From Diacronema lutheri (lineage: Eukaryota > Haptophyta > Pavlovophyceae > Pavlovales > Pavlovaceae): 64,000 bases of DNA. The position numbers and the translations under genes were made by a program. Positions within the stretch are counted from its first letter, which is position 1. Each line of letters opens with the position of its first letter. The stretch covers positions 248,001 to 312,000 of the forward strand of contig JAGTXO010000002.1 of assembly GCA_019448385.1 (NCBI GenBank), written 5' to 3'. Positions 1 through 64,000 of this stretch are shown in pieces. The notes beneath the pieces are model-generated. The model searched no databases. It was given only the letters and a program-made list of their open reading frames with translations, and had not been told where the DNA came from.

Positions 1-32
1 GCGCCTCTTGTCCGTGCGCGTGCCTTGTCGAC

Positions 33-868
33 ATGGTGCGGCCGGGGGACGGCGCGGGCGTTGACCCGGCGGACGGGCCGTGGCGCGGCCATGCAAGGCG
101 TGCGCCCGCTCTGTGCGCGACAATCCGTCTCATCGACGCTCGCGCGTGTCCCACCCCCACTCGGTCCCGCTTCGCGCGCGCGCCCGCGCTGCGCGAACGT
201 CTCCTGCCCACAGGCGGACGCGGATGACACCGAGCAGTTCGAGCAGACGGACTCGGGCGCGTCGGGCACGTTCCCGATGCAGGCCGGCCTCGTCCGCAAG
301 AACGGCCACATGGTCATCAAGGGGCGCCCGTGCAAGGTGATCGACGTCTCCACGTCCAAGACGGGCAAGCACGGCCACGCCAAGTGCCACTTTGTCGCGC
401 AGGACATCTTCACGGGCAAGAAGATGGAGGACCTTGTGCCCTCCTCGCATAACCTGGCGGTGCCCAACGTGACGCGCACGGAGTACCAGGTTCGACGCGC
501 GCGACGCGCGGCGATGCGCGCGCGAGGCCGCGCAGACGCCCGACGTCCGTTTCGTCGGCGCGCGGCGCGCGCGACGCTCGTCGTGCCCACACGCTGTGCG
601 CTCGCCATGCGCCGCGCGTGCCGTCCCGCGCGCGCAGATCATCGACATCGATGAGGATGGCTTTGCCACGCTGCTGCTCGAGGATGGCTCGACGAAGGGC
701 GATCTCAAGCTCCCGCTCGACAGCAACGACGCGCTGTGCACCGACATCAAGGCCAAGCTCGAGGAGGGCAAGGACGCGAGCGTCACAGTCCTCTCTGCGA
801 TGGGCGAGGACCTCATTATCGCCGTCAAGGAGATGACGGCGACGGGCACGAGCGGCGCGGGCAACTAA
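33..868 (+). CDS. eIF5A: Translation factor eIF5A, three exons
   Basis: Hypusine-containing elongation factor that helps stalled ribosomes form peptide bonds; cytosolic. The protein shows the diagnostic [12 protein letters not shown] loop (hypusine lysine at about residue 53) and the C-terminal OB fold. Proposed exons are 33-35, 214-489 and 638-868, giving about 169 residues against about 157 in plants. The second intron (490-637, CAG|GTTCGA to GCAG) is secure because it restores the family sequence TEYQ-IIDID. The first exon would consist of the start codon alone, followed at once by GTGCGG; it gives an N-terminus ([12 protein letters not shown]) much like human and plant eIF5A, but I infer it. 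The gene converges on the DUF4239-like gene 300 bases away. Confidence 0.9.
490..637 (+). other. eIF5A intron 2
   Basis: A 148-base GT-AG intron (CAG|GTTCGA ... CGCGCAG|ATC). Reading through it gives an arginine/alanine-rich stretch absent from eIF5A proteins, and removing it restores the family sequence. It is a clear example of the local intron style: short, extremely GC-rich, with a donor that departs from GTRAGT. Confidence 0.85.
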
Positions 869-1168
869 GCGCGCCGTTCAACAGCGTCGCGCGCGCACGC
901 GCAGTTGCGACTGCCAGGCGCGCAGTAGGCACGCCGTCTCCGATCTTTCCTCATCCACGGACCGCGGCGCGCCGTCGCGGCCTCCCCTCCCTCCTCGCTC
1001 CCTCCTCGTCGGTCGGGCTCGGGCTGCCCCTGGCCCCTGCGCCTGGCCCACGCGCTCTCCCGCCGTGCCTGCGGCAATGACTCACTGACCGGTCTGATGA
1101 CTGCCACGGTGACCGTTGCAGGGCCGAGGCCGACTCTCGCGCAACACTTGGAAGAGAGCAGCGGGTTC
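869..1168. other. Convergent intergenic region
   Basis: 300 bases between the stop codons of eIF5A (+) and the DUF4239-like gene (-). It must hold both 3' UTRs and both polyadenylation regions. I see no open frame with a recognisable motif and no strong hairpin. Confidence 0.5.
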
Positions 1169-1639
1169 TCACGAGCTGCTCCCTCCCGCCCCTGGGTCTG
1201 CCCACAACGTCTTGTAGCCTCGGATGAATTCGTCGAACGACTGGGCATCCTGCTGGTCCGCGCGTGACATGAAGTTGATGACACCCGCCTGCACGACCCT
1301 CAGCCTGCGCGGCTGCACCGCGTAGATGCCGCTGAACGGCTCGTTCATGTCGATGAGGAAGTTGAAGACGGCGGCGAGGATTGCGCACATGACGGTGTAG
1401 ATGACGCGCAGCCCGAGCGAGCACACCACGTCAGGCGCCCCCCACAGGACGACGAGGATGAAGCAGAACGGAAGGCACAGCCCGAGCGCGGCCATGAGCG
1501 CGAAGTGCGCGAACGGGAACTCGTGCTCCACGTTCGCCGAGCGCGAGGCCTGGCCGGCGCGGCGCGCGCGCGCCATCCGAGCGGTGAGCGACAGGCGCGC
1601 GCTGGCGCTGAGGGCGCGTTGCGCGGGGGTTGGAGGGCA

Positions 1640-1682
<43 letters not shown>

Positions 1683-2617
1683 CGTCGCACCTGCAGCTGC
1701 AGGATCGTGTTGACGAGGTCCCACGCGCGCCCGGCGTCGCTACTCGCCTGCGCGGGCGAGAAGTTGAACGCGGCGGTTTGCGTCTCGCGATCTGAGAGCG
1801 ACGCGAGCTGCCCGTTGATCGTGCCGAGCGCGGCGCGCTGCGCGAAGAAGGAGCAGAGCACCTCGTCCGTCATGACCGCGCCGGGCTCGACCTGCGTGCG
1901 CGCGAGCTCGCAGTAGCGGAAGACGGCGGCTTGCGTCGCGCGCAGCCTGCGCGGGTCGCGCTGGAACAGCTTGGCCAGCACGTTGGACAGCGCGTCGAGC
2001 GCGGCCACCTCCTTGTAGAAAACTTCGCGCACGTTGAGCTGGCGCTGGCGAAGGACGTTGGCCGTCATCGACGTCATCGTGCCAAACACGATGCCGAGCG
2101 GCACCATGAAGACGCCCGTCACAGCCGTCGTCGCAGTACTCGAGGCGGACGTCACGACTGCGAGCGGCGTGAGCAGCTCGAGCATCGCAGGCGCGCTCGC
2201 GAAGGCGAACAGCGACACCCCAAGGACGATCGCGACAGTGCGGGTGAGCGACGACTTGCGCAGGCTGTCGAACAGCGCGCTCTCGCCCTCCTTGGCCAAG
2301 TTGGCGCGAAGGTCGGCGCGCAAGCGCTGGAGCGTCTTGTCACCTAACGCGCTCCGCTCCTCGGGCGCGGACGCAGCAGCCGGCGCCTCCCCGGACTGTT
2401 GCGTCGTCGTCGCTCGGATGAGCGGCGAGCGGCGCGGCGCGCGGCGCACACGCGGCGCCGCCAGCGATAGGCGCGGCGCGGCGACCGGGCGGACACTGGC
2501 CACCTGCGAGAATAGCGCGACGTGCGGCGAGCGGTGCGCTCCGGCGACCCCATGCGCGCACGCCGCCAGCACGAGCAGTGCGGCGCCGATCGCCGGGACG
2601 AACTTTCTCATCGGCAT
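1169..2617 (-). CDS. DUF4239-like membrane protein, probably plastid-targeted
   Basis: Exons 2617-1691 and 1549-1169 give about 435 residues. The N-terminus has a hydrophobic signal-like core (LLVLAACAHGVAGAH) followed by an Arg/Ser/Ala-rich stretch, the usual bipartite presequence of secondary plastids. Two membrane segments follow (near SSLTRTVAIVLGVSLFAFAS and TAVTGVFMVPLGIVFGTM), then a soluble helical region and two late membrane segments starting at FPFAHFALMAALGLCLPF. This topology resembles the bestrophin-like DUF4239 family; the exact function is unknown. The 141-base intron is in frame (47 codons), so it would otherwise translate into poly-proline. The start was chosen as the first ATG before the signal core. 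Confidence 0.6.
1640..1682. repeat. Poly-G run of 43 inside an intron
   Basis: 43 consecutive G on the given strand, poly-C on the sense strand of the DUF4239-like gene. It begins 8 bases inside the 5' splice site of intron 1550-1690. Length is probably unstable in copying and hard to sequence. Confidence 0.95.
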
Positions 2618-2777
2618 CACCACATCCGCTTTGCGCGGGAAGGGCAGGCGAGGCAGCAACGTCCCGCACCGTCCCACACCCCCCGAGAGGGACGGACACC
2701 GGAGTCCTCGGGCCACACTGGGGTTCTCTTGGGCACGTCGGTCGTCGGTCAGGTGTCGCCGTCGCGCCCAGGCCCGG

Positions 2778-3737
2778 TCAGGGCAGCGCAAAGGTCATCG
2801 CGGAGACGTCTACGTCCTCGGTGAGCACGCCGACGCCTCGCAACGTGTGCGCGACGCCCTGCAGCATCTGCTCGTCCATGCCCGCGCCGCGCGACCACTC
2901 GGTGATCGCAAACCACGCGCGCGCGTCGTCGGGCGTGATGCCGTAGACCTCCGAGACGCGGCGCACCGACTCGTCCGGCCGTGCCTTAAAGCGCGCGGCC
3001 GCGCTGCGCACAGCATCGAGCGCGAGGCCGACGGCGTCAGCGTGCTCGGCGAGCACCGCCTTGGTCGCCGCGACGGCAAAGCACGGCCACGGCGTCGTGC
3101 ACACGCCCACGCAGCGCCACTCGCCCGAGTGGACGAGCGGCTTGGTTGTGAACTCCTCCCACATGTAGGCATCGATTTGCGACGCGGCAAACGCGCCGCG
3201 CGCCTGCTCGAGGCCGCCGACGACGACAAATTTGAGGGCGGCGAGGTCCCAGCCGTGCTGCTTGGCGAGCACGTACGCCATCAAGTGGCTCCCTGAGCCA
3301 GGCCGCGAGATGCCAAAGCGCCTGCCGCGCAGCTCGCCGATCGAGTTGAAGCGCGAGCCGTACGCGACATGAACGCCCCACCTGAGCGGCGACTGCACAT
3401 ACTGCGCGACGAGGAGCGACGGATTGCCCTTGGCTAAATCGGCGACGATGCCCTCGGTCAAAACGATGGCCACGTCGAGCGCGCCCTCGCGCAGCCCCTT
3501 GGTCATCGCGCCCGTGCCGTTGGGCTGATCGCTCCACTCGACGCGGACGCCGAGCCGCGCGAGCGGCTCGATCGCGTCCTTCCACGGCAGGTTGAAATGC
3601 TCGGGCACGCCGCCCACCCGCAGCGTGACGGGTGCCGCGAGCGGCGCACGCGCCCCCCGGCGCACCCGCCTGAGCAGCCACACTGCCGCCGCCATGCCGG
3701 CGAGGGCGGCGTGCGAAAGTGCGACCAGATCTGCCAT
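2778..3737 (-). CDS. Periplasmic-binding-fold protein, Ca3427/NMT1-like
   Basis: Single exon, 319 residues. After one N-terminal hydrophobic segment (LSHAALAGMAAAVWLL) the protein is a type 2 periplasmic-binding fold: the opening LRVGGVPEHFNLPW, then GTGAMTKGLREGALDVAIVLTEG, matches the eukaryotic PBP2 group typified by Candida Ca3427, itself related to SsuA/THI5-type substrate-binding proteins. The ligand is unknown. With no ABC permease or ATPase beside it, a role as a transporter subunit is not supported; a membrane-anchored binding protein or enzyme is possible. It is divergent from the J-domain gene with only 60 bases between start codons. An earlier in-frame Met exists but would overlap that gene. 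Confidence 0.75.
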   Translation of the reverse strand: MADLVALSHAALAGMAAAVWLLRRVRRGARAPLAAPVTLRVGGVPEHFNLPWKDAIEPLARLGVRVEWSDQPNGTGAMTKGLREGALDVAIVLTEGIVADLAKGNPSLLVAQYVQSPLRWGVHVAYGSRFNSIGELRGRRFGISRPGSGSHLMAYVLAKQHGWDLAALKFVVVGGLEQARGAFAASQIDAYMWEEFTTKPLVHSGEWRCVGVCTTPWPCFAVAATKAVLAEHADAVGLALDAVRSAAARFKARPDESVRRVSEVYGITPDDARAWFAITEWSRGAGMDEQMLQGVAHTLRGVGVLTEDVDVSAMTFALP

Positions 3738-3797
3738 CGCTGCGACGGAGGAGCACAAACCTTGAAATTTGTCCGTCCGCCGTCCTCGCGCCGCGAC

Positions 3798-4457
3798 ATG
3801 CTCCAGGCCGCGCCCGTCAACTCCGCTGCTCGCCATCGCCAGCTCGTGCGCCACGTCCACGTCGGCCGGGCTGCCGGCGCGCGCATTGATCTCACGCTCG
3901 ACGGCCCGTGCGCCCTCGTCGAGCTGCACCGCCGCGTGGCCGCGCGCGCCGCGTGGTGGCCGGCGGAGATCAGCGCGCTCGAAGAGATCTTCGCGGCGGT
4001 TGATGAGATTGAGGAGATCGACTTGGTGGCGGTACCGCAGCTCGCGTTTGCGAGCATGCCGCCCGCGCCGCCGAGCCCATGGCCACCGAGGCCGCGTGAG
4101 ACGCCCCCGCTGTCGGCACGACGGCGCCGCCGCGCCGCCGCGTCGCCGCTCGCGCCACCTTCCAACTTGGCGTCGGTGCAGCGTGCGCTCGAGGCCGAGC
4201 TCGCCGCGCTCAAGCGCGCTTCGAGGGACGCGTTCACGCTGCTCGCGCACATCTACGCACGCCACCCGCCTCGCGTGCCGCGGCCGCACGTGCCGTCCGA
4301 TGTGCGCGCGCACAATGTGAAGAAGGCGGTGCTGAACGCGCTGCGCGACTACCACCCTGACCGATGCACGTCGGCGGGCGACGACGCGTGGTTCCTGCTT
4401 TGCTGCGAGATCACAAAAGCCCTCAACGACCGGCACGACGTCCTGCGCAACGCGTGA
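3798..4457 (+). CDS. J-domain protein with C-terminal HPD motif
   Basis: Single exon, 219 residues. The first half is unrecognised. The C-terminal 75 residues look like an auxilin-type J domain: helix I-like FTLLAHIYARHPP, then KKAVLNALRDYHPDRC with the HPD signature, then the helix III-like EITKALNDRH. J domains stimulate Hsp70 ATPase, so this is probably a client-specific Hsp70 co-chaperone. A basic Arg/Ala linker separates the halves. The start was chosen as the ATG nearest the divergent promoter; translation from an upstream ATG would run through the neighbouring gene's start. Confidence 0.6.
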   Translation: MLQAAPVNSAARHRQLVRHVHVGRAAGARIDLTLDGPCALVELHRRVAARAAWWPAEISALEEIFAAVDEIEEIDLVAVPQLAFASMPPAPPSPWPPRPRETPPLSARRRRRAAASPLAPPSNLASVQRALEAELAALKRASRDAFTLLAHIYARHPPRVPRPHVPSDVRAHNVKKAVLNALRDYHPDRCTSAGDDAWFLLCCEITKALNDRHDVLRNA

Positions 4458-4505
4458 CGAGCCGGGCCAAAGGTGGTCGGACGGACGGCGAGGGTGTGGG
4501 TGGGT

Positions 4506-4506
<1 letters not shown>

Positions 4507-4537
<31 letters not shown>
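4507..4537 (+). repeat. Poly-G run of 31
   Basis: 31 consecutive G downstream of the J-domain gene and upstream of the lumenal protein gene, both on this strand. It lies in the 3' UTR or spacer. A G-quadruplex is possible in DNA or transcript. Confidence 0.95.
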
Positions 4538-4538
<1 letters not shown>

Positions 4539-4715
4539 GGGGAGGGCCGACCGAACCGTGCCGGTGGGCGAGCTGCAGACGTGTCGGGAGGCCGCGATGA
4601 CTGGGAAAGCGTTCGGGTCCGCGGTTCGCCTCGCGGCCTCCCGACCGTTCGCGGACTGCGAGGCAGTCAAAAAGAGAGAAAATCCAAAAACTGACGTAGG
4701 AAAGGGTCAGGGGAG

Positions 4716-5405
4716 ATGTGGAGCATGCTTTGCGCGCTGGCGCTCGTGACGAGGCCGTCGAGCGTGCGCGTTGAGCGCGAGCTCCGTGCGGGCGCGGCGC
4801 GCGTGGCGCCCAGCGCGCTTGATCGCCGCTCGCTTCTCGGCCTGCCCGTCGCGGCGCTTGCGGCCGCCGTCGCATGGCCGTCGGCATCGAGCGCGGCAAG
4901 CAGCGTGCCGACACGAGCCGAGCTGGACCGCCTCGTCACCGGGTATCGCGGCATCGTGCGCCTGCTTGAGAATTGGGACGACGAGACGATCAAATGCGAT
5001 AAGTTTGACAGCGCCGACAAGTGCGGCAGCGCCGCGCAGAAGCGCGCGGCCGCGTCGTCCAACATGGCGAGCTGCAGCTGCGACTTCAACCCTGGGCGCG
5101 TGCAGGAGGTGATGGGCTTCAAGTCGATCAACCACCCGCTTTACATGGCCGACCAGGTGATGATACGCGCGCAGCCGCTACTCGCGCCGACCGCGGACAC
5201 GGATGTGTTTGACGCGGCGGTCGAGGCGTGGACGCGCAAGGCCGAGGATGCCAATGTGCTCTCGTACACGTCGTCGTGGGGCGAGGCCAACCCCGGAGGC
5301 GGGCGTGACGCGGTGGCGCGCTATCTCGATCGCTCGCGGAAGGAGGTGCAGGACTCGGCGGAGCTGCTTCGCACGATCCTCACCTTCCTGCCCGTGACGA
5401 TCTGA
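4716..5405 (+). CDS. Predicted thylakoid lumen protein with TAT signal
   Basis: Single exon, 229 residues. Near residue 36 there is a twin-arginine signal (DRRSLLGLPVAALAAAVAW) ending in an Ala-rich cleavage region (SASSAAS), preceded by a short hydrophobic start and basic transit-like stretch. That is the layout of a plastid protein sent to the lumen through the Tat pathway. The mature part (TRAELDRLVTGYRGIVRLLENWDDETIKC) resembles small helical lumenal proteins common in algae with red-derived plastids; I cannot assign a function. Conserved-looking cysteines sit at IKCDKF, DKCGS and CSCDF. Confidence 0.6.
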   Translation: MWSMLCALALVTRPSSVRVERELRAGAARVAPSALDRRSLLGLPVAALAAAVAWPSASSAASSVPTRAELDRLVTGYRGIVRLLENWDDETIKCDKFDSADKCGSAAQKRAAASSNMASCSCDFNPGRVQEVMGFKSINHPLYMADQVMIRAQPLLAPTADTDVFDAAVEAWTRKAEDANVLSYTSSWGEANPGGGRDAVARYLDRSRKEVQDSAELLRTILTFLPVTI

Positions 5406-5480
5406 CCACATGCCAAAACTTGAGTGAGGTTGATCGTGCCATTGGCGAAAAGGGGCAAGCAGGCCCCCATCCTCCAAAAG

Positions 5481-6930
5481 ATGGCGGAGCTGCTCGCGAG
5501 CTCGAGAGCACGTCTCCTCGGTACGAACCGCCGGCGAGCGGAAGGCGATGGGATGGGACGTTGACCGCGTGCAGCGAGCGGCGAGCGGCGAGCGGCGCCG
5601 GCTGGCGCGTCCGGCATTCACGCCGCCAGGCGCGCGCTTCGCGTCGCTGCTTCCCACGCGTTGCCGCGCGCGACGCCGCATGGCGCGCAGAGCTCGAGGA
5701 GAAGATCCCTTGGTCGGCCGTCAAGAAGAAGTGGACGCCCAAGCGGCAGTCGTGGCTCAACTCGGTGCAGCACGCCTCCAACCTCACCGCGCTCATCAAG
5801 CGTCTCTGCATGCTCGAGGCCGCCCTGAAGCAGGAGTCGCTCGAGCCGTCGTGGCCCGCGCGGCGCGATGAGTGGCGAGCAGAGGCGCGGCGCACGCGCA
5901 TCCGCGCACGCGAAGCACGCGCGCCCCTGCCTTCCACCGCCCGCGCGATGCCACGCGCGTGACGCCTTGTCCCCCACTGGCCCCAATCACGCGCGTCCGC
6001 CACCCCGCGCCGCCGCGGCCGCAGCTGACCGAAGCCGCGTCCGGCGAGGCTATCCTCGTCGCCGTCGCGAGCCTCGAGGGCGCGATCGCGTGGGATCGAG
6101 TGCGCGATGACGTGCTCGCGCTTGAGCGGCGGCGCGAGCTGGAGCGCGCCGCCATGCTGCCAGCGGACGGCGGCGGCGTGGCGCACCTGGCCGGAGCCGC
6201 CGCCGCCGACGGGGGTGCAGCCGACGGTTACGGCGCCGAGCCGGCCGGCGCGCGGGCGCGCGCGCAGCCGCGCGCGGGCGCGGGGCTGGGCAAGCGGCCG
6301 CGCGCGACGCTGAGCGCAGGCAGCGCGGGGCAGCGCTGCGGCCTGGGCACCGCCGGCACCGCCGGCGCCGCGAGCGCGTCCGCCGTCGGCTGCACCGAGC
6401 AACAGCTCGACATGTTGCGCGCGCGCGCGCAGCTTGTCGAGCTGTGCGCGCGCGGCGAGGCGGAGTGGGAGCAGGTGCTCACCGAGGCGAGCGTGCCGAC
6501 GCGCGAGCAGCTGCTCTGCGCGCCGCTCGCCGAGCGCGTGCCCGCCGCCGCGCTGCGCATGCTCGCGCTGCTCGAGGCGACGGGCGTTGGCGGCAGGCAC
6601 GAGGGCGCGGTCGTCATTCAGCTCCTCGAGCTCGTGCACAGGCACGCCGCCTCGCTGCTTGCGGACGCGGTCGACTGCTGCGCGCACCGCGCGGGCGCGC
6701 GCGCGCGCGCTGACGCCGACGCCGACGCGCGGCTGCATGCTCGCGACGTGCGGATGGCCGCGGAGATGGAGCTCGTCGTGCTCGCGCAGGCTGGGCCACC
6801 GCCGCGTGAGGTACTCGCGCACTCGGGCTGCTGCGCGATCAACGCGCTGCCGCTCCCACTGCTGCCGGACTGCGGGCTGGGCGTAGTGCTGCCCGGCCGC
6901 GCTGAGTGCCTCGCGTCGCTGCGAATTTAA
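5481..6930 (+). CDS. TAF9: TAF9-like TFIID/SAGA subunit with WHIM-like N-terminal extension
   Basis: TAF9 is a histone-fold subunit of TFIID and SAGA that pairs with TAF6. Proposed exons are 5481-5520, 5691-5884 and 6025-6930, about 379 residues. The C-terminus carries the TAF9 histone fold (LRMLALLEATGVGG ... QLLELVHRHAASLLADAVD ... ADARLHARDVRMAAE) and the family's following proline/leucine motif (INALPLPLLPDC ... VVLPGRAECL). The first 80 residues (LEEKIPWSAVKKKW ... RQSWLNSVQHASNLTALIKRL) resemble the helical tail of WHIM/DDT remodeller proteins, which normal TAF9 lacks. Intron 1 (CTCG|GTACGA) is well supported. Intron 2 seems to be GC-AG (GCAGAG|GCGCGG), so the join between the two parts is less certain; two separate genes are the alternative. 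Confidence 0.65.
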
Positions 6931-7642
6931 GTCCCCGCTGCCGAGAACGTTTTGATAAGACCGCCCCCGTCAGAGCCGGCGGAGGCGGCAAGGAGGCGGC
7001 CGGCGAGGCGGTCAATACGGCGCGGCGCACACACGCTCTCCATGTCGCCGTGCCCGCCGTCGCCAAACGAGAAGGAGAGTTGCCAAGCAGCAGCGTGTGC
7101 GAAACAGACAAGATCGGGAGGGCGGATGGGGCGGGGAGCGGACGCGGCGTGCACACGCGCACGCTCCGCTTAAGAAGTGCGTCGACGAGAGCGCGCCCGT
7201 CGTCGTCGCGCTTGGTCGGGCCGAGGCCGAGCGCCGCGCGCAGGCGCGCGGTCGCGCTCGCCGCCGTCGGGTCGCCGCCGCCTCACACGTGCAGCACGCC
7301 GCGCGCGTCGACGGCGGCCGAGTGCCACGCGCCCGCGCCGACGACGCAGCGCTCGCCATGCCGCGCGCGCACCTCGAGCCACAGCAGCGCGGCCAGCCAC
7401 GACACCTCGCCCGGCGGCAGGCAGTCGGGCACGCGCACGCGCGCGCGAGCGAGCCGCAGCCGCACGGCGCGCTCGACGACGCCGTCGCTGCGGAGCACGC
7501 GGCAGGTGCGCGCGGCGGCGGAGAAGTCGGCGACCGACGGGAGCAGGCTGAGCGCGTGCGCGAGCAGGTCGGGCGGCAGCGCGAGCAGCCCGCCGGACGG
7601 ACGGTGGCCGCCATAGCGGGTCGCGGCGCGATGCGCAGCCAT
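6927..7642 (-). pseudogene. F-box/RCC1-repeat gene, apparently broken after the first repeat
   Basis: The 5' part (7642-7286) is intact: an F-box helix (LPPDLLAHALSLLPSVADF) and one RCC1 blade start (VGAGAWHSAAVDARGVLHV). At the Trp that normally follows HV the frame has TGA (7283-7285). RCC1-like sequence continues beyond it in the same frame (LGLGPTK, TPRPLPA, SVSHTLLLG) and then in another frame (SFSFGDGGHGDMESV, PRRIDRLAG), which looks like decay by a stop, a frameshift and loss of a few residues. No good GCAG acceptor lies in the gap, so splicing does not easily explain it. Expression as a short F-box protein remains possible. Its last stop overlaps the TAF9-like stop. The start codon faces SQD2 across 111 bases. 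Confidence 0.5.
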
Positions 7643-7753
7643 GGGGATCGCGTTTTGCCGCGCGCGCATCATCAAACAAAGCCGCGGGGCTGCTTTGCTG
7701 CACGAGCCGGTGCCTGGCTTCGCCGCTGGCGAGGCCGCGCCCGACCGCCGCCA

Positions 7754-9619
7754 ATGTGGCGCCGCGCCGTGCTCGCATGCGCGCTCGCTCACCTCGCCGC
7801 GTCCGCCGCGCCCGGGCTCGGCGCGCGCCGCGCCGCGCCGTGCCGCGCCGGGCTCGGCGCTCGCTGCGCGCGGTGCGTCGCCATGCCGGCCTCGCCGCGC
7901 GACGACGAGGCGCCCGATGCCGCGCCGGGCGGCAAGGCCGCCAAGGCGGCCGCGCGGATCAAGGTGGGCCTGCTCGTCGAGCCTACCCCCTTTACGCACG
8001 TCTCGGGCTACGCCAACCGCTTCAACGAGATGCTCCGCTTCCTGCGCCGGTCGGGCACGACCGACGTGAGCATCGTCACGCCCGACGACACGGACGCCGC
8101 GCCGTCGGAGGCGCACGGCTACCCGGTGACGACGGTGTCGGGCTTCCGGTTCCCGCTCTACCCGCTCTGCCTCTCCATCGACCCGGACTGCGGCGCGCAG
8201 CGCATGGTCGAGGAGTTCCGCCCCGCGCTGCTGCACGCGTCGTCGCCTTCCTTCTTGATGGCGGTCGCGCTCGCGCTCAAGTGGCTGTACAAGCTGCCGC
8301 TGATGCTCTCGTACCACACGCATTTACCGATCTACGGGCGCGAGTACCTGCGCGCCTTCAACTGGTTTGGCTGGCTCGAGCAGGCCGCGTGGGCTTTCAT
8401 CCGCTGGTACCACAACCGCGCCGATCTGACGCTCACCACGTCGCCGCAGCTCGCCGAGGAGCTGCGGCAGAACGGCGTCAAGAACGTGGAGGTGTGGCCA
8501 AAGGGTGTGGACACGATCAAGTTTGACCCAAAATTCAAATCGGTTGAGATGCGCCGGCGCCTCGGCGGCATCGACCCGCAAAGCGGCGCCGAGCGTCCGC
8601 TGCTCGTATACGTCGGCCGCGTGTGCGAGACGAAACGGCTGCAACAGCTGCGGCACACGCTCGAGCACATCCCGCACGCGGTGCTCGCGATCGTCGGCGG
8701 CGGGCCGTCGCTGCCGCGCTTCGAGGCCGAGTTCTCCGACCTCGTCGCCGCCGGCCGCGTTGTCTTCACCGGCATGATGAAAGGGGGCGAGCTGTCGGCC
8801 GCATTCGCGTCTGCCGACGTGTTCGTGATGCCGTCCGATTCTGAAACGCTCGGCTTTGTCGTGCTCGAGTCGATGGTGCGCGGCACGCGCGCGCTCCGAT
8901 GTCGCGTCCTGATCGCCGCACGCCGTCCTCAGCCCGCGCCGCTGCGCGCTCATCCGCGCCGCGCGATTCTTCCTTGTCCCCCGCCCCCGCCCCCACCGCG
9001 CAGGCCTCGGGCGTGCCGCCCGTCGGCGTGCGCGCGGGTGGTGTACCCGACTTGGTAGACGACGGGCAGACCGGGCTGCTTGCCGCGCCGGGCGACGAGG
9101 GCATGGCCGACTTCACTGAGAAGGTGCGCACACTCGTCGACGACCGCGAGCTGCGCGAGCGCATTGGAATTGCGGCGCGCGCGGAGGCCGAGCGGTGGTC
9201 GTGGGAGGCGGCGACGACGATGCTTCGCAACGACAAGTACAGCAAGGCGATCGCACGCCACGAGAAGCAGATGTCCGCCGCCGGCATCGACTCTGGCGCC
9301 GTGCGCCCGCGCAAGTGGCACCGCGCCATTGTCTGGTTGCTGACGCTCTCAATTCTCGCCAGGGTGGGTCGGCGCCGCCGCACACTGCACACTGCGCCGC
9401 GCGCCGCGCCGCGCCGCCCTGCTCACGCGAGCGCGGGCGCTGCGCGCCACGCGCTCGCAGGTGGGCATGCAGATGGTGCTCGAGGGGTTTGTGCAGCACC
9501 TGCCCGTCGCGATGGCGCGCGCGGGCGCAAAGGCCGTGTGGCTCGGTGCGCGCGCGGTCTGCGCTCCGCTCTGGCGGCTCGGCGCGCCGCGCGGCGCGAG
9601 CAGCGCGAGCGCGCCGTGA
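7754..9619 (+). CDS. SQD2: Sulfoquinovosyl transferase SQD2 (plastid sulfolipid synthesis)
   Basis: GT4 glycosyltransferase that moves sulfoquinovose from UDP-sulfoquinovose to diacylglycerol, making SQDG for thylakoid membranes. Exons 7754-8875, 9004-9363 and 9461-9619 give about 546 residues. A signal peptide-like start (AVLACALAHLAASAAPG) and Arg-rich stretch precede the catalytic region (KVGLLVEPTPFTHVSGYANR, then LLVYVGR, then SDSETLGFVVLESM joined to ASGVPPVGVRAGGVPDLVDD). The acidic SETLGFVVLES motif binds the sugar nucleotide. Both introns are phase 0 and restore the plant SQD2 sequence. The final exon adds a poorly conserved tail (VGMQMVLEGFVQHL...). The last 18 bases of exon 2 and the start of intron 2 lie in a 25-base repeat found again after the gene. 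Confidence 0.9.
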
Positions 9620-9697
9620 GGGGCGCGCTCGGCCCGTCTGGCGATATTATTTCTGTGGCTGGCGATGAGGCGCGCTCTCAATTCTCGCCAGGGTGGG
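9344..9697 (+). repeat. Pair of identical 25-base direct repeats
   Basis: Positions 9344-9368 and 9673-9697 are identical over 25 bases and differ immediately on both sides. Copy 1 covers the end of SQD2 exon 2 and its 5' splice site; copy 2 lies in the gap between SQD2 and the antiporter. The 300 bases between hold SQD2 intron 2, exon 3 and the stop. Confidence 0.9.
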
Positions 9698-9701
9698 AGT
9701 G

Positions 9702-12673
9702 TCATAGGCCCGCCGCCGAGCCGCCCTCCACCGTGGACATTTCAACCTCCGCGCCGGGCACCGGCGCGTTGCGCATGACGCGGCGCATGACGGCGTGGAA
9801 GCGGTGCGCGCCAAAGAGCGAAACTCGCACCGAGTCGAGCACGTGGTGCGCGCGGTCAAAGACGAGGCCGAGCTGCTCGAGGTCGGCGTGTGTGAGCGTG
9901 CCCTCGTGCTGCAGCTCGTGCACCGCCTCGCGCTTCATCAGCACGGCCGCGCGCGCGGCGAGCACGTTGATCTGGAAGGAGGTGATCACCCACCGGCTCG
10001 TGCTCGCGCTGTGTTGCTCGTCGAGCGCGCGGCGCGCACGCGCGACGACGGGCATCACCGCCGCCTCGTAGACGGCGAGCCGGTCCGGATCGTCGGCGAC
10101 GACGTGCGCGAGCTCCTCGTGCGCGCGGATGTATCCGGCGAGCGCCTCGACCAGATCGAAGCACCTGTTGAACTCAAGGTAATCGCTGATCGGCCGGCCG
10201 ACAAGCGGCAGTTGATCGACCGCCTGCCGCCAGCGCGTGGTCGTCGGCAGCAGGTAGAGCAGCACGTCGAGCTCGAGCTCAAACGCGGCCGTGATGGGCG
10301 CGAGCGGCGCGCCGTCGAGGTACTCGGCGCCCGCCGTGAGCGCCTCGATGAGCGCCGCGAGAGGGGTCCCGGCGAGCTGCTTGGACTCGTACTGCTGCTC
10401 ATAGCTGCTCGCGACGACCGCAAAGAGAGTCTCAACGATGCCGTCGTCCTTCTCGAAGACCGCGTACCTGGCAACGCGGCGCGCGGAGGGTCGCGCCGCG
10501 TGCCGCGCGCGGTCCGCGGTCACCAGCGGACCGCGGGCGACGACAGCAAGCCCATACGGCGCGGCGCGGCGCGGCGCGGCGCGGCGCGGCGCGGCGCGGC
10601 GCGGCGCGGCGCGGCGCGGCGCGTGGCGCGCGTGTGCGCCCGCGCTCACGACCGAATGTCCGACGCTCGGAAGCGCGCATGCGCCTTGCCATCGTCGGGC
10701 TTGCTGTCGTCGACCTTGCCCACAGCGCGGCGCAAGGCCTTCGCGCCGGACTTGGCGAGCAGCGCAGGCGCCGCGGCTGGCGCGAGCGCGACTGGCCGCG
10801 GCTCCGCGCCGGGCGGCAGCGCGTGCGTGGTCGACGCGTGCAACGCGCGGAACATGCGCCTCGGGTCCTTCTTGTCGTCGTCCGCGTCAGCGCGAGGCCG
10901 GTGCGCACTGCGCGGCCTGAGCGACGCGATGCGGCGCACAAGCTGCTCCGACCAAATGTCCGTGTACGTGCTCTCGTACGGGATGCGCATGAGGTTGTTC
11001 TGCAGCACGCCGATGCCCTCGCCACGCGAGAAGTACGGCACGAGGGTGCGCACGATCTGCAGGTCGGCGCGGGAGTAGAGGCAGTCGCGCATGAGCGCGG
11101 CCCATCGGTCGGGCATCGTCTTCCGCTCAAGCTTGCCCATCGCGCGCCGGACGATCACATCGCGGTAATGGTTTGCGGGGTACAGCTTTAACGCCGAGTA
11201 GACGATCGGCGTGGTCGAGCCGTTGAGCAGCATCGTCAGCACCGTAGCGGAGGCCTGGACGGGGCAGACGGACGGAGGCTGGACGCGCGACGTGAGCGCG
11301 CGGCGCCACGCGCGCGCGCTCGCCTCGCGGCAGGGCGTGGCGCGAGCGCTGACCGTGAGGAAGTGGATGCGAGCGGCGTCGGTCGGGTCAAACGCGCGGT
11401 TGCCGAGCACGAGCAGCGAGAGCGAGAGCGAGACGGCACCGCGCAGCCCGGCGTAGACAAGGATCACGCCCTCGCGCGCGCTCACCTTGTACCCCATCTG
11501 TCGAAGCACGGGGAAGAAGAGCGCGACGACCGCAGCGCGCGCCGCCTGCAGCACCGCGTACAGAACGAGTGCGTCGACGGTCCGCACCTCGGACAGGTGC
11601 GAGGTGAGCGCGGTCCACGCGGCGATGCCCGCGACGTAAAAGATGAGCGTCTCGGCGATGAAGCTTACCATCCGCATCACCGCCTCAAGCGCATTCGTCG
11701 CCGCCGGCGAGAGCGTGTACTTCCCTTGCCTGCCCATCAGAAGGCCAAGCGTAACGACCGCGAGCACGCCCGACACGTGGAACGTCGCTTCGGCGCTCGA
11801 GAAGGTCACGTAGATGGCGATGACAACGATGCCCGCCTCCGTGCGCCAGTCGTTCTCAATCAACGCGAGCCACGTGCTCACCACGCCGTACGCGAGCGCG
11901 CCGAGCGCGAAGCCGCCCGCGCTCAGCCGGAAGAACATGCCCACGCCCCAGCCCGCGTCGATCGGCGGCTCGTCCGCGGACGCGCGGCGAACGTTCTCAA
12001 CAAAGATGAGAAACATGACAAAGGCAGAGCCATCGTTGAGCAGAGCCTCACCGTCGATCATGTTCGCCAGCTTGGCCGGCGCACCGAGCGAGTGCAGCGC
12101 GGCGACGACGGCAACCGGGTCGGTGGCCGAGACGATGGAGCCAAACGTGAGCGCGACGTCCCAGTTCCACAGGCCGCCGTCCTCGGGCGAACCGTACGCC
12201 ATCGCGTAGCGAAAGAACGCGGCAATCGCGTACACCTGCACGATCACGCCGGGGAACGCGAGCAAGAACGCCTGGCCCGAGACGCGGCTGAAGACGTGCC
12301 AGCTCATGCTCGACGCGCTCTCGTAGATGAGCGGCGGGAGAAGCACGAGCAGGATCACCTGCGGGTCGACGAGCTGCGCGGACTCTATCGCCTCTGCAAT
12401 GAGCGGCGGATGGCCCGACGCCTCCGACGCGGCGCGCGCCCACGGCACGAGCACGTCGCGCAGCGCGCTCGTGAGGACGCCGAGCAGGAGGATGCTGAGT
12501 GATGACGGTGGCAGGCCAAGGCCCGACCACACGCGCTCGCGCAGCTGAGGAAGAAGCTGCGTCTGCGCAAAGCGCAGAAAGACGCCACAAAGCGCGCCAA
12601 AGAGCGCGACGATCAGCACGAACAGCGTCGGGTGGTCAGGTCCTTCGCCCTCGCCGCCCTCGTCCGACGACAT
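9702..12673 (-). CDS. Na+/H+ antiporter of the CPA1 NHE/SOS1 type with long cytosolic tail
   Basis: Cation/proton exchanger for plasma membrane or endomembranes. Exons 12673-11354, 11254-10650 and 10467-9702 give about 896 residues. Around a dozen membrane segments cover residues 15-440. The CPA1 signatures are present: LVLLPPLIYESA, then GSIVSATDPVAVVAAL with the ion-binding Asp pair, then IDGEALLNDGSAF. After the membrane domain come SRADLQIVRTLVPYFSRGEGIG and VLQNNLMRIPYESTYTDIW, followed by a helical tail (YAVFEKDDGIVETLF ... ITSFQINVLAARAAVLMKREA) like the regulatory tails of SOS1/NHE proteins. No clear cyclic-nucleotide domain is seen. Intron 2 (TC|GTGAGC to CCAG|GTAC, phase 2) is filled by a (GCCGC)n array. 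The tail could otherwise be read as a separate gene, but phase and acceptor favour one gene. Confidence 0.85.
10557..10620. repeat. (GCGGC)n pentanucleotide array in antiporter intron 2
   Basis: About 12.8 perfect units of GCGGC on the given strand, GCCGC on the sense strand of the antiporter gene, inside intron 10468-10649. Confidence 0.95.
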
Positions 12674-12816
12674 GGTGACGTTGAACGTTAGAAACGTCAG
12701 CCCGCTTTTGCAAACAGTGTAATAGGTCTTACTCCGCTTTCCGACGTAAGCGTCGTGAGTATTCATAGTAATACCCATACCCCGTTTGGGCTGTGAAAGC
12801 ACAAAATTTCAAATTC
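12674..12816. promoter_or_regulatory. Divergent promoter, antiporter / PHD gene, AT-rich island
   Basis: 143 bases between two start codons, noticeably richer in A and T than its surroundings. It holds TTTTGCAAAC at 12706-12715 and CAAAATTTCAAATTC at 12802-12816, directly before the PHD start codon. Both words recur in the divergent promoter at 46438-46514. Confidence 0.5.
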
Positions 12817-13800
12817 ATGCGGCCGCCACCGCGGGCCACGCGCACGCGCTCCGGGGCGTGCTCGCGCGCAGCTGCGCCGGCGGCGGCGGAAGCGGAGATC
12901 GACGATTCGTGCGTCATCTGCGGCAATGACGAGAGTGAACCGTTCGACCTGATTGTCTTCTGCGACGGGTGCAACGTCACCGTGTGCCAGAGCTGCTACT
13001 CGATCGCGGATGTGCCCGAGGGCGACTGGTTTTGCCGGCCGTGCGAGGCAGGCGTGCGCGACAGCAAGCGTAGGCTCGACGTGACGTGCAAGCTGTGCGA
13101 GCGCCAAGGCGGCGCTCTCGAACCAACCATGTGCGGCGGCTGGGTGCACACCGCCTGCTGCCAGTGCTTCGAGGAGGTGTTTCTCGTCGACCTCGGCGAC
13201 GGCCGCTCGGCCGCCAGCCTCACGAAGCTCTACCGCGAGCGACGGCGCGGGTTTGCGTGCTCGCTATGCCCGCGCAAGGGCGGCTGGTGCATCACCTGCC
13301 CGCGTGGCACGTGCAAGACCGCCTTCCACCCCGCGTGCGCGCGCGAGCGCGCCGAGCGCGACGGGCTCGTCACCTACGTGCAGGAACTGCCAAACGGCCA
13401 ACCCATCGTGCGCATCTGCTGCGCCGAGCACTCGCGCAAGCTGGGCGGCAAGCCTCCGGCGGGCGTGCGCATGCCCAAGTCATGCCGCGCGCTGCCAGGC
13501 GGCATGGACGCGCCCGACTCGAACCCGACCGTGCGGTGCGACGCTGACGCGCCGCCAGGCGGCCCCGAGCGCGGTGAGCGCGCCGCGTGCACCGGCGCCG
13601 CCAGTTGCGCGTCGCGCGTGCTCGACGACGCGTCGCGCCATCGGCGCAAGCGCGGCCTCATGGCGGCCTCCGCACGCCGCTTTGTTGAGGAGTGCCTGCT
13701 CCGGCCGGGCGACACGGCCGTGCTCTTTGAGAAGTCGGGCTTCGAGCGGTTCGCGGCGTCAACCGCACACCTCCGCACGGCGCGTAGCCCGGGCGTGTGA
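12817..13800 (+). CDS. PHD plus extended-PHD chromatin protein (Jade/BRPF-like reader)
   Basis: Single exon, 327 residues. A PHD finger (DSCVICGNDE ... IVFCDGCNVTVCQSCYSI ... WFCRPCEAG) is followed by the extended PHD module: CKLCERQGGALEPT, WVHTACCQCFEE, CSLCPRKGGWCITCPRGTCKTAFHPACARERA, then CCAEHSRK. This pair is the hallmark of BRPF, Jade and AF10-type proteins, which read histone H3 and nucleosomal DNA. No bromodomain, PWWP or EPc region is present, so it is smaller than BRPF. The C-terminal 110 residues are unrecognised. It probably acts in the nucleus in an acetyltransferase or methyltransferase complex. Confidence 0.85.
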   Translation: MRPPPRATRTRSGACSRAAAPAAAEAEIDDSCVICGNDESEPFDLIVFCDGCNVTVCQSCYSIADVPEGDWFCRPCEAGVRDSKRRLDVTCKLCERQGGALEPTMCGGWVHTACCQCFEEVFLVDLGDGRSAASLTKLYRERRRGFACSLCPRKGGWCITCPRGTCKTAFHPACARERAERDGLVTYVQELPNGQPIVRICCAEHSRKLGGKPPAGVRMPKSCRALPGGMDAPDSNPTVRCDADAPPGGPERGERAACTGAASCASRVLDDASRHRRKRGLMAASARRFVEECLLRPGDTAVLFEKSGFERFAASTAHLRTARSPGV

Positions 13801-13892
13801 ATAGCGCTCCTCGCGCGCCAGTCGCGCGCCGGACGAGGGAAGGGTCACAGAATGCACATGCCGGACGAGAGCACAAGTGCCAGCAAACGGCT

Positions 13893-16519
13893 CTAATGCG
13901 CAGCGGCAGCGGCCCGCTGCTTGACGATCGCGTCGGCGTTGACCTCCGGCTTGTACGGAAGCAGCGCCGGGCGCACGTGCGTCTTGTTCGCTGCGGCCGC
14001 GCCCAGCTCGTCGAACGCGTCGACCTGCACGATCACGTCGCGCGCCGCCTCGACCGACGCGAGGAACGCGGCCTCCTCCTTGGTGGGCTCGCGCTTCTCG
14101 CGCTTGATCGAGCGTGCGAGCGCGTCGGCCTCGACGGCGCGCGGCATCCAGTCGCGCAGCAGCGTCATGCGCGCGGCCGCATCCTGCGGGAAGTGGACGT
14201 CCGTCTGCATCAACCGCCACACGCCCGTGTCGTGCGTGATCGTCGACGCGGCCGCCTGCACGAGCTTGTCGTCGGCGATCGGGTAGCTCGCGCCGAGCGC
14301 GCGCGCGGCGACGAGGGCCATCGCGGGCCGCACGACGCCGATTGGGAAGTTGGCCGCAACGCCGTCGAGCGCGAGCTGCGCCTCGTTGAGCAGGCCCTTC
14401 ATCGAGTAGTGCATCAGCGTGCCGAGGCCGCCCACGCGCGCGCGCTCGGGGTGCGCGCAGTACCAGAGGGTGGCGTAGCCGAGGAAGAGCGAGGAGAGCG
14501 CGTCGGCGAGGCGGCCCGACACCATCTCCTCGCGCTTGAGCGCACCGCCGAGCAGGAGCGCAAAGTCGGTCGTCGCGGCGAAGGTGGCCGCGAGCCGCAT
14601 CAGCTGGGCCTCGTAATGGCGCACGGCCGCGCTGTCGACTGTCGCGTCGTCGGCGCCCTTGCCCAGCTTTGGGCGCGGTGCGGTGAGCGAGCTGAGCGAC
14701 GAGGAGACGGAGCGGCCTGCTCGCGCGGAGGCGTACACGTCGACGTCGGGGGCGCGGTGGTGAGCGAGGCCGTGGTTCGCCGAGCGGCAGGGCGGCACGC
14801 GCGGCGAGGGAGCTCGCCGTGTGCCACGCGCCGTGTGCCACGCGCCGTGTGCCACGCGCCGTGTGCCACGCGCGCGCGCGCGCGCGCGCGCGCACCCATC
14901 GAGGTGAGCGACGTGGAGACGGTGTGCGACACCATGTTGCCGAGCTCGCGCCGGAAGCCATCAGCGTCGTCCTTGGCCTGCAGCGTGCGCATCGTGTCGT
15001 ACAGGTGCGGGTGAGAGCGCGTAACGCCCTGCCCAAAGATGATGAGCGAGCGAGTGAGCGTGTTCGCGCCCTCCACCGTAATGCCTGACGGCGGGGATGG
15101 GGAGGGCGGGGCGGCGAGCAGCGGCAGGGCAGGGTGAGGGGCGTGCGGGCGTGCGGAGGTGCCGTGCGCGCGCAAGCGCCGACCGATCGGCGTCATGTTG
15201 TACCCGCTGATGACGAGGTTGTTGGGACCTCGCGAGATCGCTGCGCCGGCCATCACGTCCATCGCGTCGGTGACGGACTGGCGCGCGCGCTGCGTGGCCT
15301 GCTGCTTGAGCACGGCCGAGAGCACCGACGGCGACTCGTGGTGGTCGACCATCGACGCGAGCAGGTCGGAGCTCGCCGTGCAGACGAGCGCGTTGCCCGC
15401 GATCCGCGCGAGGTGCTCCTGCACGCCGCCCATCTCCGCGATCGGCACGCGGAACTGCTGGCGCAGCCGCGCGTACGCGCCGACAGCGACGGCGGCGCTC
15501 GCGGCGCCGCCCGTCGCGCCCGCCGGCAGCGAGATGCCGCGCCCCTCGGACAGCTGCTCCATCAGGAAGAGCCAGCCGGAGCCCGCCTTGTCCTGCCCAC
15601 CGAGCAGCGCGTCCATTGGGATCACGACGTCGCGGCCCTCAACGGTGCCGTTCATGAAGGCGTTGCCCGCCGGATCGTGGCGACGGCCGATCACCAGGCC
15701 CGGGTGCGCACGCTCGAGCAGCGCGATCGTGATGCCCTCCTTGCCCGTGCCCGCGAGGAGGCCGTCGGGGTCCTGCAGGTGGAATGCGAGGCCGACGATG
15801 CCGGCGACGGGCGCGAGCGTGATGTAGCGCTTCTTGAAGGAGGCGAGGATCTCAAGGCCGCCGCCCACAGCCTTGCGCACCACGCCGCTCGCCTCATGCA
15901 TCGACGCCGCGTCCGAGCCCGAGTGCGGCGCGGTGAGCGCAAAGCATGGGATGAGCTCGCCGTTTGCCAGCCGCGGCAGGTAGTTTGCCTTCTGCTCGGG
16001 CGTGCCGTAGCCGGTGAGTAGCTCGCCCGGGCCGAGCGAGTTGGGCACGGCGACCGTCGCGCCCGCGTTCGGCGAGACGGACTGGATCATGCGCAGGATC
16101 TTGCTCACCGCGTACGCGGAGAAGCCCATCCCGCCCCACTCGGGCGAGATCTTGAGCGCAAAAAACCCCTTCGTGCGTAGGTACTGCCAGACGTCGGCGG
16201 GCAGGTCGCGCGCCTCGGCGATGGCGTGGTCGTCGAGCATCTCGCACAGCGTGCGCAGCTCGTTGTCGAGGAACGCCTGCTCGCGCACCGACAGCTTCGG
16301 GTCGTACTTGCTCGAGAGCACGTCGAGCTTTGCGCCGCCCGCAAAGAGCGTGCGCTCAAAGCCAATGCCGCCCGACTCGAGCGCGGCCTTCTCGGTGGAG
16401 GAGATGGGTGGCATCAGCTTCTTCGCCATGTTGTACGCCGCGCCGAACAGCTGCCGTCGCTGCGCGAGGCGCAGCATTGGCGCGCGCGCGCGCTGGAAGA
16501 CGGCGGCCGGAACAGGCAT
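13893..16519 (-). CDS. FadE-type acyl-CoA dehydrogenase with DUF1974 domain
   Basis: FAD enzyme for the first step of fatty acid beta-oxidation. Exons 16519-15184, 15084-14896 and 14716-13893 give about 782 residues, near the length of E. coli FadE (814). The N-terminus (FQRARAPMLRLAQRRQLFG) is basic and amphipathic, suggesting mitochondrial import. The catalytic half shows PEWGGMGFSAYAVSKI, TAPHSGSDAASM and ITVEGANTLTRS; the C-terminal half is the FadE-specific DUF1974 region (LLLGGALKREEMVSGRLADALSSLFLGYA). FadE-type enzymes are typical of bacteria, so ancient transfer is possible. Intron 1 (15085-15183) splits PIG|ITVEGAN and intron 2 (14717-14895) joins SLTSMG to RSVSSSLSSLTAPR. Confidence 0.85.
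14818..14893. repeat. Four 14-base tandem repeats plus (CG)n tract
   Basis: Four perfect copies of CGTGTGCCACGCGC at 14818-14873 run into alternating CG to about 14893. All lie within intron 2 of the FadE-type gene, next to its 5' splice site. Alternating CG of this length can adopt Z-DNA. Confidence 0.95.
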
Positions 16520-16668
16520 TCTTTCAGCGGCGGGTTTTCGGGCGAATTCGGAAAACGGAGCGGGGAGGAGACGTCGACTCAACCGTTAATACGCAGTGAG
16601 AATGTGACGAACCTGAGTGTGAGGCTCCGACCACAGTCGGACGCGAAAGCTCTTGCCGGAGCCGACCC

Positions 16669-17643
16669 TCACGCGCCGGCGCCGCCGAGCCGCGGGATCC
16701 AGAGGCAAAGCAGCGAGCCGGTGCACGCGCTCGCCGCGAGCATGTGCGTCGGGCTCCAGCGCACCGACGTCGCCGCGTTCGCGTGGCCCTGCATCACGGC
16801 CACCTCGCGGCCGGTCGCCGCGTGCCAGACGTGCACGGTGCCGTCGTCCGAGCCGGACAGGACGAACTGGCCGTCGGGCGTGAAGGAGGCCTCGAGCATC
16901 AGCCCGCCCGCGTTCGAGTGCCCGCGGTACGTCGCGAGCTGGTTGCCATCGAACGCGTCGATCAGGTCGATGGCGTCCGATGTCGACGGCAGGAGGATCG
17001 TCTTGCCGTCGTTGGAAAAGGAGAGGTGGTGGAACGCGACGGGCGGGCCGCTCAGCCGGAACGTCGTGAACGGCCCCTTGGCGTACGAGCGCATGTCGTA
17101 CAGCCGGACGGCGCGCGTCGTCTGGTCGGACATGGCGGTCGCGAAGATGAGGCCCTCCGGATCGAACGAGACGGCGGGCGGCGAGTGGTTGGGGACAGAG
17201 AGCACGCCAAGCGCCGCCTCCTGCCGCAGGTCCCACAGCCGCACCGACGAATCGCGGCTCGCCGAGACGAACAGGTCCTCCTTCGGCGACATCTCGAGCG
17301 CGGTCACCGGCGCGGTGTGCCCGTGGAAGTAGCGGAGGAACTGGTTGTCGTGGAGGGAGAGGTAGCGGAGCGAGTGGTCGTTGCTCAGGTTGCGCGACGC
17401 GCAGATGATCGAGAGCTGGTGGTGCGTGAAGCGCACGTGGCACGCGCCGTACTTGCGCGAGTAGACGAGCTTCTGCAGCTTGCCCTCCATGCAGTTGTAC
17501 AGCCGGATCGACTCGTCGTCCGAGCTGGTGACGAGCATCGAGCCGTCGTGGAAGAAATCGAGCGCGTTGATTGGCTTCGCGTTGTCCCGTCGCACGCGCG
17601 CCACCTCCATCGCGCGCAGCGTCTGCGGCGTGAGCTTCATCAT
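16669..17643 (-). CDS. WDR82: WDR82/Swd2, WD40 subunit of COMPASS and PNUTS complexes
   Basis: Single exon, 324 residues, close to human WDR82 (313). It matches the family along its length: MKLTPQTLRAMEVARV, SSDDESIRLYNCMEGK, LSLHDNQFLRYFHGHT, SASRDSSVRLWDLR, CxFDPEGLIFA-like SFDPEGLIFATA, LEASFTPDGQFVLSGSDDG. WDR82 brings the Set1 H3K4 methyltransferase to Ser5-phosphorylated Pol II and also serves the PNUTS-PP1 termination complex. Two adjacent Met codons start the gene; 17643 is the outer one. The CHAT/NB-ARC gene starts 66 bases away on the other strand. Confidence 0.95.
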   Translation of the reverse strand: MMKLTPQTLRAMEVARVRRDNAKPINALDFFHDGSMLVTSSDDESIRLYNCMEGKLQKLVYSRKYGACHVRFTHHQLSIICASRNLSNDHSLRYLSLHDNQFLRYFHGHTAPVTALEMSPKEDLFVSASRDSSVRLWDLRQEAALGVLSVPNHSPPAVSFDPEGLIFATAMSDQTTRAVRLYDMRSYAKGPFTTFRLSGPPVAFHHLSFSNDGKTILLPSTSDAIDLIDAFDGNQLATYRGHSNAGGLMLEASFTPDGQFVLSGSDDGTVHVWHAATGREVAVMQGHANAATSVRWSPTHMLAASACTGSLLCLWIPRLGGAGA

Positions 17644-17709
17644 CGCTCCCGCCGCGCAGCCAGCCCGCACGTCGTCGTGGGTGCGTCACCCGCTTTTCCG
17701 GTGCGTGCA

Positions 17710-20700
17710 ATGCCGCCCGTCAATCCAGCAGGCGCCGCGCCCGATGAGGTGGCGGAGGAGGGCGGCGGCGCGGTGGTGCTGCGCTACCGCTTTGCAGCGC
17801 AGAGCGTCGACCAGTGTCATGCCTTCGTCTTCCGCGCGCCCGCCGCGCGCGTGACGGCCGCCGAGCTGCGGCCGCTCCTCGAGCGCGATGGCGCGAGCGG
17901 CTTTGGCGAGCAGCTGCGCTTCTGGTCGGACGCGTTTGGCGGGTGGCTTGGCGTGGAGGAGGCGGGCGTCGACATGCGCACGCTGCCTACAACCGTCAAT
18001 CCGAGCACCGGCGAGCGCGTCCGATTGCTCACGCTGCTGCTCGAGGAGATGGCGCAGCCGGCCGACCGCCTCGACCGGCCGACCGCGGCGGCGCTCTCGA
18101 CGACGCCCAACAACACGGAGGACGTGCACTCGCTGGAGGGCGACGCGGTGACGCCCGCGCATTTTGCCTACCTCGACCTCGCCGTCCTCTCCGCCAACCC
18201 GCTCGTCTTTGTGCACGAGAGGCAGTACCACCCGCTCGACCACTCGTCGGGCGCGCTCGACTTCAAGGGCGAGTGGAGCCTGCTGCGCTCGATGCTGCGT
18301 CGGACGGGGAAGCGCGTGTGCACGCGCGTGGACATCGCGTCGACCGGCCTGCTCTCCGAGGTGCTCATGCAGCAGCCGCGCTGCCTCTACCTCGTCTGCC
18401 ACGCCGACTACGCGCCGCCCGCCGGCGGGGGCAGCCCGACGCTCCACCTCTCCCTCGAGGACGCGTCGGGCGTGTGCGACTCGGTCTCGCTCGACCGGCT
18501 CAAGGCGTTGCTGCGCGCCGGGCCCGAGGCGCGTCAGAGCGAGCCGAGCGACGAGGAGGACGAGAGCCCGCTCGCCGGCGTGAGCGTCGTCGTCCTCGGG
18601 GCGTGCCACTCGCTCGACGCCGGTGCGCGCCGCGCGCCCGTCCGATGCGGCGCCGCCCTCGCGCGCGCGGCCGGCGCGCACGGCCGGAGGGCGCGCGGTC
18701 GGCCGGGCGCACGCGCGCACCGCGCGGGCTCACGCGTGTTTGCCTGCTCGCCGCCCCGCGCCGCCCCGCGCAGGCCGCGCCTTCGTCGCCGCCGGCTGCA
18801 AGCACGTGGTCGCGATCGCTTCTGATGCAAAGGTGCTCGACGACGACGCGGCACTCTTTGCGCGCCACTTCCTCTTCGCGCTCTTCCAGGGGCAGAGCGT
18901 GCGCTCGGCGTTCGAGCGGGGCAAGGGCGTCGTCGCGTCCGCCGCCAACCCGCGCGTCTCCGAGCCGACCAACCAGCGCGCCTTCGAGGCGGAGAAAATC
19001 GTGCTGCTGCCGGAGGGCGCGCCGCACGACGAAAGGCCCATGTCGGCCCTCCTGCGCGGCGAGCTCTTCGAGGTCAACCCGCTGCCCGCGCTCGAGCCGC
19101 CGACGGTGCCGTCGCCGTTCGTCGGCCGCGCGCTCGAGGTGCAGGCCCTCGTGCGCATGCTCCGCCGCCGCCGGCAGAGCGAGGTGCGGCTCGTGACGCT
19201 CTGGGGCGAGCGCGGCGTGGGCAAGACCGCGCTGAGCAAAGCGGTCGCGCAGTTCCTCTGGCAGAGGCGGCACCTGCAGGACGGCGCGGCCTTTGTCGAG
19301 CTGAGCGGGGTGAGCTCAGAGGAGATGGCGCTCGGCGCGCTCGGCGACGCGCTCGACATGGAGTTTGGCCGGTGGAAGGATGCGAGCCGCGCGCTGCACC
19401 GCTGGCACGGCGTTGTTGTGCTCGACGGCGTCGACGAGCTGCTGCAGGCGCTGCCTGCGATCGTGCAGCGGATGGTCTCGGCGGTGCTGCACGGCTCGCA
19501 GCTGCAGGTCATCGTCACGTCATGCGTGCCCCTCTCCACCGCGATTGGCGCGGAGATGGCCGTCGAGCACCCCGTGCGCATCGACAAGCTGCATGAGCTC
19601 GACGCCGCGCGCCTCCTGCATGCGCTCGTCTCCGACGCGCTACCCGCACACCTGCGCGGCACCGCCAACCTGCGCGCGCTCGCGCAGCACGAGATCTTCA
19701 CGCACCTCGACGGGCTGCCGCGCCGCATCGCCCAGACCGCGCCGCACATCCGGCAGGGCATGTCATTGCGCGCGCTGCTCGCACGCCTCAAGCTCGACTC
19801 GGCGGCCGCGGCCGCGCATGCGCCGACCGACCACGTGCTGCCCATCACGCGCGCGCAGTCGCTCAGCGCGCGCGCGTCGCCGGGCGCGGGCGCGGGCGTC
19901 GCGCCCGGCGCGCCGGCCGCCGCCGAGCCGCCGCCCGTGCACAAGGCTGAGTCGGAGGCGCACGCGGCGGCGCACGCCAGGCAGGCGTACGCGGTCGCCG
20001 CCGCGCACGCGCGCACGGGCGGAGCGCGCGCGCCGGCTGGCACGGCGATCGCACAGCTCAACGGCACGCCCGTGCCGCCGCTCGCGACGTCGCCAGCCAT
20101 CGCCGCGAGGCCGTCGCCCATCGCCGCGCCGCCTGGCGCGCCGGGCGGCAACGGCGCTGACGAGCGTGCGTCGAGCGCGCCGCGCCCGGCTGGCGCGCGC
20201 GTGCGCGAGCCCGCGCCGACGCCCGCGCGCGCGCCCGCGCCGGCCGCGAGCAGCGTTGGTGGCGCGTCTGTCGCTCCGGGCGGCACGCGGCGCACGGGTC
20301 ATGCCACCGCGGCTGAGAGGCCCCTCTCGCCGCCATCGCTCGAGCACTCGCAACCGTCGTCCCAGTCAATCACGACCGCAGATTCTGACTCGGCGGCCGA
20401 GGCGCCCGCCGGGTCGCCCGCAGGCGGATCGGCGGAGCTGTGGTCGCGCAGCGGCGTGCAGCGCCTCGCGCGCGTATCCTTTGAGGGCGCGCGCACGCTG
20501 CACGTCACGACGAGGCCAATCCCGCCGTCAACGCTGGACGAATGCGTCGAGTGCTCGCGCGCGACGCCCGAGCGCGTGCCCGCCGGCCCAGACGACGGCC
20601 GGACGTGCGCCTTCTTCTTCGTCGAGCCGCTCGTCACGCGCGGCGCGCTGCGGCTCGCGCACGCGCCCGCACGCGCGCCTGAGCTGGCCGAGCCGGCCGA

Positions 20701-23623
20701 CGTGCCCACCGCCGCGCCGAGCGGCGCGGCAGCGGCGGTGGCGGGCGGCACGGACGCGTCGCCCATGCCCGGCGGTGCACCCATGTCGCAGCCGCTCGAC
20801 CGCTCGAACGGCAACGCCGAGCTGCAGCCGGTGCCCGACACGGGCGCGGCCGGCTGCTGGCGCGCGGCGTGGCGGAGCGCGAGCCGCGCGCTCGCGCACG
20901 CGCACGTCGCGTGCGCGGTCGAGCTGCAGCCGGCGAGCGCGAGCACGCTGCGCGGCGCGATCGAGCGCGGCCTGCCGCTCGTCTATGTGCTGCCTCCCGC
21001 GCTCTCGTGCGACGCGGACGGTGCGCTGCCCATCGAGCTGAACGGGTGCGGCGAGCTGGGCTGGCTGCCGCCCGGCGCCGTCGCGGGGTGGGTCGGCCCG
21101 CCCGCGCGGCGTACACGCCTCGCGGTGCTTTGGGCCGCGGGCTCCGCCCCGCTCGCGCGCGCGCTCGCTGCGGTCGGCGTGCGTGCGGTCGTCTGCCTGC
21201 GCAAGCCACTCGGCGGCGTGCTCGCTGCGAGCTTCGCGGCGGCGCTCATGTCCGCGCTGCTCGGCGGCGCGCCGATCGGCGCCGCGTTCGCCGTGGCCCT
21301 CGCCGCGCTCCCCGCGTGCGCGCGCGAGGCCCTCTGCCTTGAGCTCGCAGACGCGGATGCGAGCGCGCAGCGGCTCTTCGATACCCACCCGCCCGCCGGC
21401 CCGTTCATCGACCGCACGCCCGCGCTCGCGCGCACAAACTTGCTGCACGACCCGTACGCACCCGACAGCGACGGGTCGTGCATGCGCAGCGCGGGCAGCG
21501 CGGCCGCCGCGCCCGCCAGCGCGCGTGCGCTCGGCGCGCCCGCGGCGGCATGCGGCGCGGGCGGGCGCGGCTCGTCGGCGGATGAGGGCGAGGGCGAGGA
21601 CGGGCAGGGCGACGACGCGACGCTGATTGGCCGTCGGGTGGCGATCCACCAGCTCGTGCGCTCGTGCGTGCAGCACCACCTCACCGCGCTGTACGGCACG
21701 AGCGGCGTCGGTAAGAGCGCCGTTGCCAAGGGCGCAGCATCGTACGCGCGCGCACGCCGCCTCTTCCCGGGCGGCTCCTACGTCGCGGACATGCGCGGCG
21801 TCACGTCGACCAAGGAGCTGTGCGCCATCATCGCAAAGACCCTCGGAGTGCTCGACGACGTGGACGGCGGCGCCGACGGCGCGGCCGCTGGCCGCACCGC
21901 CGCGGCCGCCGCGAGCACCCGACAGCAGCGCATCGGTGCCACTTTGCGCGAGCGCGGCCGCACGCTGCTCGTGCTTGACCGGTGTGAGTCTGCGGTGCAG
22001 CAGTGCTCCAAGCCGCTCTGCTGGTTCTTGCAGCAGCTCTGTGGCCTGTCGAGCGCCGCCATCGTGATCACCTCGCAACTGCCCCTCCCGGAGGATGCCG
22101 ACGCGCTCTTTGGCCACAACGTGTCGGTTGGCGAGGTCGAGCTCGGCGCCCTCCACGCCAACGAGGCGGCGCAGCTCCTCGCCGACGCGATGCGCCGGTA
22201 CGGCCGCCCAATCACCGCCGCGCAGCTCGGCGCGCCCGACGCGCGCCCCTCCTCCGCGGGCGCGGCGGCTCGCGCGGGCGCCGACGACTCGACGGATCCG
22301 GCGCCACGCGCGATGGCGGAGCACGCGCGGCTCGTCGACCTGCTCGCCGCGCGGCCGGCGCTCGCCGAAGCGCGCTGGCTGCCAAAGGAGATGCTGGCAG
22401 TCGCGCGCGCGCTCGGCGCAGACCGCGCGCTCGCCCTTGACGACGCGCTCGGCCGCGAGCGCGAGCGCCGGTCGGGCGCGCGCGCCAGCCTCCTCGGCGA
22501 GCGCGCGCTGCCCGCGGCCGGCCGCCTCTCGCTCCGCTCGAATGTGTCGGTCGAGAACGGCCTCTCGCGCATGCGCTCCGACGGGCAGCTGCGCGCGAGC
22601 GTGAGTCACGCGTCATCGCTCTTCGCACTCACGGCCGGCTTGGTGCTCGACACGACGAACGGCGGCGCGGCGGGCTCTGCGCGGCTGCCGCGCAGGCATG
22701 ACGCGCGTGCCGTGCCCTTCCGCCGCGCTGCGCTGCCGGCGGTGAGCGCAAGCGGCGGCGTGCCCCAACCGACGGCCTCGCCGCCGCCAGCCGACGACGC
22801 TACGGCGCCGCTCGCCGGCGGCAGCGCGGGCGCGCCGGGGCAGCGAGGCGCGTACGATGGCGGGCAGCGCGAGGCAGCGGCGTGCGCACGTGGCGCGAAC
22901 GGCGCCGCGCCCATGAGCGTGCCATTGCCTCTCCTCTCGCCGCCGGCTGTAGCGGGGGGACAGGCTGCCGCCGGCTGCTGCGCGCCCACTCCGCCAATGG
23001 TTCGAGTCCCCAGTCGCCCCTCCCGCGGCAGCTTCTGCCAGCTCGCCGCGATGCCCGAGGATGGCGAGGCGAGCGGATATGCCGATGGGCAGCCGCGCCC
23101 GCCTGACGCCGCCATGCCTGCCGCGCTCGTGCGCGAGGTGAGCGGCGGCAGCGCGCACAGCGCCGAGCCCGAGCAGTTGAAGCTGATCGGCGAGGAGCCC
23201 GCCGTCAGCACCGCCCGCACGCCAGCGATGTCGCGGGCGCGCCCGCCCGACGGCGCCGCGCCCGCGTCCGCCGAGCTGCGCGTGCCGCGCGAGACGCTCA
23301 AGTTCTTCGCCGAGCAGCTGCTGCCAAAGCTGCTCGAGCTCACGCACATTTGCGCGGGCGACGAGGCCCGCGCCGCGCTGCTCGGTGGTGGCGGCGGTGG
23401 TGGCGGCGGCGTGGCGGGCGTTGCGCACGCCCAGCCGCCCGCGCCGCCCGCGCCGCACGGCCGCCGCGACGGCGGGTTGCCGCCCGCGCGCCTCGCGACG
23501 CGCGCCGAGCTGCGCGCGCTCGAGGACAAGGTGGCGCAGCTGCATGTCCTCGCCGCTGGCCTCGGCGCAGTCGCGGTCGGCGTGCTCGCGCTCGCCGCGT
23601 CGGTGGCGCTTCGCAGGCGCTAA
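17710..23623 (+). CDS. CHAT protease-NB-ARC protein, internally duplicated and tail-anchored
   Basis: Exons 17710-18622 and 18774-23623 give about 1,920 residues. Order: (1) CHAT caspase-like domain, residues about 150-370, with His231 in YLVCHADY and Cys299 in VVVLGACHS, the expected dyad; the intron (CCG|GTGCGC ... GCAG) sits just after the Cys motif and rejoins G-RAFVAAGCKHVVAI. (2) NB-ARC-like ATPase with Walker A GERGVGKTAL (Lys455), Walker B VVVLDGVDE, and a GLPRRI motif. (3) Long low-complexity linker. (4) A degenerate second CHAT (LPLVYVLPP in place of the His motif, AVLWAAGSA in place of the Cys motif). (5) Second NTPase with GTSGVGKSAV (Lys1285) and TLLVLDRCE. (6) Another linker, a short helix and a C-terminal membrane segment (AAGLGAVAVGVLALAASVAL) ending in RRR. 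CHAT-STAND proteins act in bacterial defence and regulated cell death; a similar signalling role here is inference. Confidence 0.85.
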
Positions 23624-23639
23624 GCGTCACTAAGCGGCA

Positions 23640-23806
23640 GTGCTGCGCGGCCCCTGCGCGCTCGTGTGGTCTCGGCCCCCTCACAGTCAGGTGCACCAGC
23701 CCTCCAGTCTGACAGTCGATCATCGTTCGCACGGTCACAGAGTAAGTCGATCATCATTCGCACGGCCGCTACCTGCCCGAGTGCTGCACGGCCCCTGCGC
23801 GCTCGT
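23640..23806 (+). repeat. Two interleaved near-identical repeat pairs at a convergent gene end
   Basis: Pair A: 23640-23665 and 23781-23806, 25 of 26 bases alike. Pair B: 23715-23734 and 23746-23765, 19 of 20 alike. The second copy of A lies within the last codons of the DENN-GRAM gene (antisense); the rest is in the gap after the CHAT/NB-ARC stop. Confidence 0.85.
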
Positions 23807-26451
23807 CTTTTCTCAGCGCGTTCCCGTCTCGCGCAGGTGTCGGCGGAGGCGATCCGCGGTCGCTCCCGCCCGCAGCGCCGCGCATCGTGGCAGGCGCGGC
23901 CGCCTGCTGCCTGCGCGCCCCCTCCTCCTCCTCCTCCTCCTCCAGCGCCTGCTGTACCGCCTGCTGCGCGCGCCGCACTGCATTCGCCTGCAGGTAGCGC
24001 GCAAACGCGAACGCGCGCTCCTGCCCGAGCGATGGCAGAGCGCTGAAGAAGAGGACGGGCCCTGCGGGGCGCATGGCGAGCGGCGGACGCCGCCGCGCGC
24101 GCGAAAGGGGGCGACGGCCGAGCGAACGATGCGCGCAGTCAGCGGCTGGGCGGGCCACGGCGAGGGTGCGCGCAATCCCGCACTCGCCGCCCCGCACCTT
24201 GCGCGGTGTGCACGGCAATACCGCGCTGCGCAAAGGGTCCACCGCCCGTCTTCTCCACGCGCACCACCTCGACGAGAGGCAGGCGGATCAGCCGCCCGTT
24301 GCCCGCCAAATAGCAAAGCGAGTCTGCTGTCATGAAGAGGCGGCCACTCGACTGAAAGGCACCGGAAAGGGGGGGGGGGGGGGGGTATGGTGGGGACGGG
24401 ACGGGCAGCTGAGGCGAGCGCGCGCGGGCAACCCCACCCCACCCCTTCAGGGGAAGGGGCGCAACCGCAAGGCGCACGCGCCGCCGCGCGGTGCGCGGTG
24501 CGCGCGCCGCGCGCCGCACCCTCGTGGCGGCAGGTCCGCCGCCATGCGTAAGGGAGCAAGCATACTCAACGACCGGCACTTCGCGCACTGCGAAGCGGCG
24601 CTGAAAGTCTGCGATGGTCGAGTCGGCGAGCTGCTCGTCGCCGTCGTCCACGCCGCCTGCGTCGGCAGACGTCGCCTCGTCCGCTTCGCCGCCGGCTCCG
24701 CGCGCATTACCGCGCCGCGCGATGGGCAACCACGTCCCCTCCGGCAGCCGGATTCGCACGCCGCGGCGCAGCACGTGGCTAAGCAGACGAAGGGATAGGA
24801 GCTGCAGCGTAACGGCCCGCTCCTTGAGGCGCACATACACCGCGCCGTGCGAGCGCGCCCACTGCGCGGTCAGGCGCCACGCCGCCTGCCCGCACCGCAC
24901 GGCCGCGCCTCCGCGCTCGCCGTCTGGCGGACAGCCCGCGTGGAGGTTTTGAAATGGGGCGGCCGCACACACCTCCGCCACGAGCGGCAACGCGTGCGCG
25001 CTGAGCGTGCCCCCGACGACGCTCGCTGCGGCCGCGCCGCCCGCGTGCTGCAGCTCGGCGAGCAGCAGCGCGGGCAAATGGTCGAGCTTGGCGAGCCGAA
25101 AGTCGTTGGCCAGATCGTCCGGCTGCACGCGCACGCCGCTCGCCCCGAACAGCCGCCCGATACGGCGCTGGAGCACGTTCGCGCAGCCGGAGAGGAGGCG
25201 CCAGTGGCGCACGGCCGACTGGTCAAGTGGCGAGCGCGACGCGCCGAGCACGCCGTCCTCCGAGAGCGGGTCCGCGAGCGAGAGCGCCGCGCTGAGGAAG
25301 GCGGCACGCACCTCGCCCTCGTCCAATGACCCCTCGTCCGACGCGTGCGTGCGCAGCTGCGCGCGGAGGCGCGCGAGGGGCGGCGTGCCCATCAGCTGCT
25401 CGTGCAGCCGCGCCACGTCCGCCGCGGGCGAAAATGCCGCCGCGCCGGCCGCGTCGAGGTCGACGCAATGCACGTCGTGCGCGCTCTGCCGCACAGCGCG
25501 CAGCATCGTGCGGTCGCAGCCGACGAGGAACGGTGTGGGCGAGTGGCACAGGAAGGGCGCGAAGGCGGCGCCGCCGTCGGCGGTGGGCAGCATCGGCAGC
25601 ACGTACCCCGCGCACTCGAACGGCAGCAGCAGCGTCTGCACGCCGTGCACCGCGACGTTGCGCACGGCCGCATCCGCTGAGCCAATCAGAAGCTTCCCGT
25701 CAAGGAGGACACACAGCCATGCGCGCACGAGCGTGTCGGTCTGCCAGCGAAGGGCGCGGAGGAGGGGGAGAAGCGGCAGGCGCGGATGCATCCCGTCCGC
25801 AAACAGCCGCTCCGTGTGCGCCGCCACCTCGTCCAGCGCGCCGACGACGCGCGCGAGCTGCTGCCGGAGGGCGGGCGCGGCGGGCAACAGCTGACCGTGT
25901 TGAGCATGCTCCTCGGCGACCTGCTGCAGGAAGAGCGTGCAGACGCGGTACAGCGGGTGCGCGGAGGCGAGCACGAGGCACACCGGTGTCCACGCGCCCG
26001 CGCCCGCCTGCGGGTTGGGGAAGGCCGTCGTGAGGCACGCGGCGTGGTCGGTGCGGCCGTCAGGCCGCTCGCACGCAAACGTGTGCACGTACGACGAGAG
26101 GCCGCCGTTGGTGCGGTCGGGCAGCGGGAGCAGGTCGGGGAAGCAGTACGGGACGAGATGCTCCGCGCTCGCCTCCGCCGGCACCGCCGTACCCACGCGC
26201 ACCAGCGCGCAGAACTGGCGCGAGACGGGCAGCTGCAGCCCGAGCGGCGCGTTGAACTCGGCGTCGCCCCACGCCTCGGACGGCGCGGCCGCCGTGCCGC
26301 GCACCGTAGGCCCGACGAGCACGAAGGCGCGCACGTCGCTGTCCACCCGCGCCGCAGCGCCCGCCGCACCCGCCGACGCGGGCGCCGACGACGCGCACGA
26401 CGGACGTGCGAGCAGCAGGAGCGCCGCCGCGCCGCGGCGGACGGCCATCAT
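23769..26451 (-). CDS. DENN-domain Rab regulator with C-terminal GRAM domain
   Basis: Exons 26451-24520, 24351-24198 and 24061-23769 give about 792 residues. The upstream DENN part (VRAFVLVGP, PYCFPDLLPL, SYVHTFACERPDG) leads to the core DENN (LLDGKLLIGS, VQTLLLPFECAGYVLPMLP, FAPFLCHSPTPFLVGCD). DENN proteins are exchange factors for Rab GTPases. The C-terminus is a GRAM/PH-like lipid-binding domain (SSGRLFMTADSLCYLAG ... IRLPLVEVVRVEK ... GIAVHTAQG joined across intron 2 to PVLFFSALP and RAFAFARYL), then a poly-Glu coiled tail. Intron 1 contains a poly-C run close to its acceptor. The start Met pair precedes a hydrophobic stretch (AALLLLARPS) unusual for a cytosolic DENN protein, so the true N-terminus could differ. 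Confidence 0.75.
24369..24385. repeat. Poly-G run of 17 inside an intron
   Basis: Poly-C on the sense strand of the DENN-GRAM gene, ending 17 bases before the 3' splice site (TTTCAG) of intron 24352-24519, where a polypyrimidine tract is expected. Confidence 0.95.
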
Positions 26452-26474
26452 TAAGTACACGTGGCCGCTGCACC
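26452..26474. promoter_or_regulatory. 23-base divergent gap between DENN and BioF start codons
   Basis: Only 23 bases separate the two outward-facing start codons, so the 5' UTRs must be nearly absent or the core promoters must lie within the neighbouring coding sequence. The gap contains CACGTG (G-box/E-box) at 26458-26463. Confidence 0.5.
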
Positions 26475-27758
26475 ATGGAGGCTTGTCGAGGGCCCTCGGA
26501 GGCGTGGGCGGAGTGGACGGCAAGGCGGCTCGCCGAGCTGCGCGACCGGCGCGTGCTGCGCTCGCTCCGCGCGCTCAGTCCCGTGCTTGGCGACGCGAGC
26601 GCCGTTGTGCTCGACGCGGGCACGCGAGACAGCTGGGCGCGCGACGCGCCGAGCCTCGGCGAGTGGGAGGGCGCACAGACGGAGCGGCTCGTGCTCTTCG
26701 CCGCGAACGACTACCTGGGGCTGAGCGCGCACGCCGACGTGCGTGCCGCCGCAGCAGCCGCCGCCGCCGAGTCTGGCTGCGGCCCGCGCGCGTCGCCGCT
26801 CGTGAGCGGCTACACGCACGCGCACCGGCGGCTCGAGAGCGACCTCGCGGCGCTCAAGGGTACGGAGGAGGCGCTCGTGCTGCCGACGGGCTACGCAGCC
26901 AACCTGGCGGTGCTCGGCGCGCTCGCCGACTCGCCCTCCGCCGCCATCTTCTCCGACGCGCTCAACCACGCGTCGATCGTCGACGGCGCGCGGCTCGCGG
27001 CGCGCGGCGCGGGCGCGGCGCTGCACGTCTACAAGCATAACGACATGGCCGATCTAGGCGCGCAGCTGGCGGCGAGCACGGCGGCGCGCAAGCTGATTGT
27101 GAGCGACTCGCTCTTCTCGATGGACGGCGACTACGCCGACGTGCGCGCCCTCGTCGCGCTGCGCGCGTCGCACGGCGCTCTGCTTGTGCTCGACGACGCG
27201 CACGCGACGCTCGTCTGCGGCGAGGGCGGCGGCGGCGTCGCGCAGATGCAGGGCGTGCGGCCGGAGGAGGTGGACGTGACGGTAGGCACGTTGAGCAAGG
27301 CCTTTGGCGCGCACGGTGGATTCGTCGCGTGCAGCGCGCAGCTCAAGCGGCTGCTCGTCTCGACGGGTCGGCCGGTCATCTTCTCAACAGCGCTGCCCGC
27401 GCCAGCGGTCGCGGCCGCGTCGGCGGCGCTGCGCGCCGCGACGCCAGCGCTGCGCGCCAAGCTGTGGGCCAACGTGCGCCTCTTCGCTGCCGAGACCGGC
27501 CTTCCCGCCGCCTCGCCCATCGTGCCCGTCGTCGTCGGCGACGAGGCGGACGCGCTCGCGCTCTCGGCGGCGCTCCTCGCCGACGGCTTCTTCGTGCCGG
27601 CAATCCGGCCGCCGACGGTGCCGCGCGGCTCGTCGCGGCTACGCGTCACGCTCTCCGCCGCGCACGACGAGGCCGACGTGCGTGCGCTCGCCGCCGCGCT
27701 CCGCCGGCACGGCGCGTGCGGCGCCCGAGCTGCCGGCCGCCTCCGCGCAAAGTTGTGA
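26475..27758 (+). CDS. bioF: 8-amino-7-oxononanoate synthase (biotin synthesis), peroxisomal type
   Basis: PLP enzyme that joins pimeloyl-CoA (or ACP) and L-alanine to make KAPA, the first committed biotin step. Single exon, 427 residues. Family features: FAANDYLGLSAHADV, SPLVSGYTHAHRRLESDLAALKG, LPTGYAANLAVLG, SDALNHASIVDGARL, DSLFSMDGDYADV, DDAHATLVCGEGG and the PLP-lysine motif VGTLSKAFGAHGG. The last three residues are AKL, a plausible type 1 peroxisomal signal; KAPA synthases of plants and fungi are peroxisomal, so this fits. Related 2-oxoamine synthases (KBL, SPT, ALAS) are less likely given the DDAHATLVCGE and C-terminal context. Confidence 0.88.
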   Translation: MEACRGPSEAWAEWTARRLAELRDRRVLRSLRALSPVLGDASAVVLDAGTRDSWARDAPSLGEWEGAQTERLVLFAANDYLGLSAHADVRAAAAAAAAESGCGPRASPLVSGYTHAHRRLESDLAALKGTEEALVLPTGYAANLAVLGALADSPSAAIFSDALNHASIVDGARLAARGAGAALHVYKHNDMADLGAQLAASTAARKLIVSDSLFSMDGDYADVRALVALRASHGALLVLDDAHATLVCGEGGGGVAQMQGVRPEEVDVTVGTLSKAFGAHGGFVACSAQLKRLLVSTGRPVIFSTALPAPAVAAASAALRAATPALRAKLWANVRLFAAETGLPAASPIVPVVVGDEADALALSAALLADGFFVPAIRPPTVPRGSSRLRVTLSAAHDEADVRALAAALRRHGACGARAAGRLRAKL

Positions 27759-27844
27759 GTCGGGATCTGACACCATCGTGGTGTTGTAGTGTGTGTCGGA
27801 TGCCGACCGCAAGCGTTCCGCCGGTTGGCGCGAATATTGGCCGA

Positions 27845-29140
27845 ATGGCGGCGCACCGATCCAGAGCGCTCGCGCTCGTTGCCGCCTTGTCGGCCGCCCT
27901 CGTGCTCGCCGTCGTGCTTTGCACGCGGGACGGGCGCTCCGACGCGCCCGAGCGCTTCCTCTTCTTTGCACCGTCCGCGCCGTCCACACCGCCGCCACCA
28001 CCGCCGCCGTACGTCGCGCTGCGCGACGCCGCGCCCGCGCGCCCGCTGATCGGCACGGCGTACAACGACTTCCGCCTGTGGGGCCTTGGCGACGCGGCGG
28101 CGGAGGCGCAGTACGAGGCACTGCTCGCGGCCAACTTCAACGTGCTCACGGCAGAGAACGCGTGCAAGCCGGCCGCCATCATGCCCACGCGCGACGCGCC
28201 TCCCGACTTCGCGCCGTGCGACCGCGTCCTCGCGTTCGCGCGCGAGCACGGCATGCGCTTCCGGCTGCACGTGATTGGGTGGGGCGAGTGGAACCCGGAG
28301 TGGATGGTGCAGCTACCCTCAGAAGAGCGCGAGGACGCGCTCCTCGACTACGCCCGAGCCGTCCTTTTGCACTACAACGGCTCGGTCGACTACGTCGACG
28401 TTGTCAACGAGGCCGTTTGCGATCAGATCGCCTTCACGGCGTCCAAGCGCAATTGTGGCTCCGGTCCTGGCGAGCTCAAGGCAGGCCAGTGGGTGCCCTC
28501 CGTGCCCAGCTACCTCGACCGCCTCTTCCTTCTCGCGCGCGAGTTGTGTGCGGAGTGCATTCTTGTGTACAACGAATATGGGCACGAGAGCAATGCCGAC
28601 CCGATTGATGGCGGCAAGCACGAGCGCGTCCTTTCGACGGTGCGCGCGGCACTGTCACGCGGCGTGCCGATCGACGCGGTCGGCTTCCAGTTCCACGCGA
28701 GCAACCTGGCGACCGGCCACGGCGTGCTCGGCCTGCCGTTCGCCGGCTACTTGCCGGGCGTGCGCCACGCGTTTGCCCACTTCGCCGCGCTCGGCGTCGC
28801 GCTGCACGTGACGGAGATCGATGTCGGCTGCACCGTGCCCACGATGCCGTGCACGCCGTGGGAGTCGGACGGCGCGCGCCAGGAGGCACAGGCCGCCGTG
28901 TACTCGGCGGCGCTGGCCGCGTGCGTCGAGAACCCGGCGTGCACTGTCTTCCAGACGTGGGGCCCGACCGACCGGTTCTCGTGGAGGGACGGCGGTTGGG
29001 AGGCCACCGCGGCCACCAGCCTCGCGCCAAGCAGGCTCATGGACCAGCGCGCGCACCTGTTCACGCGGGACTACGAGCCCAAGGCGGCGTACTGGGCGCT
29101 GCTCAAGGTTTTGCAGGACGCGGCGGCGTCTCCCGCCTGA
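27845..29140 (+). CDS. GH10 endo-beta-1,4-xylanase-like protein, secreted or type II membrane
   Basis: Single exon, 431 residues from the second ATG; an upstream in-frame ATG at 27800 would add 15. A basic start followed by ALALVAALSAALVLAVVLC is a signal peptide or anchor, then a Pro-rich linker. The GH10 barrel has FNVLTAENACKPAAIMP, LHVIGWGEWNPEWM, the acid/base Glu in VDVVNEAVCD, FLLARELCAECILVYNEYG, VGFQFHAS and the nucleophile Glu in LHVTEIDVG, then FQTWGPTDRFSW. Substrate may be xylan or another beta-glycan of the algal cell covering, or of food particles. All key residues are present, so it is probably active. Confidence 0.88.
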   Translation: MAAHRSRALALVAALSAALVLAVVLCTRDGRSDAPERFLFFAPSAPSTPPPPPPPYVALRDAAPARPLIGTAYNDFRLWGLGDAAAEAQYEALLAANFNVLTAENACKPAAIMPTRDAPPDFAPCDRVLAFAREHGMRFRLHVIGWGEWNPEWMVQLPSEEREDALLDYARAVLLHYNGSVDYVDVVNEAVCDQIAFTASKRNCGSGPGELKAGQWVPSVPSYLDRLFLLARELCAECILVYNEYGHESNADPIDGGKHERVLSTVRAALSRGVPIDAVGFQFHASNLATGHGVLGLPFAGYLPGVRHAFAHFAALGVALHVTEIDVGCTVPTMPCTPWESDGARQEAQAAVYSAALAACVENPACTVFQTWGPTDRFSWRDGGWEATAATSLAPSRLMDQRAHLFTRDYEPKAAYWALLKVLQDAAASPA

Positions 29141-29474
29141 GCAATGGCATCCGGATCAGTCTGTACACTTCCGCTCGCAGGCTCTCATTGTTCTTTTCCC
29201 ACTTTTGCGTCACGAGGGGGGGGGGGGGAAGGGGGGGGGGGGGGGGGGCGGCTTGGGGGTAGGGCTCCGGAAGGAGCCTCGGTATCTCCCCCCCTGTCCC
29301 GTTTGACATGACATTGTGCTGAACAGGAGCAGTGCGTGCCGATCCTCGCTGGGACACAGCGAGCCCTGAAGCCACAGCGCCGTGGGCGTGCGAGTGTGGG
29401 CCGCTGGGATCACACCTGCAGACCATCCGTGTCCCCACGCGCCCAGTTCGTGCGCGCTACGCCGAGCCCTGCGC
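29141..29474. other. Convergent intergenic region with two poly-G runs
   Basis: 334 bases between the GH10 and RND-GT2 stop codons. It contains 13 G (29216-29228), AA, then 18 G (29231-29248). Otherwise I see no coding signal; it should hold both 3' UTRs. Confidence 0.6.
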
Positions 29475-32400
29475 TCAGAGCAGCGGCGCGCCGCGTGCAG
29501 CCAACGCGGCCGCCTTGGCCTTTTCGCGCTCCCGCTCGGCCGCGCGATCCGCCCAGAGCTTGCGCAGCTCGGAGATGAAGATCTTCGTCCACGGCCAGCC
29601 GAGCATGAACGGCAGCGCGAGCAGGAACCACGACGCGATCAGGTACGTGAACGCATCGGGGTCATACGGCGTATGCAGCAGCAGCGGCATGAGCGTGCGC
29701 ACCCTACGGCCCAAATAAACACGGTCGGCAGAGGCGCGCGCGGCGTGTGCGCGTGAGTGACGGCCAAGCGATGCCGCGGACTGGCGCACGGCGGGCCGCG
29801 TGGGGCGGCCGCGCGCTCATCGCGCACCACTGCTGCGCGATGAGCGAGATGGCGAAGATGAAGAGCGCAATTTTAAACTGGACCATCGTGGGCGGCGTCG
29901 GCAGCTCCACTCGGTTGATGTCGATCGTCGGCTTGAAGACCTCGGGCTTGGGCTGGACGCGGCAGATCAGCCTGGTCGCAGCGCGGTACGCCTGCTCGAG
30001 GATCACCTGCGTGCCGCACATGGTGAAGCACAGGGCCATCTGTGTCTGCCGCCACACGTCGTGCAGCGCCCTGTGCGTGTGCGGCATGACGTGCGCCGTA
30101 TTGAAGAGGAGCACGTACTGCCACACCCACACGAAGAGCTTGCCCACACCGAGTGCGACGGGCAGCGCCGAGATCTCGAGCACACCGAGCTGCAGACCTC
30201 TGCGAAGCGCGCGCACGCACACGCCGCGCGGCGCGATGCGCGCGCGTGGGCGCACGCGCGCGGGCGGCGCGGCGGTGGCGCGCGCGGGGGGGGGGGGGGG
30301 GGGACGGGGCGCGGAGGCGCACGCGGCCGGCTTGGGCTTGCGGCGCGCACATGGAGAGGCCGGTGAGCACGAGGAGGGGGACGCCCGAAAGGTTCACGAT
30401 GAGCACGGTGGAGAAGACGACGCGCATCCGTGGGTGGAGCTTCCGGTTGAGCGCCGGGTTGAAGCGCCAGAGGATCTGCAGGTTGCCGTGCGCCCAGCGC
30501 GTGCGCTGCCGGTACGCGGCGCGGATCGTGTCGGGCGCGAGGCCGGAGGTGAAGGTGCGTGGGTAATAGAGCGCGCGGTACCCAGCGGTGTGCAGGCGGA
30601 GGCACATGAGCGTGTCCTCCGTCAGGCAGTGGAGCGGGAAGTGGCCAATCGCATCAACCGCCTCCCTCGAGAAGATGGCGTTGGTGCCGAGGAAGAGCGC
30701 CTGGTCGGTGCCATCGAGCGCGGGCTCCCACGTGTCGTACATCATGTCCTGCCCATGGCCGAGCGGGTCGGTGCGTGGCACATCGCGGAAGGTCTGGCGG
30801 CACGTGATGAACGCCACCGAGTAGTCCTGCGTCACGCGCAGCGGCTGCGGCTGCTGCTGCTGCTGCTGCTGCTGCTCGGCGTGGGAGAGCAACGCGTAGC
30901 TCGAGCCGCATTCGGCCGCGCCGCGCGCGTTGGCCGCGGCGCCGCCGTCCGCGCGCGCCGGCTGCGGCAGCGCGGCGGCGGCGGTCGGGACAGACGGTTG
31001 CGCCTGCACGTGCAGCATCGCGGGGAGCAGCTCCTGCACAAAGTAGCGATGCGGGATCATGTCGCAATCAAAGAGCGCGAAGAACTCCCATGCGAAGCCG
31101 TTGCCGTCCGACGCGAGCCAGTGGTTCATGTTGCCCGCCTTGGCGTGCGAGTTGTCCGGGCGCCAGACGACGGAGAAGCCCGGCCGCTTGTGCGCGGGCA
31201 GCAGCTCGCCCGACGGCAGCGAGAAGAGCTCGTGGTATTTGGCATCCACCACGGCCTTGCGCGCGTTGCGCGTCGCCCTGCGCGCGGCGTGGCGCCGCGT
31301 GCGGTGCGCGCGCTCAGCGCGCGCGGCGCGCAGCGGCGGCGGCGCCAGCAGCCGAGCGAAGCGCGCGCGCTGTGAGCAAAGCGCGCACTGGTTTTGGTTG
31401 TCGTCGAGCAGGTAGACGTGCAGCCTGCTGCTCGGGTAGACCTGGCTGAGGCAGCCGCCGATTGTGGCCGCAATGATTGAGTCCGGCTCCTTGTAGCACG
31501 GCACGATGATCGCCACGCGCGGCCACTGGCTCTTGGGCAGCAGGCCGCGCACCGGACCGACCGGACCGACCGGCTGCGCGGGCTGCGCACCGCCGCCCGA
31601 GCCGTCGCTCGGCGTGCGCGCGCGCACGTGCGCGTCGCGCCGGAGGAGCGACGGGTGGAGCGGCGCGAGCGCGTTGAGCGTCAGGTTGTGCCGCTCTTGC
31701 GGGTCGGCCATCGTGGCGATGAAGCCGCAGAAGAAGGCGGAGAGGTAGGCGGTGACGAAGGAGAGGACGAGCGACGTGCCGTGCAGCGGCCGCTGCGTCC
31801 ACAGATACCACTGCTCCCACACAAAGGACGAGACGATGAGCGCGATGTGGAACGTGGTCGCCGCGATGTACACACGCAGGCGCAGCTTGCCGACGCACGG
31901 CGTATGCACCGTTAGCCTCGCGGGGAGCGCGGGCACGCGCGAGACGGCGGCCTGCCGCCACTTTGCGAGGAAGACCGCCGTTGAGTGCTGCTGCGCCACG
32001 TACATCTTGCGCGCGCGGAAGCCGGCCCAGCGCGCGCTGATGTGCGTCGCTGAGCGCTCGCGCAGCGCGCCGACCGCCTCAGCGAGCGCCTCGGCAGAGA
32101 GCGCGGGCGGCGCGAGCGCGCCCGCGGCGGGCGGCAGCGCGGGCGAGCCCCACGCCGACGACGCCAACTCGCCCGGCGTGCACGCGCCCGCCGAGCTCGG
32201 CGCATTCATCCCGTGCTGGGCGGGCGATGCGACGGGTGACGCGCCGCCCGGCGTGAGCTGCGCGCGCGCCGCGTGCTTTGAGCGCGCGCGCTCGGTCAGC
32301 TCGGCGAGGCGGCGCGCCTTGGCGACGAGCAGGCCGGCCTGCCGGCGGCGGCCGGGCGCGGGCGCGAGCGCGGCCTGCGGCAGGTGCGCGAGCACGAGGG

Positions 32401-35400
32401 GCAAAAAGCCGAGCGAGAAGACGCCGCCCACCGCAACGATCACAAACATGAGCGTCATCAGCATTCGCATCGCGGCCCAGCGCGCCCACAAGAAGGGGAG
32501 GACGACGAGGAGCGTCGTCACCATCGACGCAAGGACGGCGCCGCCGACCGTCTCGATCGTCTTCACCACGCGCTTTGCTGCCGTCGCGCCCACCTTGGTC
32601 GCCATGAACTTGGACGCGATGTGGATGTGGTAGTCGACAATGAATCCGACGCCCATCTGCAGCATCACCGCCGAAAGGAAGTGCAAGTTCATCGAGAAGG
32701 TCTTCATCACGCCGAGCACGACGGCGTTGCACAGCGCAAGCGAGCCCAGGCAGATCAACGAGACGATGAGCGCCTCCCACACCGAGTAGCCGAGCACGAG
32801 CACAAACGTAACCGCCGCCGCCGCGAGCGTGCAGCGCAGCAGCGCGCGGCGCACGTCCTCGCGCATGTGCACGTACTGCTCGAGCGTGAGGAAGGAGGGC
32901 GCGTCGGGCGCGGCGTCGAGCGCGCCACGGTTCGCGTCGACCACCTCGCGGATCGCGAGCATCGCGCGCAGCTCGCACTCGTGCAGCGACTCGCCGTCCG
33001 TTTCGTCCTCGTCGCACGGTGCCATCTTGAAGGGCAGCCGCACGCCGCTCACGCGCGCGGCGAGTGCCAGCGACGGCTCCGCGTCGAGCGCGCGCGTCGT
33101 GGCGCGCACGGCGCGCGCGCCGTCGGGCTCGCTCGCCGACGACAGCTGCCCGTCGCCATCGCCGCCGCCGCCGCCGCCGCCGTCGGCCGCGCCGAGCGCG
33201 GCGGGCGCCGCGCCGGCGCGCCGGCCGGCGCGGCGCGGCGCGGCCGACGGCGCGTCGGCATCGTCGACCGGGCCGCCGGGCTGCTGCTGCAGCGCGCGGC
33301 GCACGAGGGCGCCGCGCGCGCGCCGCGCGCCGCCCTCGTCGCCGTCTCCGTCGCGCGCGCCGCGAGGCGGCTGCGGCCCGCCGGCGGGCGGCGCGGGCAG
33401 TGCCCACACAACGTTGGCCGCGTGCCTCTGGTGCGCGGGCTCGTGCACGTGCGCGCGGAGCGCGTGCGCGAAGGCGCGCTCCGGGTCGGCAAGCGCCGCC
33501 GCCTGGTCGGGCGGCGTGTAACCGTCGGCAAAGTCTCCGAGCCAATTCGCGACCGCGAGGACGTGCTCGGACGCGGAGAGCGCCGCGCTCAGCCGACGGA
33601 GCTGCTGCTGATAGCCAAAGGAGTGCGGCTCGCCGCCATTCACGTACACGTAGCCCCACTCGCCCTGGTTGAAGCACTCGCGACTCTTCACGTCAAAGTC
33701 GATCAGGAACGAGCCCGCCTTCGCGAGGCCGGCGACGTCAATCCCGAGCGGCACCTCGGCCTGCGCAAGGCGACTGCCGCACGCGGTGCACACGAGCAGG
33801 ATGAGAAGGATCGGCATGAAGGTGTAGTGGTGGATGATCTGCGCCCACTTTGGCGGCGCGCGCAGGCTGTACGACGCCAGTCGCGCGATACTCGCTTTGT
33901 GCAGGTAGCGCGGGTCGGCGTACGGCTCGGCGAAGAGCAAGGGCATCGCGGGCGAGAGCGCGAGCGGCGCGAGCGCGTCGGCGCGGCGCGGCTCGGGCGC
34001 ACGCGCGCCGTCGTCGGCGTCGGCGTGGGCGCCGTGCGCGCGCGGCTCGGCAGAGGGGCGCGCGCCGCGCCGCGCCGCCAGCTCGCGCGCCGCCTGCTGC
34101 GCGCGCGCGTGCTCGTCGCCTTCGGCCTTGTAACGCGGCGCGAGCACGAGCGCCATCGCCGCGCCGAAGACGGCCACCTGCAGCACAAAGTCGAGAATGG
34201 CTATGAATGCTGAGAGCCAGCAGAACGACTGGATCGCCAGGACGGAGGAGGTGGCGCCGCCGATCACGAAGACGACGAAGGAGGTGAGCGACGTGCACAG
34301 GCACGAGATGCCCGCGCTCTCGAAGGAGAGCGTGATGTGCTCGAGGAGGTTCGGCCGTCCGATTGCGTGCGACCGCGCCTCGGAGAAGGCTGAGAGCAGC
34401 ACGAACATGTCGTCGAGGCCGTAGCCCATCGCAAGAAGGGGCGCGGCGAGCCACATCGGCGAGACGCACAGCCCGAGCAGCGCCATCACCACCAGCGCGA
34501 GCGTGATCGACAGCACGATCGCACCCACCTCGAGCAGCAGCAGCAAGAACGTTTCAGACGCGCGCAGGCCGTGCGCGTGCGCCATGTACCTGCGAGCAGG
34601 CGGCGAGCGGGGCGGGCGCGCGGCGGAAGGGGGTGCGCGTGAGGCGACGGCGCCGCGCCGTGAGAAGGCCGCGCGACGCTCGCTCGCTTGCTCGCTCGCG
34701 CGCGCGCGCGGCACGCGGCGCGGCGCCGCGCCGTCGCGCACATGGGCACCCCCACGGCAAGCATCGGCAGCCAGAAGAGCGCGAGTACTAGGTCGTCCCA
34801 CGACATGCCCGACAGCTCCTCGTCGTACGAGCCGGGCACGACCGAGTCGACGGCGATGTTCTCAAAGGACGCATGCAGCGTCTCGCGCTGGAACGCCTCC
34901 GCCCACGCCGTGCCGTTGGGCCCGTCCTCGAGGGGGTAAATGAGTCGGAGCATGCGAAAAGTGGCGACCGCGTCCGTCGGGTTTTGCGCGATGCAGCCGA
35001 GGTAGTCGGAGAGCGCGACGTCGAGGGAAGAGCCCGATGCGGCGTTGAGCGCTGCACGGATCATCGGCAGCACCGAGCTCACCTTGGGCCCCGCCTTCGC
35101 GCTCGCCGGATCGGTGTTGTTCCAGAGCGTGAAGATGGACGACGGAGGGCACTCGCCGCCCTCGACCGCACGGAAGCAGACGTCGGCGTAGTCGCCGAGG
35201 CCGGGCAGGCGCGTGGTGCGCAGCCGCTCGTCTAGCTTGACCGCTTCGACGATCTGCGGCAGCTGCGTCATCGACGCGCCGTCGCGGCTCGAGATGATCG
35301 CGACGGCGACGCGCGGGTCCTCAAAGCCGTCCGTGAACTCGCGCATCTGCGACGCGGCCGACGAGTTGGGCACCCAGAGCTTGCTCGAGTCGGTCTCGAC

Positions 35401-35664
35401 GACGATCCGCACGACACCTGTCATCAGCAGCAGCGCGCACAGCAGCGCCGCCGCGCCGCAGAAGGCGAGCACCGCGCGCGGCCGCTCGGCCGACCATCGG
35501 CCGAGGCGGCCAATCAGCGACGAGAGCCGCGGGCCAAACGGGTGGGCGGCGCGGCGGCGCGACGAGGGCGGCGGCGAAGCGACGAGCGAATGCTGCGCGC
35601 GCGGCGTCAGTGCGCTGCTCGACGGCGCGCCATCGCTCAGCAGCGCCGCGTCGCCTCGCTGCAT
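29475..35664 (-). CDS. RND/Patched-type transporter fused to a processive GT2 (cellulose synthase-like) glycosyltransferase
   Basis: Exons 35664-34742, 34589-30351, 30199-29828 and 29703-29475 give about 1,920 residues. Residues 1 to about 1,050 are a two-repeat RND/Patched-like permease: a first TM, a large loop, then a sterol-sensing-like bundle with GYGLDDMFVLLSAF; the second repeat has GVGFIVDYHIHIASKF. A linker and a pair of TMs follow, then GT2 from about 1,325: VAIIVPCYKEPD, YLLDDNQN, FDCDMIPHRYF, TEDTLMCLRLHTAG and QRTRWAHGN, the D, DxD, TED and QxxRW set of cellulose, hyaluronan and related synthases. Several TMs close the protein. A single 4.2-kb exon spans both halves, so this is not a splicing guess. 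It may make and move a polysaccharide or glycolipid. Poly-Gln (9) lies before the TED motif region; introns use GTGCGC. Confidence 0.85.
30286..30303. repeat. Poly-G run of 18 inside an intron
   Basis: Poly-C on the sense strand of the RND-GT2 gene, within its second intron (30200-30350). Confidence 0.95.
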
Positions 35665-35794
35665 GAGCGCCGCGCGACTGCCGTTGAGGGCAGAGGAATG
35701 CGGCGGCGGCGCGTGAATCGCGCTGGTACTACTACACCGAACGCCAATTTTGAAAACCGTCCGCGTTTCGGAAAAAAGACGTCGTGAGGCCCCG

Positions 35795-38700
35795 ATGGAC
35801 GTCTTCCGCGCTGGGGCCGCAAGCGCGAAGGCGGCAACCAAGGCTGCGACAGGCCGAGGCCTGCACGCGGCCGTGGGCGTGGGGAACGCGGTGAGCGGCG
35901 TTCTACAGGCGCGCATGCGGCCCGGCGGCCGCGACCGCCAACCGGGCGGCGCGGATGCGGGCGAAGAAGCGAGCGCACAGCAGCTCGACCTCGCGTCCAG
36001 CGCCGGCTCGCTCTTCTCAGCGTCGAGTGCTGGGGCGGACGCCGGCGCGGAGGCCAGCTTTGAGGTACAGCCTAGCTGCCCGCCTACGATCGAGCCGATC
36101 GGCAGCGCCCGCCTGCGCGCAGCCGACGCGCCCGTGAGCCTAGGCTTGCACGCGACCGGCTCGCGCACGCTCGAGCTCAGGCTGCGCGTGCGGCTGAGCG
36201 CGGCCGCGCCGGCAGGCGGGCCGAGCGCACGCGCGGCGCCGCGCCCGGTGGCTGAATGCTTGCCGCCTGCTTCGCCCGTGCACGTCAGCGCCGAGGCCGC
36301 GGAGGCGTGCGAGGCCGTGCTGCGCGCCGCCGGAGTGTGGCTGAGCGCAGACGAGGCGCGCGAGCAGGCGGCGGCGCGGCTGCTGCAGGCGGCGCGCGTG
36401 ATCGGAGGCGCGCTGGTCGACGAGACCGAAGGCGTCGTGCCCGGCGGGCTCGCCGCCCAGCCAGCGGTGCCGCCCGCCGCCAGCGCGCCGGCGCCCGCGC
36501 TGCGCGCGATGCGCGCAGAGGCGATGCTGACGGAGGGCGTGCGCGTGCGTCTGGACACGGTACGCATCGACGGCTCGGCGGCGGCGTGCTCTGTGCTCAT
36601 GTGGCTCTCCGATGCCGCCGGCCGCCACTCGCGCGCGCGCGAGCGCTGGTGCCAGCGCGAGCGGCCATGCTGGTTCTCGTCGCGCACGCTCCACGCAATC
36701 GGTCTCGGCTTGCCGCCCTACTCCCTCGAGATCGAGGTGGAGGACACGCAGCGCGGCGAGGCGCTGGGCTCCGCGCGGCTCGCGCTCTCGGGTGCTGAGT
36801 TGCCCGCCTATTTTGCCGCGCCCGCCACCGTCGAGTGCGTCGGTGCGGGCGTGCTGCTCGGCGCCGCGGGCGCGGACGACGCGGCGGGCGCCGCGGCGGC
36901 CGCGGGCAGCGCCGCGCCTGTGCTCACGCTACAGTTGCTCCCGGTCGCGCGCCCGCGGCGCAAGGTGCTCTTCCTCATACGACACGGCGAGTCCACGTGG
37001 AACGAGGCGCAGCAGCGCGGCAACGTCGTCGCGCTCGTCTCGCAGTCCGACCACGCGCTCAACGCGAACGGGATCGCGCAGGCGCGCAGGCTCGCGGGCG
37101 CGCTCGCCGCCGAGCAGCGGCTGCTACGCGCCGAGCTCGCCGAGGCCGCCGCCGCCGCCGCGGTCGCCGATCCCACCGACAAGCTCGCCGCCGATGCCGC
37201 CGCCGGCGCGCGTCCGCCGTCCGCGTTGCGCGAGTTGGTGTGCGCGGACGAGTTCTGGACCTCGCCGCTCACGCGCGCGGTGCAGACGGCGCTGCTCGCG
37301 CTGCGGCCGGCGCTGCGCGCGCAGGGGGCGCCGCTGCGCGTGCGCACCAACGCGCGCGAGAAGAAGAACCGCGGCGGCTTTGACTCGCTCGGCACGGCGG
37401 TGGGCGAGGCGGCGATGCGCGCGCGCGCTCTCGTGCCCCTCCGCGCGGCCGGCTGCGAGGCGAGCGAGCTTGCCGAGGCGGAGGCGGTGCGGCTCGACGC
37501 GGCGGAGGCCGAGTCGATGTGGTGGGACACGTCGCCCGAGAGCGCCGCCATCGTGCGCGAGCGCCTTTCCGAGCTTCTCGCGCAGGTCGACGGCGCGGAC
37601 GGGCGGGTGATTGCACTCGTTGGCCACTCCCACCTCTTCCGCGCGCTGCTGCAGACGCACCTGCACGCCGACTTTTGCGCGGATAGCCCCGCGCTCGCCG
37701 ACAGGCTGCGCGGCAGCGTGCTGGCCAACGGCGCCGTCCTTCGCCTCGAGCTCGACGTCGAGCGCGGCGGGCCCCACCCGATCGTCGACGCGACGGTGGT
37801 TGACGTGCAGCCCGCGGGCGGCGCGCCCGCGCGGCTCGGCGCGCCCGCGGCGGGCGTCGGCGGCTGGGCGGGCGTGCGACGCAACCTCGAGAGCGCGCGC
37901 GCGTCGCTGCCCGGCACGATCGTCGAGGACGGCGCGGGCGTTGCGCACGACGCACCCGCCGACGGCACGGCGCCGGCCGGTGCAGCGGGCGGTGGCAGGG
38001 GTGGCGGCAGCGGCGGCGGCGGCCTCGGCGGTGGCGGTTGGCTGCTGCGACGGCTCGCGCAGCGGCGCGCGGGCGCAGGCGAGGAGGAGGGCAGCGACGA
38101 TGGCGACGCGGCGGCGGGCCAGCTGGACGGCGCGTCCGACGCCGACGCCGACGGCGAGCGCCGCACGAGCGGCGCAGAGGGCGAGGGCCGCGGCGTCTCC
38201 GTCCGGCAGCTCTCCTACTCCGGGCCCCTCGCGACGGAGGGCGTCCTCGTGCAACTTCTCGCCGCGCAGCACGTGCACGCGCTGCCGCGCGGCGCGATCG
38301 GCGGGCGCGCGGCGCGCGCGTCCTCGCCGCACCACCGCCGCGGCGCAAAGGGCGCGGCTTCGGCCGGCGCGGGCGGCACGGGCGCGGGCGGTCTTGGCTG
38401 CGTGATGTGGTTGGAGCGCGTTGGCGCGGCTGGCGAGCTGCTGTGCAGGGGGTCGGCGGTGGACTGGCCGCTCGTCAGGCCGGCGGCGAAGCGTGCGGGT
38501 GCGTCGGCGATTGCGCCCACCTCCGCCGTGTGGAATTCGGCGCGCTGGCTTAGCGTACCCGCGCTGTCCGCGTTAGCGAGCGCGTCGGTCGCATACGATG
38601 GCCAGCGTGCGCCGTCAACCCTCCAGCTGCGCGCCGAGCTCTACGACGAGAGGCTCATCACCGTCGCGTGCGCGGTGCTCCCGCTCGACTCGCTCTCCAC

Positions 38701-40406
38701 GTACCACTCGGAGGCGCTGCTCCTGCCGCCCGCGCATTGCCACCCTCATGAAGCAGTGCGCGGTGCGCCCCGCGGCGCGCCCGGTGGCGCGCCGCGCGGC
38801 GCGGGCGATCTCGTGGTTGGCGGCGAGCTCGACCTCGGCGGCGAGCTGCTGCTCGTGGAGACGGCAGATCACGATGGCGGCCGAGAGGGGCCGGGCGAGG
38901 CGGAGGAGGGCGCTCCGACGCAACTGCTCGCCTCGCCGCCACACGCCTCGCCGCCACACGCCTCGCCGCCGCGCGAGAGCGGCGAGGCGGCCGCGGCGGA
39001 GGGCGGCGGCGGGCAGGCTGGCGCGCCCGGCGCGACCGGCGCGCGCGCGACGGTCGAGCGAATGAGGCAGGCGCTGCGCGGGAAAGAGCGGGCGCATTTG
39101 GCGGACGAGCAGGTGTGCGCGCGACCGGCGCGCGCGCCCCGCGCCGGGCGCGCGCGCGCGCGCGCGCCGCGCTCGCGCCGACGGCGCGGCCGCGCGCCAC
39201 GCCTCGCCGTCGCTGCCGCAGCGTCGCGCGGGCGGCGGCGCAGGCCACCCGCTGCGCGCGGCGCTCGTGCTCCACCGCCTCGCGTGCGCGCCCACGTGCA
39301 TCAAGGAGGTCTTCCTCGTGCGCCACGCCGAGTCGACGTGGAACGAGGCGAAGGCAAAGCTTGCGCTCCGCACGATGATGCTCAAGTCGGACCACCCGCT
39401 TTCCGAGCAGGGCATGGCGCAGGCGCTCGCGCTGCAGGCGAGACGCGCCGCGCCGCGCCGCGCCGCGCCGCGCCGCGCCGCGCCGGGCGCGCGCCGGGCG
39501 CGCGCCGGACAGCGCGAGTGACCACACGCCCGCGCCGCGCGCTGCTCGCGGCCTCAGGCGCTCGTGGCGGACGCGCTCGAGCGGGACGCGCTCGGCGGCC
39601 TTGCGCTCGGCAGCCCGCTGCAGCGGCTGGCCGGCGCGGACGCGGTCTGGTCGTCGCCGCTCACGCGCGCGTTGCAGACGTGTCTTGTCGGGCTGAGGCC
39701 CCTGCTGCTCGCGCGCGGGCTGAGCGCGCAGCTGCGCAAGAACGCGCGCGAGCCGCAGCACATGACCGACCTCAACTCGCGCGGCGTCGCGATCGGCGCG
39801 GCAGCGATGATGCGCCGTGCGTCGGAGAAGCTGCGCGAGGTGGCGGGCGCGGCGCGCGCCGACAGCGCCGAGCTGGCCGAGCTCGAGGGCCTGCCCGTTG
39901 ACTCTGTCGAGGTGGAGGAGCAGTGGTGGGACGAGGGCTCGTCCGAGAGCAGCGCACAGCTCCAGCGCCGCTTGCACGAGCTCACGCGCCAGGTGCAGTA
40001 CTCGCAGTCGGAGCGCATCGTGCTCGTCACGCACGGCTCCGTGATTGCCGAGCTGCTCGCGATGCACCTCGCGCACTCGCGCGAGCACGAGCGGCAGCGC
40101 TTCGAGTCGGGCAGCCCGTTTGAGGAGGTGCTCGGCGGACCGCCGCACGAAGGCAAGGTGGACAGCTGCGCGCTCGTCTACTGCCGTCTCGACTTCAGCA
40201 GAGAGGGCCGGCTGATCACACAGTGCGCCGTCCTCAAGCCGCGGGGGCTCGAGGACGGCCGTGCGGGCGGCGCGCGCGCGCGCGCGCTCAGCACCGACGC
40301 GGCGGCGCCCATGGCGCCGCCCGACGCGCGTGGTGCACTGCCTGACGAGGACGCTCGTGCGGTGCGCCCCGCCCACATCTGGCGGCCAAACATCCTGCGC
40401 AGCTAA
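35795..40406 (+). CDS. Double-headed histidine phosphatase with C2-like repeats
   Basis: Exons 35795-39112, 39222-39437 and 39558-40406, about 1,460 residues. Two histidine-phosphatase (phosphoglycerate mutase-like) domains are present: the first with LIRHGESTWNEA (His397), TSPLTRAVQTALLALRP and ALVGHSHLF; the second with LVRHAESTWNEA, SSPLTRALQTCLVGLRP and LVTHGSVIA. Each seems to follow a beta-rich, C2-like segment (VRVRLDTVRIDGSAAACSVLMWL ... EIEVEDTQRGEALGSARL; VLVQLLAAQHVHALP ... TLQLRAELYDERLITVACAVL), so the unit is duplicated. Both keep catalytic RHG/E and late His, so both may be active; the substrate is unknown. Intron 1's acceptor could be 39221 or 39305, both in phase. Intron 2 begins CAG|GCGAGA, a GC-AG intron. 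Confidence 0.75.
39446..39485. repeat. (CGCCG)8 array in phosphatase intron 2
   Basis: Eight perfect units in intron 39438-39557. On the sense strand this is the same pentanucleotide class as the array in the antiporter intron. Confidence 0.95.
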
Positions 40407-40511
40407 ATTTTCAACTCTCGCGGGGCGGCCTTGCCCCACGCGGATAGCAGCCGCGACGGCCTGCAGAGAAGGTCGACGCCGCGCGACGCCGACGGTGCGC
40501 GCGGCGAGCGC

Positions 40512-41705
40512 TCAGAAGCACACGCCGCCATCCGCGCTGAGCTGCTCGCCGTCATGCTGGTGCGCTGGTTGCTGGCACGTGCTCCCGTCGCCCGCCTGCA
40601 GCGCGAGCCATTGCACGCCGTCCGCGTCGGCCGCGTCGGTGTGGAGCTCGTCGCGCCCGCTCATGATATGCTCGAGCTCGTGCGGGCTGATGATGCCGTG
40701 CACGAGTTCGACGAGGTCGTCCTCGTCGTAGCCGTCGTCGTCGTCGCATGCCGGGCTCGCCTCGAGCGACGCGAAGAGCTCGGCGAGCTCGAGCTCTGTC
40801 GCGCCCGGCAGCGGCGGGGCGTCGGCCGTCGGCTGCGCATGCGTCGACTCCGACGAGTCGACGCGCGTCGTCACGCGGACGACGCTCGCCGCGGCGGCGG
40901 GCGGGGCCTCGACGCCGAACGGGCACTGGTGGCCGCGCTTGGGCTGCCCGCAGCGGCCACACTTGTAGCCGGGCAGCGCCTCGGCGCCGTCCGTGCTCGC
41001 GAGCTGCACCTCGGCGCGCCACTTGCGCGCAGCGTCGAGGCGGTGCCATCGATTCCGCACGGCGTTATCCGTTCTGCCGTCCAGTCGCGCGGCAATGTGG
41101 CTCCACTTGAAGCCCAGCTCCTCGACGCCCGCGCAAATCACGTCGTCCTCTGCGCTCGTCCACGGCACGAGGCGCTGGTCGACGGCCGCAGGCTGCGCGG
41201 CATGGTGCTCGGAGCACTGGTGGGTCGGCTTGGTCGAGCCGCAGCGGCGGCACTTGTACACCACCACGCGCTGCGCCGGCGGACGCTGCGTCACAAGCGA
41301 CGCGGCGGCGGCGCCAGGGACGGCGGGCGGCGGCGTCGCCGAGTCAGGCGACGCCGGGCATGCGTGCGAGCCGGCCGAGGCCTCGGACACCTCAGGCAGC
41401 ACGAGCCCCTTCCGACCGATCGAGCCGGCGGAAACGGCGCCGATCGGCTTGCACGCCTTCCCGCCCGAGCTCAAGTAGGCGCCCGCCGCGGCGAGCACCG
41501 CGTTGGTGTATTCATCAGCGCCTGCCAGGTCGGAAAGGCGCGTCGGCAGGCTCGGCTTGGGTAGCGAGAACATGGGCGGCGGTGCTGCGAGCTCGTCATC
41601 ACGCGTGCGCTTGCGCACGTGCGCGTCGCTGAGCAGTTCGGTGGCGCGCGTCAGCAGGTCCTCGTCCACCTCCAGGCCTACGACACCGCTCTGCGTTTGG
41701 CCCAT
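40512..41705 (-). CDS. Single-Myb/SANT DNA-binding protein flanked by two CxxC-HxC knuckles
   Basis: Single exon, 397 residues. A Myb repeat at about residues 180-225 (VPWTSAEDDVICAGVEELG, WSHIAARLDGRTDNAVRNRW) is of the R2R3 recognition-helix type. It is bracketed by two near-copies of a small putative zinc knuckle, YKCRRCGSTKPTHQC and YKCGRCGQPKRGHQC. The C-terminus is acidic (DDDDGYDEDDLVELV), which could be an activation region. It is likely a nuclear transcription factor; target genes are unknown. It converges on the phosphatase gene with 105 bases between stops. Confidence 0.8.
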   Translation of the reverse strand: MGQTQSGVVGLEVDEDLLTRATELLSDAHVRKRTRDDELAAPPPMFSLPKPSLPTRLSDLAGADEYTNAVLAAAGAYLSSGGKACKPIGAVSAGSIGRKGLVLPEVSEASAGSHACPASPDSATPPPAVPGAAAASLVTQRPPAQRVVVYKCRRCGSTKPTHQCSEHHAAQPAAVDQRLVPWTSAEDDVICAGVEELGFKWSHIAARLDGRTDNAVRNRWHRLDAARKWRAEVQLASTDGAEALPGYKCGRCGQPKRGHQCPFGVEAPPAAAASVVRVTTRVDSSESTHAQPTADAPPLPGATELELAELFASLEASPACDDDDGYDEDDLVELVHGIISPHELEHIMSGRDELHTDAADADGVQWLALQAGDGSTCQQPAHQHDGEQLSADGGVCF

Positions 41706-42000
41706 GCTTCCTCCTTCCCGACGGGCAGAGTTTGGCCCCAACGCTCGTAGTCGGGCTTTGAGCCTTTGACCACATTTCGTCCGGACAGCAAGCACCCGGA
41801 CTGCCGCTCGCGCCGTCACCGCCTCCTGGGCCGGGGCCTTGACTTTCCGGGCAGATTTAAGATTTCAGTCCGAACGTCCGTCGGCCGCAGCAAGATTGCT
41901 TATGGGAAGATGCAGGAGCTGAGGATGAGCACGCCCGCCGCGCCGTTGTCTCCCTCTGAGCTGAAGTGCCGGACTCGGGCCAATCATCCGTTTCCGCACG
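41706..42000. promoter_or_regulatory. Divergent promoter region, Myb gene / unknown gene
   Basis: 295 bases, the longest head-to-head gap in the window. It is locally richer in A/T (for example AGATTTAAGATTTCAG near 41853). A 90-codon open frame spans part of it but lacks any recognisable motif and I do not call it a gene. Confidence 0.4.
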
Positions 42001-43548
42001 ATGGAGGTCTCGACCCTTGCATCCGAGCAGGACGCTAGAGATGGGGCGCCAAGCCTGCGCCGCGGCGACGACGCGCGCGACCGCAAGCTCGCGCCAACGG
42101 CTTTGGCGGCCTCAACAGATGGAAATGTCGCCAGGGCCGTGCGCGCCGCCGTCGAGCTGCCCGCCACCGCCGAAAGGCGCGCCGCGGCTGGGCTGCACGC
42201 GCATCTTCCGAGAGTGAGCGCAGACGCGGCGGTGCCGCTCTTGGCGGCGAGTGCCGTGGATGCGCTTTCACCAGTCACTCCGGATGTGGGGCCGCGTCAC
42301 GCGCACGCGTCGCCCGAGGCCGCAGCGCCGGCCGTCAGCGCGCAGACGCGTGCGCACGGCGCGGCCGAGCAGTCGTCGCCTCGGCGCGCCGCACCTGACG
42401 CGTCGCTCGTCGTCGAGGGCATCGTCCATGCGCTCGCGGGCTGCGACCCCCACGCTGGGCCGCTCGGTGCAGCGCGCGCACCGGCGCGCGCGCCCGGCGT
42501 GCAGCCCGCGCCGGCGGGCGAGGCGCGCTCGCCCCCTTCCGCGCCGCGCGGGGCTGCACGCCCACGTGCGGCGGTCGTGCGCGTGCGCGCCGGGCGCGAC
42601 GACGAGCCGCGCGCACAGCACGTCGCCGCGCTGCACGGCTGCGCGCACGGCGTGCCGACGGCGTGCGGTTGGGGCGCGCTGCAAAGCCGCATGGGTGCGG
42701 GCGTGCGCGCCTCTCGCGGCGCCACGGCTGACGCGGCGGGCGAGGCGCGTGCGTCGCGCGAGGAGCGCCGTGCGGCCAGCTGGTCCGACGCGCCACGCCG
42801 CCCGCCGAGCCGCGCCGAGCTTACCGTGCGCTTCGTGCGCCGAGAGCCGCGCGCCGCTGCGTGCACGCTCGACGGCTTCATGCGCAAGCACGACTCCCTC
42901 TGCGCGCAGCCGGACGGCGCGCGCGCGCTCTCGATCGGCGCGCGCGCCGACGGTGCGCGCCGGCTGCTGCTCGGCGCGATGCTCGCCACCGCGCCGCCTC
43001 CGCCGCATGAGCCGCTGCCTCAGCCGGCCACCGTGCGCGTGCGAGCGCACGAGCCGCGCACGCCCTTTTCGCGCTGCAGCCTCGAGCCGATCAGCCTGGC
43101 ATGCGCCTCGTCCACGTTGAGCTCGCTCGGCGGCGCGGGAGAGGCGTCGGCGCTGCGCGTCGGCGCGCACGCACTGCGCGCCGACCGCTTTGCGCGCGCG
43201 CCCGTCGCCTCGCTGCTCAAAGGCCTCTCGGCGCCGCACGCGGTGTTTGCGCGCGCGCGCTCGCCGCCACGCTCGCCGCGTAGCGCGTCGAGCGCCCTCG
43301 CCGGATGGGCGAGCGCGGCAGAGCTCGGAGGGCAGCGCGACCGCGCGTCGTACAGCGCGCACGGCAGCACCGCGTCCGACGAGCTCAGCTTCACCGCGTC
43401 GCGCGCGCGCGCGGCCGCCGCGCGCCGCGTCGTGCAGCCACCGCTTGACCTCCTCGCAACAGGCGAGCAGGTCGGGCGGCTCTCGGCTCTCGTCTCGATC
43501 ATCGCGTCATCTGGCAGCGAGCATGCAGGCAGTCGCCCCGCATTCTGA
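42001..43548 (+). CDS. Unrecognised protein, low-complexity, 515 residues
   Basis: Single open frame starting at an ATG. I do not recognise the family. It is Ala/Arg/Ser-rich with patches of more ordinary sequence (SLVVEGIVHALAG; RAELTVRFVRREP; CTLDGFMRKHDSLCA; PLDLLATGEQVGRLSALVSI). No membrane segment or signal peptide is evident. Its stop is 27 bases from that of the FBF1-like gene. The antisense frames here are also open, as is common at this GC content, so confidence rests on its position between two well-supported genes and on the good start context. Confidence 0.5.
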   Translation: MEVSTLASEQDARDGAPSLRRGDDARDRKLAPTALAASTDGNVARAVRAAVELPATAERRAAAGLHAHLPRVSADAAVPLLAASAVDALSPVTPDVGPRHAHASPEAAAPAVSAQTRAHGAAEQSSPRRAAPDASLVVEGIVHALAGCDPHAGPLGAARAPARAPGVQPAPAGEARSPPSAPRGAARPRAAVVRVRAGRDDEPRAQHVAALHGCAHGVPTACGWGALQSRMGAGVRASRGATADAAGEARASREERRAASWSDAPRRPPSRAELTVRFVRREPRAAACTLDGFMRKHDSLCAQPDGARALSIGARADGARRLLLGAMLATAPPPPHEPLPQPATVRVRAHEPRTPFSRCSLEPISLACASSTLSSLGGAGEASALRVGAHALRADRFARAPVASLLKGLSAPHAVFARARSPPRSPRSASSALAGWASAAELGGQRDRASYSAHGSTASDELSFTASRARAAAARRVVQPPLDLLATGEQVGRLSALVSIIASSGSEHAGSRPAF

Positions 43549-43575
43549 GATACGTAGCAGACGATGGGAATCGGA

Positions 43576-45297
43576 TCAGACGACGGGGGGCACGGCACCG
43601 CCACTCGGGCGCGCACCCGTCGTGCTGCTCACTCCAAAGCCGCGCAGCTGCGCTGAGCTGCCCACCTCGTGGCGTGGCGTCGGTGCGACGTCGTCGGCCG
43701 CGCCGCCCGCCGCGTCGGAGAAGCCGGCGCGCAGCAGCGAGCGCGCGTCCTCCTCGAGCTGCGCGCTGCCAAGGCGCACGGCGGCGGCTTCACGCTCGCT
43801 CTGCGCGTGCAGCTGCGCCGCGCGCTCTCGGTCGAGCGCCATCTCCTTGTGCAGCACGGAGATGGCGCGCGTGCGCTGCGCGAGCGAGTCGGAGACGCTC
43901 TGCAACCTGCTGCGCTCCGACGCGCTCTCGACAAACTCGTGCTGCAGCGTGTGCATGTACTCGCCAAGCGCCGCGCGCTCCTTCGCGGCGAGGGACCTCT
44001 CGTACTCTGCCGATCGCTCCTTGGCGCGCAGCTGCGTGCGCTCGTCGTCGACGGCGCGCTGCTGCGAGAGCGCGCGGTGGAGCTGCGAGGCGTGCCCCTC
44101 CGCCATCTCCTTCTGGTGTGCGAAGAGCTTGTCGCGCTGCGCGCCCAGCTCCTTGCGGTGCTCGAGCACGTGCGACGTGAACGCGCGCCGCTCGTCGCGG
44201 ATGAGCGCGCGCTCGTGCGCGAGCAGCGAGCGCTCGGCGCCGATGTGCGTGAGCAGCTCGTCGAGTGCGCCCTGCGCGCGCTCGCCGAGCTGCACGAGCT
44301 CGAGCTGCCGCGACGCCAGCGCCGCGCGCAGCGTGCCGTGCTCGTCCTGCAGGTCCTTCCAGCCGCGCTGTGCCGCGTCCCACACGTCACGTTGCCGCTC
44401 CGCCTCCAGTTTGAGCTCGCGCCCCATCTCGGCGACGACGCTCTCGCGCTCGGCGAAGGCACGCTCGCGCCGCGCCTCCACCTCCTGCAGCTGCCGCTCC
44501 TTGTCGAGCATCGCCTTCTCCGCCTTGAGCACGCCCTTCCACACCTCGTGCTCGAGCTTGCCCTGCACGGCCGCCACGCCGTCGGCGGTCTGGTGCACGA
44601 TGGCTGCGAGGGCGCCGAGTTGCTGCGTCTCGCCGTTCACATGGCCGATCGCCGCGAGCTGCGCACGGTGCAGCTGCGCCGTGCTCGCCGCCGCCTCGCT
44701 CGCGCGCCGCTCCACCGCGGCGAGCGTCGCCTCACTCGTGCGCGCGGCCTCTTCGAGCGCGTGTCGGTGCGCGCGCCGCAGCTCGTCGAGCTCGGCCTGC
44801 CGGTTGGCGGCGACGTGCTCGAGCTCGTCGTGCGCCTGGTGGCGCGCGCGCTCGAGCGCCGCCTCGTGGTTCTTCTCCTGCGCCTTGAGCGCTGACTCGA
44901 GAAGCCCGCGCGCCTGCGCCATCTGCTGCCTGCCGCGCTCCTGCTCGGCGGCGAGTGCGTCCGCCGCGTGCCGCTCGCGCAGCGCAAGCGCCTGCTCGTG
45001 CGCGCCGCGCAGCTCGGCAAGCTGCGCTTCATGGATCGCGCGCAGCGTGCCGAGCTCTTGCGCGCGCGCCGCCTCGGTGCTGTCCACGCGCTGCTGCAGG
45101 AGCGCCACCTGCTGCGCGAGCTCGGCACTCGCAGCCGCCGCCATCGCCGCGGCGGCGCGCTCGGCGTGCTTGTCGCCAAACGCTTTCTCCTCCTCGTGCG
45201 TCGCCTTGAGCCGCGCGATCTCGCGCTCGTGCGCGTCGCGCTGCGCGGCGAGCGCGGCGGCGAGCGCCGACGACGCGTGCGACGATGTGTCTACCGA

Positions 45298-45350
<53 letters not shown>

Positions 45351-46437
45351 TGCTGCCGCCGCCGCCGCTGCTGCCGGTGGGTGGGGGCACACCGGCCGAC
45401 GCCGGCCGCGCCGGCGCCGAGCCGAACGCGCACATCGAGCCTGTAGCTGCGCCCGCGCAGCCCGCGCCGCCCGCCAATCGTGCCTGCGCGGCCGCTGCGC
45501 TGGGCAGCGCGGGCGCTGCTCCCGACACCCCGGCCGACACCCCGGCCGACACCCCGGCCGCCGCGCCTGGCGCGCTCGACGAGGCCTCCGCCTCGGCGCG
45601 AAGGCCGGGCGCGCTGCGCAGGGCTAGGCGTGTCTGCTCGGCCAGCGATTGCCCCGCCGGCCTGACCGACGCCGCGTCCGCGCCGCCGCCACCGCGCGCG
45701 CTCCCCGCGGCCGCCGCGGCCGCCGCCGCGCCGCCCGCACGCCGCCCCTGCAACGGCGCCGGCGGCTGCACGCCTGTCGGCGCCGCGCCCGTGCACGAGC
45801 CGCGCCCGAGCGCCGCGAGCGCGTCCGAGCCACCCGAGCCGGCACCGCAGCTCGCCTCAAAGTCGTCGTCGTAATCTTCCACTGCGCTCGCCGCCTTTGG
45901 CTGTGGCTGTGTGGCCGGCGGGCTGAGCGCACCGCGCGCGCCACTGAGCGGCTGCTTCGCGCCGCCCTGGCTAGCCACCGGCGGCGAGCGCCCCGGGTTG
46001 ATCGCCTCGAGCTCGGCGGTGCGCCGTAGCTCGGGCAGCTCGCTGAGCGACATCGAGGCGTCAAAGGTGCCACTCGACGAGAACGGGTCGTCGCCGCAGC
46101 CGCCGCCGCCGCGCGCGCGCAGCGGTGCGTCCGCGGCGCGCGGGCGGCCGGCGAGCGTAGGAGCGGCTGCGCTCGTCACCGTCGAGCCCGCGCCTCCGCG
46201 CCGCGAGCCAAAGGGCTGCGTGACACGCGCGACGTCGTCGTCGTCCGCGCCGATCGACTGGAGCGACGTGATCGACTCCTCCATGATGTCGGTCTCGAGC
46301 GGCTCGTCGGCGGGCTCGGCGGGCTGGTGCGCGCGCGGCGCGAGCTGTACGCTCTCGGTGAAGTCGAGCGACGTCAGGTCCTGGCTCTCATCCATGGAGT
46401 AGTCCGCAGTTCCCACGCTCCCCGGCGAGCGCGCCAT
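43576..46437 (-). CDS. Long coiled-coil protein, FBF1-like
   Basis: Single exon, 953 residues. The N-terminus is disordered with short acidic motifs (YSMDESQDLTSLDF; VEDYDDDFEAS). A run of 17 Gly lies near residues 360-380, encoded by (CCG)n on the given strand (45301-45350). From about residue 385 to 900 it is one long coiled coil (AQRDAHEREIARLKATHEEE; QKEMAEGHASQLHRALSQQR). Layout and heptads resemble Fas-binding factor 1, a transition-fibre protein of basal bodies. Coiled-coil similarity alone is weak evidence, so another centrosomal or cytoskeletal protein is possible. Confidence 0.6.
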
Positions 46438-46514
46438 GGATTTTTGCAAACGGCCGGCCTCCGAAAATTCAAATTAAAAGGGCCGTACGGCGTGCCCCAC
46501 AAGACGACGCGAAG
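46438..46514. promoter_or_regulatory. Divergent promoter, FBF1-like / small plastid protein
   Basis: 77 bases with TTTTGCAAAC (46442-46451) and GAAAATTCAAATT (46463-46475), both nearly the same as words in the 12674-12816 promoter and in the same order. Confidence 0.5.
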
Positions 46515-47704
46515 ATGTACCGCGCGACGGCCCTCGCTGCCCTCGTGGCGTGCGCGTCCGGCTTCGAGCTGGCGGCGGTGCGGCCCATGCGGGTCTCGGC
46601 CTTCTCAGCGGCGCGCGCGCCGAGCGTCGTGGCGCCGGTTGCGCAGCGCTCCAGCCGGTGCGCGCCGCGCGCAGCGCGGAGCTCGGCCGCTTGCTCGGGC
46701 GCCGGGGGTCCGAGCCACGGCGCTTGCGCCGCCCGGGCGTGGAAGGGCCCTCGGCCGGCCGGGCTGTGGCGCCGCAGCGCACGGCCGCTCAGCTTTCATG
46801 CCGTGACGCCCGCGCCCGCGCTCACGCCTGCACGCACGCGTGCCCTCCGCCCTGTGGAGCAGGGCTGTGATGATGGCGGAGGAGGAGGTGTCGCCGCAGG
46901 AGTCGGCCATCGCCGTCGCGCTCACGGGCGCCTTCCTCGGCATCTACGTGTTCGACAACATCATCACGGCGGGCGTGCTTGCGGCCCTTGCCTCGTACCT
47001 CACGACGACCGACAGCCAGGCGGGCGACATCGCCACCTCGACTGGTGCGCGGCACGTGCGCGCGCGGCCAGATGCAACTCGCGGCGGCGACGCGCGAAGC
47101 TGACGGCACTGGCACGACTTGTACTGCGCGCACAGCCCGAGCGAGGCAAAGGGGAGGAGTGGGGGAGGGTGAGGGGCGGCAGCGTTGCTGTCAGGCCCGA
47201 CCGCAGCAGCGACCTGTCGACCTCTGGCGTCCCAGCCGCCCGAGCTCACGCGCGGACGCCTCCCGCCTCGCCGGCACCCGCGCGCGCACGAACCCTGCGC
47301 GCCCCGGCCGACGCCGCGCCGTGGCCGCGGTCTTCCGCAGGCGCGTTTGGTTTCAAGACGTACAAGTCGATCGTCAAGTTTGCGCAGGAGAAGGACTTGC
47401 TGCCCAAGGCGAAGACGGTGACTGACAAGGTTGTGTCCGCGCTGCAGGCCGTCGACAACAACTACGGCATCACCGCCAAGATTGACGAGAAGCTTCTCGT
47501 AAGGCGCTCCCGGGCGCCACGGCACGCAAGGCGTTTGCGAGGGTGCAGGCCGCGCATGGCGCCGAGCTCACCGCGACGCTCTCGTGCGCGCGCCCATCCC
47601 GCGCGCAGATTTCCGACAAGGTGTCGGCCGCGACGGACAAGCTCGCCGAGGTCAAGTCGACCGTCACCAGCAAGGTTGACGAGCTCTCGGCCAGCCTCAA
47701 GTAG
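46515..47704 (+). CDS. Small plastid-targeted membrane/helical protein, four exons
   Basis: Exons 46515-46657, 46863-47044, 47341-47498 and 47609-47704 give 192 residues; every junction agrees in phase. The N-terminus (ATALAALVACASGFELAAV) is a signal peptide with a transit stretch after it. The mature part has a pair of hydrophobic segments (AIAVALTGAFLGIYVFDNII; AGVLAALASYLTTT) and then amphipathic helices (YKSIVKFAQEKDLLPKAKTV; SDKVSAATDKLAEVKSTVTS). Two short TMs plus amphipathic helices recall thylakoid-shaping CURT1/CAAD proteins, but I cannot assign it. Introns 1 and 2 use GTGCGC; intron 3 uses the more classical GTAAGG. Confidence 0.7.
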
Positions 47705-48106
47705 GCCCGCCGCACGCTGGCTGCGCGACGCAGCATCCAATGCTTGGCGCACGACGCAGCATGCGTGGCGGGGTCGGTCGCGCGAAAGCTCGCCCGTCGG
47801 CAGGCACGGCGCCTCGTCGGGGAGGACCCGTCTTGGTGTTCGTCAGGTGAGCACGTTTGAGGCCGAGGTGTGTCAGGAGTGGGTGTTCCGGTGTTCCCTT
47901 CTGACTCGCATGCTGCGCAGTGGCCACAAATGTGCCTGTCCTCTTCAACTTCACACTTTTCGACGACGCCAGAAAGTGCGAACACGGCACACTCCGCCGC
48001 CGCGCCCGCATGTGCGTTGCGAAGAAGCGCGCGATGCCTCCCGCCTCTCTCGCACACTTCGCCGCTCGGCCCATGCCTCGACGAGGCACGTGCGCGCCGC
48101 TGCGGC
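47705..48106. other. Convergent intergenic region, 402 bases
   Basis: Gap between the small plastid protein and Cpn20 stops, the largest tail-to-tail gap here. It holds a short repeated word (CGACGCAGCAT, twice near 47728 and 47752) and a less GC-rich stretch around 47870-47960. I see no convincing gene. Confidence 0.5.
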
Positions 48107-49034
48107 CTAGTACTTTGCGAGGCAATCGGCCGCAAAGACGAAGACGAGCTTTTGCCCCTCATATTCGACATCGATGCCGCCATATTTGGTGTACATCACC
48201 TTGTCGCCCACCTTCATGGGGACGGGGTCGAGCGTGCCCTTAGCCGTGAAGCGGCCCTCGCCCACCGCGATCACCTCGCCTTGGTTGGGCACCTCTTGCG
48301 CCTTGGACGCCTCCTTGGTGAGGACAATGCCCGTCGACGTCTCGACCGGCTTCTCGATCGGCTTGAGCATCGCGCGGTCGCGGACAGGCACGACGCCCTT
48401 GTCGGTGACCGTGGCAAGCACCTCGTCCATTGAGAGCATCACGTGGTCGTCCTGGCAGTACTTGACCTTAGTGCCAGTGTATGAGCCGAAGAGGATGGTG
48501 TCGCCCGCCTTGATCGGGTTGGTGATCATCACGTCCGTGTACGGGTGCGGCTTGCCGGGGCCGGCGGCGACGACGGTGCCGCGCGTCGGCTTGTCCGTCA
48601 TCTCACCAGTCAAGAACAGACCGCCCTTCGTCTGCTTCTCCGCGCCCGCCAGCTTCACGAGAACCTGCGCGCGGAGCGTAAAGGCGACGCGCGAGCCGCG
48701 AGTCAGACTCCACCCCGCGCCACACTCCACGCGGTGCGAGGCGGTAGGGGTGGCGCAGCAACGTTCAAGCCCGCAACGCGCCATGTCGCACGCCAGACAC
48801 CGCCTCGTGCCGTCCAGGCGCGGGCCTCACGCTCACCTGGTCTTTCAGCGGCTGCAGCGGGCCGTCGAGCACCATGTTGTCGAGCGTGTAATCGCCCATC
48901 ACGACGTCCGCAGCGCGCGCTGGCCGTCGGTCACGCGCGGTGACGGGGGTCTGCACGGCGCCTGTGGAGAATGCCGTCGTTCTAAACGCCTCGCACGCCG
49001 AGCTCGCGGCGAGCAGGAGCACGGCGCGAATCAT
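48107..49034 (-). CDS. CPN20: Plastid co-chaperonin Cpn20 (double GroES)
   Basis: Two GroES-type domains in tandem that cap the plastid Cpn60 chaperonin. Exons 49034-48837 and 48664-48107 give 251 residues. The presequence is a signal peptide (IRAVLLLAASSACEAF) followed by a transit region; Phe at the start of the transit part is typical of red-lineage secondary plastids. Domain 1: LKDQVLVKLAGAEKQTKGGLFL ... ; domain 2: VRDRAMLKPIEKPVETSTGIVL ... KYGGIDVEYEGQKLVF. The mobile loops are GGLFLTGEMTDKPTRG and GIVLTKEASKAQEVPNQG. The intron donor is canonical (CAG|GTGAGC). It shares a 94-base promoter with the Tim21/Coa1-like gene. Confidence 0.93.
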
Positions 49035-49128
49035 CCTCGCGCCGTCGAACTCGAGACACGTGGGAATGGACTTGGAGCGGGTGACGGAACTCAACCGCGT
49101 GACTCCTCGTCCGTGACGACGAATAATA

Positions 49129-49839
49129 ATGTCGCCGTCGTTGCTCGTGCGGGCGGCGCGCGCGCCGTCCACACCGATACTCCTAGCGCGGCGGCTGAGC
49201 TCGACGCCTCGGCAGTTCGTCTCTACCGCGCTGCGCTGGTCGCTCATTGCAACCGGCGGGGCGGTCTGGCTCTGGCAGGTGTACGAGTGGCTCGACCCGG
49301 AGGGCGCCGACGTGCTGCTCGGCTACGACGGAGCGGGGGAGTACGACAAGGAGGCGTGGCGCTTTTTCGACGTGGCCGAGAGCCAGGACGGCGCGGCGCG
49401 GACCGAAATTGACGCCAAAGACAAGGCCCTGTTTGCTCTCCTCAAGAAGCTCGAGCATCAGCCCGAGCTTGAGGAGAAGCTTGGCAAGGGCCACCTTGCG
49501 CTTTGGCCAGGCTCGCACGGCATCCCAGGCGCCGAGCGAACGCCGGCGCGAGGCGACAGCACGGGCGCGTGGAGGCCGAGCTTTTTCCTCAATGGGCCGA
49601 GCGGTTCGTGCATCGTCGACGTCGTCTTCGAGAAGAATCGCTTGGCCGAATGGACGCCCACGTCACTCCGGGTCGAGGAGCTCGCCCGCTCTGGCAACGT
49701 CGTGCTCGATGCGGAGGCCGAGCTCCCGCACGGGCTTGCGTATGTGAACCGGCTCTCGAGCGCGAGCGTCGACGTTGCCGGCGCACATCTGGCCTTGACG
49801 CCGCCACGCACCACCCACAGCGGCAGCCGCCGAGAATAG
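49129..49839 (+). CDS. Mitochondrial inner-membrane protein, Tim21/Coa1-like
   Basis: Single exon, 236 residues. A basic presequence (PSLLVRAARAPSTPILLARRL) precedes one TM (LRWSLIATGGAVWLWQVYEW). The soluble part has ALFALLKKLEHQPELEEKLGKG and the beta-type element FFLNGPSGSCIVDVVFEKN, the pattern seen in Tim21/Coa1-like proteins (helix ending in a Leu-Gly turn, then a GP-G strand). That suggests a role in respiratory complex assembly or import, but resemblance is limited. Confidence 0.45.
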   Translation: MSPSLLVRAARAPSTPILLARRLSSTPRQFVSTALRWSLIATGGAVWLWQVYEWLDPEGADVLLGYDGAGEYDKEAWRFFDVAESQDGAARTEIDAKDKALFALLKKLEHQPELEEKLGKGHLALWPGSHGIPGAERTPARGDSTGAWRPSFFLNGPSGSCIVDVVFEKNRLAEWTPTSLRVEELARSGNVVLDAEAELPHGLAYVNRLSSASVDVAGAHLALTPPRTTHSGSRRE

Positions 49840-49903
49840 TAGCCTGACTTTTGTCTGGCGCGCCACCGCCTGACTACATCCGACTGCCCGTGGATCGGGC
49901 TCC

Positions 49904-51692
49904 TCAGAGCATCTCATCATCATCGTCGGCGTCGGCGAGTGCCACCTTGCCGTACGGCCTGGCTCGCGGCCGCATCGATGCGGCCGCCGCAGCGCCCGCC
50001 GCGCGCGCCTTTTCGAGGCCGGGCGCAAAGCCTCCCGGGAGCTTTGCGAGCGCGCCGGCGCCGCCGCGGGGACTGCGCGCCTGCTCGCCGTCGTGCGCGT
50101 GCAGCGAGTCGTACCGGCTGCACGCGCTGCCGCGTGGCGACGTCAGGTGATCGCGCCCGTGCGAGAAGCCGGCGTCGCCGCGGTCGCTACCGTCGTCGCG
50201 CGGGTCGTGACGCCCGCCGTATGCGCCCACATTGTCGCCGGGCGCGCGCAAGCTGCCGGCGCCGTCGCGATTCCACGCGCTGCGGTCGTCGGCCGCTGGC
50301 GTCGAATTGGCACCGGTGCTGTCAAATTGCTCCCAGCCGGACAGCCGAGCGGCCGGTCCGGCGCTCGTGCTCGGCAGCGTGGAGTGGCAGCGCGAGGCGA
50401 GGCTCTCGCGCACTGGCGGCGCAGCGGCCGCATGCCAGCCGCGCGCGCCCTGTGCAGCCGCGGCGGCCATCTCGAGGTCTGCGCCGTCGTCACGGCTTGG
50501 CTTGAGGCCGGCGCTGCCGTAGGGCGGCGGGCTGGGCGGCGCACGGCGCGCCCCGGCAGCGTACTCGTCGAGCTTGCGCGGGAAGGGCAGCGCGCTCGCG
50601 CCGGCGTGCTCGGGTGCGCGCTTTGCCGCCCACACCCGCACGAGCGTGGCGACGAGTGCGAGCGCGCCGAGCGCGCCGACGCTCACAAAGGCCGAGTGCG
50701 CGCCGCTCGCATCGCCGTCGCCGAGCAGCGCGCCCACGTTGGCGACGGAGCGCGGCCCTGCAGGTGCGCCCGGCGGTGCGTACGGCTGCGCAAACTCGCC
50801 GTGAGCAGCGCTGCCGCCGCCCCACACGTTGCTCTCTGTCGAGCCGCGCGCCTCCGTCGACGGCTGCTCGTGCGCCGCCCACTCTGGGCCGGTTGGCTGC
50901 GGGCTGTGCGCAGGCTCGTCCGCCCACGGCGCACGCTGCCGCTCGTGGCCCTGCTCGGGCCCAAGGCGCGGGTCAATCGCGGCATGGCCGGCGGCGGCAA
51001 ACTGCGGCGGTGGTGGCGGCGGCGGCGCGTGCAGCTCGTCGCTCGGGGCGCGCTGCGCGTCGCCAATCGGCGCCGTGGTGGGCGTTAGCGCGGCGCTCTC
51101 GTGCGTGCCTGGCGGCGACGTGCGCAGATCGGCATGCGCCGGGTCTTCATCGACGTCGTCGGCGGGCGGGCCGGCGGGCCGGCCGTGGAGCTGCGCGTTC
51201 GAGGATGGCGAAGTGGGTGAGCCTGTCCGCGGGGCGACCGGCAAAGGCGACCACGTCGCCGGCAGCTCGGGCGAGGCGGGCGCGAGCGTTCGCGCCGCGC
51301 CTGCGCCGCTGCCGGCGGCGGGCAAGCCCCGCGGCGCGGCGACATCGGTGCCCGAGGGCGGCCTCGCGTCACCGCCAGTTGGCGAGAGCAACTCGGAATG
51401 CTCGCGCGCTTGAGCAGCCGCGCGCTCGGCGTCGGCGTCGGCGTCGGCATCGGCCGTGGCCTGCACGGCCTCCAGCGCCGCGGCTGCGGCTGCAGCGCTG
51501 TCCGCCGCCGCCGCCTCCTCCGCATGCGCGCGCGCCGCTGCGACGCTCTCGTCGTCGGCTGATCGCACGTGCGTGGCCGGTGGCGCAGCCGCGCCCGCGG
51601 AAGTGGCGTCGTCGTGTGCGCGCTCCACGACGTCCGCGGCCGGACCGGCGTCCGGCCCATCGACCGCCCCACCGTGAGCGCGGCGCACCGGA

Positions 51693-51728
<36 letters not shown>

Positions 51729-52315
51729 TCGCCGCCGTCGTCGCCGTCACCGTCGTCGACGTCGTCGCCGTCGTCCGCGTCGTCGTCCGCGTCGTCATCC
51801 GCGCCGGATGTTGCGCCGGCCGTGCTTGGGCCAGCCGGGCTGCCAGCAAAGCGCGCACCTTCGTCGGGCTTGTCCCGCGGCGGCCGCGACGAAAAGGCCG
51901 CGGGCTCGCGCGATTCGGCTGGCAGCGCGTCCGGCCTGGCGACGGCCGGCGTGCTGGGCGAGGGCGCGAGTGGCCGCGTGCGCGTCGGCCGGCAGATGCC
52001 GCAGCGCTGCCGGCATGCGTGGCGCACGTCGGCAGTCTCGCAGAGCAAGTCCTCGCACATCGGCACGCTGTCGGGCACGCCCGCCGGGTACTGAGCGACG
52101 AGCGCGTCGTCGAGGCTATTTGTGCACGGCGGCGGCGAGGTCGCGGCGGCGGCGGGCAGCGCGTCCTCGCCTCGCGGCTCGGGCGTGCGGCCGGCGAGAC
52201 GGCTTGGCATGGTCGGGCCAGCGGGCAATGCGCCGCCGTCCGTAAGCACCTCGCCGTGAGCCGCGTTGGCGAGCAGCGCGAGCGCGCCGACGACGACAAG
52301 CCGAGCCGCGCGCAT
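49904..52315 (-). CDS. Secreted or type I membrane protein with ShK-like Cys domain and poly-Asp linker
   Basis: Single exon, 803 residues from the ATG before the signal peptide (RAARLVVVGALALLANAAHG); an earlier ATG at 52348 adds 11 residues. Then a six-Cys module (CTNSLDDALVAQYPAG ... MCEDLLCET ... ACRQRCGIC) with ShKT-like spacing, an Asp-rich stretch encoded by (GTC)n on the given strand, a long low-complexity ectodomain rich in Pro, Ala and Glu, one TM (SVGALGALALVATLVRVWAA) and a cytosolic tail of about 170 residues. It is receptor-like or a surface protein; no enzyme domain is seen. Confidence 0.65.
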
Positions 52316-52435
52316 TGCCGGATCACGCTGCGCACTTCCTGACCCCATCTGTTGACCCGTCGGAAAGCGTCGTTAGTATCAAAACCAGGCGGGCAAAGAA
52401 GGCAAGCCCATAGCCGGACGTCGGACTAATCCGCG

Positions 52436-55400
52436 ATGGCGGTGGGCCTCTCGCTTCGCTCGCTCATACGCGAGATCGAGTCGCGGGTTGACGATGAGAC
52501 GCGCGTCGCGCTTGAGACGCTCACGGCCGACATCTTTGCCAACCGTGTCGCAAAGGCGGACGTGCGGCGCGGCGCTGCGTGCGCCATCGCGCGCGCGCGC
52601 GCGCGCGCCGCACGAGGCACCGTGCCCGGTTTGCGCGCGCCAAGGCTCGCGCGCTCGCGCCGCCGCGCCCGACCGCTGCGCAGGTGCAGCCGCGGCTGTG
52701 CGCGCTCGTTGGCCATCGCGTCTTCAAGCACGCTGCCATGGCCATCGCGGGCCACGCGTCGCCGCCTAACGCGCCCGGCCTCGCCGACCGGCAGCCGGCC
52801 GACTGGGCGGCAACGAACGGGTCTGCGACGGCGCCGTCAGATGGCGCCAAGGAGCCGCGCCTGGCCGACCTGCGCGCCGTGCTCCTTCACGCCTCCACGT
52901 GCGCCGTGCACGAGTGCGCCGTGCTGCGCTGCGCGTGGGCGCGGCACAAGCTCGTCGCGCTCGAGCGCGAGGGCGCGGCCGACGCGGCGGACCCCGTCGC
53001 TCTGGCGTGGCGACAGCTCGAGGCGCAGCGCGCGAGCGCGCACGGCATCGGCTTCAAGCCCGAGCCGCCGCTTGCACCGCCGTCGGCGGCGTTGCCGGCC
53101 GAACCCGCGCTGCTGCCCGCCGCGCCGCTCGGATGCGCCGACGCGCGCGCGCCGACCGCCGCCGCGCTCGCGCGGCAGGCGAAGCGGGTGCGGCTCTGCG
53201 CGCCGGTGCACACGGCCGAGCTAGGCGGCACACCAGCCCTCGTCGGTTCCAACTACGTGTGCCCCTCCGTCGCCGCCTGGGCGCGCGTCGGCGCGCGCGT
53301 GCAGGTGCGATCAGCCGTTCGCTTCGGCCGGCCGCGCCAGATGCGCGCCACAGTGCTCGACGTCGACATGGCTTCCGGCGAGGTGCTGCTGCGGTACGAC
53401 GTGCTCAGGCTGCCGTGCGCGCAGCAGCCGACTGACGGCTCTTTGCAGCCGCCCGACCGCGCGCCGCAGCAGCGTGCCGCGCGCGCGCGCTCGCTCGGCG
53501 ACGCGCACGGCGACGACATACGACCCCGAGCAGGTGAGGTCGACGTCTGCCTCGAGGACGAATGGCTTCCGCTCATCCCGTCGCGGCTAAGGCCGTTGCC
53601 TGGCGCGGAGGCGGACGAGGCGCATGAGCGCGGCGCCGAGGCCGCAGACGCGGCCGCGGCGGCCGCGGCGACGGCGGCGGCGCTCGCGACGGCGCTTATG
53701 CCGCCGCCGCCTGCGCCGCTCAGTGGCGGCGCGGGTGGCGCGCTGACGGCCGCGTGGGAGGCGGAGGCGGAGGCGGGGCGCCCGGGCGGCGCGCGCAGCG
53801 CGGCCGTGCTCACGCACGTCGTCGGCGCGCTCGTCGACGTGCGCTCGCCCGCGCGCGCGGAGCACCAACGATCCGCACCCGGACGCGTCGTGCGCGCGCT
53901 GCCCGGCTGTGCGCGCAGCGCAACGGCTGGCGGCGGCCGCGGCGCGGACGCGCACCGGCTGTGGTACGAGGTGGAGCTCAAGAGCGCGGAGTGCGCTGAC
54001 GCGCTCGCGCGCTGGGCGCATGCCGCCGACGCGCCGCGCGACGGCGCGCCGCCGGCGCGCGCGGCGCCTGGCGCGGCTGGCGTGCGCGTCATCACGCCGT
54101 GGCGAGCGCTGCGCGCGCGGTGCGCGGCATGCCGCCGGCATGCGCTGAGCGTGGAGCGTTCGCAGCGTGCGTGCTCGCTCTGCTCTGTCTTGCTCCAACC
54201 GCCCGCGCACGCTGCCTTCTACGAGCTGCCCGAAGTTGCTCAAATGCTCGGTGGCAGCTGCGCGACTGCCGCGCAGCAGCCCGCCGCTCATGGCGCGCAT
54301 TGCAGCGTGGCCGAGCCGCCGTCGGAACTCAAAATGTGCGTACCGTGCTACGAGAAGCTCGCGCGCTCGCTCGAGACGGGCGAGGCGAGCGCGGCGCCCT
54401 ACGCGCAGCCCATGCCGCCGCCGCGCACCGTGAACGTTGGCGGCATGTCGGTTTCCCTTGACGACCTGTGGCTCTGTCGGACGGACGGCCGCGCGGACAA
54501 TGCGCTCGTGCGGTGCGCGTCGTGCGGCACGTGGGTGCACGCCGTCTGTGCGCTCGCGCTGCCTGCCGTCGACGCGGCAGACGGCCACCGCCTGTGCGGG
54601 GAGTGCATGTGCGAGCGCTGCTTGGCGGGCGTAGCCGCGGGCGCGCCGCCAGCAGCGGCGACGGGCTGCGCGCCGCCGTCACCGCCGCCGTCGGCGGCGG
54701 CGCGCGTGCTCGCGTCCGCCGCCGCTGCCGCGTCGGATGGCGCCGGCTGCGGCCGCGGCCCGTCGCTGCCGCCGCCGTCGCCGCTGCCGCGCACCGCCGA
54801 CGGCCTGCGCGTCCGTCAGCTTCCAACCTGCGCGATCTCGCGCGAGATCGAGGCTGCGCTCGCGGCGGAGCTGCGCTCGCTCGCGCTCGAGCCGGACGGC
54901 GCGCTGCTCGTCCGGCTCCTCGCAAACACGGACGCGAGCAACGCGGCGAAACGGCAGATGCGCGTGCGCCGGTGGTCGTCGGGCGAGGCATACCCGCGCG
55001 CCTTCCCGCACACGCTGCATGCGCTCCTCTGCGCGCAGCAGCGCGACGGCGCCGACGTGGCGCTCTTCATGATGTACGCGCAGGAGTACGGCGCCGCGTG
55101 TGAGCAGCCCAACACGAACCGCGTCTACATCTCGTACGTCGATTCGCTGCGCTACCTCGCGCTCAGGCCGGGCTCGCGCGCGCCCGACGGCGCGCGCACG
55201 GCCGTGTACCACGCCCTGATGCTCGCGTACGTGGCGAACTGCAGGGCGCGCGGCTTTGGGCACGTGCACATCTGGGTGCAGCCGCCTCGGCTCGGCGACG
55301 AATACCTCTTCCTCGGCCGGCCCGCCGAGCATCTGCGCGCGCCGAACCGTGCGTGGCTGCGCGGCTGGTACGAGAGCCTGCTGCGCAAGGGCGTTGCGAA

Positions 55401-57024
55401 GGGGCTCGTCTCGCGCTTTGGCGGCATGCTTGACGAGTTTGGCGCCATCACATCCGCTCGACAGATCCCCATGTTCCAAGGAGACCACTGGGACGCCTTC
55501 GTGCCGCAGATGGTCGGCTGCTGCGCGGGCGCGCGCGCGCCGGCCCAACCGCCGCCGGGCGCGCGCGATGCACCCACCGGCGGCGGCGCGCAGCTGAGCG
55601 GCGGCGCGCCGCTTCGCACGGCCGGCGCGAGCGACGGCCCCCCGCCGCGCGAGCAGCAGCTCGAGCTGCGGCGCGCAGCGCTCGCGTGCGCGAGCGCAAG
55701 CGCGGGCGCGGGCGCGGGCGTGGGCGGCACGCCGATGACCAAGGCGAACTCGTCCGCGCTCGTCGCGCACGCGCAGCGCCACATGATGAAGTTGCAGGGC
55801 CACTTTTTAATCGCCACGCTCGCACCGCTGCCCGCGCAGGCGGACGCCGCACCACGAGAGCCCGAGCACGACGCACAGGGCTGGCTGCGGCCGCCCGCCG
55901 CGCCCGCCGCCGCGCCCGCCGAATTATGCGCCAGCACGGGCACACTCGCGGGTCTCAGCCCGCCCTCTCCGCTCTGTCGCTCCCGCATGCATTTTGTGAC
56001 GCACTGCAGGCGCGCGCTCGCGCGCACAGGCGGGGCGACCCCCCCGCGCGCACGGCCCCGCCGCACGCGCGCGCGCGCTCTCGACTCATGCGCGGCGCGC
56101 TTCGCCTCTGCCTCACCCTTCTTCCCGCCCACCCGCTCCGCCCCTCGCAGGAGTCACGGCCTGCAGTTCAACAGCCGCCGGTACGCGGAGTATTCGACAG
56201 CCATGATCGTGCACGCGCTCCTCAGACCGCACGGCGCGCGCGATCAGCGCCATTGCCTCGACAGCTGCCTCAGGTGGGCGTGCACTCGCGCGCCTTTCGC
56301 GTCGTGCGACCGCCGCCGCCGCTGGGTGCGCAATTGCTGCGCAGCCGCCCGCGCAGCCGCAGCGCGCTGCGCGCGCGCGGGTGAGTGGGCGGGCAGGAGG
56401 GTGGGGCGGGCGGGCGGGCGGGCGAACGGGCTCGCTGAGCGGCGCGCGTTCCGGGCGCGCGCCCTTGCAGGAATAATGTCGACGATGGCTCCGCGAGCGT
56501 CGAGTGCGGCAGGTGCCGCACGTGGGTGCACACGTGCTGCATCAAGGCAAGCCGCCGCTCGCCGCGCCCCGCTGCGCAGCACACGGGCGGCGGGGTGCGC
56601 AGTCACGACTGCGCGAGCACGGTGCGCGTGTGCTGGGCGGTGGGTGCGCGGCTGGCTGAGACGCGCGCGCGCGCGCTGCGCCGTGCTCGCGCGGCCGCGG
56701 CACACCTTCCCTGTCGCCACGCACCAGATGAGCGATCTCGCGTATCGCACGATGGAGGCGTACCGCTGCCCCACATGCACGCTGCGCGACCTGGACGAGC
56801 AGACTGGGGCACTGGCGCGCGCGGCGAGCGGCGGCTGCGATGCGTTCGCGTCCGTGGATTCCTGCAGGCTGAACGGTGCGCCGTCGCGCGAGGCAGACAA
56901 GGAGCTCGCGTCCGTGCTCGGCGTCAAGCTGGTGCGCGAGCTGTCCGAGCTGTCGGACGATTGGCCGTTTGACAACATTGACATCGAGGCGCTTGGGCTT
57001 GAAGTTGACGAGGCGGTTTTCTAG
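52436..57024 (+). CDS. p300/CBP (HAC)-type histone acetyltransferase with PHD fingers
   Basis: Nuclear co-activator acetyltransferase. Exons 52436-52561, 52684-56009, 56151-56273, 56471-56546 and 56728-57024 give about 1,315 residues; all phases agree. A helical N-terminus (LRSLIREIESRVDDETRVAL) is followed by a chromatin-reader-like middle, a PHD finger (LVRCASCGTWVHAVCALAL), and the KAT11 catalytic domain: MMYAQEYGAACEQPNTNRVY, ISYVDSLRYL, TAVYHALMLAYVANCRARGF, GHVHIWVQPPRLGDEYLF, LRGWYESLLRKGVAKGLV, ITSARQIPMFQGDHWDAFV. The last exons rebuild a conserved C-terminal part (FVTHCRSHGLQFNSRRYAEY) and a second PHD-like unit (CGRCRTWVHTCCIK-MSDL). Introns at 56010 and 56547 are GC-AG. TAZ domains of animal p300 are not recognised. 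Confidence 0.88.
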
Positions 57025-57060
57025 AGTTGTGTTCATTGCGGGGGGAGGGAGCTGGCGCGC

Positions 57061-57750
57061 TTAGATGCCGACGCCAATCTTTTGCTCGGACCGCACACCC
57101 ACGCGGGGCATACTCGACTTCGCTTCGAGGAACGCCTTGAAGTCTTTCACCTCGTACGCGTGCTTCATCTCAGACTTGTACCATTCGTCGAGGTTGAGGC
57201 CGTACCGGCTCGTTGTCGCGCGGCCCGTGATCGAGTTGTGCGGCGCCGAAGTGCCGTTCCACACCGTGAGAGGGATCACCGGGTGGTCGAGCGCGCGGTG
57301 GATCACGCCTTCGAGATCAGCGCTGGCCGCACGGTCGGCGGGCGTGTATGGGTAGTAGATCACGCCCAGTTGGAAGGCGCCCTTGTCGTACTGAGTGCGC
57401 AGGCGCCACTTGCCCGGGAGCGGCTCGGGCATCGGCAGCGACCGAAACGCCGCGAACGAGACGGCAGGCGCCTCGGGAGGCTTGAACGCGCGCGTCTTGG
57501 CGGTGCGCGCGCGGCGCATGCCAGTGGGTGTCGTCTGCATCTTGTATACCACGTCCTTGATCGCCGAGCTCGCGAAGACGGACTCCTTCTGCGGCACGGG
57601 CCACTTGGCGTCGAGAAAGCCCTTAGGCTCGGCGCGCGCCGCCAGATGCGCGTCGCTCGGCCGGCGGGTCGGGGTGAGGGCGCGGTGGCTGTAAAATGCC
57701 GACGTGGGGCGGCTGCGGCTCGTCTCGGTGAATGAGAGCGAGCGCTGCAT
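57061..57750 (-). CDS. Unrecognised, flagella-associated-style protein
   Basis: Single exon, 229 residues. The start (MQRSLSFTETSRSRPTSAFY) has the Ser/Arg/Pro-rich, SRPxSAF-like N-terminus common to axonemal microtubule-binding proteins. The C-terminal part has more regular sequence (LDEWYKSEMKHAYEVKDFKA) and a basic GK-rich centre (LPGKWRLRTQYDKGAFQLG). No known domain. It sits beside the CCP deglutamylase gene on the same strand, which fits a ciliary role but does not prove it. Alternative starts upstream would run through the inverted repeat at 57826-57857. Confidence 0.55.
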   Translation of the reverse strand: MQRSLSFTETSRSRPTSAFYSHRALTPTRRPSDAHLAARAEPKGFLDAKWPVPQKESVFASSAIKDVVYKMQTTPTGMRRARTAKTRAFKPPEAPAVSFAAFRSLPMPEPLPGKWRLRTQYDKGAFQLGVIYYPYTPADRAASADLEGVIHRALDHPVIPLTVWNGTSAPHNSITGRATTSRYGLNLDEWYKSEMKHAYEVKDFKAFLEAKSSMPRVGVRSEQKIGVGI

Positions 57751-57825
57751 CCTGCTCGGCGAGGTGGTCGTGCAGCTCGACACCCGCGAGACGGAAACAG
57801 ACGGCAAAAGAGCTGAAATGAAACT

Positions 57826-57857
57826 GTCGTACTCACTCGCCAATGAGTGAGTACGAC
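57826..57857. repeat. Perfect 12-base inverted repeat with CCAAT in the loop
   Basis: Arms GTCGTACTCACT (57826-57837) and AGTGAGTACGAC (57846-57857) around an 8-base loop CGCCAATG that holds CCAAT. It lies between the stop of the CCP gene and the start of the 57750 gene, so it could be a promoter element of the latter, an RNA hairpin, or both. Confidence 0.9.
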
Positions 57858-57913
57858 AAGAGAATCGAGGCACTGAGTGACGCTGACCGGTGACCGCCAC
57901 CGTTTGCGCACTC

Positions 57914-60049
57914 TCAGCTCACGCTGGGCGTGGTCGACACGCTGTGCCGCGGCCTGGGCGCATGCGCGCTGTGGCTACGGCTCCGCGCCACTCCGGCCGC
58001 GGGCCCGGCGGCTTCGCCGTGCGCGTCGGCGCTGGCGTTGCCTAATGGCGGGCCAAGCGCACCGCCACGCTCGCGCTCCGCGCCAAGCGGTCGGCCGAGC
58101 ATGCGCACATGCGGCTCCAGGGCCACCGAGGCCAACCCATCGCCCGCCACGGGAAGCGTGCCCGTCTTTGCGCCCGCCCAGCCGAACCTGCATGCGGAGG
58201 GCGTAACCGCCGCTGCGAGTGGCGCCGCGGTCGTCGAGGCCGCGCGCACCGCGCGCCGCCTCCTCTCGGCCGGCGGCTCGCCCCCAACGCTCGCCCAGAT
58301 GGCTGCGTTCGAGCTGCTCGCCGACCACGCGCCGCCGGCCACCCGGCAGCCCAGCACAGGCGCCGCCGCGGCCACACGCGCACCTGGCGCGCCGAGAACG
58401 GCAGCGCCGCGCTGCGACCCTGGCGGCCTGTGGCCGGGCGCCGCGGCGCCCTCTTTGCGCCGGCACGCGCCCGTCCGCGCGTCCGCGCCGTTGGCCGCCT
58501 CGCCAGCGCGCTGCGCGTCGGCGCCGGCCGCGACGGCAAGGCACGCCCAATTGGGGCAGCGAGCACCAAGGAAGCTATGGCCGGGGCCGGCTGAGGATGT
58601 CACTTGCTGCTGCTGCAGGTTGTAGTCGTGCAGCGCGACGCCGATGCGTGCGCCCAGCGTGCAAAAGTCGCGCTGCGTGTATGGCGCTAGCTTGCCGCCG
58701 TCGGCCGACGCGAAGAAGCTGACCTCGAGCGTGTAGCAGCACGCGCCACCGAGCATGTCCGAGAGCGCGCGCCTTCCGGTGCCCGCCTTGGCCGGGTCCG
58801 CGCAAAACTTGGACGAGGCGAAGGAGAAGTCGCGGCAGGCGCTGCCGAGCGCGCGCGGGAACGCCGCCTCGCGCTCGAACCCGTCCGGATCGTCGCCCGC
58901 GTTGCAGAAGAGGAAACCCGATGTAACGGTCGAGTGCGCGTGTAGATCGACGCAGAGGCTCACCTTGAGCGCATCGGCGCGTGCGTACCGGCCCATCAGC
59001 TGCTTGAGGGCGTAGATGGTGGGAGACGCCCACTCACTCGGGCTCTGCCAGTGCCGGTTCAGATCGACGCCGAGTGACGACGAGCGGTAGTTGCCGAGCG
59101 CGACGCCGTCCGCGTTGACCATCGGCACGAGCTTGAGCGCGCAGAGCGAGCGGAGGCGAACGGCGGACGGGTCGGCGGAGAGTGCCCACGCGATGAGGCC
59201 GTGCATCATGAAGGACGAGGGCGTCTCACCCGGGTGGACGCGCGCGCTCACGAAGATGACGGGCAATCTGCGCCCGCCTGGCGCATGGGCGCACACCTCG
59301 CGCGGCCCGCCGCACTCCCCGAGCGAGTCGAGGTGGGCAAGGTTCTCCGCGCTGCTGATCGTCAGCACATCCAGTCTGCGCACGAGAAGCGCGCGCGGCG
59401 CGCGCGCGCGCGCCACGGGCGCAGGCGGGGAGCGCGCCGCCGATTGAGCGCCGCCGCGCGCGCCGGGAGCACGCGCGCGGCGCGGCGCGACGCGACGCGA
59501 CGCGCGGCGTCGCTCGGCGGCCGCGCGCGCGGACCGCCGGTGCTGGAGCGTGCGGCAGAGGCAGTCGCGCCGGTAGAAGGGAAGATTGAGCGAGTCGAGC
59601 TGCTGCAGCAGCTGCTGCAGTGCTCCGTACGTGTACGGGTAGCAGTACGCAAAGTGGTACGTCTCAGCTCGGTCGAACGCGAGCGCGACCGACAGCACGT
59701 ACGCGCCGTCGTGGCGCGGCGAGCGGTAATAGTAGACGTGCTTGTCAGGCAGGCGTTCCCACTTAGGACGGCTGGTGGAGCGCACGACTGGCGTCATCCC
59801 GTCGCGATATAGCGACTTGGTCTTTGAGAAGTTGGTCACGTTGATCAGCGCCTTCTGCCCGGCGAGCATGTTGCTCACCGAGAAGTGGTACCACACACGG
59901 AAGCGCGGGTTGAGCGTGTCAGCCCGGATGCTCACGTCCCACTCGAGCGCGTTGACGCGCGTCACCTGCCCGAGGTTGCCCGACTCGAACGAGCCGTCGA
60001 AGAGGAGGAACCCCTTTGGCCGCTCGTTCCCCGGGTCCATGTCGGCCAT
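57914..60049 (-). CDS. Cytosolic carboxypeptidase CCP/AGBL family (tubulin deglutamylase)
   Basis: M14 zinc carboxypeptidase that trims polyglutamate chains from tubulin. Exons 60049-59535 and 59375-57914, about 658 residues. The CCP-specific N-domain (FLLFDGSFESGNLGQV, RFRVWYHFSVSN, YYYRSPRH) precedes the catalytic part: the zinc motif in ARVHPGETPSSFMMHG (His, Glu), MVNADGVALGNYRSS, GVDLNRHW, DLHAHST (third ligand) and the catalytic Glu in CYTLEVSFF. Length and order fit AGBL4/CCP6. The C-terminal 170 residues are disordered. The intron (59376-59534, GCG|GTCCGC) rejoins QHR-RLDVLTISS. The G-patch gene starts 33 bases away. Confidence 0.9.
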   Translation of the reverse strand: MADMDPGNERPKGFLLFDGSFESGNLGQVTRVNALEWDVSIRADTLNPRFRVWYHFSVSNMLAGQKALINVTNFSKTKSLYRDGMTPVVRSTSRPKWERLPDKHVYYYRSPRHDGAYVLSVALAFDRAETYHFAYCYPYTYGALQQLLQQLDSLNLPFYRRDCLCRTLQHRRSARAAAERRRASRRVAPRRARAPGARGGAQSAARSPPAPVARARAPRALLVRRLDVLTISSAENLAHLDSLGECGGPREVCAHAPGGRRLPVIFVSARVHPGETPSSFMMHGLIAWALSADPSAVRLRSLCALKLVPMVNADGVALGNYRSSSLGVDLNRHWQSPSEWASPTIYALKQLMGRYARADALKVSLCVDLHAHSTVTSGFLFCNAGDDPDGFEREAAFPRALGSACRDFSFASSKFCADPAKAGTGRRALSDMLGGACCYTLEVSFFASADGGKLAPYTQRDFCTLGARIGVALHDYNLQQQQVTSSAGPGHSFLGARCPNWACLAVAAGADAQRAGEAANGADARTGACRRKEGAAAPGHRPPGSQRGAAVLGAPGARVAAAAPVLGCRVAGGAWSASSSNAAIWASVGGEPPAERRRRAVRAASTTAAPLAAAVTPSACRFGWAGAKTGTLPVAGDGLASVALEPHVRMLGRPLGAERERGGALGPPLGNASADAHGEAAGPAAGVARSRSHSAHAPRPRHSVSTTPSVS

Positions 60050-60082
60050 GCTAGTAGAGCATTTCCCGCGCTTGACCCCACA

Positions 60083-60895
60083 ATGGAAGACGTCCTCGAG
60101 TTCAGGTTGCCGATCACTCACGTGCCCACCCAGGCGCCGGAGCTGCCCGCGGACCGCGCGAGTCTCTCGTGCCCGCTCGACCGCGACAACCGCGGCTACG
60201 TGCTGCTCCAAAAAATGGGCTGGGTCGCCGGCCGAGGGCTGGGGAAAGCAGGCGACGGGCTTGTCGAGCCCATCCCGGTGACGCAGCACGACGGCCTCGG
60301 GCTGGGCAAGGCGGCCGAGTACGACAGGGCGGCGGAGGAGGCGACGGAGCAGCGCAGGGCGCTGACCACCGAAATTTTGCTCCGGGAAGAGGACGATGAC
60401 GCGGCGCGCGAGGCGCGCGCCGCGCGCAACGCGAGCGAGGTGCGCATCCAGGCGGCGCTCAAGGAGGCGCACGCCGAGTTCTACTGCGACACCTGCCGCA
60501 AGCAGTATCGCGACGCCATGGAGCTGTCCAACCACCTCTCCTCCTACGATCATCACCACACGAAGCGCTTCAAGGAGATGCGCGAGGGCGAGGCGTCGCG
60601 GAAGCGCGCCGAGCGTGAGGCTAAGGAGGCGCGGCGCGCGCTCAAGGACGAGCGTGCCGCGTCGCTGCAGCCGCTGCCGCTGCCGCCGGCCGCCGGAACC
60701 GACGCGGCGTGTGCGCCATGCTGCGCGCAGCCGTCGGCCCCCGGCGCCGCCACCCCGCCTGCGACCGCAGCGCCGGTGCCGCCGCGCCTGGACGGTCCTC
60801 CGCTCAAGTTCTCCGTGAGCATGGGGGGCAAGAAGTCGGGTGCGCCATCAAAGTCGAGGCCGGTCGCATGCGCGTTCGGACCGCCGCCGAGCTGA
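60083..60895 (+). CDS. G-patch and C2H2 zinc-finger RNA-processing protein (GPATCH8-like)
   Basis: Single exon, 270 residues. A G-patch (VLLQKMGWVAGRGLGKAGDG) near residue 40 is followed by a coiled basic region and a U1-type C2H2 finger (FYCDTCRKQYRDAMELSNHL then YDHHHTKRFKEM). This arrangement is that of GPATCH8/ZNF804-type proteins; G-patches activate DEAH helicases in splicing and ribosome assembly. The C-terminus carries KFSVSMGGKKSG, a short conserved tail seen in that group. Confidence 0.9.
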   Translation: MEDVLEFRLPITHVPTQAPELPADRASLSCPLDRDNRGYVLLQKMGWVAGRGLGKAGDGLVEPIPVTQHDGLGLGKAAEYDRAAEEATEQRRALTTEILLREEDDDAAREARAARNASEVRIQAALKEAHAEFYCDTCRKQYRDAMELSNHLSSYDHHHTKRFKEMREGEASRKRAEREAKEARRALKDERAASLQPLPLPPAAGTDAACAPCCAQPSAPGAATPPATAAPVPPRLDGPPLKFSVSMGGKKSGAPSKSRPVACAFGPPPS

Positions 60896-60987
60896 GCGCC
60901 AGGGACTCTCGATGAGGCTCACTGATCACTCGGACGCAGTCACCTGAGTTCAGACAGCATGCTGGCGAGATTGCACCCGTCCAGATC

Positions 60988-61954
60988 ATGGTGGTGCTCG
61001 AGGTGCATCTCGCGAACAACTGGATGCTCGACGCGACGGCGCGGTTGTCGTACGTGAGGGACAACGGGCGCGAGTTGGATTACCACACAATTGCGCAGGG
61101 TGGCGCCGTGCAGCAGGACTGCCACGCGGGCAACGAATGGCTCGTGCGCGGTGTCCCTTCGGGCGAGGTGTACGCGCGTGTCCTGGCGACGACCACGCCG
61201 CTGCAGGTGGTGATCGTAGGCGCCGAGGCTCCCGTCGGCTCATGCGCGGGCGTTCGCGCCGTGTGGCTGCTTGGCACCGCGCCGCGCGAGGACCTCCTCT
61301 TCGCGACGCGCATTCTCCTCAAGCTGCTCAACAACATCGCCGACTCGCCCGGCGATCTCGCCCTCCGCTCGGTCCGAAAGTCCAACCCGACGATCGTTTT
61401 TTTCACGGTTGCTGCGCATAGAGCGCGCGGCGGCTGTGCTCGCAGCCGTCGGATTCGTCGAGGACAGCAGCAGCGGTGAGCTGCTCGGCCTGCCCGCGGG
61501 CAGGCTGGTCGAGCTGCCGACGCTGCTTGCGCTCGGACGGCTCGATCGATGTGCAAAGGGCGTCGACGGCATCGCGCGCCCGGGCGAGAACCCGAGCGAC
61601 GGCGCGGGTGGCAGCGAGCGCGGCGATGACTGCTCGCACCGCTGCGCGTCATGCGCGGCCGGCATCAGAAATGACGTGCGAGCCGCGCACCGCGCAAGCG
61701 GAGGCGTGTCCGGCTGGCGCTCGCATGAGTGGAACGCTGCGGGCGAGTACCGCTTTTCATGCACGCGCTGTGCGCGCGACCTGTGCGCACGCTGCTACGA
61801 CCGATGGAAGACGGGCGATGCGTCTGTGCATGCGCTCGACCACGCGTTCGAGATCGTCGCGCCGATCACGACGGCATGGGGAGGGAGGGGCTACGGGCCG
61901 CCGCCGGCTGCGCCCTCGCTCTCCGCGCGCCCCAGGCGCGGGCCGTTTGGCTGA
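60988..61954 (+). CDS. VHL-beta-like, PUB and ZZ domain protein, with an apparent frameshift
   Basis: Two overlapping frames form one protein of about 321 residues. Part 1: a pVHL beta-like domain (LSYVRDNGRELDYHTIAQGG, GNEWLVRGVPSGEVYARV). Part 2: a PUB domain (LFATRILLKLLNNIADSPGD, ALRSVRKSNPTIVF then, in the second frame, RLLRIERAAAVLAAVGFVED). PUB binds p97/VCP. Part 3: a ZZ-like zinc finger (CASCAAGIRNDV ... FSCTRCARDLCARCYDRW ... ALDHAFEIV). The change of frame falls at a run of seven T (61397-61403); one base fewer would make the PUB domain continuous. Sequencing error, slippage or a recent lesion are all possible. It probably serves in ubiquitin/p97 quality control. Confidence 0.7.
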
Positions 61955-62027
61955 AGCCTTTTCAGGTGGCCTCTGACCCGCGATCGTTGGGGCGGCGCTG
62001 CGGGGTCAGCTCGGGTCTCGCAGTGCG

Positions 62028-63356
62028 TCACGCCAGGCCCCAGCCCGACTCGTCCGGCCATCGCGCCCACCCAGACATAGCAGGCGAGAGCGTCGACGGC
62101 GAAGGGGCCCAGACGTGCGCGAGCGGACGCGGCAGCGCGGCGCGGTCGGCTGGACGCGTGTCGGGTGAATGTGCGTATACGTCCACGGGCGTGGCCGTCA
62201 CATGGGCCGCGGTCGCTGCGCCTGCGCCAGTCACGCCGCCGCCGGCCGTCTCGCGCGACAGCAGCAGCGCCGCGCCCGCCGCGCCGACGTGCGCGCGCAC
62301 GAGTGCTGCGCTGGGCAGCACGGATGAGCCAGCGACAGCGGCCTCGCACTCGCGTGGGCGCGCCGAGAGCACCGCATGCCAGCGCAGGCTTTGGCAGAGG
62401 GCTCGCGCACGCGCGCCGTTCACGTGCGTGCGCGCATGCCGGCGCCGGCGCCTGTTCCGCTCGAGCGCGCGGAGCGCATGCCAGCAAGAGCGCGAGCGCC
62501 GCGCCGCTGCGGCCGACGCCGACGAGACGGCTGCATGCGCGCGCGCGCGCTCGGCAAGGACGAGGCCACGCGCGCGCCAGCCGCGCAGCGCACGCCGAAC
62601 ATGCGCCGCGCGCAGCCGGCGGCTTCTCGCGGCCCACCGCTTGAGCGGAGACGCGGATGCTGCAGCATACCAGCGCGCGGCCAGCGCGTGTTGCGATGCA
62701 TCTCGGCGCCATGCGCGCAGCTTGGCGCGCGCGGCACCCGCACCCACGCTGCGCGCGAGCCGCGCGAGCGCGGCGCCGACACGCCCGCCCGCGCGGAGCG
62801 AACGGAACGCGCGCACGACGCCCTGCCGCAGCCCGTGGCGCAGCGCGCGGCGCTGCAAGGCGCGCACGCGCACCAGCGCCAGCCAGCTGTCCAGCGCGGC
62901 GGCCGCGCGTGGCTGCGCCAGCCGGCGTAGTCGTGCGCCAAGCAGCCGGTCGGCGTGCGCGAGAGCGGCCGCGCGTGTGCGTGTGCCGTCTCGCCAGCGT
63001 GCGAGCGCGCGCGCGAGCGCGCCGCCACGCCAACGACGGAGGGCGCGCTCGGCTTTGCGCAGGACGGCTCGCGCGTCGAGCGCGCGCGCGCGCCATGTTG
63101 TCAGGCCGGAGAGCGCGCCGCGCGCGCGCCGCGCGTTGCCGGCGGCGACAATAGCGCGGCGGGCGGCGGCGTGCGCAGTCCACGTCCGGATCGCGGCCGC
63201 GGGGACGCGCAGGCGGTGCCAGAGACGGCCCGCATCAATCGTCCTCGCCGCGACACGAGCTGAGCTCGCACCGAGCCGGTCGAGCAACCACTCGAAAGCG
63301 CGCAACGCCGAGTCCGTCTCGGGCTCCGATTCGACGCCGTCCAGCATGCGGGCCAT
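62028..63356 (-). CDS. Sfi1-like Trp/Arg repeat protein
   Basis: Single exon, 442 residues. Repeating units spaced about 23-35 residues follow the Sfi1 style (LRRWRGGALARALARWRDG; LRAWRRDASQHALAARW; LKRWAARSRRLRAAHVRRAL; RGWRARGLVLAERA). Sfi1 repeats bind centrin at basal bodies and centrosomes; Trp spacing supports this, though high Arg/Ala from base composition makes any match less telling. The C-terminus is not repetitive. The ATG overlaps the start of the membrane protein gene on the other strand by 11 bases. Confidence 0.6.
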   Translation of the reverse strand: MARMLDGVESEPETDSALRAFEWLLDRLGASSARVAARTIDAGRLWHRLRVPAAAIRTWTAHAAARRAIVAAGNARRARGALSGLTTWRARALDARAVLRKAERALRRWRGGALARALARWRDGTRTRAAALAHADRLLGARLRRLAQPRAAAALDSWLALVRVRALQRRALRHGLRQGVVRAFRSLRAGGRVGAALARLARSVGAGAARAKLRAWRRDASQHALAARWYAAASASPLKRWAARSRRLRAAHVRRALRGWRARGLVLAERARAHAAVSSASAAAARRSRSCWHALRALERNRRRRRHARTHVNGARARALCQSLRWHAVLSARPRECEAAVAGSSVLPSAALVRAHVGAAGAALLLSRETAGGGVTGAGAATAAHVTATPVDVYAHSPDTRPADRAALPRPLAHVWAPSPSTLSPAMSGWARWPDESGWGLA

Positions 63357-64000
63357 TCGTGCGATTCGACTCTCTGGCCCACTGCGGGCGACTGGCCTCG
63401 CGGGCCCGCGGCCGCCTCATCGGCGGCTGTGCGGCGCTCCTGCGCCGCCTGCATTGCCGCGCGCGTCACCGCCTCCGCCGCCGCCTCCGTCGCACCGCCC
63501 CCCCTTTGCGCTGCGCGTCGCGCTGGTCGGCACGGCGACGGGCCTGTTCACGCCGCTCTTCGCCACCGCAGGCGTCGCGCTCGCGTGGTACCGCTTCATG
63601 CCGGCGGGCCCCGCCGTGCGCGCGGCGACGAGCGCGCTGGTCGGTGGCGGCGCGCTCACGCTCTGCTACCACTACGTCTGGCCGTTCCTGCGCGAGCACG
63701 CGGAGCTCGTCGCGCCGTTCGCGCTGGCCAACGGCGCGGCCTCCGCGCTCTGGTACGGCGTGCTCGACGCCACGCTCGGCGTGGAGGCGCTGGGCGGCGC
63801 GTTCTCCGTCGCGGCGCTCAGCGGCGGCGCCGTCGCCGCCGGCGCGTCGCGCGACGGCGCGCGCCTCGCCGCGCTCGGCGGGCTTGCGCGCGCTCTCGCG
63901 CGCGCGCCTCTGCCCCTCGGCGGCGTCGCGGTGGGCGTGGGCACGGCCGTGAGCGCGCCTCTCCTTTGGCCGGTGTGCATCGGCGCGCTGTGGCCGGCCG
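63346..64000 (+). CDS. Partial multi-pass membrane protein, runs off the window
   Basis: The frame opens at ATG 63346 and has no stop before the window ends (218 codons). A basic, Pro-rich presequence (RAIRAIRLSGPLRATGLAG) of mitochondrial or plastid type is followed from about residue 54 by hydrophobic segments: LRVALVGTATGLFTPLFATA, ATSALVGGGALTLCYHYVW, FALANGAASALWYGVLDATL, then GGVAVGVGTAVSAPLLWPVC. No family recognised. The alternative frame 63359-63952 is Arg/Cys-rich and looks like a shadow. Confidence 0.6.
   Translation, partial: MRAIRAIRLSGPLRATGLAGPRPPHRRLCGAPAPPALPRASPPPPPPPSHRPPFALRVALVGTATGLFTPLFATAGVALAWYRFMPAGPAVRAATSALVGGGALTLCYHYVWPFLREHAELVAPFALANGAASALWYGVLDATLGVEALGGAFSVAALSGGAVAAGASRDGARLAALGGLARALARAPLPLGGVAVGVGTAVSAPLLWPVCIGALWPA

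Follow-up and report, generated by a model that had tools for sequence, protein, structure and literature searches.

Does one gene of a haptophyte encode a CHAT protease and an NB ATPase followed, in the same chain, by a second, degenerate protease and a second ATPase, and what might such a protein do? We addressed this question in a window of 64,000 nucleotides from Diacronema lutheri (the whole stretch of DNA analysed), for which a sequence-only reading had proposed a head-to-tail duplicated protein with a C-terminal membrane segment. We found that the first CHAT domain lies directly before an AfsR-type NB domain and that the same reading frame runs on into a CHAT-like region, a second P-loop ATPase and a hydrophobic segment. 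We judge the CHAT-STAND protein to be real and its second half to be unusual.

The gene model and its surroundings

The two-exon model covers positions 17710-23623 of the forward strand and, when spliced, gives a protein of 1,920 aa, which confirmed the coordinates originally proposed. Exon 1 (17710..18622, +) begins with the ATG at 17710 and is an open frame that encodes residues 1-145 and the first part of the first CHAT domain (CHAT1). It is followed by a 151-bp GT-AG intron (GTGCGC...CGCAG; 18623..18773, +), recognized by reading the sequence and from the spliced translation, the removal of which yields GACHSLDAGRAFVAAGCKHVV. Exon 2 (18774..23623, +) encodes the rest of CHAT1, the first ATPase (NB1), a linker, the second CHAT-like region (CHAT2), the second ATPase (NB2), a low-complexity tail and a C-terminal hydrophobic segment, and over this exon frame 0 stays open from 18776 until it reaches the stop codon at 23621. 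Exon 1 ends 16 bases past the codon of the catalytic cysteine of CHAT1, and the Pfam CHAT match spans the junction between the two exons. Frame 0 also had the top codon score among the six frames in both exon 1 segments examined. An antisense gene, or a gene in another frame, was considered and rejected: the eight overlapping ORFs (seven antisense, one in another forward frame) matched no Pfam family at E <= 0.05.

Residues 1-145 (17710-18144) make up an N-terminal domain of unknown type, which matched no Pfam family in a scan of the spliced protein and contains none of the 14 best-separated Kyte-Doolittle windows. The idea that both halves share an N-terminal domain was also rejected, as no counterpart of residues 1-145 was found before CHAT2 (z=-0.86).

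The window is eukaryotic, with neighbours that include DENN, PHD-finger, Myb, WD40 and histone acetyltransferase genes. When 25 surrounding ORFs were scanned with Pfam, 16 were matched, to metabolic, transport, trafficking, chromatin and glycosylation types; no gasdermin family was found among the 25. A WD40-repeat gene lies on the other strand within 16669-17710, and its likely ATG, which is the start that we chose, is at 17643, about 66 bp from the ATG of the CHAT gene, so that the upstream region shared by the two genes is very short. Elsewhere in the window, a glycosyl hydrolase 10 ORF (27329-29140, +) overlaps, in another frame, the end of an aminotransferase ORF (26406-27758, +).

A predicted CHAT protease and two ATPases

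CHAT1 matched PF12770 at 31.4 bits over residues 188-361, above the curated Pfam cut-off of 24. In an alignment of 13 sequences, made up of CHAT1 and 12 bacterial CHATs out of 16 retrieved (alignment A1), His231 (18400..18402, +) falls in a column with His in 12 of the 13 sequences and Cys299 (18604..18606, +) in one with Cys in all 13. With both members of the dyad in conserved columns, CHAT1 is an intact predicted protease, and the alignment agrees with the catalytic residues named in the sequence-only reading. Comparison of CHAT1 with PDB sequences gave no match, and an alignment of CHAT1-NB1 with TPR-CHATs was misaligned and was set aside. As a separate observation, a plasmid-borne CHAT of Tolypothrix (L012:713-1561), which adjoins two other CHAT genes, has Thr at the column of the catalytic His; judged by this residue, it is possibly a natural dead copy in a bacterium.

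Two ATPases had been predicted, an NB-ARC-like one in the first half and a further P-loop ATPase in the second, and both were recovered above Pfam cut-offs with their two Walker motifs. NB1 (residues 411-645; 19091..19795, +) is AfsR/LuxR-like and matched AAA_16 at 37.1 bits (cut-off 32.6); its Walker A motif is GERGVGKT (residues 449-456) and its Walker B motif VVVLDGVDE. It aligned, at 29-33% identity, with four plasmid-borne bacterial NB domains of this type. In contrast to NB1, which is joined to a CHAT, the plasmid hits bear the names of kinase, LuxR-type or winged-helix proteins or have no annotation, and none is named as a CHAT. A comparison of exon 2 with PDB sequences returned only AAA-type ATPase chains, around NB1, with a best E of 0.0011.

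NB2 (residues 1251-1545; 21611..22495, +) is a STAND-type P-loop ATPase that matched nSTAND1 at 40.1 bits (cut-off 27.1), with the Walker A motif GTSGVGKS and the Walker B motif LLVLDRCE. Its AF2 model, for which the input alignment contained just two sequences, both from the window, had block pLDDT values of 61-85 across most of the P-loop core and a mean pLDDT of 45 as a whole. Foldseek gave 30 matches to this model at E <= 0.001, mostly ORC/Cdc6 chains together with two of the ZAR1 resistosome, a plant NLR assembly (6j5t, 6j6i), and the Dark apoptosome and Avs4 came next (E 1.1e-3 to 2.2e-3); TM-scores of the matches were low, at about 0.25 or less by query length.

The arginine of the TSR/TTR motif is a phosphate sensor. 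It is kept in all four aligned bacterial NB domains, in contrast to NB1, which has Cys555 at this site (TSC; 19523-19525, +), and NB2, which has Gln1406 (TSQ; 22076-22078, +). Loss of the arginine in both ATPases suggests altered ATP sensing.

We next consider how the two halves may be related. NB1 and NB2 are 30% identical over 69 aa (E=1e-6), and the domain order is the same in both halves (alignment A5). The sequence-only reading had proposed a head-to-tail duplication; that this was a recent event is doubtful. After a recent duplication NB2 would have stayed the closest match of NB1, so such an event is unlikely and was rejected: NB1 scored 156-175 (z about 20-23) against the four bacterial NB domains and 102 (z about 11) against NB2, in a comparison where the four had been picked as the best matches of NB1, a choice that favours NB1. 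NB2 is about equally far from all of the NB domains compared (scores of 91-102). An old duplication with fast divergence of the second half, or a fusion, fits these scores better.

Searches for relatives gave little beyond NB1. Weak matches on plasmids, in six records and with a best E of 1e-4, were to the NB part of the first half only; the second half had no match on plasmids, the first half had none in phages, and one plasmid record that was searched for CHAT contained no such domain. No relative was confirmed in viral contigs scanned with CHAT1C-NB1, the second half, exon 1 and alignment A5, and two scans of genome contigs, in collections without eukaryotic genomes, confirmed no ortholog. 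Within the portions of the open-licence literature that were available, we found no mention of a tandem CHAT-NB protein.

The second half, the linker and the hydrophobic segments

The sequence-only reading had described a second CHAT without its dyad and had suggested PF12770 as a check on both copies. For CHAT2 (residues 905-1180; 20573..21400, +), as opposed to CHAT1, the matches fell below the cut-off of 24: a 371-aa piece, in which CHAT was the sole family matched, scored 14.6 bits (E=0.023), and a 93-aa piece, with CHAT as its top family, scored 16.7 bits (E=0.0053), in the register of the catalytic loop. None of eight controls of the 93-aa piece (one reversed, seven shuffled) matched CHAT; two of the seven shuffles matched unrelated Pfam families (E 0.014 and 0.03), so Pfam E-values are inflated for the composition of this region. 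The likeness to CHAT is confined to about 75 C-terminal residues. When the C-terminal half of CHAT1 (residues 281-372) was aligned with residues 861-1200, we obtained a z of 5.35 with BLOSUM62, a score reached by none of 500 shuffles, and z values of 3.96 (1/500) and 4.22 (0/500) with two BLOSUM45 gap settings, while linker, tail and NB2 controls gave z values of 1.3 or below. The whole of CHAT1 aligned less well with 861-1200 (shuffles reached the score in 7/500 with BLOSUM62 and in 28/500 and 35/500 with BLOSUM45), and the N-terminal half of the CHAT2 region did not resemble CHAT1 (z=-0.6). When 1,508 overlapping segments from all six frames of the window, those of CHAT1 itself included, were ranked by their match to the C-terminal half of CHAT1, CHAT2 came first apart from self matches; it scored 58, and the unrelated place that followed scored 55. 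In the local alignment Cys299 pairs with Ala1093; the His site could not be aligned, and Pro1045 is a guess made by eye.

Could the region be something other than a CHAT? It would then be an Ala-rich stretch with a hydrophobic hairpin ahead of NB2, and the protein would combine a single protease with two ATPases and perhaps two segments in the membrane, a reading that we regard as quite unlikely. The proposed hairpin is a charge-free hydrophobic run of 39 residues inside CHAT2 (residues 1116-1154; 21206..21322, +), with Kyte-Doolittle values of up to 2.02, longer than the candidate tail anchor described below, in a comparison of charge-free runs that covered the protein outside residues 650-859 and 1560-1790; judged by hydropathy and charge, this run may represent either a pair of buried helices or another element in the membrane. 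The non-CHAT reading also draws on the N-terminal half of the region, on the inflation of the Pfam E-values and on two profile comparisons. A profile of 15 bacterial CHATs (16 sequences fetched, from which one 226-residue fragment was dropped first) gave CHAT2 -2.1 bits and some shuffles more (top 3.3), but it is too distant to decide on CHAT2, because CHAT1 itself gets only 11.0 bits. With hhalign, the score of 20.1 was not separated from controls: one shuffle in 100 scored higher, as did the NB2 control (20.6). A single-sequence AF2 model of CHAT2 (pLDDT 41, pTM 0.42) was too poor to judge the fold, and Foldseek gave no match to it at E <= 0.001. Searches with PADLOC, PHROGs and NCBIfam returned no CHAT family and matched only the ATPase parts. 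Arguing for a CHAT, however, are its place as sole or best Pfam family in the two pieces, the BLOSUM62 shuffles and controls for the C-terminal half, and the first rank in the window, even if by 58 to 55. CHAT2 is thus likely a degenerate CHAT. What stands of the earlier description is the C-terminal similarity to CHAT1 with Ala in the place of Cys, and what does not is an above-threshold family match or any likeness in the N-terminal half; absence of the catalytic Cys, and with it a dead second protease, is partly supported, over the C-terminal part only.

The two halves are joined by a linker rich in Ala, Pro and Ser (residues 646-860; 19796..20440, +), recognized by its composition, with an ambiguous coding signal in 751-860. 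One gene across this linker is our proposed, unproven gene model. Its rival is a pair of neighbouring genes, in which a CHAT-NB gene would end near the linker and a separate gene for a degenerate CHAT, a STAND ATPase and a membrane segment would follow; because the DNA is about 74-78% G+C, a single frame could stay open across both by chance. In linker part 751-860 a reverse frame has a higher codon score (+0.10) than frame 0 (+0.04), and in residues 761-840 G+C is about equal at codon positions 2 and 3 (0.80 and 0.82). We roughly estimate, from the stops in the five other frames (four in linker part A and six in part B), that a non-coding linker would have about a 1 in 7 chance of staying open, and the base composition there makes an open linker weak evidence of coding. 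Against two genes, frame 0 is open over the whole of 18776-23621 and has the highest codon score of the six frames in 9 of the 14 segments, those of the two CHATs and the two ATPases among them, and the domain order recurs in both halves. Another frame beats frame 0 in 751-860, 1181-1250, 1641-1760, 1761-1850 and 1851-1920, in the last by +0.13 to +0.11. On balance we consider two genes unlikely.

After NB2 comes a low-complexity tail (residues 1546-1880; 22496..23500, +), with a negative codon score in 1641-1760. No repeat domain was found in the tail; positions 22550-23620 matched no Pfam family. The protein ends in a charged, helix-like stretch, a charge-free hydrophobic segment of 22 residues (1896-1917) and RRR before the stop (23501..23620, +). 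This segment, three residues from the end, holds the top Kyte-Doolittle window of the protein (2.24). Judged by hydropathy alone, it fits a tail anchor and is a candidate for one. Of the C-terminal membrane segment in the sequence-only reading, the hydropathy peak and the RRR after it were confirmed; a second, longer hydrophobic run lies at 1116-1154.

Known relatives and a proposed function

According to the available parts of the cited work, proteins related to the CHAT-STAND architecture take part in regulated cell death, in fungi as well as in bacteria (PMC12881547, PMC10197012); the sequence-only reading had linked such proteins to bacterial defence and caspase-like pathways. In fungi, some of the NLRs that begin with a CHAT are found next to gasdermin genes, and a CHAT protease with TPRs activates a gasdermin (PMC9815663, PMC10197012, PMC12881547, in the sections seen). 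What our protein shares with the fungal CHAT-NLRs is a eukaryotic setting and a CHAT protease at the N-terminus that is joined to a STAND ATPase (PMC10197012, PMC9815663, to the same extent). Fungal protease sensors are described as often bearing ANK, TPR or WD40 repeats (PMC12881547, PMC10197012, in part), in contrast to our protein, where none was found. A degenerate CHAT, a second ATPase and a terminal hydrophobic segment are added instead. The effector-NB-repeats order of NLRs differs likewise in its C-terminal superstructure repeats, as there were no LRR, TPR, WD40 or ANK repeats among the 19 Pfam families for exon 2. Separase has a pseudo-protease domain beside its active one, and separase and TPR-CHAT (Craspase) are regulated by securin or gRAMP; to our knowledge, they have no NB ATPase. 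They are like our protein in being caspase-fold proteases related to CHAT (PMC9729208, as far as the text was available). Bacterial pseudo-orthocaspases resemble CHAT2 in having a caspase-like domain that has lost its His-Cys dyad, and differ in that theirs is a p20 domain of another caspase-like family, with Tyr/Ser replacing His/Cys (PMC6426788, in the part available).

We favour, with a probability of roughly 0.45, a eukaryotic STAND (NLR-like) signalling protease in which a live CHAT1 is kept with a degenerate partner in one membrane-anchored chain. The protein is similar to switches for cell death that have been described in bacteria and fungi. CHAT1 would be the effector and the NB domains the switch. 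The C-terminus would hold the protein on a membrane with both units in the cytosol, and nucleotide exchange in the NB domains would lead several chains to assemble. Assembly would bring CHAT1 domains together, turn the protease on by proximity and allow a target to be cut. In view of the TSR sites, the switch may be governed by assembly or a partner and not by fast hydrolysis. The second CHAT, its catalytic Cys lost, would serve as a structural or regulatory partner, by analogy with the pseudo-protease domain of separase, and we infer, as did the sequence-only reading, that the dead copy may regulate or dimerise with the live one. A bolder version, which we consider doubtful, is a built-in heterodimer: a live CHAT-ATPase permanently paired with its dead counterpart in one chain, as an NLR-like death switch that has no sensor repeats, has given up both TSR arginines and is driven by pairing at an organelle membrane.

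The pathway would most likely be regulated death or stress, as proposed for fungal CHAT-NLRs. The same architecture could instead belong to a processing protease in development, the cell cycle or stress signalling, as separase does, with no role in death or defence. We hold this to be somewhat unlikely. The structure of TPR-CHAT resembles separase (PMC9729208, in the text seen), the 16 Pfam-matched neighbours among the 25 ORFs scanned are of ordinary types, and Pfam found no sensor repeats; on the other hand, fusion of a CHAT to an NB domain is known from fungal NLRs (PMC10197012, in the part seen).

One proposed cause of the collapse of phytoplankton blooms is programmed death, and phytoplankton are described as being without canonical caspases, with the molecular parts of their death unknown (PMC8455989, in the sections available). 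If the gene is that of an alga and is read as a single transcript, a CHAT-STAND protease that carries its own pseudo-protease partner would offer a specific candidate for a component of phytoplankton death and would link the death switches of bacteria, fungi and protists.
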